Assembly: GCA_036557285.1 (NCBI GenBank)
Contig: DATBHW010000041.1
Span: 1 to 64,000 of the forward strand
Direction of reading: 5' to 3'
Source of the DNA: Ktedonobacterales bacterium
GTDB taxonomy: Bacteria; Chloroflexota; Ktedonobacteria; Ktedonobacterales; DATBGS01
Length of the DNA stretch: 64,000 bases
Shown in pieces: positions 1 to 64,000 of this stretch. Every line of letters begins with the position of its first letter. The first letter of the stretch is position 1. Below the pieces are notes generated by a model. The model was given only the letters and a program-made list of their open reading frames with translations. It was not told the origin of the DNA and searched no databases. A program made the position numbers and the translations under genes.

Positions 1-1393
1 CAAGATGATGGTGCTCTTGCGCAAGCTGGCGGACAAGGGGCATACGATTGTGCTGGTGACGCATGCGACCAACAACATCAATGTGTGTGACTATGTGTGC
101 TTTCTGGCGCAGGGAGGACGCCTCGCTTACTTCGGCTCGCCGGAAGAGGCCCGAACCTATTTTGGGAAGACGGAGTTCGCCGAGATTTACAGCAGCCTGA
201 CGGCAAGTGATGAGCAGCCAAACATCCCTGAAGAGGCCGAAGATCGCTTTAAGCACTCCAGCAACTATCAAGCCTACATCGCGCCGCTCGAAGAGCGAGC
301 AACCTCCGTCGAAACCAGGCCACCCACCACCAGAGTAATCAAACGGTCCAGGTCCGGCAAGCGGTTAAAGCAATTCTGGCTCCTCTCCCAGCGTTATCTG
401 GAACTGCTCAAAAATAACCGGCTCGCACTCTTTTTGATGCTGGCGCAGGCCCCGCTCATTGCGTTGTTCCTGATGCTGCTGGTGCGCTTTGAGATCGGCC
501 CTGGCGTCTTTGAGCCAAACAATATAGTCCTCTGCCAACCGCAAATCTTCACCGCCGCTGGTCCGATTGGCCTTGCGAATCAGAACGGCTCGATTTCTTG
601 CGACCGGATTGCGACCTTTCTCAAGACAGACCCCCAGGGGGTCCAATACGCGCAAGCGAAAGGCAGCCCAGACCAGGCGCTTCAGGATTTTATCATCCCT
701 GGTCAGGGCATCAACGCGCAAAGAGCCTTGTTCCTGACAACCTTCGTTGCGGTATTGATCGGAGTGCTGAATGCCGTGCGCGAGATCGTGAAGGAAGGGC
801 CAATTTATCGGCGTGAGCGCACCGTGAACCTTGGGATTGGCCCCTATGTGTTCTCCAAGGTCGTCACGCTCGGCATCATAGCCCTCTTCCAAAGCGCCGC
901 GTTGATCCTGATCGTCAACGCCTTTGAGCCGCTGCATCAGGGCGTCTTCCTCCCTGTACTGCTCGAAACCTATATCACCCTGGCGCTCTCAGCCCTGGCA
1001 GGCATGATGGTGGGCTTATTGGTTTCGGCGCTCGCTCCCAACGAAGATACGTCCAATAACTTGCTCCCGTTCATCCTCATTCCGCAGATCATCTTCGCCG
1101 GCGTCGAGATTCCCTTGAGGGATGGAGTCACAACCGTACTGGCGCTCTTCTTTCCCACGCGCTGGACGATGGCCGGTCTCGGCTCGTCGCTGGGCTTGCA
1201 TGGAGACAAATTAGGCGGTGATCTCTTACTTGGAAATGACTACACCTATCATGGCACGCTTTTCTCCACCTATTCCCAGAGCGACGCCATGCAGCGTATT
1301 CTGCTGGCCTGGCTTGCCCTGGCGGCCATCATTCTCGTCTTTGGAGCAGGTGTCGCTGTCGCGCTGAAGTGGAAAGAGCGGCGCTGGCGCTAG
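1..1393 (+). CDS. ABCG-type ABC transporter, C-terminal part (5' truncated by window edge)
   Basis: The gene enters from the left edge in frame; the true start lies outside. The first residues align with the region after Walker B in the triple-FHA transporter at 23856-26780, including the H-loop LVTHATNN. What remains is the end of the ATPase domain (to about residue 90), a linker, and an ABC-2-type membrane domain with several hydrophobic segments between about residues 135 and 455. Both proteins contain the segment REIVKE.PIYRRERTVNLG, so they are clear paralogs. By analogy the missing 5' part probably carries FHA domains and Walker A, but that cannot be seen here. The substrate is unknown. 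It ends with an Arg-rich tail (KERRWR). Confidence 0.93.
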   Translation, partial: KMMVLLRKLADKGHTIVLVTHATNNINVCDYVCFLAQGGRLAYFGSPEEARTYFGKTEFAEIYSSLTASDEQPNIPEEAEDRFKHSSNYQAYIAPLEERATSVETRPPTTRVIKRSRSGKRLKQFWLLSQRYLELLKNNRLALFLMLAQAPLIALFLMLLVRFEIGPGVFEPNNIVLCQPQIFTAAGPIGLANQNGSISCDRIATFLKTDPQGVQYAQAKGSPDQALQDFIIPGQGINAQRALFLTTFVAVLIGVLNAVREIVKEGPIYRRERTVNLGIGPYVFSKVVTLGIIALFQSAALILIVNAFEPLHQGVFLPVLLETYITLALSALAGMMVGLLVSALAPNEDTSNNLLPFILIPQIIFAGVEIPLRDGVTTVLALFFPTRWTMAGLGSSLGLHGDKLGGDLLLGNDYTYHGTLFSTYSQSDAMQRILLAWLALAAIILVFGAGVAVALKWKERRWR

Positions 1394-1400
1394 GCGCTTT

Positions 1401-1575
1401 ACTTGTACCGCCGCCGTCTCGGCGGCCACCGCTGCGCCTGAGCGAACGTTATCCCCTGGAGCGAACGTTCGCTCAGGTCAACGATGCGCCGCCAGGGACG
1501 GCGGCGGTACACGCGGCTGGCGCAGGCCAGGCGCAGCCGCGTGTACCGCCAGCCTCCGTGCTGGCGCGGGCAGGG
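1401..1575. repeat. GC-rich intergenic repeat (GTACCGCC/GGCGGTAC type)
   Basis: Inverted copies of a GTACCGCCGCC module face GGCGGCGGTAC, separated by sequence with repeated GAGCGAACGTT. The same modules recur at 17296-17690, 18641-18879 and 28071-28248 and form the core of the family A elements. No flanking direct repeat or element end was found at this copy, so it is probably a decayed or partial copy. Confidence 0.6.
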
Positions 1576-1601
1576 TATGGCGCACTCCACGCACGCTGCC
1601 C

Positions 1602-1696
1602 CTTAAATCAGCAGCCGCGCCACATAGAAGGGCGAAAGCACCCTGGACGGCGGCAGAAAATCGCCGGTCACGCCCATCATCGTGTCGGCCAGGTGT
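1602..1696 (-). pseudogene. 95-bp copy of the 3' end of the geranylgeranyl-reductase-like gene
   Basis: These 95 bases match 5259-5353 with a single mismatch, in the same orientation. The copy includes the stop codon and would encode the last 31 residues of that flavoprotein (ending YVARLLI). Beyond 1696 the match is interrupted by four extra bases (GTGT), continues for about 12 bases, then stops. It sits just downstream of the HTH/solute-binding gene. It is either a remnant of a second reductase copy or a short duplication or gene-conversion tract. No start or body of a gene remains. Confidence 0.85.
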
Positions 1697-1731
1697 GTGT
1701 TTGCAGCGGGCCATCTGGCTCGCCGCCTCGC

Positions 1732-3762
1732 CTAACACGTCCCCTGGTCGCACCACCACTCGGCGATGGTGACGGTTGGTCCTTCAAATGGAGTAGGCTG
1801 AAAGCCGTGCGCTCCCTTGCGCACGACAAACACGGCGGAAAAGCCAAAGAGGACAATGAACCGGAGTTCGCTCAGGTAGATCTCGTGCAGTTGATGAAAG
1901 ATCTGCTGCCGCGCCCCTGGGTCTGCCGTCGCCAGCTCCTGTTGATAGAGGGCATCAATGGCCGGATTGCAATAAAAGGTAAAATTCTCCCCCTTGGGCG
2001 GAATCTGATCGCAGGCCAATATGGGGTTATCTGGATCTGGGCCATAGCCATCGGCAAACTCGCCGATGTCGAACCGGCCCGCGATGGCGCCGCTGGGTGG
2101 CGAGGCTTCCCCCGCAGACATGATGGTGCCAAAGAACGTCCCAGGGTCATAATTCTCAATATCAAGCTGGATGCCAATCTCCCTGAGATTGCGTTGGATG
2201 ATCGCCTGGCTATCGGGGCGAAAAGTGACCAGGGAGACGGCGGTCGAGTACTCGAATTCCAGGCGCTGCCCGTCTTTGGCCCGCACTCCATCTGGTCCGG
2301 GGAGCCAGCCGTTGTCCTCCAGCAGTTTCCTGGCCGCCTCTGGATTAAACTGCGGACAGTCCGCCCCTGGTTCATAGCCCGGATGGGTTGCCGACGGATG
2401 GTCGGTACACAACGTGTGAGCGAAGCCATGCATTGCCTGCTGAATCAGCGCCTGGTGATCAATCGCCATGGCCATCGCCTGGCGCACTTCAAGGTGGCTA
2501 CTGAGCACGACATTGTGGAAGTTGAAGTATATCGCCTCGTAAGTGTTATCAGTGGGAGCGGCGACCAGCGTATAGCTGGTCAGGCGCTGGTAGTCCGGAA
2601 TCTGAGGTACATCCACCCAGGTCGCGGTGATGGCACCCGCTTGCAGGCCCCGCAGGCTGGTGGCTGCATCGGCGATGCGGAAGATCACCCGGTCCAGGTA
2701 GGGTAGTCCTTCGCGGGCGCGGTAGTAGCGCGGGTTGCGCACCAGCGTGTAGTGATCGCTTGGCTTGCTCTCCGCCAGCCTGAAGGGGCCGCTCACGACT
2801 TGCGGGGGCGAATTGAAGATGTCCTTGGGGGCCATCTGGCTGAAATAGTGCGCGGGCAGGGGAGCTATCGTACCCCAGACCCACAACGCGAGGAACGGCA
2901 CATACGCGTGCTGGAGGTGGAAGGTGATCGAGAGATAGTCTGCCGAGACCTGCGCCGAGGTGATCACGCTCCATATTGGTATGTCGGCTAAGGTGTGGCC
3001 GAACGCCGGGTTCTGCCAGAGCCGCCAGGAGAAATCAACATCGCGGGCATCGTAGGGCTGGCCGTCTGACCACACCAGGCCAGGCCGCAGGCGGAACGTC
3101 CAGATGGTCGCATCGGCGCTGATGCCCCCATTCTGTAGCGTGGGTACCTCGCGCGCCGCCGCAGGATGCAGCACGCCCTGCGCGTCGCTAGAGAAGAGCG
3201 GCAGGTATAAGGCGCTATCCAGCTCAGGACCATCGTTGCTGTTTCCAGTGGGAATGAGCGACGGTTCATGCAGCAGGGTCTCAATCCAGGTGCCGCCCCG
3301 CACCACGCTGGGCAGAGGCTGGCGGAAGACACCGAGCAGGCTGGCCCCGCCCAGGAGACCGCCCGCGATGACCAGCACCGCCAGTCCGATGAGCAGTCCG
3401 GCGGTGCGGCGAGTAACACGCCTCCGCTGGCGTTTCTTTGGGGGCGCGGGGAGAAGTGGCGCGTCAGCAGGCGCCCGCGTGGCCGCTGCGGATGACTCCA
3501 CGAAGCCACCCACTGGCGCAGGGAGCGGTGTCGCTCCGTCCGGGCGGCTGCGCAGCAACCCGAGTTCCTCGGCGCTCTGGTCTAGAACCGCGCATAAACG
3601 CTTCCGATAGTAGGGGCCGGGAACGGCGATCCCGCGCTCCCAGCGGCTCACCATCTCGAAGCTGCTGCCGATCTGCTCGGCCAACTCAGCCTGGGACCAG
3701 CCTTTGAGGTCGCGCGCGTGGCGCAGGCGTTCATTCGGAACGAACTTCTCAGCGTGCTTCAT
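1732..3762 (-). CDS. XRE-type HTH / transmembrane helix / extracellular peptide-binding protein fusion
   Basis: 676 residues. Residues 8-70 form an XRE-family helix-turn-helix (SQAELAEQIG, then SFEMVSRWERG). Residues 71-115 are a Pro/Ala linker ending in a KKRQRRR cluster. Residues 121-146 are one hydrophobic helix. From about 155 to the end is a family 5 oligopeptide/dipeptide-type solute-binding domain. The topology predicts a cytoplasmic DNA-binding head and an external peptide-binding body. That suggests a one-component membrane regulator sensing a peptide, or a binding protein that has gained an HTH anchor. No permease or ATPase gene for peptide uptake is adjacent. The start has a good ribosome site (AAGGAGGGGG) and a strong promoter upstream (3846-3874). 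Confidence 0.9.
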   Translation of the reverse strand: MKHAEKFVPNERLRHARDLKGWSQAELAEQIGSSFEMVSRWERGIAVPGPYYRKRLCAVLDQSAEELGLLRSRPDGATPLPAPVGGFVESSAAATRAPADAPLLPAPPKKRQRRRVTRRTAGLLIGLAVLVIAGGLLGGASLLGVFRQPLPSVVRGGTWIETLLHEPSLIPTGNSNDGPELDSALYLPLFSSDAQGVLHPAAAREVPTLQNGGISADATIWTFRLRPGLVWSDGQPYDARDVDFSWRLWQNPAFGHTLADIPIWSVITSAQVSADYLSITFHLQHAYVPFLALWVWGTIAPLPAHYFSQMAPKDIFNSPPQVVSGPFRLAESKPSDHYTLVRNPRYYRAREGLPYLDRVIFRIADAATSLRGLQAGAITATWVDVPQIPDYQRLTSYTLVAAPTDNTYEAIYFNFHNVVLSSHLEVRQAMAMAIDHQALIQQAMHGFAHTLCTDHPSATHPGYEPGADCPQFNPEAARKLLEDNGWLPGPDGVRAKDGQRLEFEYSTAVSLVTFRPDSQAIIQRNLREIGIQLDIENYDPGTFFGTIMSAGEASPPSGAIAGRFDIGEFADGYGPDPDNPILACDQIPPKGENFTFYCNPAIDALYQQELATADPGARQQIFHQLHEIYLSELRFIVLFGFSAVFVVRKGAHGFQPTPFEGPTVTIAEWWCDQGTC

Positions 3763-3845
3763 AGATGCCCCCTCCTTGCTCGAAACGCGCGGCCTGTGCC
3801 GCCTTTCATTTCAACTCCTAAACCCAAGAGAGGCGCCTTGCTCTC

Positions 3846-3874
3846 AGTGTAACAGAGCAGAGCAAAAATGACAA
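3846..3874 (-). promoter_or_regulatory. Sigma-70-type promoter of the HTH/solute-binding gene
   Basis: On the minus strand TTGTCA (3869-3874) and TACACT (3846-3851) are separated by exactly 17 bases, about 85 bases upstream of the start codon. Confidence 0.7.
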
Positions 3875-3890
3875 TCTGCTGCCAGAAGTC

Positions 3891-4069
3891 GGTTCTAGCA
3901 AAAATGAGGTGTTGGCAAGCGAGGCATGGTACCTGTAGCGCCGCCTTCCAGGCGGCCACCGCTGCGCCAGGGCGAGCGTTCGCCCTGCGGGCCAACACAC
4001 CAGCAGGCCAGCGTCCAGCCGCCAAGATGGCGGCGCTACAAGTGGCAACCCCCGATAGGTGGTGGAACT
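3891..4069 (+). mobile_element. Family A MITE-like element, copy 1 (179 bp)
   Basis: The element starts GGTTCTAGCAAA and ends GTGGTGGAACT, imperfect inverted ends of the family consensus GGTTCYACCAA. Just inside the left end is the family mark GAGGTGTTGGCAAGCGAGGCATG, here from 3906. The core has facing TGTAGCGCCGCC and GGCGGCGCTACA modules able to form a long hairpin. CCAGAAGTC occurs directly on both sides (3882-3890 and 4070-4078), a perfect 9-bp target duplication. It contains no coding sequence. Confidence 0.85.
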
Positions 4070-4078
4070 CCAGAAGTC

Positions 4079-4397
4079 AAAGAAAAGTCCAGCAAATGTC
4101 AAAAACTGTTCCTGGTCCCTGGGCGCTTTTTCAGGCACACTCGTATCAGGACGGCGCTGCAAGCGAGTCGTGACCGCCTTACAGCTAACCTGCCGGGAGC
4201 GTTCCTCGACGCTCCGCGCCCCTGGGAGGAGTGAAGCCCCGGCCCAGCGCCGCTGGCAGGACCAAGATGAGGTGGGGCGCGCCTGCCGCAGCGCCGCTCT
4301 TCCCTCCCCCGGCGGGGAGGGCGCTTCAGGGCAGGGCAGCCCCGTGACCGAAGGTTGACCGGGTGAACCCGCTTCAGCTTGAAGGAGGAGCAGGACC
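4079..4397. other. Intergenic stretch, no gene recognised
   Basis: No convincing reading frame, tRNA or known riboswitch motif. A short GC hairpin (CCCTCCCCCGGCGGGGAGGG) lies near 4302-4321, and the ribosome site of the next gene is at its right end. It may carry the promoter or leader of the 71-residue gene that follows. Confidence 0.5.
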
Positions 4398-4613
4398 ATG
4401 TTGTTTGAGGATCCCAGAAATGCTTTGTCGGTCGCCAGAACCCACCAGCGCGAACTCTTGGAGCGGGAGCAGCGTGACCGTCTGGGGGAGCAGGCGCGGC
4501 GTGTCAGCGCCGGGCCAGGCAGCCCTCGGCTGGCGAGCCGTTGGCAGCGCGTGCGCGCTGTGGGCCAGTGGCTGCTGGCCCGCATTGCCCGGCGCACCGC
4601 CGTACCCCTCTAG
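4398..4613 (+). CDS. Small hypothetical protein, 71 residues
   Basis: A short basic protein rich in Arg, Ala and Glu (about 20% Arg), with an amphipathic middle (QRELLEREQRDRLGEQ) and no transmembrane helix or known motif. It is supported by a strong ribosome site (GAAGGAGGAG) 8-9 bases before ATG and by a hairpin right after the stop (4613-4662). It stands alone between the family A element and the flavin-binding gene on the other strand. Function unknown. Confidence 0.55.
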   Translation: MLFEDPRNALSVARTHQRELLEREQRDRLGEQARRVSAGPGSPRLASRWQRVRAVGQWLLARIARRTAVPL

Positions 4614-4662
4614 GAAGCGTGGTTGGGAATGCAGAAGGCGAACCCATTCCCAACCACTTCCT
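4613..4662. terminator. Hairpin between convergent genes
   Basis: GTGGTTGGGAATG (4619-4631) pairs perfectly with CATTCCCAACCAC (4645-4657), and the stem extends with GGAAG/CTTCC. No T-run follows on either side, so termination is inferred from strength and position between two convergent genes. Confidence 0.55.
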
Positions 4663-4712
4663 TAGAAACCGCCACATCCGAGCAAGGGCGCGCGGGGAGG
4701 GTGGGAGCAGGG

Positions 4713-5225
4713 TCAGAACTGGTAGCGGGTTTGGCTCCACTGGTCGCCCCTGGCGTAGGCGAAGATCTTGGTGAGCGTGACCGAGAACACCAGAAGCGTT
4801 TCCCCACTGTTTTTATCATAGAAGACCCCATCGCGCAGCAAGATGGGCCAGCCCTCGCCCCACTGGATGGCCCACGTCTGGTAGAGGCGTTCGCTCACGG
4901 CCACGTCGGTGAGTGGGACGACATCCCCTTCGACCACGATGTCGAGTCCGGGTTCCAGGTGGTTGCAGCCAGTCGTCAGCACCACATGCGGGTTCCCCCG
5001 CAGGTTCTTCAGCTTCTGGGCGATGCTCCCTGTTGAGACGTAAAGGGTTCCATCGACCCAGGCGGGTTTGACGGGCGTGACGTGCGGTCGTCCATCGGCG
5101 CGTACTGTCGCCAGCCAATATATCTCAGCGGTTTCCAGCACGCGACGGGTCTCCTCCCAGGGCGTCGGCACGGCGTCTGGTGAACTACTGTGTCCCAGGT
5201 CAATGGTCGTGATGGGGTTCTGCAT
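4713..5225 (-). CDS. Pyridoxamine 5'-phosphate oxidase-like flavin/F420-binding protein
   Basis: 170 residues with the split-barrel fold of the PNPOx/FDOR superfamily. Signs are the N-terminal strand pattern IYWLATVRADGRPHVTPVKPAW, where the R..G.P...P is typical, followed by LYVSTGSIAQKLKNLRGNPHVVLTTG. The family binds FMN or F420 and reduces or oxidises small substrates, or degrades tetrapyrroles; the exact substrate cannot be read from the sequence. The ribosome site AGGAGGACTGAGC precedes ATG. It is the last minus-strand gene of the ketosynthase locus and may be co-transcribed with the flavoprotein 34 bases upstream. Confidence 0.85.
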   Translation of the reverse strand: MQNPITTIDLGHSSSPDAVPTPWEETRRVLETAEIYWLATVRADGRPHVTPVKPAWVDGTLYVSTGSIAQKLKNLRGNPHVVLTTGCNHLEPGLDIVVEGDVVPLTDVAVSERLYQTWAIQWGEGWPILLRDGVFYDKNSGETLLVFSVTLTKIFAYARGDQWSQTRYQF

Positions 5226-5259
5226 GCTCAGTCCTCCTAAAGGCTATTCAAATACTTTC

Positions 5260-6627
5260 TTAAATCAGCAGCCGCGCCACATAGAAGGGCGAAAGCACCC
5301 TGGACGGCGGCAAAAAATCGCCGGTCACGCCCATCATCGTGTCGGCCAGGTGTTTGCGGCGGGCAAACCGCTCCATGACATGCTCGCACAGCCAGGGGCG
5401 AGCGATCAACTCCTGAACGATGTGTTCAACGAGGCGCTTGCCCGCAAACTCGCGCCGATGCAGCCGATCATAGGCGCGCAGGCGCTCCGCCGAGCAATCG
5501 CCAGCCGCCAGCGCCGCGCCCGCGACTCCGGCCAGCAGTTCAGCGCCGCGCAGCGCGCGATACATGCCTTCGCCGGTGAAGGGATCGTAAAAGCCCGTCG
5601 CATCGCCAACCAGCATCACTCCATCAGTAGAGAGACGCTGGGCGCTGACGGCCAATCGGCTCACCGTCAGAATACCCTTTGTGCGCCGCGCCTCATCCAG
5701 CCTGGAGGCGAGCGCCGGGAACCCCTGGAGCGCCTCATCGAAGAAAGCGTCAACATGCCCGGCCAGGCGCGGCGCTTCGCTTTCATCAACCACAATCGCC
5801 ACGTTGCAGAGGTCGCCAACTGCTGGCGGCTCCAGCGGGGCCAGGCCCACATAGCACCCGCGCCCAACGTGCATTTCGCCGTACAGCCCCAGATCACGAA
5901 TGCCGCGCATGTGTGTGACCAGCGCGATCTTGCGCTGGCGCGCGGAAGATTGCTGCACGCCCAGCCGCCGGGCAATCAGCGAATGCACACCGTCGGCGGC
6001 CACCAGCAGCCGCGCCCGCAGGGTCGTGGCTGCCGTCGCTTTGCTCTCGACGCCAGCGGCAGGGCTAGTCGAAGGACCATCCGATGCTTTACAGGAAGCG
6101 TTCGCTGATGTTTCACGTGAAACACTGGCGAGCGGTTCACGTGAACCACTCGCGGGCTGCGTCTTTTGCACAGCGAGACTGACGCTGATCTCCCTGGGGC
6201 TGACACGCTTTATCTGAAAGTCCTGAAGGCGCGTCCCTTCAAGCGCCTCAACGCCCTGGCTTCGCGCCCGCTCAATCAGCAGGTGATCGAAAATAGAGCG
6301 CGGCAAGGCCAGCCCATATTCATAATAGGGCTTACCGTCAGGTCTGGTGACGCCCGCGAAGTCGGCTCGGAACGCGCGGCCCGCCGGGGAGTAGATGTCG
6401 AAGCCGCGCAGATGAGCCGGTTGCCTAGCCTGCACCTGCTCCAGCACACCCAGGCGCTTGAGAACGCCTTCAATCGCCGGACTCATGTACTCGGCGCAGG
6501 CTTTGTCGCGCGGAAAGATCGCTTTATCAATCAGCCCGACATGATAGCCCTGCCGCGCCAGCATGATGGCGGCGGCTGAACCTGCTGGCCCCGCGCCAAC
6601 AATGGCAACATCGAAATCAAGCGTCAT
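5260..6627 (-). CDS. Geranylgeranyl-reductase-family FAD-dependent oxidoreductase
   Basis: 455 residues from ATG at 6627 (ribosome site ATAGGAG). An upstream GTG at 6678 in frame overlaps the previous stop but would add repeat-derived residues. The Rossmann motif VAIVGAGPAGSAAAIMLARQG is at residues 6-26, followed by DKACAEYMSP, a family signature. VLVADG- and MLVGDATGFYDPFTGEGM-like segments bind FAD. Relatives saturate isoprenoid chains or oxidise or halogenate aromatic natural products. A low-complexity insertion of roughly 45 residues (about 150-195) contains two CACGTG palindromes, one a perfect parS (6109-6124). Its 3' 95 bases are duplicated at 1602-1696. It lies directly downstream of the two ketosynthases and probably acts in the same pathway. 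Confidence 0.9.
   Translation of the reverse strand: MTLDFDVAIVGAGPAGSAAAIMLARQGYHVGLIDKAIFPRDKACAEYMSPAIEGVLKRLGVLEQVQARQPAHLRGFDIYSPAGRAFRADFAGVTRPDGKPYYEYGLALPRSIFDHLLIERARSQGVEALEGTRLQDFQIKRVSPREISVSLAVQKTQPASGSREPLASVSRETSANASCKASDGPSTSPAAGVESKATAATTLRARLLVAADGVHSLIARRLGVQQSSARQRKIALVTHMRGIRDLGLYGEMHVGRGCYVGLAPLEPPAVGDLCNVAIVVDESEAPRLAGHVDAFFDEALQGFPALASRLDEARRTKGILTVSRLAVSAQRLSTDGVMLVGDATGFYDPFTGEGMYRALRGAELLAGVAGAALAAGDCSAERLRAYDRLHRREFAGKRLVEHIVQELIARPWLCEHVMERFARRKHLADTMMGVTGDFLPPSRVLSPFYVARLLI
6109..6124. promoter_or_regulatory. Perfect parS site (ParB-binding centromere) inside a coding region
   Basis: TGTTTCACGTGAAACA is identical to the canonical 16-bp bacterial chromosomal parS palindrome. 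It is read in the host gene as V-S-R-E-T. ParB binds such sites to organise chromosome segregation. Confidence 0.85.
6133..6148. promoter_or_regulatory. Degenerate second parS-like palindrome
   Basis: CGGTTCACGTGAACCA keeps the central TTCACGTGAA of parS but differs at three outer positions. Its centre is 24 bases from that of the perfect site. It may be a weak ParB site or a decayed duplicate. Confidence 0.45.
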
Positions 6628-6674
6628 GCGCGCTCCTATCCCACTTGCAGCGCCGCCTGGAAGGCCGCTGCAAA

Positions 6675-7916
6675 TCACACCCTTCTGAGGGCTACCGCCA
6701 TATTCGCGCCGCCGACGCCGCGCCCACCAAGCAGAACCACCGGCTGAGCGAACGGGCGCGCTTCGTCGCGCACCAGATCGAGGCCATAGGCGGGGTCCAA
6801 CTCCTCACAATTGATCGTTGGTGGGATAAGGCCATGCTCAAGCGCCAGCAAGGCTGTAATCGCATCCAGCGCGCCCGCCGCCGCGTAGCTGTGGCCGATC
6901 ATCGTGCGCGGCACACTGACAGGAAGACCGTCAAGAGCCGCGCCAAAGGCCAGCCGAAGTGCTTCCGCTTCCCCCTGATCGGACAGGGGAACGGCTCGCC
7001 CGTCCAGGCTCACATAGCCGATCTCGTTGGGAGCGATGTCTCCCTCTTGCATAGCCTGGCGCATGGCCCGCGCATACTGCGCGCCGTTCGCTGAAGGCGA
7101 GACCAGCCCATGCGCGTCATTGGTTTGCCCATAGCCAACAATTTCCCCATAGATCGGCGCTCCGCGCTGCCGCGCATGCTCATATTCCTCCAGGATGCAC
7201 ATGCCAGCCCCCTCTGCCAATACCAGACCAGCCGCGCGGCGGTCAAAGGGGCGGTAGGCGTGCGGATCGGCTTTCGTCACACAATAGCCCTTACGAGCCA
7301 GCGCCAGAAAAATGAACGGGTGGAGCAAGGCTTCGCATCCGCCGGTAATAAGCACATCCGCCGCGCCGCGCCGAATGGCGCTGGCAGCCATGCCCAGCGC
7401 ATCCAGGCCGCCAACCGTATCGTTCACCGGCGTTTTACAGTAGCCCTGAATGCCGTAGCGAATGGACGCCTGGCCCACGTTCGCCACCTGAAGCCAGGCA
7501 ATCGCCGTATACGCGCTCATCGCGCGCGGTCCGCGCGTGTAGGCAGCGGTAATCTCCCTGAAAACAAACTCTGCGCCCCCCCATGTGCAGGCAATGACCG
7601 CCCCGACCCGATGGGGGGATTCTTGTTCCAGCGCCAGCCGGGCATCAGTCAGCGCCTCTTGCATGGCGGCGAGAGCAAGATGGGTCACGCGATCAGTGCG
7701 CTTTGCCAACCTCCGGTCAATCACCGCTTCAACGACAAAATTGTCAACCTCTCCAGCTACCTGAATCGGAAGATCAGCGACCGGAAAACGCCGAATAGGC
7801 TTGATGCCAGAAGCGCCCCTCTGCGTCGCCTGCCAGAACGCCTCTTTTCCCAGGCCATTAGGAGCGATTACTCCCAGGCCGGTGATGACGACCCGCCGCG
7901 TTGACTGATGTGTCAT
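6675..7916 (-). CDS. Ketosynthase-like protein lacking the catalytic Cys (chain-length-factor-like)
   Basis: 413 residues with the full thiolase-fold layout of FabF/KS proteins (VVITGLGVIAPNG at the start, GGRGVGGANMA at the end). The nucleophile Cys is replaced by Thr167 in VNDTVGGLDALG, and the first active-site His by Asp305 in YVSLDGRAVP; His342 in MIGHSYAAAGA is kept. In type II polyketide systems the KS-beta or chain length factor has similarly lost Cys and pairs with an active KS-alpha. The intact ketosynthase is encoded 34 bases upstream, so a KS-alpha/KS-beta heterodimer is the natural inference. Ribosome site AAAGGAACA precedes ATG. Confidence 0.88.
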   Translation of the reverse strand: MTHQSTRRVVITGLGVIAPNGLGKEAFWQATQRGASGIKPIRRFPVADLPIQVAGEVDNFVVEAVIDRRLAKRTDRVTHLALAAMQEALTDARLALEQESPHRVGAVIACTWGGAEFVFREITAAYTRGPRAMSAYTAIAWLQVANVGQASIRYGIQGYCKTPVNDTVGGLDALGMAASAIRRGAADVLITGGCEALLHPFIFLALARKGYCVTKADPHAYRPFDRRAAGLVLAEGAGMCILEEYEHARQRGAPIYGEIVGYGQTNDAHGLVSPSANGAQYARAMRQAMQEGDIAPNEIGYVSLDGRAVPLSDQGEAEALRLAFGAALDGLPVSVPRTMIGHSYAAAGALDAITALLALEHGLIPPTINCEELDPAYGLDLVRDEARPFAQPVVLLGGRGVGGANMAVALRRV

Positions 7917-7950
7917 GCCTGTGTTCCTTTGGGGAGAGAATGCAAGTCAG

Positions 7951-9255
7951 CTAGTGGACTCCAGCAAGGCGCCGATCACCCCACTCCGGCGCGGCAAGGA
8001 GGAGCGCCGTATTCACCCCGCCAAAGCCGCTGGAGTGCGTAAGCGCGACCTGAATAGTGCTGGGGCGCGCGGTATTGGGGATATAATCGAGGTCGCAGGC
8101 CGGGTCCGGCTGTTCCTGGTTGATCGTTGGCGGCAGGATATGTTCGTGCAGCGCCAGCGCCGTGACAATGGTTTCAATGGCGCTGGCCGCCCCTTGCGTA
8201 TGGCCGATCATTGATTTGGTAGAACTAATTGGGATACGATATGCCTGCTCGCCGAAAACAGCCTTATAGGCGGCAGTCTCCGCGCTCTCGTTGGCAACAG
8301 TCGAACTCCCATGTGAATTGATATAGCCAAGCTGCTCAGGGGTGATGGCCGCTTCATCGAGAATCTGCCTCAACAGGGTCTGAAGCGGCATGCCATCTTC
8401 AGGCAAGGCGGTCATATGATAGGCGTTGCTGTTCGAGGCGAAGGTAATCAGCTCAGCATAGATACGCGCGCCACGCGCCAGCGCCAGTTCTCGTTCTTCC
8501 AGCAGCAGCACTCCAGCGCCCTCGGCCATCACGAACCCATCGCGGCCCCCGTCATAGGGGCGCGAGGCTCGCTCAGGGTCGTCGTTGCGTGTACTCATCG
8601 CCCCGATGATGCTAAACCCGTTGAAGCTCCCATAGCACAGGCCAGAATCGCTGCCACCTGCCAGCATACGGTCGGCGCGTCCCTCCTGAATCGTCCAGAA
8701 CGCCTGCCCAATGGCATCTGCGCCCGCAGAACAACCGGTCGAAAGCACCGTACACGGTCCGTACAGTTGATGATGGGCAGCAATGGCGGCAGCGGGCGCG
8801 TGGGTCAGGATCAAGGTGCGCGACATGAAGACCTCGCACACCTCATGCAGCGGCTGCGTGCCGTTATCGCTGAGCTGTCTCCAGACCCTTTCCGTCTCTT
8901 CGTTGCAAGCCATCGCCGTACCCATATACACACCCATCCGAGCGCGCTCGTCCTCAGGTAAGGAGGTGGTGAGGCCCGCATCGCATAACGCGAGATTGGC
9001 AGCGGCAATCGAAAACTGGGTATTGCGATCCAGGGAGCAACACTCTTCGGCGGTCAGGCCGAGTGGTTCAGGATCGAAGTCTTGCGCCTCGCCAGCGATC
9101 CGAACAGGCAATGCGCTGGCGTCGAACCGGGTGATCGGACCAATACCTGAGCGACCAGCAACGCAGGCTTCCCAGAAGGCAGTTTTCCCAATACCATTGG
9201 GGGCGACAACACCAAGACCGGTGATAACGACTCGTCGAACGGGGGCGGCTGTCAT
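7951..9255 (-). CDS. Beta-ketoacyl synthase (KS-alpha, FabF-like) with intact catalytic triad
   Basis: 434 residues. The nucleophile is Cys175 in VLSTGCSAGADAIG, with His315 in YINSHGSSTV and His352 in KSMIGHTQGAAS; Lys347 is also kept. The FabF/KS-alpha ends VVITGLGVVAPNG and GFGGVNTALLL are present. The enzyme should carry out decarboxylative Claisen condensation of acyl- and malonyl-thioesters. First gene of a minus-strand operon with the Cys-less partner and the flavoprotein. No acyl carrier protein or malonyltransferase gene is nearby, so those would have to be supplied elsewhere. The start follows GGGAGGAATATAG, and a divergent intergenic region separates it from the prenyltransferase gene. 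Confidence 0.92.
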   Translation of the reverse strand: MTAAPVRRVVITGLGVVAPNGIGKTAFWEACVAGRSGIGPITRFDASALPVRIAGEAQDFDPEPLGLTAEECCSLDRNTQFSIAAANLALCDAGLTTSLPEDERARMGVYMGTAMACNEETERVWRQLSDNGTQPLHEVCEVFMSRTLILTHAPAAAIAAHHQLYGPCTVLSTGCSAGADAIGQAFWTIQEGRADRMLAGGSDSGLCYGSFNGFSIIGAMSTRNDDPERASRPYDGGRDGFVMAEGAGVLLLEERELALARGARIYAELITFASNSNAYHMTALPEDGMPLQTLLRQILDEAAITPEQLGYINSHGSSTVANESAETAAYKAVFGEQAYRIPISSTKSMIGHTQGAASAIETIVTALALHEHILPPTINQEQPDPACDLDYIPNTARPSTIQVALTHSSGFGGVNTALLLAAPEWGDRRLAGVH

Positions 9256-9563
9256 CTATATTCCTCCCAAAAACCCTTCCAAAATACTTTTTTCCTCGCT
9301 CGCTACACTTTTTTTTGATTCCCACAAGGACGACACGAGGCGCAGCAAGAATGCCCGCCTTCGTCCATGCCCGTCGAATCTATCTTCTGCTTGGTTGCAG
9401 CTATTCTAGCACACACGTGGTTCCCATGCACATCCATTAGTATAGAATACAATACACTGGCTAGATACAGATCACCTCCAGGCTGGGCGTTCTCAGAAAA
9501 AGGGAGCATAGCCGCACTTCCAACGCTCCATAACCGGGTGGTAATTGACAGGAGGACACTGGA
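9256..9563. promoter_or_regulatory. Divergent intergenic region between ketosynthase and prenyltransferase operons
   Basis: 308 bases, clearly more AT-rich than the flanking genes (for example around 9435-9475). It must hold the promoters for both divergent operons. Several TATA-like hexamers are visible but none is paired with a convincing -35 at the right distance, so start sites are not assigned. Ribosome sites lie at both ends. Confidence 0.5.
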
Positions 9564-10433
9564 ATGGTCAAAAAACGCAGCTTTGGTCAGATCGCATCCG
9601 GCTTTTTTCTCCTCTCTCACCCAGGACCAGTTGCCCTTCACATCATCGCTGTTGCCGCGTTTGCAGTCTTCGCCCTATGGCCCCATCTGGTCTGGAATAT
9701 CATCCTTCTGGTGATTGCCGCGCACGCGGCCATGCAATTGTCCATTGCCATGCTCAATGACTACTGTGACCGTCGCTTAGACGCGCTCAGCAAACCAGGC
9801 AAGCCCATTGTGCGTGGATTGGTCACGCCCCGCGAGGCGCTCGTCGTAGGACTTTTCATGATCGCCCTCATGGTGGGACTCTTGCTGTTCCTCAACCCGC
9901 TGGCTTTGTTGATCTCGCTGGCTTACCTGGCGCTGGGGCAGGCATATAACCTCGGACTCAAATCAACCCCCTGGAGCGGAATTGTCCTGGCCCTGATGAT
10001 CTCCCTCATCCCTCTCTACGTCCTGGCGGGCGTCAACCGCATCCCCCCGGCAAGCTTCTGGTTAGTTCCGGCTGGTTTTCTGGTGGGTGTTGCGCTGAAT
10101 CTGGCAAACTCCCTCCCTGATGTGGAGAGCGACATAGCCGGAGGCGCAAAAACACTGGCAGTGGTGCTGGGGGTGAAAGGGTCATTCATGTGCTGCCCGT
10201 TGCTGATCCTGGCGGCTGTGGCGCTTATGGAGACTTTGACCGTATTGGGCATTGTTCCTGCCCAGCCCTGGATGATGATCGTTCTACTGGTCATCGCCCT
10301 GCTGGCTATAGGAACAATGATCCGCTTCTTCGGGCCGCAGAAGCCCATCCAGACGCGCCAAACCTACTTCTATCTGGTCGCGTCAACCTGTCTGCTCTTA
10401 GGAATAGGCTGGTTCATCGTCGTCGCAGTATAA
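9564..10433 (+). CDS. UbiA-family prenyltransferase
   Basis: 289 residues, about eight to nine hydrophobic helices. The first Asp-rich motif is LNDYCDRRLDAL (N/DxxD pattern that binds Mg-diphosphate) and the second is LPDVESDIAGGAKT. These enzymes attach isoprenyl chains to aromatic or other acceptors within the membrane (quinones, hemes, chlorophyll, archaeal lipids). It opens the plus-strand operon divergent from the ketosynthases, so the acceptor may be their product (inference). Start after CAGGAGGACACTGGA. Confidence 0.9.
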   Translation: MVKKRSFGQIASGFFLLSHPGPVALHIIAVAAFAVFALWPHLVWNIILLVIAAHAAMQLSIAMLNDYCDRRLDALSKPGKPIVRGLVTPREALVVGLFMIALMVGLLLFLNPLALLISLAYLALGQAYNLGLKSTPWSGIVLALMISLIPLYVLAGVNRIPPASFWLVPAGFLVGVALNLANSLPDVESDIAGGAKTLAVVLGVKGSFMCCPLLILAAVALMETLTVLGIVPAQPWMMIVLLVIALLAIGTMIRFFGPQKPIQTRQTYFYLVASTCLLLGIGWFIVVAV

Positions 10434-10484
10434 TCAAAGCGATTTTCAACGAAACACTTTACGAAAGAAGAAAGAAGGCGGAGC

Positions 10485-11456
10485 ATGGGGAACTGGGCCT
10501 ATACGAAAGGCTTGCACGACCTGGGCAATTCGGTTTATGCCTATCTGCAACCAGATGGCTCCTGGGGCTGGAGCAACGCCGGACTTGTCACCGATGGCGA
10601 GGCTTCGCTGCTGATTGACACCCTCTACGACCTGAAGCTCACGCAAGCGATGCTGGACACCATGCGCCAGGCGGTCCCGGCGGCGGCCTCGCTTGACATG
10701 GTGGTGAACACCCATGCCAACGGCGATCATTGCTATGGCAATCAACTGGTCGGCAGCGCGCAGATTATCGCCTCAGCGCGCGCCGCGAAAGAGATGCTCG
10801 ATGTCCCCCCCGAGCAGTTTGCCATGCTGCTGAAGATGGCCCCGCAGCTTGGGCAGCTTGGCGAGTTCCTCACCCACAGCTTTGGCGCGTTCGATTTCGA
10901 GGGCATCACCCTGACACCGCCGACCACCACCTTTGAGGGCAGCCTGAACCTGAAGGTCGGCGACAAAGAAGTGCGCCTGATGGAAGTCGGCCCGGCCCAC
11001 ACGCGCGGCGACACGATGGCCTACATCCCCACTGACCGGACGATCTTCACCGGCGACATTTTATTTATCGGCGGGCATCCGATCATGTGGGCCGGACCCA
11101 TCAGCAACTGGATCAACGCCTGCGACCTGATCCTTTCGCTGGACGTGGAAACCATCGTGCCTGGTCACGGACCGATCACCGATAAACAGGGAGTCACTGA
11201 AGTAAAGGGCTATCTCGAATACGTCTTTGGCGAAGCACGCGCGCGCTATGAAGCGGGGATGCCTGCCTTCGAGGCCGCCAGAGCTATTTCCCTGGATCGG
11301 TATGCGTCCTGGTCGGATGGCGAGCGCATCGCTGTCACCGTTGCTTCGATCTACCGCGAACTCAGCGGCGACCAGACGCCCCCGGATATGCCAATGTTGT
11401 TAGGGCAAATGGCGGCGCTGGCGCTGGGAAGAGGCGCGGGCGAGCCTGATCGATAA
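10485..11456 (+). CDS. Metallo-beta-lactamase-fold hydrolase/cyclase
   Basis: 323 residues. Metal-ligand motifs: NTHANGDHCYG at 75-85 (HxHxDH with the second His replaced by Asn79), then PAHTRGD, FTGDILF and VPGHGPIT. MBL-fold proteins act as hydrolases, glyoxalases, or thioesterases and cyclases that release aromatic polyketides; the neighbours favour a role on the polyketide product. About 50 bases separate it from the prenyltransferase, and the methyltransferase follows after 13 bases, so the three genes are probably one transcript. The Asn in the first motif may alter metal binding. Confidence 0.87.
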   Translation: MGNWAYTKGLHDLGNSVYAYLQPDGSWGWSNAGLVTDGEASLLIDTLYDLKLTQAMLDTMRQAVPAAASLDMVVNTHANGDHCYGNQLVGSAQIIASARAAKEMLDVPPEQFAMLLKMAPQLGQLGEFLTHSFGAFDFEGITLTPPTTTFEGSLNLKVGDKEVRLMEVGPAHTRGDTMAYIPTDRTIFTGDILFIGGHPIMWAGPISNWINACDLILSLDVETIVPGHGPITDKQGVTEVKGYLEYVFGEARARYEAGMPAFEAARAISLDRYASWSDGERIAVTVASIYRELSGDQTPPDMPMLLGQMAALALGRGAGEPDR

Positions 11457-11469
11457 GGGGATAAGCCGT

Positions 11470-12207
11470 ATGAACCTGCGCGAACGCGACAGCAGCGCCG
11501 AAGAACTGCTCGATGCCCCCGGAGTTGATGATCGGCTGCTGGAGCAGAGCCTGCGCGACCTCAGCCGTATCGGCTCCCTGCTCGGCTGGACACACCTGGC
11601 GGTACAAGATGTCGCCCATATTGTAGCGCAGCGCCAGTTGCGCGCCTTTTCGGTGCTGGACGTTGGGACCGGCGCGGCCAATGTCCCTATCGCGCTCGCG
11701 CGCTGGGCGCGCCGCCAGGGGCGAGAGGCGCAGATTACCGCCAGCGATCTCAGCGAGCAGGTGCTGGCAGTGGCGCGCGCCAACTGCGCCAGCTTTCCCG
11801 AAATACACATAGAGCAGCAAAACGCCCTGGCGCTTACCTATGCCGATCAGTCGTTCGATCTGGTTCTGTGCCAGGGGGCGCTGCACCATTTTTCTCCCGA
11901 CGAGGCCGTCGCAGTGCTGAGGGAACTGGCGCGTGTCGCCCGGCGCGCGATCATCGTGACCGATCTCCAGCGGAACCGCCCACTCTACGTGGGGGGCTGG
12001 CTGCTGATGCACACGCTGATACGCAATCGCGTTACCCGCCACGACGGCCTCGCCTCTATTCGGCGCGCCTATACCCCCGCCGAAGTGCGGGCGCTGGCCG
12101 AGCAAGCCGACCTGCGCTCTGCAACCATCCATACCGCGCTTCGTCTCCGTCAGGCGCTCATCTGGCAGCGCAGCCCGCTCAACTCAACGGATCACAAAGT
12201 TTGCTGA
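11470..12207 (+). CDS. Class I SAM-dependent methyltransferase
   Basis: 245 residues. Motif I VLDVGTGAANVPIALA is at about 62-77, followed by ITASDLSEQVLAVARANC (acidic ribose-binding residue) and FDLVLCQGALHHF, the usual motif IV with HHF. The N-terminus (DD.LLEQSLRDLSRIGSLLG) matches the methyltransferases found with reductase and polyketide genes in many bacteria. Ribosome site AAGGGGAT. Probably O- or C-methylates the pathway product. The last 24 bases overlap the convergent lipoprotein gene. Confidence 0.9.
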   Translation: MNLRERDSSAEELLDAPGVDDRLLEQSLRDLSRIGSLLGWTHLAVQDVAHIVAQRQLRAFSVLDVGTGAANVPIALARWARRQGREAQITASDLSEQVLAVARANCASFPEIHIEQQNALALTYADQSFDLVLCQGALHHFSPDEAVAVLRELARVARRAIIVTDLQRNRPLYVGGWLLMHTLIRNRVTRHDGLASIRRAYTPAEVRALAEQADLRSATIHTALRLRQALIWQRSPLNSTDHKVC

Positions 12208-12726
12208 GTACACCAGCCCCTGTGAAGCAGGCGCTTCATCGCTTCCCGCCTGATACATGAAAGCAACGCGATAGGTTCCAGCAGGCCAGGGGCCAGTGGC
12301 GTTCAGACCCTTGCCAGCAGCCAGCGCCTGAAGCGTCGAGGAGCCGGGAGCGAGTGCGACAAAGCGGGTCGCGGTTTCGAGCTTACAAAATCCCTCAGAG
12401 TGCCACGTTCCGCTCTCCAGACGTTGCAGTTGCACCAGCGTGCAGCTTGTCCGATGGTCGGCGGCAAAGATTTCGGTCTTCAACCCATTCTTAATGGTAA
12501 CTTCAATGGTTTCGCCTGGCCCATACGACGACTTGTTGAGGACGAGCGTAACTGCGCCGGGCGCTGGCTTGCCTTCTGGCGTGGCAGTTGCAGTAGCCGT
12601 CCCCGTTTGCTCGCTGGTTGTCACGCCCGTATTTCCTGCTCCCGTCTGAGCAGGGGCGCGGCAGGCAGCCAGCGCGAACAGCGCCAGCGCCAGCAGAGCG
12701 AGAAACCTGAATCCTTTTAGGCGCAT
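12184..12726 (-). CDS. Putative lipoprotein with an immunoglobulin-like domain
   Basis: 180 residues from ATG at 12726, chosen because the strong AAAGGAGG lies 7-8 bases upstream; a GTG three codons earlier is too close to it. Signal peptide RFLALLALALFALAAC ends in a lipobox Cys. A Thr/Gly-rich spacer follows, then a beta-rich domain (TLVLNKSSYGPGETIEVTIKNG and TWPAGTYRVAF-like strands), like bacterial domains that decorate surface proteins or inhibit proteinases. Two Cys in the domain may form a disulfide. Exact role unknown. Overlaps the methyltransferase 3' end on the opposite strand. Confidence 0.82.
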   Translation of the reverse strand: MRLKGFRFLALLALALFALAACRAPAQTGAGNTGVTTSEQTGTATATATPEGKPAPGAVTLVLNKSSYGPGETIEVTIKNGLKTEIFAADHRTSCTLVQLQRLESGTWHSEGFCKLETATRFVALAPGSSTLQALAAGKGLNATGPWPAGTYRVAFMYQAGSDEAPASQGLVYSANFVIR

Positions 12727-12864
12727 AGATACCACCTCCTTTAGAAAGAAGGACGCTCAAACTGGTTCCTGAGTTCCCAGGTCCAGAACGGACATGATAT
12801 GCTACGGGCAGATGAACAGATACAGCATGCTCACCGAGCACCACCCTCTCTGAAAGGAAACGCG

Positions 12865-13275
12865 ATGGCTGAATGGAAACTGACACTCTCGATCTTGCCA
12901 GAAACCTTTGCCGTGTGTCGGCTGGAGCAGCAGGCTGGTATTCCGACCTGGGCCACGAAGGGCAGCTTCTACTCCATCACGCGCACGCCGGAGGAGGTCT
13001 CCATCGTGTGTCCCCAGGACGACGTGCCTGATGATGTCCTGGCTGAGAAAGCGTGGCACTGCCTCAAGATAGAAGGACCGATGAACTTCAGCTTTACCGG
13101 CGTGCTGGCCTCGCTCGCCAGACCGCTTGCCGACGCAGGCGTCAGCATCTTTGCCCTGGCAACCTACAACACCGATTACCTGCTGATAAAAGAGCAGGAT
13201 ATGACGAGAGCCGCGCTGGCGCTGACCGAAGAGGGCCACCAGATTCTCCCCGACGGCGCAATCGAGAACAACTGA
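12865..13275 (+). CDS. ACT-domain protein
   Basis: 136 residues starting at MAEWKLTLSILPE, where GAAAGGAAACGCG precedes ATG; 22 upstream in-frame residues are not convincing. The C-terminal half has an ACT-like pattern: FSFTGVLASLARPLADAGVSIFALATYNTDYLLI, an arrangement found in small paired-ACT proteins that bind amino acids. No catalytic domain is attached, so it may be a stand-alone sensor. Divergent from the lipoprotein and followed by a short hairpin region. Confidence 0.82.
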   Translation: MAEWKLTLSILPETFAVCRLEQQAGIPTWATKGSFYSITRTPEEVSIVCPQDDVPDDVLAEKAWHCLKIEGPMNFSFTGVLASLARPLADAGVSIFALATYNTDYLLIKEQDMTRAALALTEEGHQILPDGAIENN

Positions 13276-13282
13276 TGCACCG

Positions 13283-13309
13283 CAAGACATTCTGAGCTAT
13301 AATGTCTTG
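13283..13309. terminator. Hairpin downstream of ACT gene
   Basis: CAAGACATT (13283-13291) pairs perfectly with AATGTCTTG (13301-13309). There is no T-run. The loop side also contains TATAAT (13298-13303), so this may equally belong to the promoter of the next gene. Confidence 0.35.
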
Positions 13310-13442
13310 TAAGGGGTGATAGAGTTGAACATCTATCCCACTCAGCGGAACAGCGCAGGGCTGTGGAGGTGACGCCAGGGAAGCGCAGCGACGCACGACG
13401 CCAGTTGACAGTGATTAGTCGCCGAGAGGAGGGCGCAGGTTC

Positions 13443-14150
13443 ATGGATCCGCTCTTCTGGATACTGGCGGGCGTGGTGGTCGGCTGTGTGATCGGCATTA
13501 TCATCATCTGGCGTCTTGAGGGGCAGGCCGAACGCCGGGCCGCCGACACCCAACGGGTAGAGGCCCAGGTCTCCGCCCGACTGAAAATCTTCGATCCCCG
13601 CGCCGTCGTGGAAGAAATAGATACGCGGCCTATTCCGGCGGCCCCAACGCCCGCCAGCCCGACGAATGGGGCGCAGCCGCTCAGCGGCCAGCAGACCAAC
13701 CATACCGCCACAGCTAACGGGGCCGCCGAACGGCCCATCCCGCCGGAAGTCCTGCAAACCACGCCGGAGCGCGCTTTGCAGCGCGCCGCCCAACTGGGGC
13801 GCGAACGACGCTATCTGGAACAAGCGATTGAGGACCAGCAAGCCAGGCTGGCAGAGCTTCTTCACAGCGATCCGCCCGACGCCTCAGAGGCAGCCGCAGC
13901 CATCAGCCAGTTGCAAACCGAACTGGCGCAGCAGCGCGAACACCTTCAGGAGACGATCTTTCTGGAGGAACGCTATCGGCAGGTGGCTGTCCCCACCCTT
14001 GAACAACTGGCGCAGCACTACAAAAATACTGCGTCTGCCCATACACCCAGGGCTTTTGGCGTTCGCCGCCACTCGCTGGCGCGCGTCAAACCGCCAGACC
14101 AGAATCCGCCCGCGCCCCCCGCGCAGGCGACAACGGACTCGCCTTCGTGA
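13443..14150 (+). CDS. Membrane-anchored coiled-coil protein of unknown function
   Basis: 235 residues. One N-terminal helix (FWILAGVVVGCVIGIIIIW, residues 5-23) is followed by a charged cytoplasmic-type stretch, a Pro/Ala/Thr-rich linker (about 65-105) and a coiled coil at roughly 110-190 rich in Gln, Glu and Leu (RAAQLGRERRYLEQAIEDQ...). The tail is Pro-rich. The architecture resembles DUF-type envelope scaffolds but no family is recognised. Its stop overlaps the GTG start of the next MFS gene by four bases, so they are translationally coupled. Confidence 0.75.
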   Translation: MDPLFWILAGVVVGCVIGIIIIWRLEGQAERRAADTQRVEAQVSARLKIFDPRAVVEEIDTRPIPAAPTPASPTNGAQPLSGQQTNHTATANGAAERPIPPEVLQTTPERALQRAAQLGRERRYLEQAIEDQQARLAELLHSDPPDASEAAAAISQLQTELAQQREHLQETIFLEERYRQVAVPTLEQLAQHYKNTASAHTPRAFGVRRHSLARVKPPDQNPPAPPAQATTDSPS

Positions 14151-15562
14151 ACACACCAGAATACTCGCAAGAACAAAAAACGCTCTTGCCCCCGCCGCAC
14201 TCAACTTTACACAGCATGGCGCGGGGTTTCACCGCTCTGCGCCACCGCAACTTTCGCCTCTTCTGGTGCGGCCAGTTAGTCTCGTTGATCGGCACCTGGA
14301 TGCAGGGGCTGGGGCAGCAATGGCTGGTCTACGTGCTGACCGGCTCAGCCTTCAATCTGGGCATCGTCAGCGCCTTTCAGTTCCTGCCAGTGCTCTTTTT
14401 CTCGCTGCCCGGTGGTGTTGTCGCTGATCGCCTGCCCAAACGCACCTTGATTATCTGCACGCAGACGGCTTCGATGCTGCTGGCGCTTACGCTGGGTTTG
14501 CTCACCTGGACGGGCGTCGTGCAAATCTGGCACGTCTATCTGCTGGCCTTCTTGCTCGGAATCGTCAACGCCTTCGACATGCCCACGCGCCAGGCGTTTA
14601 TCGTCGAGATGGTTGGGCAGGAAGACTTGATGAACGCCATCGCCCTCAACTCATCAATTTTCAACGGCTCGCGGGTGCTGGGTCCGGCAGCGGGAGCCTT
14701 CATTATCAGCGTGGTCGGCATTGCTGGCTGTTTCTTTCTGAACGCGCTCAGCTTCGTGGCCGTCATTATCGGCCTCTTCCTCATCCGCCTGCCAGCGCGA
14801 GAGAAGCCAGCAGCGGCGCGGCGCAATCCTTTCAGCCAGATTGGCGAAGGGCTGCGCTATATCCACGATGACCGGCGCGTCCTGCTCGTCTTTCTGCTGG
14901 TTTCGTTTATCGGCGTCTTCGCCATCCCCAACTACACGACGCTGATGCCGGTGATTGCCGATCAGGTCTTGCACGTCGGCGTGGCCGGACTGGGAACACT
15001 GACCGCTTTTCTTGGCCTTGGCGCGGTGATCGCTTCCGTCAGCCTGGCCTATACCAACACGCCAGAGCAGCGGCGCTTTTTCATGATGTTTGGCGCGGCC
15101 AGCGCGGCCACGCTGCTGATCGTTTTCTCGTTCTCGCACAGCTTCGCGCTCTCGCTGGCAATGCTGGCGGGCGTCGGCTTTTGCGTCGTCGCCAACAACG
15201 CCACCGGCAACACCATCATCCAATCTTACGTACCCAATCACCTGCGCGGGCGCGTGATGAGCGTCTGGTCGCTGGTGCTGGTGGGGCTGGCGCCCATTGG
15301 CAGCTTCTTCGCTGGCTCGCTGGCCGACCATACCGGCGCGCTGCTCACGGTGCGCGTGGGCGCGTTCGTCTGCCTGGCTGCCGCCGTCGTGATCGTCCCG
15401 CAGTTGCTCGGCTGGCGCTGGTCGCGGCGCACAGACGATCCGCAGCGGCGCGATCCCAACAAAGCGCCTGCGATACACGCGCAGACGCTCGCCAGGGACT
15501 TCACGCCGCATCCGAGCGATATTCATCTGATCGAACATGAAGGGGCGCAGCATGGGGACTGA
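14147..15562 (+). CDS. MFS transporter, 12-helix drug/siderophore exporter type
   Basis: 471 residues starting at GTG in a GTGA overlap with the previous stop. The N-terminal segment FRLFWCGQLVSLIGTWMQGLGQQWLVY is characteristic of the EntS/MFS_3-like exporters. A conserved loop GVVADRLPKRTLI follows (motif A-like). Twelve hydrophobic helices extend to about residue 425, then a polar tail. Likely a proton-driven efflux pump; its place after the biosynthetic genes makes product export plausible but unproven. Confidence 0.9.
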   Translation: MNTPEYSQEQKTLLPPPHSTLHSMARGFTALRHRNFRLFWCGQLVSLIGTWMQGLGQQWLVYVLTGSAFNLGIVSAFQFLPVLFFSLPGGVVADRLPKRTLIICTQTASMLLALTLGLLTWTGVVQIWHVYLLAFLLGIVNAFDMPTRQAFIVEMVGQEDLMNAIALNSSIFNGSRVLGPAAGAFIISVVGIAGCFFLNALSFVAVIIGLFLIRLPAREKPAAARRNPFSQIGEGLRYIHDDRRVLLVFLLVSFIGVFAIPNYTTLMPVIADQVLHVGVAGLGTLTAFLGLGAVIASVSLAYTNTPEQRRFFMMFGAASAATLLIVFSFSHSFALSLAMLAGVGFCVVANNATGNTIIQSYVPNHLRGRVMSVWSLVLVGLAPIGSFFAGSLADHTGALLTVRVGAFVCLAAAVVIVPQLLGWRWSRRTDDPQRRDPNKAPAIHAQTLARDFTPHPSDIHLIEHEGAQHGD

Positions 15563-15595
15563 CGCAGCGACTCGCAGCGTGGAGAGGAACGAGCG

Positions 15596-17173
15596 ATGAC
15601 GAAGCATGATCGGCGGATTGTCACCATTGCGGTGATGCTGGGTACGGCGCTTTCGGCGCTGGATGTCACGGTGGTGAGCGCGGCGATGCCCACCATTGTT
15701 GGGCATCTAGGCGGGCTGAGCCTGTACTCCTGGGTCTTTTCGGGATACCTCCTGGCAAGCACCATCACCATCCCCATCTATGGCAAGCTCGCCGACCTCT
15801 ACGGGCGCAAGCGCATCTTCACCATCTCAGCGATCCTCTTTCTCATCGGCTCAGGGCTGTGTGGCGCAGCCACGAGCATGCCGCAGTTGATTCTCTATCG
15901 CGTTGTGCAGGGATTAGGCGCGGGCGGCGTGCAGCCGATGACCTTCACCATCGTTGGCGACATTTACAGCGTCGAAGAGCGCGGCAAGGTGCAGGGGTTG
16001 TTCAGCGGCGTCTGGGGCATCAGCAGCGTGATCGGCCCGCTCGTTGGCGGCCTCATCACTCAGTATATCTCCTGGCGCGGCATCTTCTACATGAACCTGC
16101 CCTTTGGCCTGCTCTCCATCGTCCTGCTCTGGGTCTACCTTCACGAGCAGTTGGAGGTTCGTCGCCCGCGTATTGATTACCTGGGCGCGGCCTCGCTGGC
16201 TGTTGGCGTCACGGCTTTGCTGCTGGGGATTCTGGAGGGCGGCGTAGATTTCCCCTGGGATTCCGCGCCCATCCTGGGGCTGCTGGCGCTGGCGGCGGTC
16301 TGCCTGGCATTCTTTGTCTGGCAAGAGTTTCGCTCCCCGGAGCCGGTTCTGCCGCCCCGGCTCTTTAAGCAGCGCATCATCGCGGTTTCAACGCTGGGCG
16401 CGCTGCTGCTAGGTACGCTGATCGTCGTCCTGCCCTCGTATCTGCCGCTCTATGTGCAGGGCGTGGAGGGCGGCACAGCCCTGATCGCGGGGATTGCTCT
16501 CGCGCCGCTTTCGATCTTCTGGCCGGCGGGCAGCTATCTCTGCGGCGTCCTCGTCTTGCGCGTGGGCTATCGTGTCAGCGGCCTGGTTGGCGTCGCGCTT
16601 TCCAGCACAGGGCTGGCGCTGATCGTGCCGCTGGGCTGGCTGAGCCTGAACCGGCCCGCTGCCGCCGCGCTGATTCTCGTTGGCATGGGGCTGACCGGCT
16701 TTGGCCTGGGCATCATCTCCCTGACGTATCTCATCGCGGTACAAAATACCGTCCCCTGGAACGAACGCGGCGTTGCCACCGCTTCCAACCAGTTCTCGCG
16801 CACCATTGGCGGGGCCATCGGTGTTTCGGTGATGGGCGCTGTGTTGAACATGCAGTTGATGGCAAGGCTGGCCGCCGCTGGCATTCACCTGGGGACCATC
16901 CCCGATCCGACACAGCCGGGCCAATTCCTGACGCTCAACGCGCTGCTGCGCCCGGAGACGCGCGCCGCGCTGCCCGCTCATCTGCTCGGCCAGCTTGTTA
17001 GCCCGCTGGGCGCGTCGCTGCATATCCTCTTTCTCATGATGTTTGCGCTGGCCGGACTGGGCGTCATTTCCGCCTGGCTTTTGCCCAGCGGCGCGGTCAG
17101 CAGCAGCCCTGACAGCGCATCTGAGCAAGCAGTACTGCCGGGCAAAGCGGCGGGGGCCATGTCGGCGGATTGA
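15596..17173 (+). CDS. MFS transporter, DHA2 family (14-helix EmrB/QacA type)
   Basis: 525 residues with about 14 hydrophobic helices. Marks: LDVTVVSAAMPTIVGHLGG at residues 22-40 (DHA2 motif), GKLADLYGRKRIF (motif A), and YRVVQGLGAGGVQPM (motif C region). Members export drugs, dyes and metabolites by proton antiport. Thirty-three bases separate it from the preceding exporter, and they are likely co-transcribed. Start follows GGAGAGGAACGAGCG. Confidence 0.92.
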   Translation: MTKHDRRIVTIAVMLGTALSALDVTVVSAAMPTIVGHLGGLSLYSWVFSGYLLASTITIPIYGKLADLYGRKRIFTISAILFLIGSGLCGAATSMPQLILYRVVQGLGAGGVQPMTFTIVGDIYSVEERGKVQGLFSGVWGISSVIGPLVGGLITQYISWRGIFYMNLPFGLLSIVLLWVYLHEQLEVRRPRIDYLGAASLAVGVTALLLGILEGGVDFPWDSAPILGLLALAAVCLAFFVWQEFRSPEPVLPPRLFKQRIIAVSTLGALLLGTLIVVLPSYLPLYVQGVEGGTALIAGIALAPLSIFWPAGSYLCGVLVLRVGYRVSGLVGVALSSTGLALIVPLGWLSLNRPAAAALILVGMGLTGFGLGIISLTYLIAVQNTVPWNERGVATASNQFSRTIGGAIGVSVMGAVLNMQLMARLAAAGIHLGTIPDPTQPGQFLTLNALLRPETRAALPAHLLGQLVSPLGASLHILFLMMFALAGLGVISAWLLPSGAVSSSPDSASEQAVLPGKAAGAMSAD

Positions 17174-17184
17174 TCGGCAATAGA

Positions 17185-17294
17185 CCCTCTATCAGTATTG
17201 TCATACATCAATATTGTCATATATTCTGGCTGATGAGCAACCATCCTGCGTAATTCCCTCTATCAGTACTGTAATACATCAATAGTGCAATACT
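17185..17294. repeat. Two imperfect 37-38-bp direct repeats, operator-like
   Basis: CCCTCTATCAGTATTGTCAT... (from 17185) recurs as CCCTCTATCAGTACTGTAAT... (from 17256), start-to-start distance 71 bases. Each unit has two direct TATTGTCATA-like half-sites separated by CATCAA. They lie just downstream of the DHA2 exporter and upstream of the repeat block. Either regulator sites or another small repeat. Confidence 0.55.
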
Positions 17295-17295
17295 G

Positions 17296-17690
17296 CCTGT
17301 ACCGCAGCAAGAGCGGCAGGCGCCACACCCTGCCCCGCCCACGCCGCCAGGGACGGCGGCGGTACACGCGGCCTCTGCCTGTACCGCCAGGTCCGCCGAC
17401 CTGGGCTTCCCCCCGCCTCGCTAGGCGCGGTGTCTGTACTTGTAGCGCCGCCTTCCAGGCGGCCAACGCTGCGCCAGCATGGGCGTTGCCTCTTAAAGCG
17501 AGCGTTCGCCCAGGCAGATGGTGGGCCGCCAGGATGGCGGCGCTACAAGTGACGTTCGCCCTCCAGGCCAGCGTACCGGCGGTCCAGCGTTGAGCCGCCA
17601 GGATGGCGGCGCTACAGGTACCACATCCCCTCAGCCCCCCTGCCGCCGGGACGGCGGCGCTACAAGTCACGCCGCTGGCGGCTCTTCTGT
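17296..17690. repeat. Compound GC-rich intergenic repeat block
   Basis: At least five GTAGCGCCGCC / GGCGGCGCTAC or GTACCGCC / GGCGGTAC modules in alternating orientation, joined by GCGAGCGTTCGCCC-type spacers. The modules match the core of family A elements, but the GGTTCYACCAA ends are missing. It looks like nested or recombined copies. Open frames across it are repeat-derived. Confidence 0.75.
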
Positions 17691-18221
17691 CGTCTGCCGC
17701 CAGACTCGCTCCGCTCCCCCGGCCCACGCGCACTCCGCTGCCTCCCGCCCCTGCCTTCGCTCCAACACAGCATAGACCTGCCCCAGCCGCGCCAGACTGA
17801 CCACCAGCGCCCACGCGCGCACCTCCTCGGCCAGCCAGCCGACCCGCCGCAGCCGCCGCTCCGGCGCTTCCACCAGTCGCACCACCCGCGCCAGTTCCGC
17901 CTCCACCAGCCACCCTACCCACGCCAACGCGCGCCCGGCCTCGCGCCGACTCAGCGGGCGCATCTCGGCGTCTGCCGCCAGCAGCCCTGCCCCCTCCCAC
18001 TCCGCCTCTGGCGTCAGCACGTTCCGGCCTGTGCGCTGCCGCTCGGCCAGCAGCGCCAGCAGCCAGGGGCCAATCGCCTCTGCTGCCCGCCGCGCCAGCG
18101 GCAGCCAGAGCCACACCGGCCCGACCGTTCGCCGCAGCGTCTCTGGCAAGACGCCCGACACACCGCCACTGCTCAGCCAGTCCACAAACGCGACCCAGCG
18201 CGCCCACGATAGTGTTTGCAT
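17667..18221 (-). CDS. Hypothetical Trp/Arg/Ala-rich protein
   Basis: 184 residues from ATG at 18221, which follows AAAGGAGATCGAACC. The protein is helical in character, with many Trp, Leu, Ala and Arg and several segments repeating an L-A-R/V-W pattern (ALAWVGWLVEAELARVVRLVEAPERRLRRVGWLAEEVRAW). No motif of a known family is seen. A four-helix-bundle fold, like small S23-type four-helix proteins, is conceivable. The 3' end runs into the repeat block, and the last residues (TTEEPPAA) may be repeat-derived. Isolated gene, promoter not identified. Confidence 0.6.
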   Translation of the reverse strand: MQTLSWARWVAFVDWLSSGGVSGVLPETLRRTVGPVWLWLPLARRAAEAIGPWLLALLAERQRTGRNVLTPEAEWEGAGLLAADAEMRPLSRREAGRALAWVGWLVEAELARVVRLVEAPERRLRRVGWLAEEVRAWALVVSLARLGQVYAVLERRQGREAAECAWAGGAERVWRQTTEEPPAA

Positions 18222-18640
18222 GGTTCGATCTCCTTTGCGCTTCTCCAACACTCAGCGCACAGCGTCCCATGCAAAAGCGGCCCCCAGTCCTCTGCAAGCT
18301 GAGGCAGCGCGAGCCAGCGTGAGGAAGCAGGAAGCCGCCGCGATGAGGCAATGCCCGATCACCGCCGCTTCCTGCCCGCACACCCGGCGCACGGCGCCTG
18401 GCTTGCCAGGAGGTGGCCGCTATTGAGATCGATCCCACTCCAGAATGGTACAATCCGTCTAGCCCCATCTCCTGGCATGTTCAGGGCTTCGGGGTATGGC
18501 GCGGTCAGTGATGATTACACTGCCGCGTCAACCGTTTTGCTGGAAATGTGCTGTCAAACGCCCTGGAAGGGGTCGTTTGCTGTTTCTATCCTACCATGCG
18601 GTTTATATGCTGTCAAGGATTCGGGACGTTTGGCAGTTTT
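18222..18640. other. Intergenic stretch, nothing recognised
   Basis: Contains the leader of the minus-strand hypothetical gene. No convincing gene, RNA or repeat was seen between it and the repeat at 18641. Confidence 0.4.
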
Positions 18641-18879
18641 CGTAGCGCCGCCATCCTGGCGGCTAGCGATTCGCCAGGGCGCGTGTTCGCCCTCCAGGCC
18701 AGCGTACCGGCGGGCCAGCGTTGCGCCAGCACGGAGGCTGGCGGTACAGGCGGGCTGATCCTGCCTGTAGCGCCGCCGTCCCTGGCGGCGAGCCGCTGTG
18801 CCTGGGCGAGCGTTCGCCCTCCAGGCCAGCGTACCAGCGGGCCAGCGTTGAGCCGCCAGGATGGCGGCGCTACAAGTGA
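18641..18879. repeat. GC-rich intergenic repeat (family A core without ends)
   Basis: Starts CGTAGCGCCGCCATCCTGGC and ends in the inverted partner GGCGGCGCTACAAGTG. Inner modules CCAGGCCAGCGTACC and GGCGAGCGTTCGCCC are repeated. The element ends and target duplication are not visible. Confidence 0.7.
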
Positions 18880-19032
18880 GCCGCCTATTCACCCACCAGG
18901 CGGCTGTGCTATACTGGAATCAGAGACACAAATGCCCGACGGCATGGTTCATGCGCACCAGAAGATGAAGGGCTGGCCGTGAAACCCTCCCAGGGCTTCA
19001 GTCGTATTACGGGCGAAAGAAAAAAGGCGCGG

Positions 19033-19077
19033 GCGCGCGAGCGACCAACGGGAGCGAGAATGCCGAGGCAAGCGCCC
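19033..19077. repeat. Solitary copy of the GCGAGCGACCAACGGGAGC module
   Basis: GCGCGAGCGACCAACGGGAG followed by CGAGAATGCCGAGGCAAGCG. The inverse of this module occurs twice inside the family A element at 31087-31402 and once inside 51970-52215, so it is a separate small repeat that has entered those elements. Confidence 0.6.
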
Positions 19078-19134
19078 GCCGCCGTAGGCGCCACCACCTG
19101 GACGATTGGTATCTGAGGGGGATGAAATCGAGCG

Positions 19135-21492
19135 ATGATGCGCACCTGCCCGCACTGCGGGACGCTTAACCGAGACAGCGCCACCTATTGTAACCAGTGT
19201 GGCGCGCTGCTGAGCGGGCCAGCCAGCCCGTCGGGCGCGGCGTTGGCCGCGCCCTCCTCAAAGCGCGCGGGGGATGATCCCGGCGCGACACTCGTTACCG
19301 TGACCAGCGCCGATGACCCTGGCGCAACCAACGTCAACATCCCCACAGATACCGGCGCGCATACCACGCCGCATGTCAGCCCGCGCACCGGCTTGCTGCC
19401 GCCGCAAACGCTGCTGCGCGAGCGTTATCTGATCCTGGCGAAACTGGGCCAGGGCGGCATGGCAGCGGTCTATAAGGTCAAAGACGAGGGCAAACGCGGC
19501 GAGCCACTGCGGGCCATCAAAGAGATGAGCCAGGCGGCTCTCAAAGAGGGCGAGCGCGAGCAGGCCATCGAAAACTTCCAAACCGAAGCCGAAATGCTCA
19601 AGGCGCTGGACCATCCCAACCTGCCCAAGTTCTATGAGCAGTTTCAAGAAGAGGACCGCTACTATCTGGTCATGGAGTATATCGAGGGGGAGACGCTGGA
19701 GGACCGGCTGGAGCGCGCGGGCCGGAGCTTGCCAGAGCGAGACGTGACGGATTGGGCCGAACAGTTGTGCAGCGTCCTCACCTATCTGCACGAGCGCCGC
19801 CCGCCGATCATCTTCCGCGATCTGAAGCCCGGCAACATCATGGTGACGAAGCAGGGCCAGGTCAAGCTGATTGACTTTGGCATCGCGCGCATCTTTCGCC
19901 GCGACAAAACGCACGATACGCAGGTGCTGGGTACGCCGGGCTACGCGCCGCCGGAGCAATACGGCAAAGGGCAGACCGATCCGCGCTCGGATGTGTACGC
20001 GCTGGGCGTGACGCTGCACCAGTTGCTCACCAACTACGACCCATCCTCCACGCCCTTCTCGCTGCCGCCGCTGCATACGCTCAACCCCGATGTTTCGCCG
20101 CATGTGCAGGCAGCCATCGAGCAGGCGACACACCTGAAGCGCGAGGAACGCTTCGAGAGCATCTCCGAGTTTCACGGCGCGCTCTTTGCGCCTGGCGCGT
20201 TTGTCTTTCGCAGCGGCCAGCGCGCCGCGAACGCCGCGGAACTGGCTGCGCTCTGTCGCCAGCTTCCCCAGGAGGCCGAAGAATATCTCTATGCCGGGCG
20301 CTTTGAGACCTGGCTGCGCACCGTGGGCGAGCGCAAGCTGTCGAAGATGGCGCACAGCGTCGTGGCGAGCAAAACAGACCATGCCCAGGGGTTGGACGAG
20401 TTCCTGCGACAACTGGACCCGACCAGCAGCACAGCGAAAAGCAGCGCCGCAGGCGTTGCCGCTGCCCCGGCCAGCCCGAAGGTTTCTACCCTGGCGGGCG
20501 GCGTTCTTCAGGCGCAGCCGGGCGCGCTGGACATGGGATCGCTGGCTGCCGGTCAGGCTGGTGTCGCCACGTTCATGGTCAGCGGCGCGAAGGGCGCCAG
20601 CATCAGCGGCGAGGTCAAGCCAATGGCCCCCTGGCTGAAAGTATCGCCCGCGCAGTTCAACGGCCCGACGCTGATTGAAGTGCGCGCCGACACTAGGACG
20701 CTCCCCGGCTCACAGAAGCATCAGAGCAGCGTCCAGATCAGCAGCGCGGGCCAGCGCCTGATTTTGCCGGTGAGTGTCCAGGTGCTAGGCAACCAGGGGA
20801 CCGGGGTGCTGTCAGGCAAGCAGGCGCGGGACCGCAATCGCATCCTCAAACATAGCTGGCCGCCGCACCGTCAGCCCGAAATCGTTCAGCAGGCCACCTC
20901 TGCTGTCATGAGCTTTGGCCTGGCGCTGGCGGTCCTGCTGGGGCTGCAACAGGCGTTCGGCTTCCAAACGCTGATAAGCTTGCTAAGCGGCCCCTTTTTC
21001 CCGCTGCTGCTGGTCGGCTGGGCGCTGGTAGCCACCATCGGAGCGATGATCGGGCGCTGGGGCGACAGTCTGGAGCGGCGCGCGCTTACCAGCGCCGTCT
21101 GTTCGCTCACTTCGTTGGGGCTGGTCGCGCTGCTGTGGGCCAACTGGCTCCAGCCAGAGGTCTTTCAGGGCGTCTATCACCCGGAAGCCCTGCTCGTGAC
21201 CGCCATGAGTATCGAGGCGATCACGGCGGCGCTGGGAGCCGCGCCCAGGGTGAGCGGCTATGTCTTGCGTATCCTGGGGGCTGTCGCCCGGCGCGCGACG
21301 TTCCTGGTCTTTGTCGGCATGCTTGTCCTGGGCGGCTTCGTGGGCTATATCCTGACCAGCAGCTTCCCGGCCTCGCTGCGTTTTATCGAACCAATCGCCA
21401 TCGTGGCCGGCATCATCCTGGGCGCGATCCTGGCTGTGCGCTTGAATCGCTACGTTCGCCGCTTCCAGCGCCAGCAGGCGACGAAACCATGA
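19135..21492 (+). CDS. Zinc-ribbon Ser/Thr protein kinase with membrane domain
   Basis: 785 residues. A zinc ribbon (CPHC at 5-8, CNQC at 19-22) is followed by a Thr/Asp-rich linker and a PknB-type kinase domain from about 97 to 350: Gly-loop LGQGGMAAVYKV (104-115), Lys129, catalytic loop FRDLKPGN with Phe227 replacing the usual His, and DFG at 247-249. A beta-sandwich-like segment (about 470-560) follows, then roughly six hydrophobic helices to the C-terminus. The kinase therefore appears tethered to the membrane by its C-terminal end. miaA begins within its stop codon (ATGA). The substrate is unknown; FHA proteins in the window are candidate readers of its phosphothreonine marks. Confidence 0.9.
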   Translation: MMRTCPHCGTLNRDSATYCNQCGALLSGPASPSGAALAAPSSKRAGDDPGATLVTVTSADDPGATNVNIPTDTGAHTTPHVSPRTGLLPPQTLLRERYLILAKLGQGGMAAVYKVKDEGKRGEPLRAIKEMSQAALKEGEREQAIENFQTEAEMLKALDHPNLPKFYEQFQEEDRYYLVMEYIEGETLEDRLERAGRSLPERDVTDWAEQLCSVLTYLHERRPPIIFRDLKPGNIMVTKQGQVKLIDFGIARIFRRDKTHDTQVLGTPGYAPPEQYGKGQTDPRSDVYALGVTLHQLLTNYDPSSTPFSLPPLHTLNPDVSPHVQAAIEQATHLKREERFESISEFHGALFAPGAFVFRSGQRAANAAELAALCRQLPQEAEEYLYAGRFETWLRTVGERKLSKMAHSVVASKTDHAQGLDEFLRQLDPTSSTAKSSAAGVAAAPASPKVSTLAGGVLQAQPGALDMGSLAAGQAGVATFMVSGAKGASISGEVKPMAPWLKVSPAQFNGPTLIEVRADTRTLPGSQKHQSSVQISSAGQRLILPVSVQVLGNQGTGVLSGKQARDRNRILKHSWPPHRQPEIVQQATSAVMSFGLALAVLLGLQQAFGFQTLISLLSGPFFPLLLVGWALVATIGAMIGRWGDSLERRALTSAVCSLTSLGLVALLWANWLQPEVFQGVYHPEALLVTAMSIEAITAALGAAPRVSGYVLRILGAVARRATFLVFVGMLVLGGFVGYILTSSFPASLRFIEPIAIVAGIILGAILAVRLNRYVRRFQRQQATKP

Positions 21493-22427
21493 TCTGCCCT
21501 CCCCCACCGATTCCCTTGCTGGCGCTGGTTGGGCCAACGGCCAGCGGCAAGACGGGGCTGGCGCTGCGCCTGGCTCTGCGCCTGCATGGCGAAATCGTCT
21601 CGGCGGATTCGCGCCAGTTGTATCAGGGCATGGATATTGGCACCGCCAAACCCACGTCGGAGGAGCGGGCGCTGGTCCCGCATCATCTGCTCGACAGCAT
21701 CACCCCCGACACACCCTATACCCTGACGCAATACCAGGCCGACGCCCAGGCTGCCATCGCCGCCATTCACGCGCGGGAGCATCTGCCGCTGCTGGTCGGC
21801 GGCACTGGCCTGTATATCCGCGCCGTCGTAGATAACCTGGCGATCCCGGAAGTGCCGCCTCAGTGGGAACTGCGCCGCGAACTGGAAGCGCAGGCCGCGC
21901 GCGAGGGCGCGGCGGCGCTGCACGCGCGCCTTGCCGCGCTCGATCCGGCCAGCGCGGCGCGCATTGATCCGGCCAACACGCGCCGCGTCATTCGCGCGCT
22001 GGAGGTCTGCATGGTAACGGGCAAGCCATTCTCTGCCCTGCAAGGGGCGCGGCCTTCGCCCTATCGCGCGCTGCTGCTGGGGCTGACCTGCGAGCGCGCC
22101 CGGCTCTACGCGCGGGTTGATCGCCGCGTTGATGCGATGATCGCCGCCGGATTCGTAGATGAAGTACGCGCTCTTGTCGCGCGCGGGTATGACTGGCGGC
22201 TGCCCGCCATGACCAGCCTGGGCTATGGCGAGATGGGCGTGTATCTGCGCGGCGAAACATCGCTGGAAGAGGCCGTCGAGCGCCTGAAATACCACACGCA
22301 CAGTTATATCCGCCGCCAGTATAGCTGGTTTCGCGCCGATGCCCGTATCCACTGGCTGGACAGCGAAGCGCCCGACCTGGAAGATGCGGCGCTGGCGCTT
22401 ATTCAGGCGTGGCAGGCCGGGGGATGA
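21489..22427 (+). CDS. miaA: tRNA dimethylallyltransferase
   Basis: 312 residues, normal length. Walker A LVGPTASGKTGLALRLA near residue 12, then SADSRQLYQGMDIGTAKP, the tRNA/DMAPP-binding signature, VGGTGLYIRAVVDNL, and DPANTRRVIRALEV. It transfers a dimethylallyl group to N6 of A37 in tRNAs reading UNN codons, needed for accurate decoding. ATG overlaps the kinase stop by four bases, so its expression is coupled to that gene, an unusual pairing. Confidence 0.96.
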   Translation: MICPPPPIPLLALVGPTASGKTGLALRLALRLHGEIVSADSRQLYQGMDIGTAKPTSEERALVPHHLLDSITPDTPYTLTQYQADAQAAIAAIHAREHLPLLVGGTGLYIRAVVDNLAIPEVPPQWELRRELEAQAAREGAAALHARLAALDPASAARIDPANTRRVIRALEVCMVTGKPFSALQGARPSPYRALLLGLTCERARLYARVDRRVDAMIAAGFVDEVRALVARGYDWRLPAMTSLGYGEMGVYLRGETSLEEAVERLKYHTHSYIRRQYSWFRADARIHWLDSEAPDLEDAALALIQAWQAGG

Positions 22428-22591
22428 CAAGGCGATCTCAAAGTCCGCAGGCGGTTGAAACCGCGCCTACGGACGGCTGCTGCTCGTGCCTGGGTTGGGA
22501 GTCTCTCTCCAGCGGCGTCCTTGGGTGCGACTTTTAGATAACCCTGGACCATTGGGGGTGCATCCACGAGTTGTCAGTTAAGCGACCCCTA

Positions 22592-22620
22592 TTGACAGGA
22601 AGTCGAAAAAAGGTTATAAA
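22592..22620 (+). promoter_or_regulatory. Strong sigma-70-type promoter
   Basis: TTGACA (22592-22597), 17-base spacer, TATAAA (22615-22620). Transcription should start near 22627, ahead of the Cys-rich reading frame and its ribosome site AAAGGAGG. Confidence 0.8.
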
Positions 22621-22629
22621 TAATCCAGG

Positions 22630-23223
22630 TTGCTAAGACGAATAAAGAAAGGAGGGAATGGCTACTTTTTCCCGTGTACACTGCGCGCTGGTTACACCGG
22701 ACAAACGGACCCATCTGGAGTAAAGACCACAGGGATTAGGATGTTGTCAGGAAAGGCGCCTGATCCCACCTTAACCGGCTGCTATCTTCGGACACAACTC
22801 ACGACCTCCGCTTTTCAGCCTCAAACGTCGCAACCCAAAATAATCTGTTGCGGCGGCGGCTGTCCCGCCGCTGGAAACCAAAGCGCGACCAGTACGGCAG
22901 AATGGGTGGACGAATACTGGTGGGGAAACCAGCTTGGCTGGCGGACCACCTTATATACCACCTGGCACTTTAACGGCAATTGCGGCAGACCCAGCCTCGT
23001 CTCGAGAAATTGCACCAGAAACAATTATGCCGGGGATGGCTGGACAGGTCTCAGCAATACGTACTGCAATAGTTGGGCGATTGATGCCAATACGATGAAG
23101 GCGGAGGATGACGTTTCCATCACAAACACGAACCCCCCGCACGACTATACATGTACCGGCTGGGCCACAACTCAGGTGGACAATGGCGCCGCCTTCACCA
23201 ATCGGAATGGAAACAACTGTTAA
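22630..23223 (+). CDS. Cys-rich hypothetical protein, possibly frame-disrupted
   Basis: The open frame encodes 197 residues from TTG. The promoter at 22592 and ribosome site at 22648-22655 point to a start near 22658, but ATG there opens another frame that stops after 21 codons. The first ATG in the long frame after the ribosome site is at 22741. The C-terminal 120 residues contain ten Cys and many Trp, Asn and Thr, typical of a secreted disulfide-rich domain, yet no signal peptide is present in frame. Possibilities are a frameshifted secreted-protein gene, a short leader peptide plus downstream gene, or a sequencing error. The region is less GC-rich than its neighbours. No family recognised. 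Confidence 0.45.
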   Translation: MLRRIKKGGNGYFFPCTLRAGYTGQTDPSGVKTTGIRMLSGKAPDPTLTGCYLRTQLTTSAFQPQTSQPKIICCGGGCPAAGNQSATSTAEWVDEYWWGNQLGWRTTLYTTWHFNGNCGRPSLVSRNCTRNNYAGDGWTGLSNTYCNSWAIDANTMKAEDDVSITNTNPPHDYTCTGWATTQVDNGAAFTNRNGNNC

Positions 23224-23262
23224 CAGGCTGATGTCCTGTCTAGCTCCAAAGGAAGTTCTGCC

Positions 23263-23616
23263 ATGAAATCCAAACGCCTGTTCTGGCTGTCATTGCTTGC
23301 GCTGTGCTGCCTGGCTGTCGCATGGGGCATCTTCTGGAAAGTTCCGTATGGGCATTCTTTGGTATCCTGTTCAAGCGTTGAGGGGCAGCCGGAGCAGTGC
23401 GTCACCGGACCCATACAGTACGACCTCAGCGCCCAGATTGTGATCGGGTTAGCCCTTTTGGGGCTGAGCTTCTTCTGCTCGCTCATTGCCTGGGTGACAG
23501 GGCTGTTCACGACGGCTCGTGTTAAGCAATGGGGATGGTTTGCAGCCATTTTGTTCCTATCGCCATTAGCAACCTTTTTCTATAGTCTGTTCGGTACACG
23601 ACAGCGCGAGGCATAG
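23263..23616 (+). CDS. Small membrane protein with three hydrophobic helices
   Basis: 117 residues. A helix at 7-25 (signal-anchor-like), an external-type loop with two Cys (CSSVEGQPEQC), then two more helices at about 56-80 and 88-108. No family recognised. It follows the Cys-rich frame by 39 bases and is ended by a clear terminator, so the two probably form one transcript. The Cys-containing loop suggests an extracytoplasmic face. Ribosome site AAAGGAAG. Confidence 0.7.
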   Translation: MKSKRLFWLSLLALCCLAVAWGIFWKVPYGHSLVSCSSVEGQPEQCVTGPIQYDLSAQIVIGLALLGLSFFCSLIAWVTGLFTTARVKQWGWFAAILFLSPLATFFYSLFGTRQREA

Positions 23617-23630
23617 GGATAAATAAATCA

Positions 23631-23671
23631 AGAGGGTGGCTGAATCAGAAGACGACAGCCACCTTCTTTTT
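23631..23671 (+). terminator. Rho-independent terminator
   Basis: GGTGGCTG (23635-23642) pairs with CAGCCACC (23656-23663), with the stem extended by AAGAG/TTCTT, and is followed by TTCTTTTT. It closes the small membrane-protein transcript. Confidence 0.85.
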
Positions 23672-23855
23672 GTCTGAACTTAGAAGTCTGCCTGTTTGGA
23701 CTGACAGAATGAAGCAGGCACTTGCCATGCTCTTGAACCTCAGATATAATCGCCTCAGAAGTTTGTCTCTTGCAGGTGGTTGATGAGGAGGCGGAGACGG
23801 TGGGAGGTATTATGAGTGATTGTCGTTGTGCCTCGCCAGGGAGGAGATGGTTGTT

Positions 23856-26780
23856 ATGTCGGCGCCGATGAATGGGACAGGCGCGATCAGGTTTATTGAT
23901 GGCCCGCTGGCCGGTCAGACCCTCGCGCTCAACAAGCCCCAACTCATGATTGGGCGCGAACCTGGCACTGATATTACGGTAAATAATCCGGCGGTATCGC
24001 GCCAGCACGCCAGGCTGGTCCAGGGACCGACAGGCTGGGTCATTGAAAAGATCAATCCGCAGAACACCGTCCAGGTCAATGGGCGGGACGTGGCACAGTC
24101 GCCGCTGCGTCACGGCGATACGGTGGCGATTGGCCCGATCACCTTCCAGTTTATGGAACATGCCAGCGTGGCCGCGGGCCACCAGCCGGGCGGCACAGTG
24201 GTGAGCGCGCCGCCCCAGCCGCCCTACCCGGCGGGAAGTATGCAAACCGTTGGAGCCGCTGCGCCCCCCTATCATCCAGGCAGTGGCCCCTCTGGCCCTT
24301 CTTATCAGGCGACGCCGAGCCACCCCAACGCGCCCGGCATTCCGCCGGGCATGCCCTCATTAGAGGTGATCATTCACGAAGGCCGCAACGAAGGCCGCAA
24401 TCGTTACCCGCTGAACAAGCCGGTGATCACGATTGGCCGCGACCCCAGCAACGATATTGTCATCCCCGCCGGGGTCGTTTCGCGCCAGCACGCCGAGATC
24501 ACCCAGCAGGGTAATATGTTCCAGATCATTGATAAAGGGAGCGTCAATGGCATCTACAGCCAGGGCCACCCGATCAAGCAGAAACAACTGGCGCATGGCG
24601 ATCTTTTCCGTATTGGCGACTTGAACGGCACGCTTGTCACGCTGGTGTTCGACTCCGGCAGCGGCGCGCCGCTCGATCAAGCGCCGCCACCGGCCATGCA
24701 GCAGTTCGCCCTGGCGGGCGCTCCGGCGGTTGTGACCATTGGCCGCGCGCCGGGCAACACCATCCTGCTCAATCACCCGCTGGTTTCGCAGCGCCACGCC
24801 GAGCTAGCCCGCGATCCGCGATCCGGCGTCTATGTTCTGACCGACAAAGGCAGCACCAACGGCACCTATGTCAACGGCAGGCGCATCAGCGGGCGCGTGC
24901 GTCTGGACCCCGGCAACGAAGTGCGCATTGGTCCCTTCCGCTTTGTCTTCACCGGCACAGAACTAACCCAGCACGACGAAAGCGGCAATATCCGCGTGGA
25001 CGCCTACGATGTCTTCAAGGTCGGCGATGTCAGCGGCCTCAAGAAGCTCTTTGGCAGCGGCAAGCCCAACGTCTTGCTCAACCATCTCTCCTTCAGCATT
25101 GCGCCGCGCAAATTCGTGGCGATGGTTGGCGGCTCTGGCGCGGGCAAATCAACGCTGATGGACGCGCTCAACGGTCTGCGCCCGGCGCAGCAAGGGCTGG
25201 TCCTCTATAACGGCAATGATTACTATCGCCATCTGGCGGCCTTCAGCACGTCGCTGGGCTACGTCCCCCAGGACGACATTATCCACCGCGATCTGACGGT
25301 GGAGCGCGCCCTGTACTACGCCGCCAAGATGCGCCTGCCCGATGACACCAACAACGCGCAGATTGAGCAGCGCATCAGCGAAGTGCTGGCCGACGTGGAG
25401 ATGACGCACCGGCGCAAACTGCTCATCAGCAAGCTTTCTGGCGGCCAGCGCAAGCGCGTCAGCATCGCCGTCGAATTGTTAGCGCGGCCCAGCGTCTTCT
25501 TTCTGGATGAGCCAACATCGGGCCTTGATCCGGGGCTGGACCGCAAGATGATGTTCCTGCTGCGGCGGCTGGCGGACCGGGGGCATACGATTGTGCTGGT
25601 GACGCACGCCACCAATAATATCAGCGCCTGCGATTACGTCTGCTTTCTGGCGCAGGGCGGGCGGCTGGCGTATTTCGGGCCGCCAGACGAAGCCAAGCGG
25701 TTCTTTGGCAAGACGGACTTTGCCGAAATCTACAGTGAACTGGAACCCAGCGACGACCACCCCAACGCCCCGGCGGAGTGGGAAGGGCGCTTCCGGGGTT
25801 CACAGGACTATCAGAAATACATTGTCCAGCCCTTGCAGCAATCGCAGGCCGCCACGCGCACCGCGCAGATGCAGCGCACAGCGTCACTGCCGCAGCCCAA
25901 ACGCGGCGACCCTGTGCGGCAGTTCCGCTTGCTGGCGGGGCGCTACACCGAACTGCTCAGGAACGACACCGCCAACATGGCGATTCTGCTCTTGCAGGCG
26001 CCGATCATTGCCGCGCTGCTGATCTTCCTGACCAAATCGAATATCTTCGCCAGCCATCTGGGCAATGATATTGACGCGCAGACGCCGCTTTTCATCATGG
26101 CCGCCGCTGCCGTCTGGTTCGGCACCATCAACGCGGCCCGCGAGATCGTCAAGGAAGCGCCCATCTATCGGCGCGAGCGCACCGTCAACCTGGGCCTCTT
26201 CCCCTACGTGATGTCCAAGGTCTGCGTGCTGGGCTTCCTCTGTCTGATTCAGAGCTTCCTGCTGCTCGCCATCGTCGGCCTCAAGAGCGGCTACCCGGAT
26301 GGGATCATCTTCCCTGCCTTCGTGGAACTGTATATCTCGCTCATCCTGACCGCGCTGGGCGGCCTGATGATGGGGCTGGCTGTTTCGGCCATCGCGCCCA
26401 ACACTGACCGCGCTATGAGCGTGGTGCCGCTCCTGCTGATTCCACAGATCATCTTTGCGGGCAGCACCTTCAAGCTCTCCGGGGCCACAGAGATCATTTC
26501 CTACTTCATTGTGACCCGCTGGGGATTGGAGGCGCTGGGCGACACGGTGCATCTGCACTCGCAGCTTTGTGTGAGTCCGAGAGGCCAGCAGGATGTCTCT
26601 TCTGGCGGAGGCTGTCCCGTTGGGTTTGCCAAAACCAACCCGACGCTGACCACGCCGGATAATTTCTATGGACACGACCTCTCTCATCTCCTGTTTGCCT
26701 GGCTCATGCTGATTCTGCTGACGGTCGCTTTCCTGGCCCTGACCATTTACTTCCAGAGGCGCAAGGACGTGCGGAAATAG
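23856..26780 (+). CDS. Triple-FHA / ABCG-type ABC transporter fusion
   Basis: 974 residues from ATG at 23856 (GGAGGAG nine bases upstream). Three FHA domains each show the IGR...SRQHAxL or SQRHAEL pattern: about 30-55, 190-215 and 293-317, with Pro/Gly linkers between. The ATPase has Walker A GGSGAGKST near 425, signature LSGGQRKRV near 526, Walker B FFLDEPTSGLD near 548 and the H-loop near 583. The ABC-2 membrane half starts near 700 with about six helices. Domain order is that of ABCG half-transporters. FHA domains read phosphothreonine, so transport is probably controlled by the Ser/Thr kinases encoded here. Paralog of the truncated gene at the left edge. Substrate unknown. Confidence 0.93.
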   Translation: MSAPMNGTGAIRFIDGPLAGQTLALNKPQLMIGREPGTDITVNNPAVSRQHARLVQGPTGWVIEKINPQNTVQVNGRDVAQSPLRHGDTVAIGPITFQFMEHASVAAGHQPGGTVVSAPPQPPYPAGSMQTVGAAAPPYHPGSGPSGPSYQATPSHPNAPGIPPGMPSLEVIIHEGRNEGRNRYPLNKPVITIGRDPSNDIVIPAGVVSRQHAEITQQGNMFQIIDKGSVNGIYSQGHPIKQKQLAHGDLFRIGDLNGTLVTLVFDSGSGAPLDQAPPPAMQQFALAGAPAVVTIGRAPGNTILLNHPLVSQRHAELARDPRSGVYVLTDKGSTNGTYVNGRRISGRVRLDPGNEVRIGPFRFVFTGTELTQHDESGNIRVDAYDVFKVGDVSGLKKLFGSGKPNVLLNHLSFSIAPRKFVAMVGGSGAGKSTLMDALNGLRPAQQGLVLYNGNDYYRHLAAFSTSLGYVPQDDIIHRDLTVERALYYAAKMRLPDDTNNAQIEQRISEVLADVEMTHRRKLLISKLSGGQRKRVSIAVELLARPSVFFLDEPTSGLDPGLDRKMMFLLRRLADRGHTIVLVTHATNNISACDYVCFLAQGGRLAYFGPPDEAKRFFGKTDFAEIYSELEPSDDHPNAPAEWEGRFRGSQDYQKYIVQPLQQSQAATRTAQMQRTASLPQPKRGDPVRQFRLLAGRYTELLRNDTANMAILLLQAPIIAALLIFLTKSNIFASHLGNDIDAQTPLFIMAAAAVWFGTINAAREIVKEAPIYRRERTVNLGLFPYVMSKVCVLGFLCLIQSFLLLAIVGLKSGYPDGIIFPAFVELYISLILTALGGLMMGLAVSAIAPNTDRAMSVVPLLLIPQIIFAGSTFKLSGATEIISYFIVTRWGLEALGDTVHLHSQLCVSPRGQQDVSSGGGCPVGFAKTNPTLTTPDNFYGHDLSHLLFAWLMLILLTVAFLALTIYFQRRKDVRK

Positions 26781-26792
26781 AGACGATGGCGA

Positions 26793-27836
26793 TCAACTCC
26801 AACTGAGTTGATCAATGAGGTTGACGGCGGCGCGATAGTCGCTGTTGAGGGGGCTGGAACTGGAATTGAGGATCGCCTGCCAGTAGTCCATAAACTGCTT
26901 GTGGGCGCGGCGGCGCAGCGCCAGGCTTTGCAGGGCGCGCTCGGCGGTGCGCGTGTCGCCGGTGTCGCGCGCCGCCCGCATCAGCGCATACGCGGCGATG
27001 GGACGCCAGGCGCCGCTGAGGGGATAGCTCAGCGATTTTTTCAGATGGGCGGTCGCCTCATCCGTCCGGCCCAGCTTATAGCAGGCGATGCCCAGGCCAA
27101 TATGAATGAAGCCGCGCCGCTGATATGAAGCATAGGCCAGCGCCTGATCATAGTGTCCAGCGGCTTCTTCCCACGCGCCGCGCGTAAAATCGAGTTCGGC
27201 CAGGCCCTGCCACGCGCCGGGAGCGTAGTGGTCGCGCTCCAGCAGGCGTTGATAGAGCCGACGGGCGCGGTCAAACTGGCGCAAATTGAAATAGGCCGCC
27301 GCCAGAATAAGCTGCGGGCGCAGCGCGCCTGGGCGGCGCTTCACCAGCGGCTCATAGGCGCGCACAATCTCGCGCCATTGGCGCTGATAGTAGAGCCGGA
27401 GATACCGCTGGAAGTGCAGCGGCTCGCCCAGCAGCAGGTAGCTCCCCTGCGACGCCAGATAGGGGGCCAGCAGGACCACGACCAGCAGCCCCAGCGCGCA
27501 GGCCACAGAGAAGAAGCTCTGTTTGGCAAGCAGCATCGGCCAGAGCTGCGCCAACAGCCAGGCGATCAGCGCGATGCCAAGCAGGGCGGCCAGTTCACGC
27601 CAGAACGCGCCCACGCCATAGTAGGAGCGCCAGTGATCGAACTCCAGTATCAGCACCGACCCCGCCTGAAGGCCGAAAAAGAGGGCAGGCAGCCAGCCCA
27701 CACCTGAGAAGGGCGCGTAGGCCAGAACGGGGATGATGGCAGTCAAGAGGTAGCCCAGGCAAAAAAGCCAGGCCAGGCTCATGCTCGCAATAGACAGCGG
27801 CTGCATCAGCGCCGCAATGAATTTGTTCATATCCAC
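26793..27836 (-). CDS. Membrane protein with C-terminal TPR repeats
   Basis: 347 residues. Four hydrophobic segments occupy about 12-125 (FCLGYLLTAIIPVLAYAPF, then GIALIAWLLAQLWPML and others). From about 145 to 320 there are TPR-like helical repeats (PLVKRRPGALRPQLILAAAYFNLRQFDRARRLYQRLLERD...). No family assignment beyond this. TPR parts usually scaffold protein complexes. Convergent with the FHA transporter gene, ending 12 bases after it. The start is assigned to the first ATG; a second ATG two codons on is equally possible. Confidence 0.8.
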   Translation of the reverse strand: MDMNKFIAALMQPLSIASMSLAWLFCLGYLLTAIIPVLAYAPFSGVGWLPALFFGLQAGSVLILEFDHWRSYYGVGAFWRELAALLGIALIAWLLAQLWPMLLAKQSFFSVACALGLLVVVLLAPYLASQGSYLLLGEPLHFQRYLRLYYQRQWREIVRAYEPLVKRRPGALRPQLILAAAYFNLRQFDRARRLYQRLLERDHYAPGAWQGLAELDFTRGAWEEAAGHYDQALAYASYQRRGFIHIGLGIACYKLGRTDEATAHLKKSLSYPLSGAWRPIAAYALMRAARDTGDTRTAERALQSLALRRRAHKQFMDYWQAILNSSSSPLNSDYRAAVNLIDQLSWS

Positions 27837-27870
27837 CCAGGCCAGACAATCTCACTTGCTTCAGCAGATG

Positions 27871-27996
27871 GATTCCACCAAACAGGAGGTGTTGACAAGC
27901 GAGGCATGTTACTTGTAGCGCCGCCTTCCAGGCGGCCAGCGTTGAGCCGCCTGGAAGGCGGCGCTACAAGTGGCACTCTCCGATAGTTGGTGGAAC
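27871..27996 (+). mobile_element. Family A MITE-like element, copy 2 (126 bp)
   Basis: Starts GATTCCACCAAA, ends TTGGTGGAAC. Family mark GAGGTGTTGACAAGCGAGGCATG (one change) lies inside the left end. The core is a compact hairpin between TGTAGCGCCGCCTTCCAGGC and its complement. CAGCAGATG is duplicated directly on both sides (27862-27870, 27997-28005). No coding content. Confidence 0.87.
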
Positions 27997-28070
27997 CAGC
28001 AGATGCGCGCTGCGCAAGCTGCGCCGTTGTACCTGGTATTATAACATGCCCAGCATGGGGGAGCGGACAC

Positions 28071-28248
28071 CTGTACCGCCGCTGTCCCTGGCGGGCGCGG
28101 CGTCTGTACTTGTAGCGCCGCCTTCCAGGCGGCTAGCCGCTGCGGCTGGGCGAACGGTTGCCCTGGAGCGCGAACGTTCCGGTAGCCCGACGATGAGCCG
28201 CCTGGAAGGCGGCGGTACAGGTGGCCGCCTGTAGCGCCGCCGCGCTGC
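28071..28248. repeat. GC-rich intergenic repeat
   Basis: Opens with CTGTACCGCC, contains TTGTAGCGCCGCCTTCCAGG and the inverse CCTGGAAGGCGGCGGTACAG, and ends with another GTAGCGCCGCC. Module order resembles family A cores; no terminal ends or target duplication seen. Lies 26 bases downstream of the Ni/Co permease stop. Confidence 0.65.
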
Positions 28249-28274
28249 ATCATTCGCCCATGCGAGGATACTCG

Positions 28275-29369
28275 CTAGTCGCCCGCAGCGGTGGGCGCTG
28301 CTGTCCTGATCACCTCAAGATCATCGTATTTCTTGACGCGGTAGATAATTGTCGAGATGCCCCAACTGACCAGGAAGATCACGATGATCGCCGCGCCAAC
28401 CGTCCCAAAGTTATCGTCGAGATCACTGACGAAATCCCAAAACCCACCAGAGAGACTGAGCTGGCCGCTGATGATGCTCAGCGTCTCCAGCGCGCCCACC
28501 ACCAGAGCCACCAGGACGGAGATCAAGGTGATGGACATATTGTAGAACAGTTTGCGAATGGGTTTGACGAAGGCCCAGCCATACGCGCCCAGCATCAGCA
28601 CCCCATCAGTGGTATCGGCCAGGCTCATCCCGGCGGTAAAGAGCAGCGGCAGCAGCAGCACTATATAGAATGGCACATGCTGGGTGGCAAACGCGCCCGC
28701 CGAAGCCAGCAGCGCGATCTCGGTGGCGGTATCAAAGCCCAGGCCAAAGAGGAAGCCCACGGGATACATCTTCCAGCTTTTGTCAATGGTCTTGAAGACC
28801 GGGCGAAAGATGCGCGCAAAGAAGCCGCGCTTATTTAGATACTCATCAACATCTTCCTCGCTGTAGCTGCTGCCGCGTGTGACACTGCGGAAGGTCTGGA
28901 AGATCTGCGCCAGGATGATGATGTTGATGACCGCAATGGCGAACAGGAACAGCGCCGAGACGCTGGTACCAATCAGGCCACCGTAGGTCTTCAGCGGCGA
29001 GTCATCATTGGCGAGATTGCCGGAAACGTAGGCAGAGCCAGCGGCAATGAGGGCGGCCATGATGAAAACCACCGAGGAATGCCCAAGCGAGAAGAAAAAC
29101 CCAACGGCTACCGGCTTCTTTTTCTCTTGCATCAGCTTGCGGGTCACGTTGTCTATGGCTGAGATATGATCGGCGTCTACTGCATGACGCAGGCCAAAAC
29201 CGTAGGCCGCTGCTGCCACTGGCAGGAGCAAAGGATAGGTGATTGAGGATAGAAGGGTAATGACCCACAACGCGATATTGACCGCGATCAGCGCGGCGTA
29301 AATCCCAATCACCTTGGCCCGCAAGCCAGGGGTTTCATCGCTTAAGACCCGTCTGAAGTTCGCAAGCAT
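28275..29369 (-). CDS. Nickel/cobalt permease, NiCoT (HoxN/NixA) family
   Basis: 364 residues, about eight hydrophobic helices. Signature RHAVDADHISAIDNVTR near 62-78 (the HAxDADHI metal-selectivity motif), LGHSSVV, LFGLGFDTATEIALL and GMSLADTTDGVLM are all diagnostic. It imports Ni2+ and/or Co2+ at high affinity. The linker between helices 4 and 5 is long and acidic (SSYSEEDVDEYLNKRG). ATG follows GGAGGTTATGGC. Upstream direct repeats at 29449 and 29486 may bind a metal regulator. Confidence 0.95.
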   Translation of the reverse strand: MLANFRRVLSDETPGLRAKVIGIYAALIAVNIALWVITLLSSITYPLLLPVAAAAYGFGLRHAVDADHISAIDNVTRKLMQEKKKPVAVGFFFSLGHSSVVFIMAALIAAGSAYVSGNLANDDSPLKTYGGLIGTSVSALFLFAIAVINIIILAQIFQTFRSVTRGSSYSEEDVDEYLNKRGFFARIFRPVFKTIDKSWKMYPVGFLFGLGFDTATEIALLASAGAFATQHVPFYIVLLLPLLFTAGMSLADTTDGVLMLGAYGWAFVKPIRKLFYNMSITLISVLVALVVGALETLSIISGQLSLSGGFWDFVSDLDDNFGTVGAAIIVIFLVSWGISTIIYRVKKYDDLEVIRTAAPTAAGD

Positions 29370-29714
29370 GCCATAACCTCCAAGGAGCGCGGAACGCCTC
29401 TACAAGATGCCAGTGGTCGTCCTGCTGCGTTGGGCAGGGCGGCCCTTCTTACGTATTCCTTCTTTCTTCTTCTTAGTGTTCTTTGTTACGTATTCTTTCT
29501 TACACACCTAACCGCATTCGGAAACCAATTTCTCCAATAGGAGGTACACGCAACTCAACAAAAGAAGATTACCGGATAATTCCTAAAAAGTCAAGATTGC
29601 AATTGCAATTAGTTGCAATTAGAGTGGTATCTCTGCTGGCACGAAACATGCAGTCGGGCATCATCAGGAGAATAACTCCAGGGAACGCTGCCAGGCACAA
29701 AGGAGGGCGCATGA
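29370..29714. promoter_or_regulatory. Leader region of the Ni/Co permease with paired TTACGTATTC sites
   Basis: TTACGTATTC occurs at 29449-29458 and again at 29486-29495, 37 bases apart in the same orientation, about 80 to 125 bases upstream of the permease start. A second motif, ATTGCAATT repeated three times, lies at about 29595-29621. The rest is AT-rich with no gene. Confidence 0.5.
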
Positions 29715-29975
29715 GTGAGCGACATACACGCCAATGAGGTCGAATCTGGATTCCAGGCGCTGGCCGCAGTGATAGGCCGCGAATCGAGTAAGCTCCATCG
29801 GGTCATGGCGGCATCGAATTTTCAGCCGGTGGCTGATTCGGATGTTGTGCCGGTGCGGCGCTGTCTGCGGTGTCGGGATGGCGGTTTACGCACCGTTGGC
29901 TATCTGCGCGGCAGCATCACCGCGCACCCTGTCTTTGCCTGTGATACCTGCGGTGAAGTGGTTCTGAACGGATGA
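29715..29975 (+). CDS. Small zinc-ribbon hypothetical protein
   Basis: 86 residues from GTG at 29715, eight bases after AGGAGG; an ATG four bases earlier opens only a nine-codon frame. The C-terminal half carries CLRC and CDTC pairs 22 residues apart, a likely zinc ribbon. The N-terminal half is helical and polar. No family recognised. Small zinc ribbons of this kind are often nucleic-acid or partner-binding modules. No gene immediately upstream on this strand. Confidence 0.6.
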   Translation: MSDIHANEVESGFQALAAVIGRESSKLHRVMAASNFQPVADSDVVPVRRCLRCRDGGLRTVGYLRGSITAHPVFACDTCGEVVLNG

Positions 29976-30006
29976 TCTCTTCTGGCAGAAAAGCGTACTA
30001 TTGGTC

Positions 30007-30035
30007 TTGACCAGAAGCTATCGCTATGGTACACT
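30007..30035 (+). promoter_or_regulatory. Sigma-70-type promoter
   Basis: TTGACC (30007-30012), 17-base spacer, TACACT (30030-30035), about 90 bases before the 98-residue gene. Confidence 0.65.
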
Positions 30036-30128
30036 TCTTCATTGGGGGCAGAAACGCCGTATCTCATGTGCACAATGGACAGCGGGGTCCATGTGATAAA
30101 TGTTGCCCAAACGAGTTAGGGAGGGGTC

Positions 30129-30425
30129 ATGCGAACCACGTTCACCTACGAGAGCATCTTGAGCGCTGTTGGCCGGGTGCTAGATGAATCCGGCGTAAGG
30201 GGTATTGCCATTCGTGAAGCTGACGGCGGATTAATCATCGAAGGGAAGAACGCTGCCGGGGAACCTCAGTTCCACCTGCACTATCGTGTTGGAGACGTGT
30301 ACGATCTGGTGACACGCGGCGAGGCAACGGAGAGACTCTCCTCTGTGAGGGACGAGACTGAGGCCGAGACGCTGCACCGCTTCCTCGCAGAACACCAACG
30401 CGAATTGATAGGCGCTTCTCGTTAA
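30129..30425 (+). CDS. Hypothetical protein, 98 residues
   Basis: An acidic, soluble protein with alternating helix and strand pattern (TYESILSAVGRVLDESGVRGIAIREADGGLIIEGKN). No known motif. It has its own promoter, a strong ribosome site (GGGAGGGGTC) and a terminator, so it is a monocistronic real gene. Function unknown. Confidence 0.75.
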   Translation: MRTTFTYESILSAVGRVLDESGVRGIAIREADGGLIIEGKNAAGEPQFHLHYRVGDVYDLVTRGEATERLSSVRDETEAETLHRFLAEHQRELIGASR

Positions 30426-30465
30426 CCCTACCGTCCTGGCATGGCGCCAGGGTACAGCGACACAC

Positions 30466-30495
30466 GGGGCCTGTTAGCAGGCTCCTCTTTTTTTT
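30466..30495 (+). terminator. Rho-independent terminator
   Basis: GGGGCCTG, loop TTAG, CAGGCTCC, then a T-rich run TCTTTTTTTT. Ends the 98-residue gene. Confidence 0.85.
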
Positions 30496-30535
30496 GCCGC
30501 TTCTCCTGCCCTCCAGAGCGCCGGACTTCCTGGCG

Positions 30536-30907
30536 CTAATCGTCGCAGACCAGCCAGCGGCGGCCATAGGTGCGCATCGTTTCGATGAGCGCGACCAGGT
30601 CTTGCCCTTTGTCGGTGAGCGTATATTCGACTTTGGGAGGGACTTCGGCGAAGGTCTGGCGCGTGATGATGCCTTCATGCTCCAGCGACCACAGGCGTTC
30701 CGAGAGCGTCTTGGGACTGATGCCGTGGAGTGATCGCTCCAACTGGCTAAAACGCTTCGTGCCAGTGGCAAGATCACGGATAATCAGCAGGGTCCATTTC
30801 CCACTAATGATCTCGGCAGTGCGGGCCACCGGGCAGATGTCATCGAGAGGCGGGGAGACAGATTCATTCAATTGAGATTCAGAGGTCAACGGCCCAGACG
30901 ATTTCAT
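30536..30907 (-). CDS. HxlR-family transcriptional regulator
   Basis: 123 residues. CPVARTAEIISGKWTLLIIRDL is the HxlR start with the conserved N-terminal Cys (Cys25), followed by the winged helix RFSQLERSLHGISPKTLSERLWSLEHEGIITR and wing VEYTLTDKG. HxlR proteins sense thiol-reactive or phenolic compounds. The start is preceded by AAAGG. The inverted repeat at 30984-31026 overlaps the expected promoter and may be its operator. No obvious target gene is divergent: the next plus-strand gene is 640 bases away. Confidence 0.92.
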   Translation of the reverse strand: MKSSGPLTSESQLNESVSPPLDDICPVARTAEIISGKWTLLIIRDLATGTKRFSQLERSLHGISPKTLSERLWSLEHEGIITRQTFAEVPPKVEYTLTDKGQDLVALIETMRTYGRRWLVCDD

Positions 30908-30983
30908 AATGATCCGGCCTTTATTTCAGACGCTAGCGGGCGACAGCAAACGCCCTCACTTCCTTTACCAACTATATCATAGC

Positions 30984-31026
30984 TGCTACAGAAAGTAAAG
31001 TGGGCCTGCTCACTCTTTCTGTAGCA
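30984..31026. promoter_or_regulatory. 12-bp inverted repeat upstream of HxlR gene
   Basis: TGCTACAGAAAG (30984-30995) and CTTTCTGTAGCA (31015-31026) are perfect complements, 19 bases apart. A minus-strand TATGAT (30976-30981) lies next to the inner arm, so the repeat covers the -35 zone. Probable autoregulatory operator. Confidence 0.6.
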
Positions 31027-31086
31027 CACGCGCCATTTCCACCAACCGGGCGATCATCTCTTTCTCCAGAAGAGCTAGCACAAAAG

Positions 31087-31402
31087 GGTTCTCCCAAATC
31101 TGAGATGTTGGCAAGCGAGGCGTGTTACTGGGAGCGCCGCCTCCCTTCGGGAAGGGCTTCGCCAGAGCCGCTTGACCGCGCTGGGCGCGGCCATTCTCGC
31201 TCCCGTTGGTCGCTCGCGCGTCACTGCCGCTTGCCTCGGCTGGGCCTCGGCAGTCTCGCTCCCGTTGGTCGCTCGCGCGTCCCTTCTTGGCGGCCAGCGT
31301 TGGCCTGCTGGTCCGCTGGCCTGGAGGGTGAACGCTCGCCAGGGCGCAGCGTTGGCCGCCTGGAAGGCGGCGCTACCAGTGACCCCGATCATTGGTGGAA
31401 CC
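31087..31402 (+). mobile_element. Family A MITE-like element, copy 3 (316 bp)
   Basis: Starts GGTTCTCCCAAATCTGAG, ends ATTGGTGGAACC. GCACAAAAG is duplicated on both sides (31078-31086, 31403-31411). The core contains two copies of the CTCGCTCCCGTTGGTCGCTC module, explaining its length. Family mark GAGATGTTGGCAAGCGAGGC is inside the left end. No coding content. Confidence 0.88.
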
Positions 31403-31547
31403 GCACAAAAGGGGGAACCGGAGTCATTGTTGAGGATTTATTAGAATAACCTTAACGTTGGCTGAGACTTCTCACAGAGAGCGCGTAAAATCTTGAAGAG
31501 TGCGCCGCCGCAGGGGTACGCTGTGTGTAGTCAGGAGGTGATTACCC

Positions 31548-32153
31548 ATGCGCCAGCATGCCACGATACATCAGGAGGCAGCGCGCGCTGCCCAGCGCAG
31601 CAGCGGGGAACTCTTTGAGCAGGTGATGCGCGAACAAAGCGCGCCACTCTTTCACTATATCTCTCGTTTCGTGAACGATTACGACGCTGCCAGCGACATC
31701 TGCCAGCAAGTGTTTATCCAGTTGTATACCTTTCTCCCCAGTTTGCGCACCGACCGGCCACTGACCGCCTGGCTTTTTCATGTGGCCCGCAATTACTGTA
31801 TTGATGAAGCGCGCCGCAAGCGGGCCATCTGCTTTTCTGAGCTTGAGGGTGATGCCTGGCATCGGGCGGATGAGGAGGAGCTTTCGCTGCTCCATTTGCT
31901 CCCCGATCTGTGTCCCACTCCCGCTGAAGAGACCGAGCAGCACGATCTACAGCAGTGTCTCTGCGAGGCGATCCGCGCGCTGCCTCCCAAGTTTCGCGCC
32001 GTCGTCTCGCTCCGCTACACGGCAGACATGAGCTATGCCGAGATTGGCGCAAGGCTGCATATCCCTCCGTCTACGGCAAAAACCTATTTTCAACGCGCCA
32101 AGCCGCTGCTGCGCAGGCTGCTGATGGGGCAGGGGATCAGCGCCGTCGCCTGA
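31548..32153 (+). CDS. RNA polymerase sigma factor, ECF type
   Basis: 201 residues with region 2 (LFEQVMREQSAPLFHYISRFVNDYDAASDICQQVFIQLY, then LTAWLFHVARNYCIDEARRKR) and region 4 (IRALPPKFRAVVSLRYTADMSYAEIGARLHIPPSTAKTYFQRAKPLLRRLL). The region 2-4 linker has four Cys but no classical zinc motif. No anti-sigma gene is adjacent. Start follows AGGAGGTGATTACCC. Target regulon unknown. Confidence 0.92.
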   Translation: MRQHATIHQEAARAAQRSSGELFEQVMREQSAPLFHYISRFVNDYDAASDICQQVFIQLYTFLPSLRTDRPLTAWLFHVARNYCIDEARRKRAICFSELEGDAWHRADEEELSLLHLLPDLCPTPAEETEQHDLQQCLCEAIRALPPKFRAVVSLRYTADMSYAEIGARLHIPPSTAKTYFQRAKPLLRRLLMGQGISAVA

Positions 32154-32218
32154 AAGGGCGCTAGCCAGTCCCAGGGATTTCAGCTATACTGGGTTCATCC
32201 GAAACGATGGGAGATTCT

Positions 32219-32980
32219 ATGACGGAAGAACCCAATCAATCCAGCGCGATCTTCACCATCCAGCGGCACATTACCTGTTTTGCGCATCGGGGCGCTTCTG
32301 GCCGTTCACCCGAAAACACGCTCCTGGCCTTTCGCTATGCCTTTGAGCTTGGGGCCGACGCTATCGAATGCGACGTGCAACTGAGCGCCGATGGCGCGCC
32401 GGTCATCATCCACGATTCCACCGTGGACCGCACGACTAACGGCAGTGGCGTGGTGGATCAGCTTTCGCTGGAGGAGCTGCGCCGACTGGACGCCGGAGCC
32501 GGTGAACAGATTCCTGAGCTGCGCGAGACGCTTGCGCTGTGCCGTGAAAAGGGCAAGCTGGTCAACCTGGAGATCAAAGCCGATAGGCTGGAGCAGGCGC
32601 AGCGTATTGCTCAGGTCGTTGGCGCGGCGCTGGAAAGCGGGGGGTATGAGGAACTGGCGCTGGTCTCCTCCTTCTGGCTGCCCGCCCTGACCGGCCTGAA
32701 AAGCGCCCATCCACAGATTCACACCGCTACGCTGCACAGCGGGACGCGCTGGCGTCTGATGAACATGATTACCGCCGCGCGCGCCACAGGCGCCGACGCT
32801 ATCCATCCCGACACGCGCCTCACCTCGCGCGCGCTGGTGGAAAACGCGCACACCGCCGGTCTTCAAATCAATGTCTGGACTGTCGATCAGCCCAGGCGTA
32901 TGCAGCGCCTGGCCTCCTGGGGCGTTGATGGCATTATGACCAATTACCCGGAACGCATGCCGAAACCCGCTGGCGGTTGA
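32219..32980 (+). CDS. Glycerophosphodiester phosphodiesterase
   Basis: 253 residues (start at the second ATG, five to six bases after GGGAG). Catalytic motifs of the GDPD TIM barrel: FAHRGASGRSPENTLLAF (His and Arg), GADAIECDVQLSADGAPVIIHD (Glu, Asp, His) and VNLEIKAD. The C-terminal INVWTVDQPRRMQRLASWGVDGIMTNYP is the conserved end. Hydrolyses glycerophosphodiesters to glycerol-3-phosphate and an alcohol. No signal peptide, so the enzyme is cytosolic. A family A element begins two bases after its stop. Confidence 0.94.
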   Translation: MTEEPNQSSAIFTIQRHITCFAHRGASGRSPENTLLAFRYAFELGADAIECDVQLSADGAPVIIHDSTVDRTTNGSGVVDQLSLEELRRLDAGAGEQIPELRETLALCREKGKLVNLEIKADRLEQAQRIAQVVGAALESGGYEELALVSSFWLPALTGLKSAHPQIHTATLHSGTRWRLMNMITAARATGADAIHPDTRLTSRALVENAHTAGLQINVWTVDQPRRMQRLASWGVDGIMTNYPERMPKPAGG

Positions 32981-32981
32981 A

Positions 32982-33107
32982 GGTTCCACCACCTATCGGG
33001 CGGCGCCACTTGTAGCGCCGCCTTCCAGGCGGCCAGCGTTGAGCCGCCAAGATGGCGGCGCTACAAGTACTATGCCTCGCTTGCAACACCTCATTTTTTG
33101 GCGGAAC
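32982..33107 (-). mobile_element. Family A MITE-like element, copy 4 (about 126 bp, inverted)
   Basis: Starts GGTTCCACCACCTATCGGG and ends TTTTTTGGCGGAAC, with the GAGGCATAG...GAGGTGTTGCAAGC mark on the right, so the copy is inverted. The hairpin core is compact. No 9-bp direct repeat is visible around it, suggesting decay of the target duplication. It separates the phosphodiesterase from the tatA promoter. Confidence 0.75.
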
Positions 33108-33126
33108 TCGGGTCAGAGACCCAACT

Positions 33127-33154
33127 TTGCTTCTGCGCTAAAATGCCGTACAAT
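33127..33154 (+). promoter_or_regulatory. Sigma-70-type promoter of tatA
   Basis: TTGCTT (33127-33132), 16-base spacer, TACAAT (33149-33154). It begins 20 bases right of the family A element. Confidence 0.65.
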
Positions 33155-33214
33155 ACAGAAGGAAAAGAGAGCCTTGCGCCGGGCGCACTGCTCTTTGAGA
33201 AAGCGAGCAAGATC

Positions 33215-33427
33215 ATGGGGTTTCACGCGTGGGATCTGCTGATCGTCCTGCTGATCGTTCTCTTAATCTTTGGGGCGCGCCGTCTGCCCGAACTCGGCTC
33301 GTCGCTGGGCCAGAGCTACAAGATGCTTCAGAAGGGTCTCAATGGCTCTCATCAGCCGGGCGCGGATGGCGACCAGGAGAACGACCAGAACAAGCAGGCA
33401 GAAACACGAAGAGAGAGCGAACGTTAG
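33215..33427 (+). CDS. tatA: Twin-arginine translocase subunit, TatA/E family
   Basis: 70 residues from ATG at 33215. One hydrophobic helix (DLLIVLLIVLLIFGARRLPELGSSLGQ) followed by an amphipathic helix and an acidic, Gln-rich tail: the classic TatA layout with the FG.RRLPELG hinge. Forms the pore ring for folded proteins with twin-Arg signals, such as the GH44 hydrolase encoded at 57802. tatB/tatC are not in this window. HAD phosphatase starts eight bases later. Ribosome site is weak. Confidence 0.88.
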   Translation: MGFHAWDLLIVLLIVLLIFGARRLPELGSSLGQSYKMLQKGLNGSHQPGADGDQENDQNKQAETRRESER

Positions 33428-33434
33428 AGCGTTG

Positions 33435-34241
33435 ATGAAAACATATCAGAACTACTTCTTTGATCTCGATGGCGTCATCTATCGAGGGAACGAGCGCCTG
33501 CCAGGCGCGCGCGAATTCATCGAATGGATCGAAGCCACCGGGCGCACGTATCTGTACCTTTCCAACAACTCGATGTCCACCCCCGCCCAGGTAGCAGCCC
33601 GACTCGAAGCGATTGGTATGCCCGCGCCGCTGGAGCGCGTGGTGACGGCTGGTTCAGCCGCCGCTGCTTACCTGGGCCACACGTATCCCGGCGCGCGCGC
33701 CTTTGTGCTGGGGCTGCCGCCGCTGGCTCAGATGGTCGCCGCCGCCGGATTACATCCTCTTTCAGAAGCAGAAGGCGCGCAGGCGGAGGTGGTGCTGGTC
33801 GGGCTAGACCGCAAGCTGACCTATGCCCGCCTGAGTGTCGCTGTTCAGGCGGTACTCAACGGCGCGGCGTTTGTCACGGTCAATCGTGACCCGCTGCTGC
33901 CCGTAGAAGACAAGCTGGAGCCAGGCGCAGGCTCCATCGCCGCAGCACTGGAGGCCAGCACCGGCGTCAGCCCCTACATCGTCGGGAAACCAGAGCCAGG
34001 CATCATTCTGGAGGCGCTGCGTCTGATCGGCGGGCGCGCTGAAGAGACGGTGATGATTGGCGACGGCATTACGCTGGACATTCCGGCGGGCCACAACGCT
34101 GGCCTGGATACGATCCTCTTGCTCAGCGGGATTACGCCCAGGGCGCAGTTAGCTGCGGCGGCCATCCAACCTGATGCCGTCTATGAAGACCTGGCCCATC
34201 TGCTGGCCGAGACAGCAGAGGTCAGGCCAGAGCATCGCTAA
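33435..34241 (+). CDS. HAD-superfamily phosphatase, subfamily IIA (NagD-like)
   Basis: 268 residues. Nucleophile motif YFFDLDGVIYRGN (Asp at 9 and 11), motif II YLSNNS, the IIA cap with VTAGSAAAAYL, Lys region IVGKPEPGI and motif III MIGDGITLDIPAGHNAGL. Family members dephosphorylate sugar phosphates, glycolate phosphate or nucleotides. The gene is eight bases from tatA, so both are on one transcript. ATG preceded by only weak ribosome-site sequence. Confidence 0.93.
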   Translation: MKTYQNYFFDLDGVIYRGNERLPGAREFIEWIEATGRTYLYLSNNSMSTPAQVAARLEAIGMPAPLERVVTAGSAAAAYLGHTYPGARAFVLGLPPLAQMVAAAGLHPLSEAEGAQAEVVLVGLDRKLTYARLSVAVQAVLNGAAFVTVNRDPLLPVEDKLEPGAGSIAAALEASTGVSPYIVGKPEPGIILEALRLIGGRAEETVMIGDGITLDIPAGHNAGLDTILLLSGITPRAQLAAAAIQPDAVYEDLAHLLAETAEVRPEHR

Positions 34242-34251
34242 CACCGCCAGC

Positions 34252-34746
34252 CTAGTCCTGTGGCGTTCGATCACGATATTGCGCGGGCAGCGCCTCGCTT
34301 GTAAACCCTTCGTTAAAGACGCCGCGCCTGTAGAGATAGCGCGCAAAGTCCAGGCGGCGCGCCGGGTCGGCTTGAGAGGGCTGAGGCTCGCCAGAGACCT
34401 CCGCCGGGAGAGAGACATCGGCTGCCCCCGCCGACGGCGGAGCGGGCAGCGCCAGGAGAGGAGCGGCAGGAGCTTCAGGCGCTGGAGGGGGAGGTAACAG
34501 AAGAGGCTGCGGTGGCGCGGATGGCTCATGAGTCGCTGGCGGCGCTTCGTGCAAGGTAGAGCAAAGTGGATTCGTCTCGACCTTCTTCCGCCTGACAGCG
34601 TTCTCATCAGGGAACACAAAACGGTCGGTCCTGGGGGGCATGGTCATGCGGGCCTGCATCTGAATCCTGGGAGGGCGGTGTCCCTTCCGCCAGGGTAACG
34701 CATCCAGCAGACGTGCCACCCACCCCCTGAACTGCTGCATGTTCAT
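34252..34746 (-). CDS. Pro-rich hypothetical protein
   Basis: 164 residues from ATG at 34746 (a TTG four codons earlier is also possible). Basic N-terminus with a Trp-containing amphipathic segment, Pro/Ala-rich middle (about 70-115, PPQPLLLPPPPAPEAPAAPLL), and a conserved-looking C-terminal end RRLDFARYLYRRGVFNEGF. The last segment resembles a short helical docking motif. No family recognised. Convergent with the HAD phosphatase, 10 bases apart. Confidence 0.6.
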   Translation of the reverse strand: MNMQQFRGWVARLLDALPWRKGHRPPRIQMQARMTMPPRTDRFVFPDENAVRRKKVETNPLCSTLHEAPPATHEPSAPPQPLLLPPPPAPEAPAAPLLALPAPPSAGAADVSLPAEVSGEPQPSQADPARRLDFARYLYRRGVFNEGFTSEALPAQYRDRTPQD

Positions 34747-34946
34747 AGAAATACCCAAGCTCTTTCCCTGGTCCGTCGCGCTCTAAGAGGTTGCACTAGA
34801 GAGGACGCCTACAGGCAGTGCTGATTGCTGTGGGATGTATGGGTATCCTAGCACAACCTGCTGTGGGCGTCAAATCTGAAGCTTTCTCCCAGGGTTTGGT
34901 CGTCTCATCAGATACTACGGGACAGGGAACAAATCCTTCAGCCATC

Positions 34947-35124
34947 GGTTCTACCAACTATCAGGGGAGCGCCACTTGTAGCGCCGCCTTCCAGGCGGCC
35001 AACGATTCGCCAGGGCGAACGCTGGCCCCCAGGCCAGCGTACCGGCGGGCCAGCGTTGAGCCGCCAAGATGGCGGCGCTACAAGTACCATGCCTCGCTTG
35101 CCAACACCTCATGTGTAGTGGAAC
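34947..35124 (-). mobile_element. Family A MITE-like element, copy 5 (178 bp, inverted)
   Basis: Starts GGTTCTACCAACTATCAGG and ends TGTAGTGGAAC, with the GAGGTGTTGGCAAGCGAGGC mark inverted on the right. Flanks TCAGCCATC and TCAGCCCCT agree in six of nine positions, a decayed target duplication. It sits just upstream of the rplU promoter. Confidence 0.78.
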
Positions 35125-35141
35125 TCAGCCCCTCAAGTCGC

Positions 35142-35171
35142 TTGACAGGGGCGCGGCCTTGATGCTATGCT
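35142..35171 (+). promoter_or_regulatory. Sigma-70-type promoter of rplU-rpmA
   Basis: TTGACA (35142-35147), 18-base spacer, TATGCT (35166-35171), about 110 bases before rplU. Confidence 0.75.
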
Positions 35172-35280
35172 ATGAAGGCTACTTTTTAGACATGCTGATC
35201 TCTATCTTTCTATCGTTGCGCCCGCGCAGGCGCTCGTTCCACGATGACCGGAGAGGCGCGGGAAGGGAGTTTCTAGCGAC

Positions 35281-35832
35281 ATGTTTGCAGTGGTTGAAAC
35301 CGGGGGCAAGCAATATAAAGTCAGCCCCGGACAAACCGTCGAGGTGGAAAAGCTGCCCGCCGAACCGGGAGATACCGTCGAACTTGGTCGAGTGCTGCTC
35401 ATCTCTACTGACGACGAAACCTTTGTTGGCGCGCCTCTGGTGGAGGACGCCAAGGTGGTTGCCCGGGTCGCGCCAGAACGACGCGGCCCCAAGATTATCG
35501 TCTTTCGCTACAAGTCGAAGGCGCGCTATCGCCGTAAGACCGGCCACCGCCAGGACTATTCGGTCCTGACTATCGAGGACATCTGGGCCAACGGCGCCAG
35601 CCTGCTCCCCATTGTGGAAGAGGCCGAGGCTGAGCCAGAGGAAGAAGAAACTGTTACCGCAGCTGAAGAAGAGGATGTGACGGAGGCGAAGGCGGAGACC
35701 GAGGAGACCGCCGTCTCTGAGGCGGAGGTTGTCGAGGTTGAGGAAGCCGATGCCGCGCCGCCTGCCGCGCCCGAAAAACCCAGGCGTGGCCGCCGCCGGA
35801 CGCCCAAAGCAGATGCAGAGAAAGAGGAGTAA
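35281..35832 (+). CDS. rplU: 50S ribosomal protein L21 with long acidic/basic C-terminal extension
   Basis: 183 residues. The first 103 are a normal L21 ([18 protein letters not shown] at the start, [22 protein letters not shown]-like core). Then about 60 mostly acidic residues (Glu/Ala/Val/Thr) end in a basic patch [18 protein letters not shown]21 binds 23S rRNA; the tail is extra and probably disordered. Standard L21-L27 gene order, with rpmA five bases downstream. Confidence 0.95.
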
Positions 35833-35837
35833 ACCAC

Positions 35838-36131
35838 ATGGCCCATAAAAAAGGTGTTGGCAGTTCGCGCAATGGCCGCGACAGCAACGCGCAGCGTCTG
35901 GGCGTCAAGCGTTTTGACGGCCAGGTCGTGCGCGCGGGCAGCATCATCATTCGCCAGCGCGGCACGCGCATCAATCCTGGCCGCAATGTCGGCACAGGGC
36001 GCGACTATACCCTTTTCGCGCTGATTGACGGAACGGTCAAGTTCGAGCATGATTCGCGCACCAAAAAGCGCGTCAGCGTCTATCCCGTTCCCGCAGCGAC
36101 GGCTGCCGAGGTCGAAGTCATCGCTATGTAG
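35838..36131 (+). CDS. rpmA: 50S ribosomal protein L27
   Basis: 97 residues. Starts [24 protein letters not shown], the mature-type N-terminus without a cleavable prefix, so the tail can reach the peptidyl transferase centre directly. [15 protein letters not shown] and VKFEH follow as expected. Second gene of the rplU operon. A perfect palindrome about 45 bases after the stop acts as terminator. Confidence 0.97.
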
Positions 36132-36176
36132 CAGCAGCTTCCGACGACGCTGCTCGCCAAACGCGCCGATACTCAC

Positions 36177-36208
36177 AGGGCCAGGAACCCGCGCGGGTTC
36201 CTGGCCCT
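36177..36208. terminator. Perfect 32-bp palindromic terminator after rpmA
   Basis: AGGGCCAGGAACCCG and its complement CGGGTTCCTGGCCCT are fused around CG, followed by CTTGTGTGGTTT. Near-copy of the hairpin at 37863-37914 together with about 45 further bases, so part of a duplicated segment. Confidence 0.8.
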
Positions 36209-36257
36209 CTTGTGTGGTTTGGGGCGGGCTAACGCCAGGGCTTTGGCATGCCAGCAT
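36209..36257 (-). pseudogene. Remnant of an exported-protein 3' end
   Basis: Together with the hairpin, this is nearly identical to the segment at 37901-37950, which contains the last codons (GMPKPWR, stop) of the paralog at 37925-39271. It lies on the far side of the family B element from the shorter paralog at 36384, so it is probably that gene's former tail. Removal of the element would not restore a single frame. Confidence 0.6.
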
Positions 36258-36260
36258 CCC

Positions 36261-36387
36261 CTAGAACGTCGGTCAAGTAATCTCCGGCGCCGCGTGCCTG
36301 GCGAGTAAACTCGCGGCTAAAGGCTACGCCACAAAGCCCGCCTGCGCGGGCTAAAACGAAAACACGACTTCTTGACCGATGTTCTAG
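36261..36387 (+). mobile_element. Family B MITE-like element, copy 1 (127 bp)
   Basis: Terminal inverted repeat CTAGAACGTCGGTCAAG / CTTGACCGATGTTCTAG (one mismatch). Interior has small inverted modules (GAGTAAACTC, GCCCGCCTGCGCGGGC). CTAG at both ends may be a 4-bp target duplication, as made by IS5-group elements that choose YTAR sites. The right-hand CTAG supplies the TAG stop of the minus-strand gene at 36384. Copy 2 at 55200-55326 differs at two positions. Confidence 0.85.
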
Positions 36388-37667
36388 TCCTGGTCTTCCG
36401 GGCCAGAGAGCCTCGATGACACGCTGTAACTCTCGGCGTTCATTTCGGAATAGGACTCCATTTCATCGAATTCCCGACGGCGCATATCACCCCTGCCGCC
36501 ATAGGGAGGGCCATCTCTTCCTGGTATTTCTGCCGTTCCTGGTATCTGACGACGCAAGCGCAGGAAGAACCACGCCACCACGACCGCCGAAATCAGCCAG
36601 ACGGCGCTCATCGCGGCCAGCAGCAGGAGCAGCACCAGATTGCCGGAGGAGCTATCGGAGGAACTCCTGGGGGCGCTGCCGACACCGACGCCAGTGGGGG
36701 CAGCGGCTGCCGTTGGAGTCGTGACAGCCGTTGGGGCTGGTGTGCTGGCTGGCGTCAGGGCCGACGGCGCAACTACCGTAAACTTGATCGGCACAGAGTA
36801 TCCAGCGCCGAGCGTGCCACTATTACCAGTAGTGGGATTATTCGGATCGATATTCTGGGCAGTCACGTAGAGCGTGGTGTCAATCGGGGCGTCTGAAGGC
36901 ACTCGCGCTGAAACGCTGAAGGAGCCATCGGACCCGGATGTGGCTCGCGTCTTCGTGTAAAATGGTGGATTACAGGAAGCGCAGGGATCATTACAGCCAG
37001 CGCAGGGCGCAACGAGCACCTGCACCTGGATGCCACCCGGCAGCCAGTTATGCCCGGTGACGGTGATCGTGCTGCCAGGGGCAGCCTGCGAAACCGCGAT
37101 ATTCACCGAGGGTGGGTTGGCAGAAAGCACCGTGAACTTACTGACCCCCGCCGATGTCAGTTCCCCTTGCTTCCCGCAGACCCAGTACGAATGGCCCCTG
37201 GTCCCGGCGTCAATAGGCCAGGGAAAGCTGGTAGTAAAACTGCCATTGCCATCCGGCAGGTACGTTGAATAAATGAATGGAAGCTCGATCTGCTGCGCGC
37301 CATTCCGGCAGGCCGACCCCGGATGGCCCGCTGTGTCATGCTGCGCATCAGCCAGCGAAACCGTCACAGGAAGTTCATTTACTGTCCCATCTGGCGGCGT
37401 CCATCCCGACGCCTTCAAGAAAACGTCTGTGCCTACCGGCCCCTCGGCGAATCCATTATTTTGCCCGGTGTAGATCGGCGCGGTGAAAACGATCCTGGGG
37501 CTGCTCGCTGCGCGCGCGTGTCCAGGCACAGCCACTGCGCCAAACGTCAGCAGGGACAGGGCGCTGAGCAAGGCCAGGGCCACTTGACGTGGCAGCGATG
37601 AACGGTCAGCGCCACGTTCAGCAGCGCCCAACGCGCGCAAAGATGAGCGCCGCATATCTGTGTTCAT
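36384..37667 (-). CDS. Exported, membrane-anchored cell-envelope protein (paralog A)
   Basis: 427 residues. Signal peptide (LALLSALSLLTFGAVAVPGHARA, cleavage after residue ~53), two beta-sandwich regions with IVFTAPIYTGQNNGFAEGPVGT and FTVLSANPPSVNIAVSQAAPGSTITVTGHNWLPGG, six Cys in a CAGCNDPCASC-like cluster, a Pro/Thr stalk, then a single helix (VLLLLLAAMSAVWLISAVVVAWFFL, about 345-370) and a polar cytoplasmic tail. IPT/Ig-like domains suggest a surface adhesin or sensor. Paralog of the next gene; its tail ends at the family B element and is shorter. ATG follows GAGGAGCC. Confidence 0.85.
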   Translation of the reverse strand: MNTDMRRSSLRALGAAERGADRSSLPRQVALALLSALSLLTFGAVAVPGHARAASSPRIVFTAPIYTGQNNGFAEGPVGTDVFLKASGWTPPDGTVNELPVTVSLADAQHDTAGHPGSACRNGAQQIELPFIYSTYLPDGNGSFTTSFPWPIDAGTRGHSYWVCGKQGELTSAGVSKFTVLSANPPSVNIAVSQAAPGSTITVTGHNWLPGGIQVQVLVAPCAGCNDPCASCNPPFYTKTRATSGSDGSFSVSARVPSDAPIDTTLYVTAQNIDPNNPTTGNSGTLGAGYSVPIKFTVVAPSALTPASTPAPTAVTTPTAAAAPTGVGVGSAPRSSSDSSSGNLVLLLLLAAMSAVWLISAVVVAWFFLRLRRQIPGTAEIPGRDGPPYGGRGDMRRREFDEMESYSEMNAESYSVSSRLSGPEDQD

Positions 37668-37862
37668 GGAAATGGCTCCTCACAGACTGAAGAATGATTT
37701 CAACGCACCGAACGAGGATGAACAGCCTGGCCGCTCTCCTGAAAGAGAGCTTCGCACAAAGAAGAGCACCGTCGGTTAATAGACTATCACTAGAATATAT
37801 GGAAAAGCTGTGAGGTTCCTCACACTTTTGTGAGGAACTTCACATTCTGGGAGCGACATCTG

Positions 37863-37914
37863 ACCACACAGGAGGGCCAGGAACCTGCTCAGGCTCCTGG
37901 CCCTCCTGTGTGGT
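37863..37914. terminator. Perfect 20-bp-arm hairpin after paralog B
   Basis: ACCACACAGGAGGGCCAGGA (37863-37882) and its exact complement (37895-37914) flank a 12-base loop, ten bases beyond the stop of the minus-strand gene. Confidence 0.8.
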
Positions 37915-37924
37915 TTGGGGCGGG

Positions 37925-39271
37925 CTAACGCCAGGGCTTTGGCATGCCAATCGTCGGTTCATCGCCCTCGCCATCTGACTCCCACTCCTGGGGATTCCCC
38001 TGCCAGCCGCCAGCATTCCCCCGGCCCGGTGGCCGGGCGGGCGGCTCGTCGTAATAGTCAGCGTTCGTATCGGCATACGAGGGGCCGCTGCGCGGTCCTC
38101 TCGCTCGTCGTGGACCGCTATAGCGCCCATATTCGCCGCCCGGCGGGCCATAGGGCGGGCTGCCATAGGGTGGTCCGCCAGCCCCTGCCGCTCCCGCCGC
38201 CGGACGACGCGAACGCAGGAACAACAAGACCGCCACTACCGCAGCAATCAGCAAGACCACACCCAGCGCCGCCAGCAAGACGACCAGCACCGTATCGCTG
38301 GAGGACCCATTGGTATTGCCGCCATTGCCCTCGCCATTGGCAGTACCGGGCGCCGTTGAGGTGGGCGTAGCGGTTGGCGTCGGCGTGCTGGTCGGCGTTG
38401 GCGTTGGGGTCGGCTGCGCCACCACCGTAAACCGGGTAGACATCGAGGTTCCGGTGCTGAGCGCGCCGCTGTTGTTGGGGTTAGCCTGGTCAATGCTTTG
38501 CGCGCTCACAAAAAGGGTGCTGCCAATGGGAGCGGCAGGCGGCACCTGCGCAGCGGCGCTGAAGGAGCCATTGGCATTCGAGTTGACGGTCACGCCTGAG
38601 ATAATTTGCGAATCACAGGCGACACAAGGCGCAATAATGACACCAACCTGGATGCCCCCTGGCAGCCAGTTCTGCCCGGTGACGGTGATCGTGCTTCCTG
38701 GGAACGCCTGCGAAACGGTGATCTTCACGGCGGGCCGATTGGCCGAAAGCACGGTGAACTTATCAACCCCTGGCGCTGTCGTCCCCCCTTGTGTCCCACA
38801 AGCCCAGTACGAATGGCCCTTTGCCCCGGCGCCAGCGGGCCACTCGAAGATCGCGGTAAAACCGTCTGACGGATTGCCAGCGGTGCCTAGCGGCTGTGGC
38901 CCCAGGTTTGGAATGCTGACGGTTGGGCTGCCGTTCTGGCAGGCCGAGCCTGGCTGGCCCGATGTATCATGCCCTTCATCGGCCAGTGTCATGGTCACAT
39001 CGCCGCCGCCTGCTGTCCATCCCGACCCCTGCACCGAGACATTCGTTCCTACCGGCCCCTCGGCGAACCCATTATTTTGCCCGGCGTAGATCGGCGCGGT
39101 GAACTTGATCTGCGGGCCACCGTCTGCTGCCCGCGCGCCATCTGGCACAGCTATTGCGCCAAATGCCAGCAGCGCCAGGGCGATGAGCGCCGCCAGCGCC
39201 AACTGACCCGGCAGCGCAGGCCAGGCAGCAGCAGCAGCGCGAAAAGACGCGCGCCGCCTGTATGATTTCAT
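37925..39271 (-). CDS. Exported, membrane-anchored cell-envelope protein (paralog B)
   Basis: 448 residues from ATG at 39271 (AAGGAGAACGTTTC upstream); a longer in-frame extension has no ribosome site. Signal peptide LALAALIALALLAFGAIAVPDGARA, then repeats of the IYAGQNNGFAEGPVGTNVSVQGSGW and AVKITVSQAFPGSTITVTGQNWLPGG type, Thr/Pro stalk (PTPTPTSTPTPTATPT), transmembrane helix (VVLLAALGVVLLIAAVVAVLLFL) and a Gly/Pro/Tyr-rich cytoplasmic tail ending GMPKPWR. Same architecture as paralog A; tandem duplication likely. Tyr- and Arg-rich tail could be a phosphorylation or docking site (inference). Confidence 0.87.
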   Translation of the reverse strand: MKSYRRRASFRAAAAAWPALPGQLALAALIALALLAFGAIAVPDGARAADGGPQIKFTAPIYAGQNNGFAEGPVGTNVSVQGSGWTAGGGDVTMTLADEGHDTSGQPGSACQNGSPTVSIPNLGPQPLGTAGNPSDGFTAIFEWPAGAGAKGHSYWACGTQGGTTAPGVDKFTVLSANRPAVKITVSQAFPGSTITVTGQNWLPGGIQVGVIIAPCVACDSQIISGVTVNSNANGSFSAAAQVPPAAPIGSTLFVSAQSIDQANPNNSGALSTGTSMSTRFTVVAQPTPTPTPTSTPTPTATPTSTAPGTANGEGNGGNTNGSSSDTVLVVLLAALGVVLLIAAVVAVLLFLRSRRPAAGAAGAGGPPYGSPPYGPPGGEYGRYSGPRRARGPRSGPSYADTNADYYDEPPARPPGRGNAGGWQGNPQEWESDGEGDEPTIGMPKPWR

Positions 39272-39522
39272 GAAACGTTCTCCTTGTTGAAAAGAAAAAA
39301 TGTAATGAAGACAGATTCCGGCCCGCTCATCACACAGTATAACGAACGAGGCAAGCCGCTTTATAGATGCAAGACGTAAGATCAGGCGATCAAGCAACAA
39401 AAGAGAGCAGAGTGTGAGCAAGCTCACACCACAGGGCCAAACTCTCAGGTATCCTCTACGTAAAGAAGAGAGGAACAGGAATCGGCAAGAGGAAAGGGGC
39501 AGATTCAGGCGGGCAGAAAACG
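39272..39522. other. Divergent intergenic region
   Basis: Leader of paralog B and upstream part of the PP2C promoter region. No gene or repeat seen. Confidence 0.5.
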
Positions 39523-39552
39523 TTGCATCACTGTATCCTTAAATGGTATCAT
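39523..39552 (+). promoter_or_regulatory. Candidate promoter of the signalling operon
   Basis: TTGCAT (39523-39528), 18-base spacer, TATCAT (39547-39552), about 100 bases before the PP2C gene. Confidence 0.6.
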
Positions 39553-39652
39553 GAAAGCCGCAGAAGCGAGTCACGCCCTGTAGCAGAGGCGGCCAGCGTC
39601 ATCGAGCACACATCCAATTCAAGATGTCATTCAGGAAGGAGGAGTCGCACCT

Positions 39653-40489
39653 ATGTTACACATTCAGGCGGCTTCTCAAACTGATCCCGGAAAAGTCCGC
39701 GAACAAAACGAAGATCATTGTTTTTTCCAAATGAGTTCCAGTGGCGACGAAGCCAGGGGCCTCTTTATTGTGGCTGATGGCATGGGTGGATATCAGGCCG
39801 GTGAGGTTGCCAGCAGGCTGGCAGTTGACGAAATCCGGGAGACGCTCAATCCGCTTTTTGCGCCCAGTTCCGCGCAGGAGACCGTTTCGCTGACCCCCGC
39901 GAGCAGCCCGGAAGGCGGCGCGCAGACCCGACGCCTGCCCGAAAGCCGCGAGGTCGCCAAGATCAACGAAAAACTCAAGCAAGCCATCACCAAAGCCAAC
40001 GAGGTGATTGTCAGCTATGGCAAGTCGCGCAAGGAGGCCAGGGGGTTGGGGTCCACCGTCACTGTGGCCGTCGTCCTGGGCGCGAGCGCCTATATCGCCA
40101 ACGTGGGCGACAGCCGCACCTACCTCTGGCGCAGCGGACAGCTTCGCCCCATCACCAAAGATCACTCGCTGGTCGCCCGCCTGGTGGATGCTGGACATAT
40201 CACCCCTGAGCAAATCTATGATCACCCGCAGCGCAATCTGATCTACCGCTCGCTGGGAGCCGGACACAGCACCGTTGAAGTTGATGTATTCTATCAAACG
40301 CTGGAGCCAGGAGACAGCCTCCTGCTCTGCACCGATGGCCTCTGGGAAATGGTGCGTGAGGATGAGATCAAAAGCATCCTCAGCAGCGATGAATCGCTGG
40401 AAACGATTTGCCAGGAACTGATTGACGCGGCCAATCGGGGCGGCGGCGAAGATAACATTACCGCCGTCGTTGTGCGCTGTTCCAGCTAA
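39653..40489 (+). CDS. PP2C-family protein phosphatase
   Basis: 278 residues, the whole catalytic domain. Metal-binding motifs: REQNEDHCF, FIVADGMGGYQAGEVASRLAV, GLGSTVTVAVV, IANVGDSRTYLWR, DHSLVARLV, LLLCTDGLWEMV, GGGEDNITAVVV. It removes phosphate from Ser/Thr, opposing the neighbouring kinase. A Ser/Pro-rich insert (about 75-100) is variable in the family. Soluble, no helix. The kinase starts 22 bases downstream, the common phosphatase-kinase pair. Start follows GGAAGGAGGAGTCGCACCT. Confidence 0.95.
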   Translation: MLHIQAASQTDPGKVREQNEDHCFFQMSSSGDEARGLFIVADGMGGYQAGEVASRLAVDEIRETLNPLFAPSSAQETVSLTPASSPEGGAQTRRLPESREVAKINEKLKQAITKANEVIVSYGKSRKEARGLGSTVTVAVVLGASAYIANVGDSRTYLWRSGQLRPITKDHSLVARLVDAGHITPEQIYDHPQRNLIYRSLGAGHSTVEVDVFYQTLEPGDSLLLCTDGLWEMVREDEIKSILSSDESLETICQELIDAANRGGGEDNITAVVVRCSS

Positions 40490-40511
40490 CAGCCGGATAT
40501 ACGAGGAACCG

Positions 40512-42377
40512 ATGAGCCTGCCAAACGGCGCTATTCTTGATAATCGCTATCGCATCCTGGAGTTGCTGGGTGAAGGGGGCATGGGCAGCGTCTATAAGGC
40601 GGAAAACCAGCGCATGCCAGGGCCGCTGTGGGCGATCAAAGAACTGTTGATCGAGGCGTTTGCCGACCCGGTTGAGCTGCGCGAGGCGGTGGAGCGTTTC
40701 GAGAAAGAAAGCACGCTGATGGGCCAGCTTACTGTGCTGCCTCATCCGCGCTTGCCGCGTGTCATTGACCGCTTCACCGAGAACAGCCGCTATTATTTCG
40801 TGATGGAGTTCGTGCCTGGCGAGAGCCTGGATAAGATGCTGGAGAACGCCAAACAGCCCCTGCCAGAGCGGCAGGTCGTGGAATGGGCCGTTCAGGTTTG
40901 CGAGGCGCTCAGCTTTATCCACAGTCAGACGCCGCCGGTGATTCTGCGCGATCTCAAGCCGGGGAATGTCATGGTGACGCCGCAGGGCGAAGTGAAGCTG
41001 ATTGACTTCGGCATCGCGCGCATCTGGAAACCAGGGCAAAAAAGCAATACGGAAAACCTAGGGACCATGACCTACGCTTCGCCCGAACATCTGGGCCAGA
41101 TCGGCCAGACAGACGCGCGCTCCGACATCTACAGCCTGGGCGCAACGATGTATCATCTGCTGACCAATGAGGAGCCGACGCCGCTGGATACACCCCTGCC
41201 GGGCAGCCTGCGCGGGCGGAATCCACTCATCAGCCCGCGCGTGGAAGAAATCGTCATCAAGTCTATGCAGCTAGACCCCAACCGGCGCTTCCAATCCGCC
41301 AGCGCCATGCAAACCGCGCTGCAATCGTGTCTGCCCGCTGCGGCCAGCGTGAGCGGCCAGATCGCCATCACCAACCATGTGCCTGCTATCCCCGCCGCGC
41401 TGAGTCCTGGGGCAACGCTCGTCGTGCCGGTTGGCGGCAAAGTCTGCCCCGACTGTGGCTTTATCAACCGCGCCACCGCCAAGTTTTGCGCTCTGGATGG
41501 GAAGCCGCTGCCGGGCGACGCCTCTATTGCCAGCGCGGTGCAAAACGCCAAACGAGCGGTGGGAGCCGGAAAACCCGGAATACAGGCGGCCCCGGCGGCA
41601 GCGCCAATCAGAAGCGGGGTCAACCCGAATAGCGCGCGCGCCGACGCTCTCTATGACCAGGGCCTGCGCGAATATAACAACGGCAACTATACCCTGGCGC
41701 TGACCTGCATCCGCGAAGCGGTGCAGCTAGCTCCCCCTACCTACGCGCGCTTCTACAAGCTGGGCGAAACACACCGACGCCTGAATCAGCTCCGCGACGC
41801 CCTCAGCGCCTTCCAGAAGGCGGCCAACCTGCGCCAGTGCTATGATGTCTATTTTCAGATCGGGCTGGCGCAGCGGGACTTGAGACAATTCAGCGCCGCC
41901 GCTTCGGCCTTTATGCAGGCGCGCACGTTTGAGCCGCAAAACCCGGCGGTGGCCTGCCAGTTGGGCATCATTGCGATGGAGCAGAATGACTATACGACTG
42001 CCGAGCGCGAGCTACGCAGCGGCCTGCAAGTGCAAAGCCGCCATTACCTGCTGCGCTACAGCCTGGGGCAGCTTTATATCCGCGAGAAACGCTGGAACGA
42101 TGCTATCACCGAACTGCAAGAAGCTGTGCAGCTTGGCCCAAATCAAGCGGAAGCCTGGCATGAGTTAGGCAAAGCGTTCTTTGGCGCCCGGCGCTATCCA
42201 GAAGCCGTCCAGGCGCTGGAGCAAGCTCGCGCCCAGGGTCTTGCCACGGCTGATGTCTATCGGCTCAGCGCGCAATCTTATGAAAAAACCAGCAACCGAA
42301 AGCAGGCCAGAGAATTTGCGAAAAAAGCACTTATGCTTAATCCCAATGATGCCGATGCCCGCCGGTTGGCACGCTAA
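40512..42377 (+). CDS. Ser/Thr protein kinase with zinc ribbon and TPR repeats
   Basis: 621 residues from ATG at 40512. Kinase domain 10-275: LLGEGGMGSVYKA (19-30), Lys43, catalytic loop LRDLKPGN with Leu145 in place of the HRD His, then IDFGIARI and a short activation loop. A CPDCGFINRATAKFCALDGKP zinc-ribbon-like unit at about 312-332 has its fourth Cys replaced by Asp. From about 375 to the end there are six to seven TPR units. TPRs probably bring substrates. No transmembrane helix, so it is cytosolic. Paired with the PP2C upstream and the zinc-ribbon PP2C after 80 bases. Confidence 0.93.
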   Translation: MSLPNGAILDNRYRILELLGEGGMGSVYKAENQRMPGPLWAIKELLIEAFADPVELREAVERFEKESTLMGQLTVLPHPRLPRVIDRFTENSRYYFVMEFVPGESLDKMLENAKQPLPERQVVEWAVQVCEALSFIHSQTPPVILRDLKPGNVMVTPQGEVKLIDFGIARIWKPGQKSNTENLGTMTYASPEHLGQIGQTDARSDIYSLGATMYHLLTNEEPTPLDTPLPGSLRGRNPLISPRVEEIVIKSMQLDPNRRFQSASAMQTALQSCLPAAASVSGQIAITNHVPAIPAALSPGATLVVPVGGKVCPDCGFINRATAKFCALDGKPLPGDASIASAVQNAKRAVGAGKPGIQAAPAAAPIRSGVNPNSARADALYDQGLREYNNGNYTLALTCIREAVQLAPPTYARFYKLGETHRRLNQLRDALSAFQKAANLRQCYDVYFQIGLAQRDLRQFSAAASAFMQARTFEPQNPAVACQLGIIAMEQNDYTTAERELRSGLQVQSRHYLLRYSLGQLYIREKRWNDAITELQEAVQLGPNQAEAWHELGKAFFGARRYPEAVQALEQARAQGLATADVYRLSAQSYEKTSNRKQAREFAKKALMLNPNDADARRLAR

Positions 42378-42457
42378 TCAGGAGACTCTTTGCTCCCCGG
42401 CTTCAGGGTCGCGGTGGCACGAGATGAGGATACCCTCAACTCATAGGAGGTGGAACG

Positions 42458-44353
42458 ATGCTCTGCCCGAATTGTAATCACCCTTTGCGCGATCAGGCAA
42501 AGTTTTGTAATAATTGTGGCGCGACCATAGCCGCAGGCGCCGCGCCTGCCGTTGCCGCGCCGGAAGCGTCCGGCAAAGCCAGCCCGACAGGGCCGCTGAA
42601 TCGTTCGTCTGCCGAACCAGATACTGGCCCGGCCCAAACGTCAGACCCGCCAGAATCAAGCGCGGCAACCGCTCTGGCGTCAGAAGAAGAAGGCGAGGCG
42701 CTGGATCAGCCGCTCCCTGCTCCTCCTCCGCTTGTCGAGATGGAAAGCGCGGCCATGCCAGCGCCCCCTGTCGCCGGCCAGCGAGAAGCAGAGGAGGCAT
42801 ATGATGATGCCAGTCAGCAGCCCACTGCCGAGGCTGTTCTCACCGAGCAGCTTTATGGGCTGGACCCTTTCGCGCCTTCAGGAGCTTCTCTGTCAATGAA
42901 CCCATCAGAAGACGACTATCAAGCTGAAGAGGCGCCGTCAACAGACGACGTGCCTACGATTCGCATGGCTCGACCAGAGAGAAATGAGGTTGACGTGACT
43001 GCTGATTTGCTCGGTATGCTCGGCGATCAAGCGCCTCTGCAACCCGGTATGGTCCTCGAAGGGCGCTATCAGGTTGAAGAGGTGGTTCATACCTCCGAGG
43101 AAGAAAACCTGTATCGCGTCACCGACCAGTTGGGCTATCTGCACTGCTGGGCCTGCAACACCGATTTCCCCGAAACCCAGCAGCCTGAACGCTTCTGCTC
43201 GAACTGTGGCGCTGATATGTTGGGGAGAGAATACTGGCTGCGCGAGCGCATCCAGGGGGCAGGCGCCGCTGAGGCCGAACAGCCAGCAGAAGCGGCGGGC
43301 AGCGAAGACGCTGGCGAGGCTGCTGGCGAAGCCGCTCACATGGCCGCTGATACCAGCGACATGCCCGGGGCCAACGGCGCGCACCCTGAAGTGGCCGATG
43401 ACGAGGCGGACGTGCTTCCGGGCGGCGCTCAGAAGTATGTGGACGCCGAGAGCGAGGAACTGGACTGGCCGACCCAGCCGATGACGGCCATCGCCAGCTT
43501 CATCATCGGCCCCCGCCAGTATCGCGTCGAGGCGATGGAGATCGAAGACCCCATCTTCCCGCTGGGCGTTACGCTGACGGCAGGCGCGCGCTCCGATGTT
43601 GGTCGCACCCGACGCGGCAACCCCAACGAAGACAGCATCCTGGTCATGCAGTTCTCGCGCATTCACGAATCCGTCAGCCAGCCATTCGGCCTCTATATTG
43701 TGGCCGATGGTCTGGGCGGCCATGACGACGGCCAGACCGCCAGCCGCAGGGCTATCGGCGTCATCGCCGACTACATCACCCGCGAAGTCGTGCTTCCGGC
43801 GCTGCAAAGCGGGCAATACGCTGATAACGAAACCCTGGCCGCCGCCCTCAAAGCGGCGATTGAAGCGGCCAATCTGGCGCTGGTCGGCTCGAATGAACAG
43901 ACGGGCGGCGACATGGGGTCCACCGTCACCGGCGCGTTGATCGTTGGCGACACCGCCCACATCGTCAACGTCGGCGACAGCCGCACCTATCTCTACGATG
44001 GCACGTCGCTGCAACCCATCAGCATTGATCATTCGCTGGTGATGCAGTTAGTAATCGGCGGCCTGATTGACCGCGAAGATATTTACACACATCCCCAGCG
44101 CAACCAGATTCTGCGCAGCCTGGGGGATCGGCGCGATGTCCAGGTCGATCTCTATGTGCAAAAGCTGCGCCCTGGCTATCAACTGGTTATTTGCTGCGAT
44201 GGCCTGTGGGAGATGATTCGTGACCCACAGATCGAGCAGGCGCTGATCGAATCCAGCGACCCACAGACCGCCGCCGACCGGCTGATGGAACTGGCGAACC
44301 AGAACGGCGGCGAGGACAACATCAGTGTCATTGTCGTCCAGGCGCGCGAGTGA
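42458..44353 (+). CDS. Zinc-ribbon protein with degenerate kinase-like segment and C-terminal PP2C domain
   Basis: 631 residues. N-terminal zinc ribbon CPNC/CNNC (3-21), acidic low-complexity linker to about 175, a segment GMVLEGRYQVEEVVHTSEEENLYRV (about 195-220) resembling the first strands of a kinase N-lobe with an eroded Gly loop, a second zinc ribbon CWAC...CSNC (about 230-250), another acidic linker, then a full PP2C domain from about 375: VADGLGGHDDGQTASRRA, MGSTVTGALIV, NVGDSRTYLY, CCDGLWEMI, GGEDNISVIVV. Second phosphatase of the island. The zinc ribbons and eroded kinase part may bind partners. Start follows TAGGAGGTGGAACG. Confidence 0.9.
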   Translation: MLCPNCNHPLRDQAKFCNNCGATIAAGAAPAVAAPEASGKASPTGPLNRSSAEPDTGPAQTSDPPESSAATALASEEEGEALDQPLPAPPPLVEMESAAMPAPPVAGQREAEEAYDDASQQPTAEAVLTEQLYGLDPFAPSGASLSMNPSEDDYQAEEAPSTDDVPTIRMARPERNEVDVTADLLGMLGDQAPLQPGMVLEGRYQVEEVVHTSEEENLYRVTDQLGYLHCWACNTDFPETQQPERFCSNCGADMLGREYWLRERIQGAGAAEAEQPAEAAGSEDAGEAAGEAAHMAADTSDMPGANGAHPEVADDEADVLPGGAQKYVDAESEELDWPTQPMTAIASFIIGPRQYRVEAMEIEDPIFPLGVTLTAGARSDVGRTRRGNPNEDSILVMQFSRIHESVSQPFGLYIVADGLGGHDDGQTASRRAIGVIADYITREVVLPALQSGQYADNETLAAALKAAIEAANLALVGSNEQTGGDMGSTVTGALIVGDTAHIVNVGDSRTYLYDGTSLQPISIDHSLVMQLVIGGLIDREDIYTHPQRNQILRSLGDRRDVQVDLYVQKLRPGYQLVICCDGLWEMIRDPQIEQALIESSDPQTAADRLMELANQNGGEDNISVIVVQARE

Positions 44354-44532
44354 GTTATCAGCGCCTGGTGTAAGGCTTGCGGCCAGCCGAGGCCGCGCAA
44401 CTTGCGACTTCTGGTATTCGTATGTAATCAGTGAAACAACCTACGCTGGCGACGACCACTGCGCCTCCATACTCTGGCTTCCAGGCGCGGGCTTCAGCCG
44501 CCAGCCGATTAAAAAATAAGGAGACAATCATT

Positions 44533-45765
44533 ATGCCCGGCGAAGTCACATTGAACTGCCAGCTTGGCAAGGAGCATCTCCCGGTCACGGGTGGATCGCA
44601 GATGGCATATGTGTTGGTGGAGGCCACACCAACGGAGATGATGGCCCAGGTACGTATGCCGCTGAACTTCGCCATTGTGCTTGACCGCTCTGGTTCCATG
44701 AAAGGTTCCAAGCTGAACGCCGTCAAACAGGCGGTTCAGATGCTCATTGACCAGATGGCTGACACCGACACTATTTCTGTTGTTGCTTTTGATGATGGCG
44801 TGCAGATCATCGTACCCGCGCAGCCCGCGATGGACAAGCCCGGCATTAAGATGGCTGTGGACCGCATCCGCGATGGCGGCGGCACCACCATGTCGCTGGG
44901 CATGAGTACCGGCATGAATGAGCTGCGCAAATATTACTCACCCACCAGCGTCAACCGCATGATTATCCTTACCGATGGCGTCACCTATGGCGACACTGAT
45001 CGCTGCCGGGCGCTGGCCGACGACGCCTCGCGTCAGGGCATCAACATCTATCCGCTGGGCATTGGCGCCGACTGGGATGAAGACCTGCTGGATAACATTG
45101 GGCGGCGCAGCGGCGGCCTGGAAGCTGAATTCATCCGCAGGCCCGACGACTCACTGCACATCTTTCAGCAGCAGTTCCAGAGCGCCACTGCCGTTGCGGT
45201 GCGCAACGCCCAACTGCTGCTGCATCTTTCGGTAGGCATCACCCCCAAGAAAGCCGTCAAGGTCTTGCCACAGATCGCCGATCTGGGGCAATCGGTGCTT
45301 TCTGATCGCCAGGTGGTGATCCCGCTGGGCGATCTGGAAAAAGACACGCCCCAGGCGGTGCTGTTTGAGTTGATGATCGAACCGAAACCGGCGGGCGTCT
45401 TCCGCATTGCTGTCGCGGAACTGACCTATGATGTACCCACCATGAGTCGGCAGGGCGAGCAGATACGTGCTGATATTGTGATTGGTTTCAGTCAGGACAC
45501 CAACCAGACACAGGCGATCAATGCGCTGGTGATGAACTACGCTGAAAAGGCGAATGCCCATCGGCTGGTCACCAAAGTGCTTGAAGAATATAAAGCAACT
45601 GGCAAAGTCACAACCCGGCTGGCGCCCAATGTCACGCGGGTTCTTGACCAGGAGACACAGGACGCGCTGGAGGCGCTGAGTACGGGGCAGCAGATCTCCA
45701 GCGAGCAGGTCAAAAACATCGGCAACAAAACGCGCAAGCTCACCCAGCGGCTTGAGGATGCTTAA
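44533..45765 (+). CDS. VWA-domain protein
   Basis: 410 residues from ATG at 44533 (AAGGAG nine bases upstream). The VWA domain (about 40-215) has a complete MIDAS: DRSGSMKGSK, then GGTTMSLGM and LTDGVTYGDTD. A beta-sandwich follows, then a helical tail rich in Gln/Thr (about 350-410). It carries no signal peptide or helix, so it is cytosolic. Relatives act with protein kinases and PP2C phosphatases in TerY-type triads; the neighbours supply exactly those partners. Followed by two zinc-ribbon FHA proteins. Confidence 0.92.
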   Translation: MPGEVTLNCQLGKEHLPVTGGSQMAYVLVEATPTEMMAQVRMPLNFAIVLDRSGSMKGSKLNAVKQAVQMLIDQMADTDTISVVAFDDGVQIIVPAQPAMDKPGIKMAVDRIRDGGGTTMSLGMSTGMNELRKYYSPTSVNRMIILTDGVTYGDTDRCRALADDASRQGINIYPLGIGADWDEDLLDNIGRRSGGLEAEFIRRPDDSLHIFQQQFQSATAVAVRNAQLLLHLSVGITPKKAVKVLPQIADLGQSVLSDRQVVIPLGDLEKDTPQAVLFELMIEPKPAGVFRIAVAELTYDVPTMSRQGEQIRADIVIGFSQDTNQTQAINALVMNYAEKANAHRLVTKVLEEYKATGKVTTRLAPNVTRVLDQETQDALEALSTGQQISSEQVKNIGNKTRKLTQRLEDA

Positions 45766-45818
45766 ACGTCATCAGGCTGGATGAAGAGGGTTGAAAACAC
45801 ACTAGAGGAGGGAATGCG

Positions 45819-46433
45819 ATGTCTGTGAGATGCTCACAGGGACACGAAAACCCTGATGGTTCGGCATTTTGCGATGAGTGTGGCGAGCCGCTGGCCGCGC
45901 CGGCGCCCACCTTTTCCGCGCCAATCCCGGCAGCGCCGCCAGTGAGCGCCACTATGACCTGCCCAAGCTGCGGTTCGGCCAACCCGGCGGGCGAATCGTT
46001 TTGCAGCAACTGCGGCGCGAACTTGAACGCGCCGCCCGCTGAGCAGCCGGTTATGGCCGCCGCGCCTGCCGCGCCTGCTGTCTCGTTCGCGCCCGCGCCG
46101 CCTGTGGCCGTCAAGGCGCAGGTTGTGGTCGAAAGCGATAACACCACCTTCGACCTGGCGGGCAAGGCTGAGGCGCTGATTGGCCGCGAGGATGCTGTCA
46201 GCAACATTTTTCCCGATATTGATCTGACGCCCCACAATGGCGAGGAGGGCGGCGTTGGGCGGCGGCACGCCAGGATTCTTTATTCTGGCAGCCAGTACAT
46301 GCTTGAGGACTTGAACAGCATTAACTTCACGTTCCTCAATAAGCAGAAAATCGCGCCCAAAACCCCCACGCCCTTGAAAGACGGCGATGAGATTCGCCTG
46401 GGGAGGATCGTGCTGCGCTTCAAGACTTTGTAA
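45819..46433 (+). CDS. Double zinc-ribbon FHA-domain protein (1)
   Basis: 204 residues. First zinc ribbon is C/HENPDGSAFCDEC at 5-21 (Cys, His-type first half), second CPSC...CSNC at about 49-65, an Ala/Pro linker, then an FHA domain at about 115-204: LIGRED, IDLTPHNGEEGGVGRRHARI, NFTFLNKQKI, IRLGRIVLRF. FHA domains bind phosphothreonine. It likely reads the kinase output. Start follows GAGGAGGGAATGCG. Confidence 0.9.
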   Translation: MSVRCSQGHENPDGSAFCDECGEPLAAPAPTFSAPIPAAPPVSATMTCPSCGSANPAGESFCSNCGANLNAPPAEQPVMAAAPAAPAVSFAPAPPVAVKAQVVVESDNTTFDLAGKAEALIGREDAVSNIFPDIDLTPHNGEEGGVGRRHARILYSGSQYMLEDLNSINFTFLNKQKIAPKTPTPLKDGDEIRLGRIVLRFKTL

Positions 46434-46467
46434 TGTCTCTCCTTCGCTCTGAAAAGGAGGATCGCTT

Positions 46468-47232
46468 ATGACTATTCGTTGTTCGCAGGGGCATGAGAAC
46501 CCGGATGAGGCCACATTCTGTGATGAATGCGGCGAGCCATTGCCCGCCGAAGCGGCGGCCAACCCACCTGACCAGGAAGTAGAGGAGCCTACCCTGCCAG
46601 CAGGCGCGGCAGCCCCCCAACCAGCAGGGGCAGCCGAGCCAGAGCCAGCAGATATGGCTGTGCCTCAGCCTCCCCCGGCGGTTGATTTTGGAGCCACGCA
46701 AGCAGCGCCGGGTACGCCTGCCGCCGACACCTTTGCCACTCAAGCAGGCGCGGCGCCTGCTGAAGAGGCGGAGACCGTCGCTATGGCTCCCGGCGCGCCG
46801 GAGGCGGCCCCCGCCGCGCCGGAACCTGCGCCAGTCGCACCGCCTGCTGCGCCGGAGCCTGCGCCAGTCGCCGCGCCCAGCGCGCCACCACCCGCGCCGG
46901 TTGCCGCGCAGCCGCGCCTGATGGTGGAAGGCACGACGACGACCTTCGATCTGGCGGGCAAAGCCGCGCTGGTCGTTGGCCGCGAGGACGCGCCCAGCAA
47001 CAGCTTTCCCGATATTGACTTGACGCCCTATGGCGCGGAAGAGGGGGGCGTTTCGCGCCTGCACGCGCGGCTCACGCTGAGCGGCGAGGACTGGGCCATC
47101 GAAGACCTGGAAAGCACCAACTTTACCTTCGTGAATCGCAAGCGTATCGCGCCCAAGACGCCGACTCCGCTCAGCGACGGCGACGAGATTCGCCTGGGCC
47201 GCGTGGGCCTGCGTTTCAAGACGACAGCCTGA
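46468..47232 (+). CDS. Zinc-ribbon FHA-domain protein (2)
   Basis: 254 residues, paralog of the preceding gene. One zinc ribbon of the same CSQGHENPDEATFCDEC type at 4-20, a long Ala/Pro/Glu linker (about 30-150), then an FHA domain: VVGREDAPSNSFPDIDLTPY, EEGGVSRLHARL, NFTFVNRKRI, IRLGRVGLRF. Here the invariant Ser of SRxHA is present, whereas the first paralog has Gly, so this may bind phosphate better. Start follows AAAAGGAGGATCGCTT. Last gene of the signalling island. Confidence 0.9.
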   Translation: MTIRCSQGHENPDEATFCDECGEPLPAEAAANPPDQEVEEPTLPAGAAAPQPAGAAEPEPADMAVPQPPPAVDFGATQAAPGTPAADTFATQAGAAPAEEAETVAMAPGAPEAAPAAPEPAPVAPPAAPEPAPVAAPSAPPPAPVAAQPRLMVEGTTTTFDLAGKAALVVGREDAPSNSFPDIDLTPYGAEEGGVSRLHARLTLSGEDWAIEDLESTNFTFVNRKRIAPKTPTPLSDGDEIRLGRVGLRFKTTA

Positions 47233-47350
47233 ACACGGTTCACGCGCCAAAAGCGCCTGGCCCAGCAAGCGCCATCCTTCGTCAGCCAGGTGGGCTGATG
47301 AGGATGGCGTGTGTTGTTCTGACCTGGCTGATAGAGGATGGTAGACGCCC

Positions 47351-47893
47351 ATGAGAATACGGGAAGCGCAGGAAAGTGATGCGCCTGCTATGGCGCGCGT
47401 TTTTATTGACAGTAGACGAAGCGCGCATCGTGACCACATACCGGCTGAAAGCTTGATGAAGTTCTCCTACGAAGAGTCTGAACGCAATTGGGCGCGCGCG
47501 CTTCGAGAGATAGAGGCGACGCCCACAAGCAAAAAGCGCATCTATGTTGCTGAGAACGACACCGGCGAACTCATCGGCGTGGCGATGGGTGGACCAGAGC
47601 GCACACAGCACCCCGTCTATACTGGCGAAGTATACGTCCTCTATCTCCTGCCTGCCTATCACCGCCAGGGTATTGGTCGCCTGCTCACCGAAACCGTTGT
47701 AGAATGGCTGGCGCAGCAGGGTATGCGCTCCCTGCTCATCCGCGTCTTAAAAGCAAATAGCCCCGCGCGCCGCTTCTATGAGGCGCTGGGTGGGCAATTG
47801 GTATTTGAGGAGCAGATCGAAGAAGATGGGGCGGTTCTTGAACAGGTGGCGTATGGGTGGGCGACTGGAACCACCCTGCTGCGTCGGCCTTAA
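47351..47893 (+). CDS. GNAT-family N-acetyltransferase
   Basis: 180 residues, one GNAT domain. Acetyl-CoA motif A: YVLYLLPAYHRQGIGRLLTETVVEWL (Q/RxxGxG/A), then GMRSLLIRVLKANSPARRFYEALGGQLV, motif B. N-terminus IREAQESDAPAMARVFIDS is typical. Acetyl acceptor unknown. It does not overlap the rhomboid gene on the other strand; their stops are 11 bases apart. Confidence 0.92.
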   Translation: MRIREAQESDAPAMARVFIDSRRSAHRDHIPAESLMKFSYEESERNWARALREIEATPTSKKRIYVAENDTGELIGVAMGGPERTQHPVYTGEVYVLYLLPAYHRQGIGRLLTETVVEWLAQQGMRSLLIRVLKANSPARRFYEALGGQLVFEEQIEEDGAVLEQVAYGWATGTTLLRRP

Positions 47894-47904
47894 GCGGCTT
47901 TTCT

Positions 47905-48639
47905 TCAGGGGATCGTGGGTGTAGCCGACTTTGGCGCTGCGGGCGGCCTGGGCGCGAACCAGCGAGAGAGCAGGGCAATGAGAAAGCCAGCCGCAAAGCC
48001 GCCCAGGTGGGCGAAATAGGCGACAGCGCCAGCCGTATCCGCAACAAACCCAAAGACGGCCAGCCCATTGAGCGCCTGAACAAGAATCCAGAGGCCAATC
48101 AGCAGCCACGCCGGAATATCCACCAGAATCACCAGCAGCAGTGTGCGCACCCGCGCCCCTGGAAAGAAGACCAGATAGGCGGCCAGCACCCCGGCAATCG
48201 CGCCGCTGGCCCCCAGAATCGGTACTGTTGAATTGGGGTTCACCAGCGATTGCGTAATTACGCCCACCAGCCCACAGGCGACATAAAACAGCAGAAAGGC
48301 GATATGTCCCAATCGGTCTTCTACGTTGTCCCCAAAGATCAGCAGAAAGAGCATATTACCCGCAATATGCAGCCAGCCCGCGTGCAAAAACAGCGACGAG
48401 ATCATCGGCAGCAGCGGCGGCGCGGGGGTCGCATATTCAGGGCAGGCGGGGTCGGATGGCTGCGTGGCAAGCTGCGCTACGGAATGGGGGATAGCGCCGT
48501 AATCGTGAATCACACACCCCAGCGCCGTCGCGGGCAAGCTCACCTCATAGGCAAAGACAACCATATTGACAGCGATCAGCAACAGCGTGATAGTCGGCCA
48601 GCGCCGCCGCTTCCCCGCCCGATCAAACAGGGGAATCAT
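47905..48639 (-). CDS. Rhomboid-family intramembrane serine protease
   Basis: 244 residues, about six helices. Catalytic Ser in ILGASGAIAGVLAAY and His in YFAHLGGFAAG, with HAGWLHIAGNMLFLLIFGDNVEDRLGH, the family hallmark. Cleaves membrane-spanning substrates within the bilayer. The loop after helix 1 is long with two Cys. Ribosome site AAGGAGCAGATAAACGT. Isolated gene. Confidence 0.95.
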   Translation of the reverse strand: MIPLFDRAGKRRRWPTITLLLIAVNMVVFAYEVSLPATALGCVIHDYGAIPHSVAQLATQPSDPACPEYATPAPPLLPMISSLFLHAGWLHIAGNMLFLLIFGDNVEDRLGHIAFLLFYVACGLVGVITQSLVNPNSTVPILGASGAIAGVLAAYLVFFPGARVRTLLLVILVDIPAWLLIGLWILVQALNGLAVFGFVADTAGAVAYFAHLGGFAAGFLIALLSRWFAPRPPAAPKSATPTIP

Positions 48640-48849
48640 ACGTTTATCTGCTCCTTCCAGCCTTCCTGCTCCCCCACACAGAGGATACGCCGCGTCAACG
48701 GCCCGGCTTCATTCTAGATCAGGGCATCAGCAATTACCAGCTTTGTAGGGCTTTTGGAAAGTCCGCAGGCGGGCCAGCGCGTTGGGCTAAACGGCGGCAC
48801 GTTTTTTGATGGTATCCCCCACGCCTTAGCGCCTTATTCTTCTTTCTTC

Positions 48850-49184
48850 GGTTCTACCAAATCTGAGGTGTTGGTAAGCGAGGCGTGTTACTGGTAGCGC
48901 CGCCATCCTGGCGGCCAGCGGTGGCCTGCTGGTCCGCTGGCCTGGAGGGCGCACGCTCGCCAGGGCGCAGCGTTGGCCGCCAGGATGGCGGCGCTACAAG
49001 TGGTCGCTGGGGACGGTGGCCTGGAGGGCGAGCGTTCGCCCTGACGCGGCGTTGAGCCGCCATCCTGGCGGCGCTACAAGTGGGCTTCCCGCCCAATAGG
49101 CGCGCAGGGGCAGCGTGCGCGCTGGCGAAGCGGTGGCCGCCTGGAAGGCGGCGCTACAAGTGGCCCCCGATAATTGGTGGAACC
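48850..49184 (+). mobile_element. Family A MITE-like element, copy 6 (335 bp)
   Basis: Starts GGTTCTACCAAATCTGAGG, ends ATTGGTGGAACC. TCTTTCTTC is duplicated on both sides (48841-48849, 49185-49193). Family mark GAGGTGTTGGTAAGCGAGGCG on the left. The interior has four GTAGCGCCGCC-type hairpin modules, so it is a longer, expanded core. Confidence 0.88.
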
Positions 49185-49307
49185 TCTTTCTTCTTGAGCA
49201 TTGACAGAAGGAAGGGGAATAGTCTAGACTTGATTTAAGAGTTGGTAGTTGTCAAGGTTGTTGATGCCTGGCCTCAGAAGAGGCGACAGGAAGGGATAGC
49301 GTTCTAT

Positions 49308-51155
49308 ATGAAGCCTGATACCTCTATAGGCCCGGCGCCACAGCAAGATACGTCACCTGATCATGAAAAAGCTACAGGACTCCAGCATACTGGTAAACCC
49401 TATAAGAAACTGCTCATTGAGATTGCTTCTGTTTGCCTGGTTCTCGCTGTAGCGATCTATTTTATATTCGGCGCGTCAGCAAAAAGTCCTGCGCCAGCCA
49501 GTTCAACCCCAATCACTTCTACATCGCTCAGCCCGACAGCCATCAATCCAACCCCCACAACCAAGGCAGGAAACAGTTTTCCCACCAATCTCCCAAAATT
49601 GCAGATACTGGGCATCACCCAGAATAACAGCAGTGTAAAAATTACCTTTAAGCCGGTGCGCGGCGCAAAAGATTATCGCATTATGGATGTTTCAGAGCCA
49701 ATCATCGCCAAATATGCGGGAATGGCGCACCTGAGTGGCGGCCCCTTTCTGACAAATGCTGATGGAACACTGGTGGTTCCCATCCGGCAGGGTGGAAATG
49801 GCCCAAGCACCATTGATATACCCTACCCGCAAATCGAATGGAACTTACTCGAAGACGAGCAACCGCATACTTTAATTGTGCAGGCGGTCAATCAGCTTGG
49901 CCCCGTTCCTCCTGGCAACCTGTACACTGATAACAATGGATACGTGAAGCAGCACCAGGGAACGGCCATCACGCTTGGCATGAATGAAGGGCCAACACCC
50001 GATGGGCATGTTTCCATCAATGGGCAGGGGCCATCAACCAATAACCCTAAACCGATTGCGCAGTCGCTCCCCATCATTGTGCAGCCAAACCCGAACTATC
50101 ACGCGATCCCATCCACCTCAAGCGCAACCCAGACGTTCTTCGACACCTTTCCAGATAGCGAAGCGGCCTCGTTCAAGCAGACCGCCAAAGACCCTGAAGG
50201 TGGCACTGCAATCTACACCCTCAATGCCGGGACCAACAATGCCTGGACGATTCAATATAAGGGGGCCGATATTCAAGACTCCTATCCCATGATCGAAGGT
50301 GGGCATTTCATGGATGTCCTGTTTGATGGAGGAACCCCAGGCACAGGTATTCCGCTGCATGTCCAATTTGGGTCCATGTCCATGACTCCTGGCCCCACCG
50401 CTAATTTTTCCTCTGGCAGAGTGCTGCACATCACGACCGAGATCGATCTGCACCAGGACGGGCGCAGATGGCTAGGAATAGAAGTCGCTCCGGCGAACGA
50501 CCCCTTAACGAGCCACGATGAGGAGGGCGGGTCAATCAATCATTCAGACAAAGCCCTCTTTTTGGATACCTTTTCCGACATCTGCACGCTCTCTCTCTTC
50601 ACGGGACCAAGCGCAGGTTCAGGAAGCCCTCCAAAGAGTGATCCTATTTGGGGAGCCATCGGGCAGGCAGACCATGTGTGCGACATCTCCAACGTGTATA
50701 CGGGGGGAGGCATCAATCTTGATAACAGGGGAAAACTGGACCTGTTTATCAGCCAGACCCATGCCGCCCTCTTTATCAATGGGAAGCTGATGGTAGAATC
50801 GAACATTCCTGGCGGGCTGCCTTTTACCCAGGCCAAAGTGTACTTTACTCATTATGTCTATCATACCGGCAACGACATCAACGAGTTGAAGCAGTACCGG
50901 CCCTGGGAGAAGTTCTGGATAAACTACTTCCACTGGAGCGATGAGCGGCACTGGGACAATATGGGCTTCGAAGTCCTCCCGACGAGCGTTGCCGCGAACT
51001 CCGCGACCTGGCAGCGATTAGTGGCCCTTCCAAACCCGATTGCGCCAAAATACGCGCCTTCTGGAACGGGAAGCACCGGCAATGGGAATACCACCAACAC
51101 CAGCCCTTCGGGAAGTACGATGGCGGCGAATATCCCCTGGCGCAGCCTGGCGTAA
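49308..51155 (+). CDS. Exported or membrane-anchored protein of unknown function
   Basis: 615 residues. A cytoplasmic-type N-terminus of about 40 residues, a hydrophobic helix (LLIEIASVCLVLAVAIYFIFG, about 38-58), a Ser/Thr/Pro stalk, then a large external region. An FN3-like segment at about 95-170 (LGITQNNSSVKITFKPVRGAKDYRIMDVS) is followed by a beta-rich domain with FDTFPDSEAASF and HITTEIDLHQDGRRWLGIEVAP, resembling a lectin or glycan-binding jelly-roll. C-terminal Ser/Gly/Asn-rich tail. No enzyme motif recognised. A role at the cell surface near the exopolysaccharide locus is possible. Confidence 0.75.
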   Translation: MKPDTSIGPAPQQDTSPDHEKATGLQHTGKPYKKLLIEIASVCLVLAVAIYFIFGASAKSPAPASSTPITSTSLSPTAINPTPTTKAGNSFPTNLPKLQILGITQNNSSVKITFKPVRGAKDYRIMDVSEPIIAKYAGMAHLSGGPFLTNADGTLVVPIRQGGNGPSTIDIPYPQIEWNLLEDEQPHTLIVQAVNQLGPVPPGNLYTDNNGYVKQHQGTAITLGMNEGPTPDGHVSINGQGPSTNNPKPIAQSLPIIVQPNPNYHAIPSTSSATQTFFDTFPDSEAASFKQTAKDPEGGTAIYTLNAGTNNAWTIQYKGADIQDSYPMIEGGHFMDVLFDGGTPGTGIPLHVQFGSMSMTPGPTANFSSGRVLHITTEIDLHQDGRRWLGIEVAPANDPLTSHDEEGGSINHSDKALFLDTFSDICTLSLFTGPSAGSGSPPKSDPIWGAIGQADHVCDISNVYTGGGINLDNRGKLDLFISQTHAALFINGKLMVESNIPGGLPFTQAKVYFTHYVYHTGNDINELKQYRPWEKFWINYFHWSDERHWDNMGFEVLPTSVAANSATWQRLVALPNPIAPKYAPSGTGSTGNGNTTNTSPSGSTMAANIPWRSLA

Positions 51156-51183
51156 AGGCGGCTCTCGGCCTGGTCAGGATGGA

Positions 51184-51930
51184 TCAGGCCAGTGATTGCA
51201 GAAAATCGGAGACGGCCCTGGTAAATGCTTCTGGCTGCTCCGTTGTGCTGTTATGCCCGGCCCCTTTGAGGACGAGCAGCCGGGCATCCCTGGCTGCTGC
51301 GACAAATGCCATCTCACCCGCGCGGGCGTCTGTATCATACTCGCCATTCAGGATCAAGAGCGGACCCGGATAGGCGCGCACTTGTTTGAGCATGACGTGG
51401 CTATCCGGCACATGCCAGATCGTCTGGCAGTAGCCTTTCCAGGAGAGGCCCGCATTGATCACCGGCTCGATGAGCGCGGCAGGATAGGCTTTCCGAAAGC
51501 CGCGCTCAAACCGCTGGAGGCCGCGCTGCCCCCCGGAGAGGGTCAGGGAGATCGCGCGAAGCTTCGCGGCCAGCCAGAAGAGCCAGCCATGCGCGTTATG
51601 GCTGGAACCGGCAAGCGCCAGCCCCGCCACAGAGGTGGGTTGCTCAGCGGCAAAGCGCAAAGCGACATAGCCACCCAACGAAAAGCCTACCAGCGCCGCG
51701 CGGCTGATGTGTTCCAGGGCCAGCACATCGGCCAGCAGGCGAGTTGCTGATCGCAGCGTCAGCGATTGGGCAGCGAGCGTCCCATGCGCGGGTAGATCGA
51801 GCGCGATGACCCGGTATCGCTCCGCCAGCGCGTTCATCTGCGGAATCCACATCTTGCGGTTCCCTAACGCGCCATGCAAGAAGACCACCGGAAAGCCATC
51901 CGCAGGGCCAGCGCAGTCATAAAAGGCCAT
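51184..51930 (-). CDS. Alpha/beta-hydrolase
   Basis: 248 residues from ATG at 51930 (GTGGAGGATCGG upstream). VVFLHGALGNRKMW is the oxyanion-hole loop, VGFSLGGYVALRFA the nucleophile elbow (Ser), LILNGEYDTDA carries the Asp and GAGHNST the His, so the triad is complete. Substrate unknown; menaquinone-type MenH-like and esterase relatives are similar in size. In-frame sequence upstream to 52092 is the family A element and probably not translated. Convergent with the preceding gene. Confidence 0.92.
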   Translation of the reverse strand: MAFYDCAGPADGFPVVFLHGALGNRKMWIPQMNALAERYRVIALDLPAHGTLAAQSLTLRSATRLLADVLALEHISRAALVGFSLGGYVALRFAAEQPTSVAGLALAGSSHNAHGWLFWLAAKLRAISLTLSGGQRGLQRFERGFRKAYPAALIEPVINAGLSWKGYCQTIWHVPDSHVMLKQVRAYPGPLLILNGEYDTDARAGEMAFVAAARDARLLVLKGAGHNSTTEQPEAFTRAVSDFLQSLA

Positions 51931-51969
51931 CCGATCCTCCACTTCTTTTGGACAACCTGAACCAATGGA

Positions 51970-52215
51970 GGTTCCACCAATGATCGGGGTCACTGGTAGC
52001 GCCGCCTCCCTTCGGGAAGGGTCGCTTGCCTCGGCTGTGCCTCGGCACTCTCGCTCCCGTTGGTCGCTCGCGCGTCCCTTCCAGGCGGCCAACGCTGCGC
52101 CAGCGCGAGCGTGCGCCCTCCAGGCCAGCGGACCAGCAGGCCAACGCTGGCCGCCAAGATGGCGGCGCTACCAGTAACACGCCTCGCTTGCCAACACCTC
52201 AGATTTGGGAGAACC
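51970..52215 (-). mobile_element. Family A MITE-like element, copy 7 (246 bp, inverted)
   Basis: Starts GGTTCCACCAATGATCGG, ends TTGGGAGAACC. ACCAATGGA is duplicated on both sides (51961-51969, 52216-52224). One CTCGCTCCCGTTGGTCGCTC module is nested inside. It lies between the start of the hydrolase gene and the acyltransferase, so it may separate their promoters. Confidence 0.88.
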
Positions 52216-52339
52216 ACCAATGGAGAACTGATTGACAAAGCGGCCCCTCGCAGATATACTTCGACCATCCTGTGCAGCGCCTCGCTCCGGCTGGCGTCCA
52301 CAAAGCAAGCGGTATAAGTCGTGTGGGAGAGACAGGCAC

Positions 52340-52933
52340 ATGAGTCCAAAGGTGACGCTGAAAAAAATACTCCTCCATCTCAATGGGGACGACATCTCCC
52401 GCTATTTTTGGGGCTTGATGCTCCGTCGGAAGTTCACACGCAGCGGCATTATTACCGCCGAGCGCGGCTGGCCCAAGCCGCGCGTGACCAACCGGGGCGG
52501 TGAGATTTATGCAGAGCGGTGCGCCTTTTTCCCTGGAGTGCGGCTGGAAGTCTTGAAGGGCGGGCGTATCTTTATCGGCAAAGGCACCTATCTTAACCGC
52601 AACACCGAGGTTATCGCCCAGCAAGAGGTGCGTATTGGGCGCAACTGCATGATTTCCTGGGATGTGGTGATTATGGATACCGACCAGCACAGCATGGACG
52701 GCAGCCGTCCGGCAGCGAAGCCGGTCACGATTGGAGATGATGTCTGGATCGGTTGTCGCGCCCTCATTCTCAAAGGTGTGCATATCGGCGATCACGCCAT
52801 TATTGGCGCCGGAGCTATCGTCACCCATGATGTTCCGCCCGGCGGCATCATCACCGGACCTGCGGCCACGCTGCGCGGCGTTCGTTTTACTCAGCAGCCC
52901 GAAGCAGAGAGAAGCCTTCAATTTTTGCCCTGA
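52340..52933 (+). CDS. Left-handed beta-helix acyltransferase (hexapeptide repeat)
   Basis: 197 residues from ATG at 52340. From about 60 on it has hexapeptide repeats (RIFIGKGTYLNRNTEVIAQQEVRIGRNCMISWDVVIMDTDQHSM, then VTIGDDVWIGCRALILKGVHIGDHAIIGAGAIVTHDVP). The conserved His of DTDQHS is the usual catalytic base of sugar O-acetyltransferases. Family members acetylate sugars in polysaccharide or antigen synthesis. The C-terminal 16 bases overlap the convergent WecG gene. First gene of the exopolysaccharide region. Confidence 0.9.
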   Translation: MSPKVTLKKILLHLNGDDISRYFWGLMLRRKFTRSGIITAERGWPKPRVTNRGGEIYAERCAFFPGVRLEVLKGGRIFIGKGTYLNRNTEVIAQQEVRIGRNCMISWDVVIMDTDQHSMDGSRPAAKPVTIGDDVWIGCRALILKGVHIGDHAIIGAGAIVTHDVPPGGIITGPAATLRGVRFTQQPEAERSLQFLP

Positions 52934-53736
52934 AACCGCTGCGCCCAGACGAGCGCGCCCATTGGGAAGAGAACCCGCACGCGCCAGGCGCGGCGCGGTT
53001 GGCAGAGTACCCGAAAAGCCCACTCCAGCCCGGCGCGCTGTACCCAACGGGGGGCGCGCCGCACGCGGCCAGCAATGAAGTCCAGCGTCCCTCCAACCCC
53101 CAGCGCCACCCCCACCCCCGCCGCGCCCAACGCCTGAGCATGCTGACGAATCCAGAGGTCTTGTCGAGGCGCGCCATAAGCGACGGCCAGCACATCGGGC
53201 CGGGCCGCGCGAATCAGCCCCAGGATGTGTTCGGCCTCGGCTGGGGAAGGCGACCCGGCATAGACGCCCGCAATCTGAAGGCCAGGAAAACGCTGCTGGA
53301 GGGCATGCCCGGCCTGTTCGGCCACGCCGGGCGCTGCGCCCAGCAGAAAGAGACGAAAGCCGCGCGCGGCGCAGCGCCCGGCCAGCAGAGGGAGCAGATC
53401 AGAGCCAGCCACGCGCTCTGGAAAGGGCAGATTCAGAATACGCGATGCCCAGACAATACCCATCCCGTCAGCCACCACAAGCGCAGCCTGGTTGATAGTG
53501 TCCCGAAAAGCCTCCTGTTTGCGCGCCGTCCAGACAAACTCGGTATTGAGCGTAATAATCTGGTTGGTGGGGCCGCCGCGCTGCCGATGCTCCTCAATCA
53601 GTGCCTCGATACGCGCCAGCGCCCCGACCATATCAATGCGATCCGCGCGCACACCTAGAACGATCAGATGCTCCGGGAGGACCGAAGGCAGGGCGGAGGA
53701 AGAAGCATGAGGTGAAGAAGCATAAAAGGTTGGCAT
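52918..53736 (-). CDS. WecG/TagA/CpsF-family glycosyltransferase
   Basis: 272 residues. Motifs TLNTEFVWTARKQEAFRDTINQAALVVADGMGIVWASRI, RVAGSDLLPLLAG, FLLGAAPGVAEQA, and AYGAPRQDLWIRQH with the final LGVGGTLDFIAGRVRRAPRWVQRAGLEWAFRV are diagnostic. Members transfer N-acetylmannosamine or mannosaminuronate-type sugars to undecaprenyl-linked acceptors (teichoic acid or common antigen). ATG follows GAGTGGAGACCG. Transcribed away from the GT2 gene, and their shared upstream region has operator-like motifs. Confidence 0.94.
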   Translation of the reverse strand: MPTFYASSPHASSSALPSVLPEHLIVLGVRADRIDMVGALARIEALIEEHRQRGGPTNQIITLNTEFVWTARKQEAFRDTINQAALVVADGMGIVWASRILNLPFPERVAGSDLLPLLAGRCAARGFRLFLLGAAPGVAEQAGHALQQRFPGLQIAGVYAGSPSPAEAEHILGLIRAARPDVLAVAYGAPRQDLWIRQHAQALGAAGVGVALGVGGTLDFIAGRVRRAPRWVQRAGLEWAFRVLCQPRRAWRVRVLFPMGALVWAQRFQGKN

Positions 53737-53790
53737 CGGTCTCCACTCCTCGCTGCACGTAAATCAGACTTCCCCAACAGGGTATCATCC

Positions 53791-53912
53791 CTGGGTTGAG
53801 AAGGAATGGCAGCGAAGTAGAGATTCAGTGATGATACTTCCCCCAGGGTTAAGAAGTCCTGGTTGAGAAACTGACACGTAATCGGACTATTCTTCTCATC
53901 CTCTCAACCTGG
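53791..53912. promoter_or_regulatory. Operator-like motif cluster in the divergent exopolysaccharide promoter
   Basis: CTGGGTTGAGAA (53791-53802), CAGGGTTAAGAAG (53844-53856) followed one base later by CCTGGTTGAGAA (53858-53869), and the inverse CTCTCAACCTGG (53901-53912). The same units occur upstream of the HTH/Wzz operon at 55357-55380. Confidence 0.6.
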
Positions 53913-54015
53913 CAGCCATCTCTTCAGTGTTCTGACTCTGTTACCCTCTATGGAGCAGGAGAGAGCTTGTAGTCTCTCTTGCTTCCTGTCATAACGTGCT
54001 GAAAGCGGTGGTTTT

Positions 54016-55203
54016 GTGAGCATCGAGCTGTTCCTGCGTATAGGGTTACTGAGCGTCGAGATCGCGCTGGCTGTCCCGATGCTGTATCTGCTGGCGCTGA
54101 GTGTGGCTGCCCTCTCGCATCAGCCGCACAAGCCTGCTTCGGCCAGCAAGCTCTCTACGCGCTTTGCTCTGCTCGTTCCGGCGCATAACGAAGAGGCAGT
54201 TCTGGAAACGCTGTTCGCCAGCTTGCACGCGCTCGACTACCCACCGGCATTGATGGACATCCACGTAGTCGCCGATAACTGCACCGACGCCACCGCCACG
54301 CTGGCGCGTGAATCAAACGCCTCTGTCTATGAGCGCCAGGATGCCCGCGAACAAGGCAAAGGCTATGCCCTGCGCTGGCTGCTGAGCCAGCTTGAAGCCG
54401 CTGGCCGCGAGTACGATGCCTACGTGGTGATTGATGCCGATTCACAGGTTTCAAGCAATTTCTTGCAGGTCATGAATGCCCAGCTTCAGGCCGGGCGATC
54501 CATCATCCAAAGTCAATATCGTGTTCAGAACAGCGAAGAAGCCTGGACCGCCGGGCTGCGCGCCGTGGCCTTCGCCCTCTTCAACCATTTACGCCCACTT
54601 GGCCGCAGCGCGCTGGGCTGGTCCTGTGGCCTGAAGGGGACGGGGATGTGCTTCAGCCGCGCCGTAGTCAAGCAGTTTAGCTGGACATCCTTCTCGCTCA
54701 CCGAAGACATCGAGCATCATGTCGCGCTGCTGCAAGCCGGGCTGCGCATCGCCTACGCGCCAGCGGCCATTGTGTGGAGCGCCATGCCTACCTCGCTGAA
54801 ACAGGCGCAATCACAGCAGATGCGCTGGGAGCGCGGCAGACTGGCGTTGGTGCGCAGGCATGTCCCCCACCTGATGTGGCAGGCCCTCACCGCCAGGAAT
54901 GCCGCCTTCTTTGACGCCGCGATGGAGATTCTGGTCCCGCCGCTCTCAGTGCTGGCTGGCCTGATTATCGGCTGCTGCATAGCCGCTGTGCTGGGGGGCG
55001 CGCCTCTGGAGATGGGGCTGGGGCTGGGGTTGCTCATCGGGCTAAGCGCGTATGTGCTGATCGGCCTGCGCCTGGCCCGTCTCTCACGCGCTGCCTATTA
55101 CTCGCTGCTGTTCGCACCCGCTTACATCGTCTGGAAGCTGTGGATCTATTTTGTGGCGCTCGTTTCTGCGGGAGATCGGCGGTGGGTTCGCACCTCGCGC
55201 TAG
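54016..55203 (+). CDS. Membrane family-2 glycosyltransferase
   Basis: 395 residues starting at GTG. An N-terminal helix (residues 8-32), GT-A domain with LLVPAHNEEAVLETLFASL, AYVVIDADSQVS (DxD), LTEDIEHHVALLQ (TED) and QSQQMRWERGR (QxxRW, typical of processive polymerases), then three to four C-terminal helices. Likely a polysaccharide synthase. Its stop codon TAG lies in the CTAG at the left end of the family B element. Confidence 0.93.
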   Translation: MSIELFLRIGLLSVEIALAVPMLYLLALSVAALSHQPHKPASASKLSTRFALLVPAHNEEAVLETLFASLHALDYPPALMDIHVVADNCTDATATLARESNASVYERQDAREQGKGYALRWLLSQLEAAGREYDAYVVIDADSQVSSNFLQVMNAQLQAGRSIIQSQYRVQNSEEAWTAGLRAVAFALFNHLRPLGRSALGWSCGLKGTGMCFSRAVVKQFSWTSFSLTEDIEHHVALLQAGLRIAYAPAAIVWSAMPTSLKQAQSQQMRWERGRLALVRRHVPHLMWQALTARNAAFFDAAMEILVPPLSVLAGLIIGCCIAAVLGGAPLEMGLGLGLLIGLSAYVLIGLRLARLSRAAYYSLLFAPAYIVWKLWIYFVALVSAGDRRWVRTSR

Positions 55204-55326
55204 AACGTCGGTCAAGTAATCTCCGGCGCCGCGTGCCTGGCGAGTAAACTCGCGGCTAAAGGCTGCGCCACAAAGCCCGCCTGCGCGGGCTAAAACGAAA
55301 ACACGACTTCTTGACCAATGTTCTAG
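55200..55326 (+). mobile_element. Family B MITE-like element, copy 2 (127 bp)
   Basis: Same ends as copy 1: CTAGAACGTCGGTCAAG and CTTGACCAATGTTCTAG. Only two interior or terminal bases differ. CTAG at both ends; the left CTAG contains the TAG stop of the glycosyltransferase gene. Confidence 0.87.
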
Positions 55327-55356
55327 GGGTTGCCGGACTACCCCGACCCGGCCAAC

Positions 55357-55380
55357 CTTCTTAACCTGTTCTCAACCCAG
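55357..55380. promoter_or_regulatory. Tandem operator-like motif upstream of the HTH/Wzz operon
   Basis: CTTCTTAACCTG followed directly by TTCTCAACCCAG. The second unit is the exact complement of 53791-53802 in the divergent promoter, and the first matches 53844-53856 with one base less. Confidence 0.6.
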
Positions 55381-55471
55381 TCTCAATGTTACACGGTGAT
55401 ACAAAGCTATACACTATCATACGTTGGGTATGATCTTCTATCGTTGGCTGGGACCGAGAGGAACGATGGTT

Positions 55472-55810
55472 ATGTTAGAACACATTACCCAGGAAGAAAC
55501 CCTGCTGACCTTCAAGGAAGCCATGAGCTTCCTGCGTGTCAGCCGCTCGACGTTGTATCGTTTGATGTGGTCGGGCCAGTTGTGCGGGCATAAGGTGGGC
55601 AGCACCTGGCGTTTTTATAAGCAAGACTTGCGCAGCGTTGTCACCAGTGCGCCTGTCGCGGTCGGTTCTGGTTCGCATCTTTATAAGCAAGACTTGCGCA
55701 GCGTTGTCGCCAGTGCGCCTGTCGCGGTCGGTTCTGGTTCGCATCTCCTTTCGGAACGCTTTGCAACCGCGCGCGGCGCGCAGAATATGCCCAGGGAGGA
55801 GCATCAATGA
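55472..55810 (+). CDS. Excisionase-type helix-turn-helix DNA-binding protein with duplicated tail
   Basis: 112 residues. ATG at 55472 is chosen because it lies nine bases after GAGAGGA; an ATG two codons earlier would be too near. LLTFKEAMSFLRVSRSTLYRLMWSGQLCGHKVGSTWRFYKQDL is a MerR/excisionase-like wHTH (Pfam HTH_17 type). A 22-residue unit, YKQDLRSVVTSAPVAVGSGSHL, is present twice in tandem, encoded by 66-bp repeats at 55615-55680 and 55681-55746. Stop overlaps the next start (ATGA). Likely the regulator of this operon. Confidence 0.82.
   Translation: MLEHITQEETLLTFKEAMSFLRVSRSTLYRLMWSGQLCGHKVGSTWRFYKQDLRSVVTSAPVAVGSGSHLYKQDLRSVVASAPVAVGSGSHLLSERFATARGAQNMPREEHQ
55615..55746 (+). repeat. 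Two tandem 66-bp repeats inside the HTH gene
   Basis: Units 55615-55680 and 55681-55746 differ at one or two bases, so the duplication is recent; it keeps the frame. Confidence 0.85.
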
Positions 55811-56883
55811 GACGCTTTGTGGCGGCTTTTTTTCGCCATCCCTTCACCTTGATCCTGCCAGCTATCCTCATCCCGCTCATCGTCGTATTTGCGGTGAGGA
55901 CGTTTGCCAGCAGCTACTCCTCATCGGCCATTGTCTTTATCACCAACAACCCGTATATTCCGCTCCAGACTGGTTCTCAATATGACACCGCCGCCAACAA
56001 CCTGAAAAACAATATCGAAGAGTACATGAATCGGCCAAGCTTCTTGCTGGCGGTGGCAAACCGGACAGACATGCCCAAGACCTACCCGGCGGGTATTCCT
56101 GGTGTCGCTGGCCTGATGGCAGCGCGCATCACCGATGGTCTGAGCATTGCCTCCATTGGCAAGGAAACCCTGACTATCTCCTACAGCGACTCTGATCCGC
56201 ATCTGATCCCACAGGTCATCGTCGCGCTCCTTCAGGAGTACCGCGCTCAGACGATCAAGGACGCTGAGAGCAACGCAGACCTGACGATTAAGTATATCCA
56301 GGACAAGCTCCAGCAAGACGAGGATCAGCTTGCGGCGGATGACCTGGCGAGAAATAAGTGGATTCAGTCGCATCCCAACACCAGCATTGATACCGATTCT
56401 CACCTGGCGCTGCTCCAATCGCAATATGAGAACGATCTGGCGCTGGTCCAGCAAGATCAACAGACGCTTCAGAAGGTCACTGGCTCAGCCGGAGTGCTGG
56501 CGAGCCTGTACATCTTCGAGATAACCGACCCGCCCAAGATTCCAACCGCGCCAACCGTGAAGTCAAAAATCACGATTACGGCCATGATTGGTGGCGTGGC
56601 ACTGGGGCTGGGGGTTTCGCTCGGCTTAATTGGTCTGCTGGCTATGTTAGACCGGCGTATCCACTCGCGCGATGATCTCCTTGAGGGCTTCCCCCTGCCG
56701 GTGCTGGAAGTGGTCCCGCGCCTGCGTGGGCTTCAGGAAGAGGCGCTGGTGGTTGGCTCTGCGGAGACGCTTTCCCAACTCTCCCAGGTACCTGTCCTGG
56801 CAACGCTTCCCCGCTTGACTGGAAGCGGAAGCACTCTCGATGGAAGCGGTGTCCTCACAGCTAGAGCGGAGGATGAAAAATAA
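55807..56883 (+). CDS. Wzz/CapA-type polysaccharide chain-length or export protein
   Basis: 358 residues. A helix near the N-terminus (FTLILPAILIPLIVVFAV, about 13-30), a large external domain with coiled-coil segment DAESNADLTIKYIQDKLQQDEDQLAADD, Pro motif PPKIPTAPTVKSKITITAM, and a second helix (IGGVALGLGVSLGLIGLLAML) at about 262-282. This is the Wzz/PCP co-polymerase layout. The C-terminal cytoplasmic part continues for some 75 residues (usually short). The P-loop partner starts at the next base. Confidence 0.9.
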   Translation: MRRFVAAFFRHPFTLILPAILIPLIVVFAVRTFASSYSSSAIVFITNNPYIPLQTGSQYDTAANNLKNNIEEYMNRPSFLLAVANRTDMPKTYPAGIPGVAGLMAARITDGLSIASIGKETLTISYSDSDPHLIPQVIVALLQEYRAQTIKDAESNADLTIKYIQDKLQQDEDQLAADDLARNKWIQSHPNTSIDTDSHLALLQSQYENDLALVQQDQQTLQKVTGSAGVLASLYIFEITDPPKIPTAPTVKSKITITAMIGGVALGLGVSLGLIGLLAMLDRRIHSRDDLLEGFPLPVLEVVPRLRGLQEEALVVGSAETLSQLSQVPVLATLPRLTGSGSTLDGSGVLTARAEDEK

Positions 56884-57762
56884 ATGCCACAAAACGATCC
56901 CGGACCAGAAACTCGCCAGGACTCCAATGCCGGTCTGAATGGAGCGACTCTCTCGGATTCAACAAATCAGGCGGCATTTGACTCGTCGGCGCATGCCAAT
57001 GGAGTCGGCAACGGCTCCACGATGCCAGGCGGCGGACCAAAAGGCAGCGCCACGCAGAGGAACCCCGCCGAGTCTCCGCTGGAGACCGCGCTCACACGCA
57101 TGGGCCGCCAGTCGCCCTGGCAAGAGAGCCGGGGGGTTGCCAACTCTCATACGATGGAGTATTTTCGGCGCATCTATCTTTCGCTGCACACATCGGGCAG
57201 CCCGGATACTATCCCAACCATCGGCGTCACCAGCGCAGTGGATGGCGAAGGAAAGTCAACGATTGCGCTGGGCATTGCGACGACGATAGCCGCCGATCTC
57301 GACAGCCCCATTGTGCTGGTCGAACTCAACCTGACGCGGCCATCGGTCCACAAAAGTTTGGGGATTCCCGCCCAGCCCGGACTCTCCGAGTATCTGCGCG
57401 GCGAATGTTCCCTGCCCAATGCCCTGCGCCAGATCACCGAGAACCTTTTTGTCCTCCCGGCAGGAGATTGCCGCAATGATCCGGCGCGGCTGATCCGCAT
57501 GCTCACGCGGGCGAATCTCTTGCTGCGTATGGATAACAGCGGCGCGGTCCTCGTGCTGGACCTCCCGCCAGTGCTGACAGCCAGCTATGGTGTGCTGGCT
57601 TCTTCGATGGCTGATGCCGTCGTGCTGGTGGTGCGCGCGGGGCAGACACCCGAAAAAATGGTGAAAGATGCTGTCGCCCGGCTGGACGAGTCTACACTGC
57701 GCGGTATCGTTCTCAATGCCGCGCGCCCTTCTATTCCTACCTGGCTTGGCGGCTATGTGTAG
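56884..57762 (+). CDS. CpsD/BY-kinase-type P-loop ATPase lacking the tyrosine cluster
   Basis: 292 residues. Walker A GVTSAVDGEGKSTIALGIA at about 118-136, Walker A' VLVELNLTRPSV (usually VLVDADLRRP, so the Asp has become Glu) and Walker B VLVLDLPPVL. It has the polysaccharide tyrosine-kinase fold paired with the Wzz-like protein above, but the C-terminus ends LGGYV with no Tyr-rich tail. It may act as a regulator without autophosphorylation. The N-terminal 90 residues are Gly/Ser-rich. Spaced one base from wzz-like stop. Confidence 0.87.
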   Translation: MPQNDPGPETRQDSNAGLNGATLSDSTNQAAFDSSAHANGVGNGSTMPGGGPKGSATQRNPAESPLETALTRMGRQSPWQESRGVANSHTMEYFRRIYLSLHTSGSPDTIPTIGVTSAVDGEGKSTIALGIATTIAADLDSPIVLVELNLTRPSVHKSLGIPAQPGLSEYLRGECSLPNALRQITENLFVLPAGDCRNDPARLIRMLTRANLLLRMDNSGAVLVLDLPPVLTASYGVLASSMADAVVLVVRAGQTPEKMVKDAVARLDESTLRGIVLNAARPSIPTWLGGYV

Positions 57763-57801
57763 CCGCTGCATTTCAATCTATCTCTTTTAAGGAAATCTGG
57801 T

Positions 57802-60417
57802 ATGACCGAACCTGGTCAGCAGCAGTACGATTTCGGTGATGAAGACCTTTGGGCTGGGGGAAAAGCAACCGGCCTGGAAGATCGAATCTCCCTTCCGCCA
57901 GAGCAAGCCAGGAAACGCTTCCGGCGGCGCACGTTTCTGCTGGGGTTGGGAGCACTCGCGGGGGGGCTGCTCATTGGCGGGGCTGCTGGCTATCGAGGAC
58001 TTAGTTCTCTGATCCGCCGCCCCAGACCGAACTATTTTACGCTTACCGGCGCGTTGACCACTCCAAACGATCTGGTCATCTATAGCAATGGGAAACTGAG
58101 CGATGGCTGGGAGGATTGGTCCTGGGCTAATCACGACTTTGCCTCTAAAGCGCAGCTTTTCACGAACCAGCCCTCACTTCGCATGGAATTGGCGAACTGG
58201 GGCGCGCTTCACCTGCATCGCAGCGCCGGTTCCATTGATCTGACGGATTTCGGCTACCTGCAATTTTACGTCAACGGGGACAATGGAAGCGACCAGCAAG
58301 TCTTTGCCTTCTTTGCAGAAAGGGGAAATGGCAGCGTCCAGACGACGCGAACACTGACTGCCCCCTATACCCAGGGCGGCGGCATCAGCAGCAGCGACTG
58401 GAAGCTCACTCGCCTTCCCCTGGCAGCCATGAAAGCTACCAAACAGACCATTTCCGGCGTACTCATCGAGGATGCCAGCGGCGGTGAGCAGCCCGCCATC
58501 TATATTGCCGATTTGCGGCTGATCTATGCCCCCGACCTCACCCCAGCACATATCGCGCAGGCGTTGGCCCTTGACCTGAACACCATTACGCTCATCTTTA
58601 ACAAGCGCCTGCTCCCTGAAGACGCTCAATCCAGCCACTTCTACACGATCAGCGGCGCGGATGCGGCCTATGCGACGCCCCAGGCGCCGCTCTCCGCGCA
58701 TTACCATGTCGGCGCTCAGAGCGTCAGCATGGTTGTTCCGACGCCCCTACGCGCCAACCAACAGTACACCGTCACGATTGGCCCTGTGCGCGATAATTAC
58801 GGCGTTGCCCTGCCTGATCCCTCACATGCCACCGTGACCGTGACCACGCATCCGCTGACCGTAAAGATTGACGCTGCTCAGAACCAGCGGGCCATCAGCC
58901 CTCTGATTTACGGGGTATCGCAATCCAATGCCGACTGGATGGCTGAGGGCCGCCCGCGCCTCAACCGTTGGGGCGGCAACCAGGCCACCCGCTATAACTG
59001 GGAACTGGGCAATGCCTTTAACGCCGCAGGCGACTACTATTTTACGAACGGCACCTACGGCCACGACTCTGCGGCTGACAAGCGGCCATCAGGCATGGCG
59101 GATCAGTTTATTGAAGCGAACAACGCCATTGGCGCGGCAACTATGCTGACCATCCCCAACATCGGGTGGGTCGCCCGTGACCGCAGCTCCCAGTCGGATA
59201 AGGTTCCCGAAGAGGGCGGGCCGCCGCTGAAGCCAGGCGGTGATGCTATCGCTGGGTACGATCCGCGCAAGAACCGCCAGTTAACTTCGGTGTCCTCAAA
59301 GGCCAGGAAGAACGGGGCGCTCTCCGATCCTCCTGATCTGAACGATTCCCGCGTTGCTCAGAATGAGTGGGTTGCTCATCTTCTGAATCGCTTCGGACCC
59401 GCGCAAAATGGCGGTGTGCGCTTCTATGCGATGGATAATGAGCCAGACCTGTGGTCCTTTACGCACACTGACATTCACCCGGCAGAACTCAGCTATGACC
59501 AGCTACGCGACATTTTTCTGGACTACGCAACGGCTGTCAAGGAGATAGACCCTACCGCGCTCGTAACCGGGCCGGTCCTCTCCGGCTGGGTGGCCTATTT
59601 CTATTCACCACTTGATCGTGGGAAGGACAACTTTCGTACTCACGCTGACAAACAGGCGCATGGCGGCCAGGATTTCTTGCCCTGGTGGCTCTCGCAGATT
59701 CGCGCCCACGATGAGCGTACCGGGCAGCGCAGCCTGGATGTGCTGGACATTCACTACTACCCACAGGGGGGAGAATATTCCAACGATGTCAGCCCCAAAC
59801 TGAGCGCCCAGCGACTTCAAGCTGTGCGTTCGCTGTGGGATCCTACCTATACCGATGCTTCCTGGATCAATCAGAAGGTTCAACTCATTCCACGCATGAA
59901 GCAGTGGATTCAAGAGTATTATCCAGGTACCAGGCTGGGCATTACTGAATGGAACTTTGGAGCGGAAGGGCACATGAACGGCGCACTGGCGCTCGCGGAG
60001 GCGCTGGGGGTCTTTGGGCGCGAAGGGCTTGACCTTGCCAGCTATTGGGCCTATCCCGCCAAAGATAGCCCGGCCTACTTCGCCTGGAGGCTTTTTACCA
60101 ACTATGATGGGCGGGGCAGCGCCTTTGGCGCAACCTCGGTGCAGGCGCTCTCAAGTGACGCTAACCTCGTCTCGTGCTATGCCTCCCTGGACAGCGCCAC
60201 AGGTGATCTGCTGGGAATCGTACTCAATAAGAGCGCCGTCGCCGATCTCACGCCCACCATCCAGATAGCGAATATGTCTGCCACGCAAGCGCACGTCTAT
60301 CAAATCAGTGAAGATACACCGCAGATTAAACAACTGCAAACGGTCAGCGTTTCGGGGGGTGCGCTGAAGCTGCTGCTGCCTGCCTCTTCGATTACCCTGC
60401 TGCGGTTCACGCGCTAG
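57802..60417 (+). CDS. Tat-exported glycoside hydrolase, GH44-like
   Basis: 871 residues. A twin-arginine signal RRRTFLLGLGALAGGLLIGGAAG lies at about 36-60 after a polar N-terminus of 35 residues. Region 75-230 is beta-sandwich-like (carbohydrate-binding type), 240-350 an Ig-like domain. The GH44 TIM barrel and its C-terminal beta domain begin with ISPLIYGVS and RLNRWGGNQATRYNW; acid Glu547 in AMDNEPDLW, nucleophile Glu716 in GITEWNFG. GH44 enzymes cut beta-1,4-glucans or xyloglucan; here the likely task is trimming or releasing the exopolysaccharide. Start follows AAGGAAATCTGGT. Confidence 0.9.
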   Translation: MTEPGQQQYDFGDEDLWAGGKATGLEDRISLPPEQARKRFRRRTFLLGLGALAGGLLIGGAAGYRGLSSLIRRPRPNYFTLTGALTTPNDLVIYSNGKLSDGWEDWSWANHDFASKAQLFTNQPSLRMELANWGALHLHRSAGSIDLTDFGYLQFYVNGDNGSDQQVFAFFAERGNGSVQTTRTLTAPYTQGGGISSSDWKLTRLPLAAMKATKQTISGVLIEDASGGEQPAIYIADLRLIYAPDLTPAHIAQALALDLNTITLIFNKRLLPEDAQSSHFYTISGADAAYATPQAPLSAHYHVGAQSVSMVVPTPLRANQQYTVTIGPVRDNYGVALPDPSHATVTVTTHPLTVKIDAAQNQRAISPLIYGVSQSNADWMAEGRPRLNRWGGNQATRYNWELGNAFNAAGDYYFTNGTYGHDSAADKRPSGMADQFIEANNAIGAATMLTIPNIGWVARDRSSQSDKVPEEGGPPLKPGGDAIAGYDPRKNRQLTSVSSKARKNGALSDPPDLNDSRVAQNEWVAHLLNRFGPAQNGGVRFYAMDNEPDLWSFTHTDIHPAELSYDQLRDIFLDYATAVKEIDPTALVTGPVLSGWVAYFYSPLDRGKDNFRTHADKQAHGGQDFLPWWLSQIRAHDERTGQRSLDVLDIHYYPQGGEYSNDVSPKLSAQRLQAVRSLWDPTYTDASWINQKVQLIPRMKQWIQEYYPGTRLGITEWNFGAEGHMNGALALAEALGVFGREGLDLASYWAYPAKDSPAYFAWRLFTNYDGRGSAFGATSVQALSSDANLVSCYASLDSATGDLLGIVLNKSAVADLTPTIQIANMSATQAHVYQISEDTPQIKQLQTVSVSGGALKLLLPASSITLLRFTR

Positions 60418-60476
60418 CACGCCAGACCTGGCAGTGATGATGCTTTGCTGAGTGGACACGCCTGAGGAGGAATGTC

Positions 60477-60620
60477 GTGAATACTATGCTCGCCTTTATG
60501 GTGGTTTGTCTGATCCTGGGCTTGTGGGTCAAGCCCAGAGTTCGCTATGGGATCGCCATCATCGCGCTCTTTGCTTTCCTCCTCGTACTCTATTTCTGGC
60601 TCAGGCCACAGCAGCTTTGA
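60477..60620 (+). CDS. Small 47-residue membrane protein
   Basis: GTG at 60477 follows an excellent ribosome site (GAGGAGGAATGTC). Two hydrophobic helices (MLAFMVVCLILGLWV and YGIAIIALFAFLLVLYFWL) are separated by a basic turn KPRVR. It is encoded between the hydrolase and the polymerase in the same orientation. Too short to assign to a family. Possible accessory of the polymerase or export apparatus. Confidence 0.65.
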   Translation: MNTMLAFMVVCLILGLWVKPRVRYGIAIIALFAFLLVLYFWLRPQQL

Positions 60621-60684
60621 GCGCATCTTTCAAGGGGAGTTTGCCTGCTACCAACGCCTCGGAGTAGAGAATTGGGGCCGAGAA

Positions 60685-62292
60685 ATGACTTTCGCAAAAA
60701 GACTCTTTTTTATCGCAATATTTTTCATCTTGTTGATGGAAGGCGGGGGAACAAGCCTGGACCCCTGGACCGGGTTCGCCATCTATTTCCATGAGGACAT
60801 CAAAAGCTGGCTGCCCGCGTCAGGGATCATCTTCAACCCGCTGGAGATCGCGCTCATCGTCATCTTCATTGCCTGGGCGGCGCGTGCGCGGCGGGATCGC
60901 CGGTTCCACTTTGAGCGTGGCTTGCTCTACTGGCCTATGCTGGCCCTGGCAGGGACATTCCTTTTCGGTCTGCTCTGGGGGACAATGCAACCGGGGAGCA
61001 ATTTCACGATAGCTCTCTGGGAAATCCGGGCGATGGGCTATGGGATAATTGTCTATTTCCTGGTAGGCATCCTTTTTACTGATCGCCGCGACCTGAGTAC
61101 GCTCATCTGGGTTATCCTGATCTCATCCTTTTTACTGGGCATTGAGTGTATTATTCGCTATTATTTCTTCCTTCCTCTTCACGCCGTTGGTGATCTCGAT
61201 TACGATCACGGCGACGCGCCCATCCTGGCATTTGCCATTCTCCTCTCGGCAGCCATGATACTCCTCGGCTGCACCCGCCGTCAGAAACTCTTCGCCCTCA
61301 GCACGATAGGGATTGATTTATTAGCACTGCTGGTAACGCACCGCCGGGCTGGTGAAGCGGCGCTGGCGATTGGCCTGGTCTTCCTGGCAATCATCCTTTT
61401 CCGGGTGAATAAGCGGCTCTTCTTCAAGGTGGTTCCCATCACCGCGCTGGCGCTGGGTATCTACCTGGCAGCGTTCTGGAACTGCACTACCGGCGGTTTG
61501 TGCCAGCCAGCCCGCGCGCTGACCTCGCAAATCAACCCGGACGCGCGCGACGAAGCCTCCGACGAATATCGCTATATAGAGACGCAAGACCTCATTTTTA
61601 ACATTGACGCGCAGCCCATTACGGGTCTGGGGTTTGGACAGCAGTTTATCTTTTACATTGAGCTGCCCGATGAGAGCTTCTGGCCCTTCTGGCACTACAC
61701 CCCGCACAACTCAATCCTCTGGATCTGGGTAAAAGCGGGGGCGCTTGGCTTCTTTGCCTTCTGGTGGGTCATCGGCAGCGGCCTGTATCGCGGCGGCAGG
61801 ATTATCCAGGCGCTCAACGCGGCGGGCGACAACAACTCCCGCGCCCTCCTGGCAAGCGCCACCTGTTTTATTATGATGCAAGTCACGTACTCCTATATTG
61901 ACCTGGGCCTGATGAGCGACCGCATGCTGCTGCTCTTTGGCCTCATGCTGGGCGTCATTGGGCATCTGCCAGCCATACTGCGGCGCTCGACCAATACCGA
62001 TGTGCCCGCCCGCCCAGGCAAAGGACAGGTCAATGGCGTTCTGGTCACGGAAACACCCGAAGTACAGGTTGGCATCCTGGCGCGCGCGCTGGTTAGCCCG
62101 CCACGCGCTGCAAATGCGCGACAGCAGCCTAGATGGTCTCACCCGAAAAGCTCAGGCTGGGGCCAGGGAGAAGGAGTCGCCGCCTGGCGGCGCGCTTCCC
62201 GACCATTATCCCCTGAAGAGGCAACGGACCCGGTACTCAAGGGGAGTTCTCAGCGTCCATCTCAGTGGTCCGACAGTGCAGAAGAGTCGTGA
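60685..62292 (+). CDS. Wzy/O-antigen-ligase-like polysaccharide polymerase
   Basis: 535 residues from ATG at 60685; the ribosome site is weak. About ten to eleven helices from 5 to 430, with a large periplasmic loop between about 270 and 350 (NCTTGGLCQPARALTSQINPDARDEASDEYRYIETQDLIFNIDAQPITGLGFGQQF) and HYTPHNSILWIWVKAG after it, the Wzy_C/O-antigen ligase motif (PHNSxL). A long Ser/Pro-rich cytoplasmic tail after 450. Polymerises or ligates undecaprenyl-linked glycan repeats. Confidence 0.9.
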   Translation: MTFAKRLFFIAIFFILLMEGGGTSLDPWTGFAIYFHEDIKSWLPASGIIFNPLEIALIVIFIAWAARARRDRRFHFERGLLYWPMLALAGTFLFGLLWGTMQPGSNFTIALWEIRAMGYGIIVYFLVGILFTDRRDLSTLIWVILISSFLLGIECIIRYYFFLPLHAVGDLDYDHGDAPILAFAILLSAAMILLGCTRRQKLFALSTIGIDLLALLVTHRRAGEAALAIGLVFLAIILFRVNKRLFFKVVPITALALGIYLAAFWNCTTGGLCQPARALTSQINPDARDEASDEYRYIETQDLIFNIDAQPITGLGFGQQFIFYIELPDESFWPFWHYTPHNSILWIWVKAGALGFFAFWWVIGSGLYRGGRIIQALNAAGDNNSRALLASATCFIMMQVTYSYIDLGLMSDRMLLLFGLMLGVIGHLPAILRRSTNTDVPARPGKGQVNGVLVTETPEVQVGILARALVSPPRAANARQQPRWSHPKSSGWGQGEGVAAWRRASRPLSPEEATDPVLKGSSQRPSQWSDSAEES

Positions 62293-62322
62293 AGTAGAGA
62301 GGTAGAAAGGCAGGAGACGCAC

Positions 62323-62946
62323 ATGTTCGCCAGTAACAAACGCAAGACGCCCAAAACCATGAGCGTGTTCGAGTTGTTTCGAGAAGACCTTCAGGTATGG
62401 AAGCGCAAGGGCTTTTTAGTAGGCGTCCCCAACCCACACAGCCCGGTCACATTCAGCGAAGCCCTCAAGTTAACCTGGAGCCAGGCGCCGCTCAGGGCCA
62501 CTTTCCTGTACCGGCTGAGCCACTGGTGCCATCGCCAGCATATTCGCCTCATCCCTGGCATTCTCTGGAGAACGAATATCAGGCGCTTTGGCCTGGATAT
62601 TGTCCCCAGCGTCCCAATTGGCCCTGGCCTGTATATCCCGCATACGGTTGGCACGGTGGTCATGGCGCGCGGGCTGGGGCGCAATGTCAGCCTCATCACG
62701 GCTGTCACCATAGGCATGCGCAGCACGCATGAGTTTCCAATCATCGGCAGCGATGTGACCATCGGCGCTGGCGCGCGGGTTCTGGGCGGTATTGTGGTTG
62801 GTGATGGGGCTACCATTGGCGCGAACGCGGTCGTTATTGATGACGTGCCGCTCGGCGCAACCATGATCGGGATTCCGGCCAGGCCAGTCAGCCGCAAAGA
62901 ACCCAGCTATGCTGAGCAGGCGAAGGAGATACTCTATGGCTCGTGA
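62323..62946 (+). CDS. Serine-acetyltransferase-like / colanic-acid-type O-acyltransferase
   Basis: 207 residues. A helical N-terminal part (LFREDLQVWKRKG) is followed from about 85 by a left-handed beta-helix: DIVPSVPIGPGLYIPHTVGTVV, VSLITAVTIGMR, PIIGSDVTIGAGARVLGGIVVGDGATIGANAVVIDDVPLGATMIGIPARPV. Catalytic His in YIPHTVG. Such enzymes acetylate serine, or sugars in exopolysaccharide loci; context favours the latter. Start follows CAGGAGACGCAC. Confidence 0.9.
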   Translation: MFASNKRKTPKTMSVFELFREDLQVWKRKGFLVGVPNPHSPVTFSEALKLTWSQAPLRATFLYRLSHWCHRQHIRLIPGILWRTNIRRFGLDIVPSVPIGPGLYIPHTVGTVVMARGLGRNVSLITAVTIGMRSTHEFPIIGSDVTIGAGARVLGGIVVGDGATIGANAVVIDDVPLGATMIGIPARPVSRKEPSYAEQAKEILYGS

Positions 62947-62977
62947 GCAGAAGGAAATGCTCTATGCCTCGTGAGCA
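62922..62977 (+). repeat. Tandem 28-bp repeat at a gene boundary
   Basis: GAAGGAGATACTCTATGGCT... (62922-62949) and GAAGGAAATGCTCTATGCCT... (62950-62977). The first copy holds the stop of the acyltransferase, the second the ribosome site and start of the next gene. Confidence 0.75.
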
Positions 62978-64000
62978 GTTTTCGCAGGCTTCTCCCTCTC
63001 AGCCGCTCTCTGCTAGCGCGCCTGATGGCGCGCTGTTGTCAGATTCAGCTATGCCAGGGACCGTCGCTCTGCCCGTCGTCAGCCTGGTGATCCCCACGCA
63101 TAATCGGCGCGAATCGCTGCGCATGGTGCTGGAGGCGCTCGCGCAGCAGACCACCCCCGCCGATCAGTACGAGGCGCTGGTCATTTGCGACGGCTGCACT
63201 GATGATACTGCCGAGATGTGCCGGGCGCTGCGCGTGAAGTATCGCCTGCGTCTTTTTGAGCAGACGTCGAACCAGGGGCCAGCCGCCGCGCGCAATCGGG
63301 GGGTACAGGAAGCCGCCGCGCCGCTTATTCTCTTCATTGATGATGATGTGGTTCCTGAACCAACCTTGATCGCCGAGCATATGCGCCTGCACGAGCAAGA
63401 CGAGCGCGCGGTGGTGATCGGCCCACTGCTCGCGCCGCCCAACTTCCGGCTGAATCCCTGGACACGCTGGGAAGAGGCGATGCTTATCAAACAGTACGAC
63501 GGGATGATGGCCGGGAAATGGGAGCCGACGCCGCGCCAGTTTTATACCGGCAACGCCTCAGTGCGCCGCGAATATATTCTGGCCGCCGGTGGGTTTGACG
63601 CGCACTTTCGCCGCGCCGAAGATATAGAACTGGCCTATCGCTTCCTCGATCAGGGGCTGCGCTTCCATTTCAACCCCCAGGCCAAAGGCTGGCACCATGT
63701 TCGCCGCCCATTGCGCTCCTGGCTCAGCATTCCAACGGAATACGGCTGGGCAGATGTCGCCATGTATCGCAGCAACCGGCAGCGTATCCTCAAAAATATG
63801 GCAAAAGAGTTTCATCGCCGCCAGCGCCCGCTTCAACATCTGGCGCGGGCGTGCCTGGGAAACCCGCGCCGCCTGCGCCTGACGGTGAGCGCCTTGCTCG
63901 TGGCTGCCCGCCTTGCCGATTGGCTCAGGCAGCCGAAGATTGCCAACGCTGCCTTCAGCGCCATCTTCAACTTACGCTATTGGCAGAGCGTTAGCGAGCA
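62964..64000 (+). CDS. Family-2 glycosyltransferase (3' truncated by window edge)
   Basis: 345 residues visible, open at the right edge. GT-A domain from about 36: VVSLVIPTHNRRESLRMVLEAL, ALVICDGCTDDTAEM, GPAAARNRGVQEA, LILFIDDDVVPEP (DDD in DxD position) and NASVRREYILAAGGFDAHFRRAEDIELAYRFLDQG, where ED is the catalytic base region. Non-processive type with no helix in the visible part. Probably adds a sugar to the repeat unit. ATG is in the second copy of the 28-bp repeat. Confidence 0.93.
   Translation, partial: MPREQFSQASPSQPLSASAPDGALLSDSAMPGTVALPVVSLVIPTHNRRESLRMVLEALAQQTTPADQYEALVICDGCTDDTAEMCRALRVKYRLRLFEQTSNQGPAAARNRGVQEAAAPLILFIDDDVVPEPTLIAEHMRLHEQDERAVVIGPLLAPPNFRLNPWTRWEEAMLIKQYDGMMAGKWEPTPRQFYTGNASVRREYILAAGGFDAHFRRAEDIELAYRFLDQGLRFHFNPQAKGWHHVRRPLRSWLSIPTEYGWADVAMYRSNRQRILKNMAKEFHRRQRPLQHLARACLGNPRRLRLTVSALLVAARLADWLRQPKIANAAFSAIFNLRYWQSVSE

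Follow-up and report, generated by a model that had tools for sequence, protein, structure and literature searches.

The locus studied here, in the genome of a soil bacterium of the Ktedonobacterales (Chloroflexota), is on comparative grounds a hybrid: its ketosynthase (KS) pair and UbiA-family prenyltransferase belong to one pathway while its methyltransferase (MT) and flavoprotein belong to another. We give about an even chance to the explanation that it is an agq/hid-like cluster for a prenylated phenolic lipid or quinone, in which a KS pair lacking its own acyl carrier protein (ACP) and working on the fatty-acid ACP has replaced a type III PKS. The more specific proposal, held tentatively and at somewhat below even chances, is a non-orthologous replacement: a type II KS heterodimer without its own ACP would have displaced the type III PKS and would now feed the same MT-flavoprotein pair. 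Part of this joint reading, and equally tentative, is that the parent lineage was the family-wide prenyl-polyketide pathway of Ktedonobacteraceae. The replacement and the ACP absence rest on comparative evidence; the substrate, the ring, the order of steps and the product we infer.

The window, that is the whole stretch of 64,000 nucleotides analysed, comes from a 5.1 Mb genome (G000), a draft in 82 contigs that is 96.9% complete and from which the gene for a type III PKS, or for an additional ACP, may have dropped out. The seven ORFs listed in a preliminary description of this DNA were all correct in coordinates and strand, and each has Pfam backing. Four lie on the minus strand: KSα (7951..9255), KSβ (6675..7916), the flavoprotein (5260..6678) and a PNPOx/F420-type protein (4713..5225). 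UbiA (9564..10433), an MBL-fold protein (10485..11456) and the MT (11470..12207) form a divergent run on the plus strand, separated from the KS-side genes by a 308-base intergenic region.

Both KS proteins carry the N- and C-terminal ketoacyl-synt Pfam domains. KSα retains the catalytic residues C175, H315 and H352 previously read from the sequence, together with K347, as expected of an active ketosynthase. In KSβ, a CLF-like inactive partner, the Cys and the first His are replaced by T167 and D305, again as described; the second His is retained and the Lys is changed to Arg. Among the 21-22 KSβ orthologues read, the Cys position holds T, A, S or L, the first His is D and the Lys is R in every case. 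Since the same replacements recur throughout, this pattern does not reflect chance decay. Maximum-likelihood analysis of 89 KS proteins resolves the KSα and the KSβ of this lineage as one clade each (both 100/100). The KSα clade joins the aromatic type II KSα (98/69) and the KSβ clade the CLFs (92/89); the genome's two housekeeping FabF proteins group apart, within a FabF clade. The tree and the catalytic residues rule out housekeeping FabF duplicates. A KS phylogeny, which the preliminary description had proposed as a check, thus places the pair as KSα/CLF-like and outside FabF, and conserved synteny with unrelated primary metabolism was not found either. Among solved structures in the PDB the nearest chains are FabF, closely followed by the actinorhodin KS (for KSα) and CLF (for KSβ).

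Orthologues of the pair are present in 22 related genomes (23 copies with that of the window), and within the named genome collection KSβ matches exceeding 50% come exclusively from Ktedonobacterales. In two genomes, G027 and Dictyobacter arantiisoli, KSα and KSβ form one uninterrupted ORF. These natural fusions (L080:8603-11254, 883 aa; L072:889-3504, 871 aa) are both followed by UbiA, a hydroxylase and two methyltransferases, and they argue for a heterodimer. AlphaFold predictions, based on 7 sequences for KSβ and on one sequence for the fused protein, reached a pLDDT of 32-33 for want of an alignment and were set aside.

A position beside type II KSα and CLF would also be expected if the locus were the relic of an ordinary aromatic type II PKS, making a longer poly-β-ketone and a polycyclic aromatic product on the fatty-acid ACP, with the MT and flavoprotein as general tailoring enzymes. 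A Streptomyces plasmid cluster with the order thioesterase-KS-CLF-ACP-MBL-NTF2-FAD-ARO, whose MBL protein is 31% identical to that of the window, points the same way, as does the SnoaL-like protein that adjoins the KS pair in many relatives. However, the window has no aromatase/cyclase or ketoreductase gene close to the pair, UbiA consistently accompanies the pair, and orthologues of the MT and flavoprotein are confined to genomes with a type III PKS (see below). We therefore regard such a relic as unlikely.

A minimal type II PKS consists by definition of a KS, a CLF and their own ACP. The preliminary description had reported no dedicated ACP, and a six-frame HMM search of the whole window was indeed empty. 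With an HMM built from five known ACPs, none was found at any of the 23 copies of the pair, 13 of them flanked on either side by some 8-10 kb of sequence. The same HMM did recognise an ACP at each of the eight other KSα/KSβ pairs read from Ktedonobacteraceae (L053, L101-L107; E 5e-12 to 4e-4), which represent at least two further KSα/KSβ lineages of the family, each with its own ACP. An improved HMM that included the ACPs of these control pairs, run with filters off, gave no match at E<10 in the 23 KS loci, and in further loci (UbiA operons and others) it gave only three chance-level scraps (E >= 2.8). A small ORF (c20, 77-79 aa) located upstream in three relatives was considered as the missing ACP and rejected: it is lysine-rich, charged and unrecognised by the ACP HMMs. 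These comparisons show ACP-lessness to be, at the level of sequence, a conserved property of this KS lineage. A search for a discrete ACP elsewhere in the genome had also been suggested; the sole discrete PF00550 protein is encoded within a fabD-fabG-acpP cluster and is the fatty-acid ACP.

That the pair uses this fatty-acid ACP, as first proposed, is supported by indirect evidence, a basic patch kept on KSβ. At the six basic residues through which E. coli FabF, the reference, contacts AcpP, the mean net charge of KSβ is +2.9, compared with +2.3 for the CLFs of systems that have an ACP and -0.3 for KSα. Three of the aligned positions (127, 128 and 206) fall in a variable region. In the FabF-AcpP complex most contacts are supplied by the monomer opposite the active site (PMC7138838), so the patch lies on the expected subunit. 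The patch would favour borrowing of the fatty-acid ACP over working without any ACP. The latter alternative, a carrier-independent heterodimer acting on CoA thioesters like type III PKSs and PqsBC, would account for the absence of an ACP as well as for the swap with a type III PKS. It agrees with the consistent lack of an ACP near the pair and with neighbouring genes that come from a CoA-using PKS pathway; the basic patch and the fact that the closest relatives are all ACP-dependent nevertheless make it very unlikely.

The window UbiA protein (Pfam UbiA, 1.2e-37) carries NDxxD and DxxxD motifs. Its orthologues (51-66% identity) occur in 22 of the 23 genomes with the KS pair and in none of the nine KS-less members of the order; the single KS genome without one is an 84% complete assembly. 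Fisher tests on such co-occurrence tables ignore kinship and overstate the evidence. Because most KS genomes belong to one family, whose KS-less panel members belong to one genus, the co-occurrence corresponds to few independent events. In most genomes UbiA is unlinked to the KS pair and is part of a conserved ECF sigma/anti-sigma/UbiA/O-methyltransferase operon in Ktedonobacteraceae (L134-L151), a context that suggests stress-controlled prenylation. In three genomes (Dictyobacter arantiisoli, G027 and G031) it follows the KS genes, accompanied by a UbiG-like methyltransferase and, where the contig extends far enough, by an MhpA-like hydroxylase. G033 and G016 are among the tree neighbours of both the window UbiA (97/90) and KSα (99/96), despite the two genes being unlinked in these genomes; KSβ groups with G033 and G025 (91/78). 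Co-occurrence, linkage and congruent trees together support the functional link between UbiA and the KS pair that had been assumed in the preliminary description. The window UbiA falls in the KS-associated clade, apart from the UbiA of type III PKS genomes. It was also considered as the menaquinone prenyltransferase of the cell. This was rejected, as it reaches no MenA cut-off and a separate UbiA at C60 passes that of TIGR00751. PF02621, of the futalosine menaquinone pathway, was not found; for the classical Men pathway the search covered MenA alone.

The flavoprotein and the MT have a different history. The gene previously called a reductase is real, but its product (FAD_binding_3, 2.5e-22) is a flavoprotein of the geranylgeranyl-reductase/UbiH type and not a ketoreductase; its start is probably the ATG at residue 18. 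Orthologues occur in six of the 32 genomes of our panel, namely the five that possess a type III PKS and the genome studied here. In those five the flavoprotein adjoins an orthologue of the window MT, and in G018 the MT, flavoprotein and type III PKS are all adjacent. The MT (Methyltransf_25, 3.6e-19; PRK06202-like) is sister to the MTs of type III PKS genomes (97/96). More distant MT relatives are found on plasmids, and the four opened (Sphingobium, Deinococcus, Psychrobacter and Paludisphaera) all lie in MT/FAD/type III PKS operons. Operons of this layout have been reported for hierridin (hidABC) and for the alkylresorcinols of planctomycetes (PMC10896814). A tblastn search for flavoprotein relatives on plasmids was empty, so that the tie of the flavoprotein to these plasmid operons rests on the MT and on 29% identity to one of the four flavoproteins. 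The same five type III PKS genomes are the only ones of the panel to carry a more distant UbiA (33-38%). Since they have their own, the KS and type III PKS pathways look parallel in composition.

The MT and flavoenzyme, first described simply as genes of the KS locus, thus correspond to the two tailoring enzymes found in type III PKS operons, a relationship that had been missed. This origin makes the locus a hybrid, its KS pair occupying the position in which one would expect a type III PKS. PF02797 is present in the five relatives and absent from this genome at E<=1e-6; by this sequence criterion the type III PKS is either gone or not assembled. Elsewhere in the Ktedonobacteraceae the partners of the KS pair are another hydroxylase and other methyltransferases, and the replacement therefore rests on one genome. 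The flavoprotein was also considered as the counterpart of the MhpA-like hydroxylase (c1) of the other KS loci; this was rejected, as the two are alike only in the nucleotide-binding part.

The use of other tailoring genes at other KS loci could also mean that the KS pair and UbiA make one product here as elsewhere in the family, the MT and flavoprotein being remnants left stranded when a type III PKS cluster was lost. The flavoprotein does lie in a rearranged region, its 3' end being duplicated. On the other hand both genes are intact and located on opposite sides of the KS and UbiA genes, the flavoprotein ORF directly downstream of KSβ and overlapping its ORF, the MT only 13 bases after the MBL gene. 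Moreover the hydroxylase and O-methyltransferase usual beside the pair elsewhere were not detected in this genome. Stranded remnants are for these reasons quite unlikely.

The closest known systems differ in the machine that builds the chain. The agq cluster of Actinoplanes missouriensis, reportedly described by Awakawa et al. in 2011, is said to make products of the prenylated alkyl-methoxyhydroquinone class. Like the window it reportedly combines a PKS, a methyltransferase, a flavin monooxygenase and a UbiA-like prenyltransferase, but its PKS, AgqA, is of type III, unlike the type II KSα/KSβ pair. PqsBC of Pseudomonas is a heterodimer of one active and one inactive condensing subunit with no dedicated ACP. 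It resembles the window pair in these features, but it is FabH-like rather than FabF-like and performs other chemistry. In hidABC-type operons (MT-oxidoreductase-type III PKS, for hierridin; PMC10896814) the MT and flavoprotein match those of the window by homology and context, but in the window genome no type III PKS was detected and UbiA and the KS pair are added. The actinorhodin KS-CLF (PDB 1tqy) shares with the pair an active KSα, a Cys-less KSβ, tandem genes and related sequences. The minimal PKS of Ktedonobacter racemifer (doi 10.1016/j.bmc.2020.115686) is reported to be another such minimal type II PKS. Compared with such minimal type II PKSs, the present lineage has no ACP detected near any copy, forms its own clade, is fused in two genomes, and its KSβ has Cys replaced by T, A, S or L and His by Asp.

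Under the replacement proposal, KSα and KSβ would form an obligate heterodimer in which KSα condenses and KSβ acts as an inactive, chain-length-setting partner docking the ACP. Malonyl units and probably a fatty-acyl starter would be taken from the ordinary fatty-acid ACP to build a short poly-β-keto chain, which would close to a resorcinol- or pyrone-type ring and perhaps be released by the MBL-fold hydrolase. The MT and flavoprotein, which elsewhere would tailor the alkylresorcinol of a type III PKS, would respectively methylate the ring and oxidise it (or reduce the prenyl chain). UbiA would prenylate the ring product, which the MFS protein may export.

A KS-CLF kept across a bacterial family without a nearby ACP would show that such a system can work with the fatty-acid ACP or with no ACP. 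The natural fusions would offer handy material for in vitro study of ACP compatibility, which is known to be a bottleneck. If a type III PKS has indeed been exchanged, tailoring enzymes recognise the ring irrespective of the enzyme that built it, which would aid product prediction from orphan clusters; the exchange is directly testable with the panel of 32 genomes.

The accessory genes are less uniformly associated with the pair. The HxNxDH motif noted in the MBL-fold protein (Lactamase_B, 3.7e-21) is present and is kept in all orthologues read. In G027, where contigs C272 and C7 can be joined through a 51-base overlap, a 73% identical orthologue neighbours the KS locus. A search for co-occurrence with the KS pair was negative, KS-less genomes also having MBL. 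On the strength of the G027 linkage and of the 31% relative adjoining a Streptomyces KS-CLF-ACP set, the protein may be a thioesterase/cyclase involved in product release. The proposed link to adjacent MFS exporters gains from the recurrence of MFS genes near the KS pair in relatives: the MFS gene at 15596..17173 (plus strand) has homologues at 46-48% within 10 kb of the pair in four of them, and it is a probable member of the cluster and putative exporter.

The PNPOx-like gene (PNPOx_N, 8.5e-14), initially included in the cluster, is probably a passenger. A 98-bp direct repeat (1602-1699 and 5259-5356, 98% identical) corresponds to the 3' end of the flavoprotein gene, the copy at 1602..1699 having no strand assigned. 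It bounds a 3.66-kb unit containing a solute-binding-protein gene and the PNPOx gene, whose membership is doubtful because of this location. To judge from the repeat, the unit is a recent duplication or insertion scar. The other gene, at 1732-3762 (minus strand), encodes a 676 aa protein in which a Cro/C1-type HTH is fused to a family 5 extracellular solute-binding domain. This pairing is unusual and the protein might be a cytoplasmic peptide sensor. Finally, two plus-strand ORFs (5-1393, at the contig start, and 23820-26780) encode paralogous FHA/ABC-ATPase/ABC-2 transporter proteins, and members of the family of the contig-start ORF adjoin KSα in G025 and G033.
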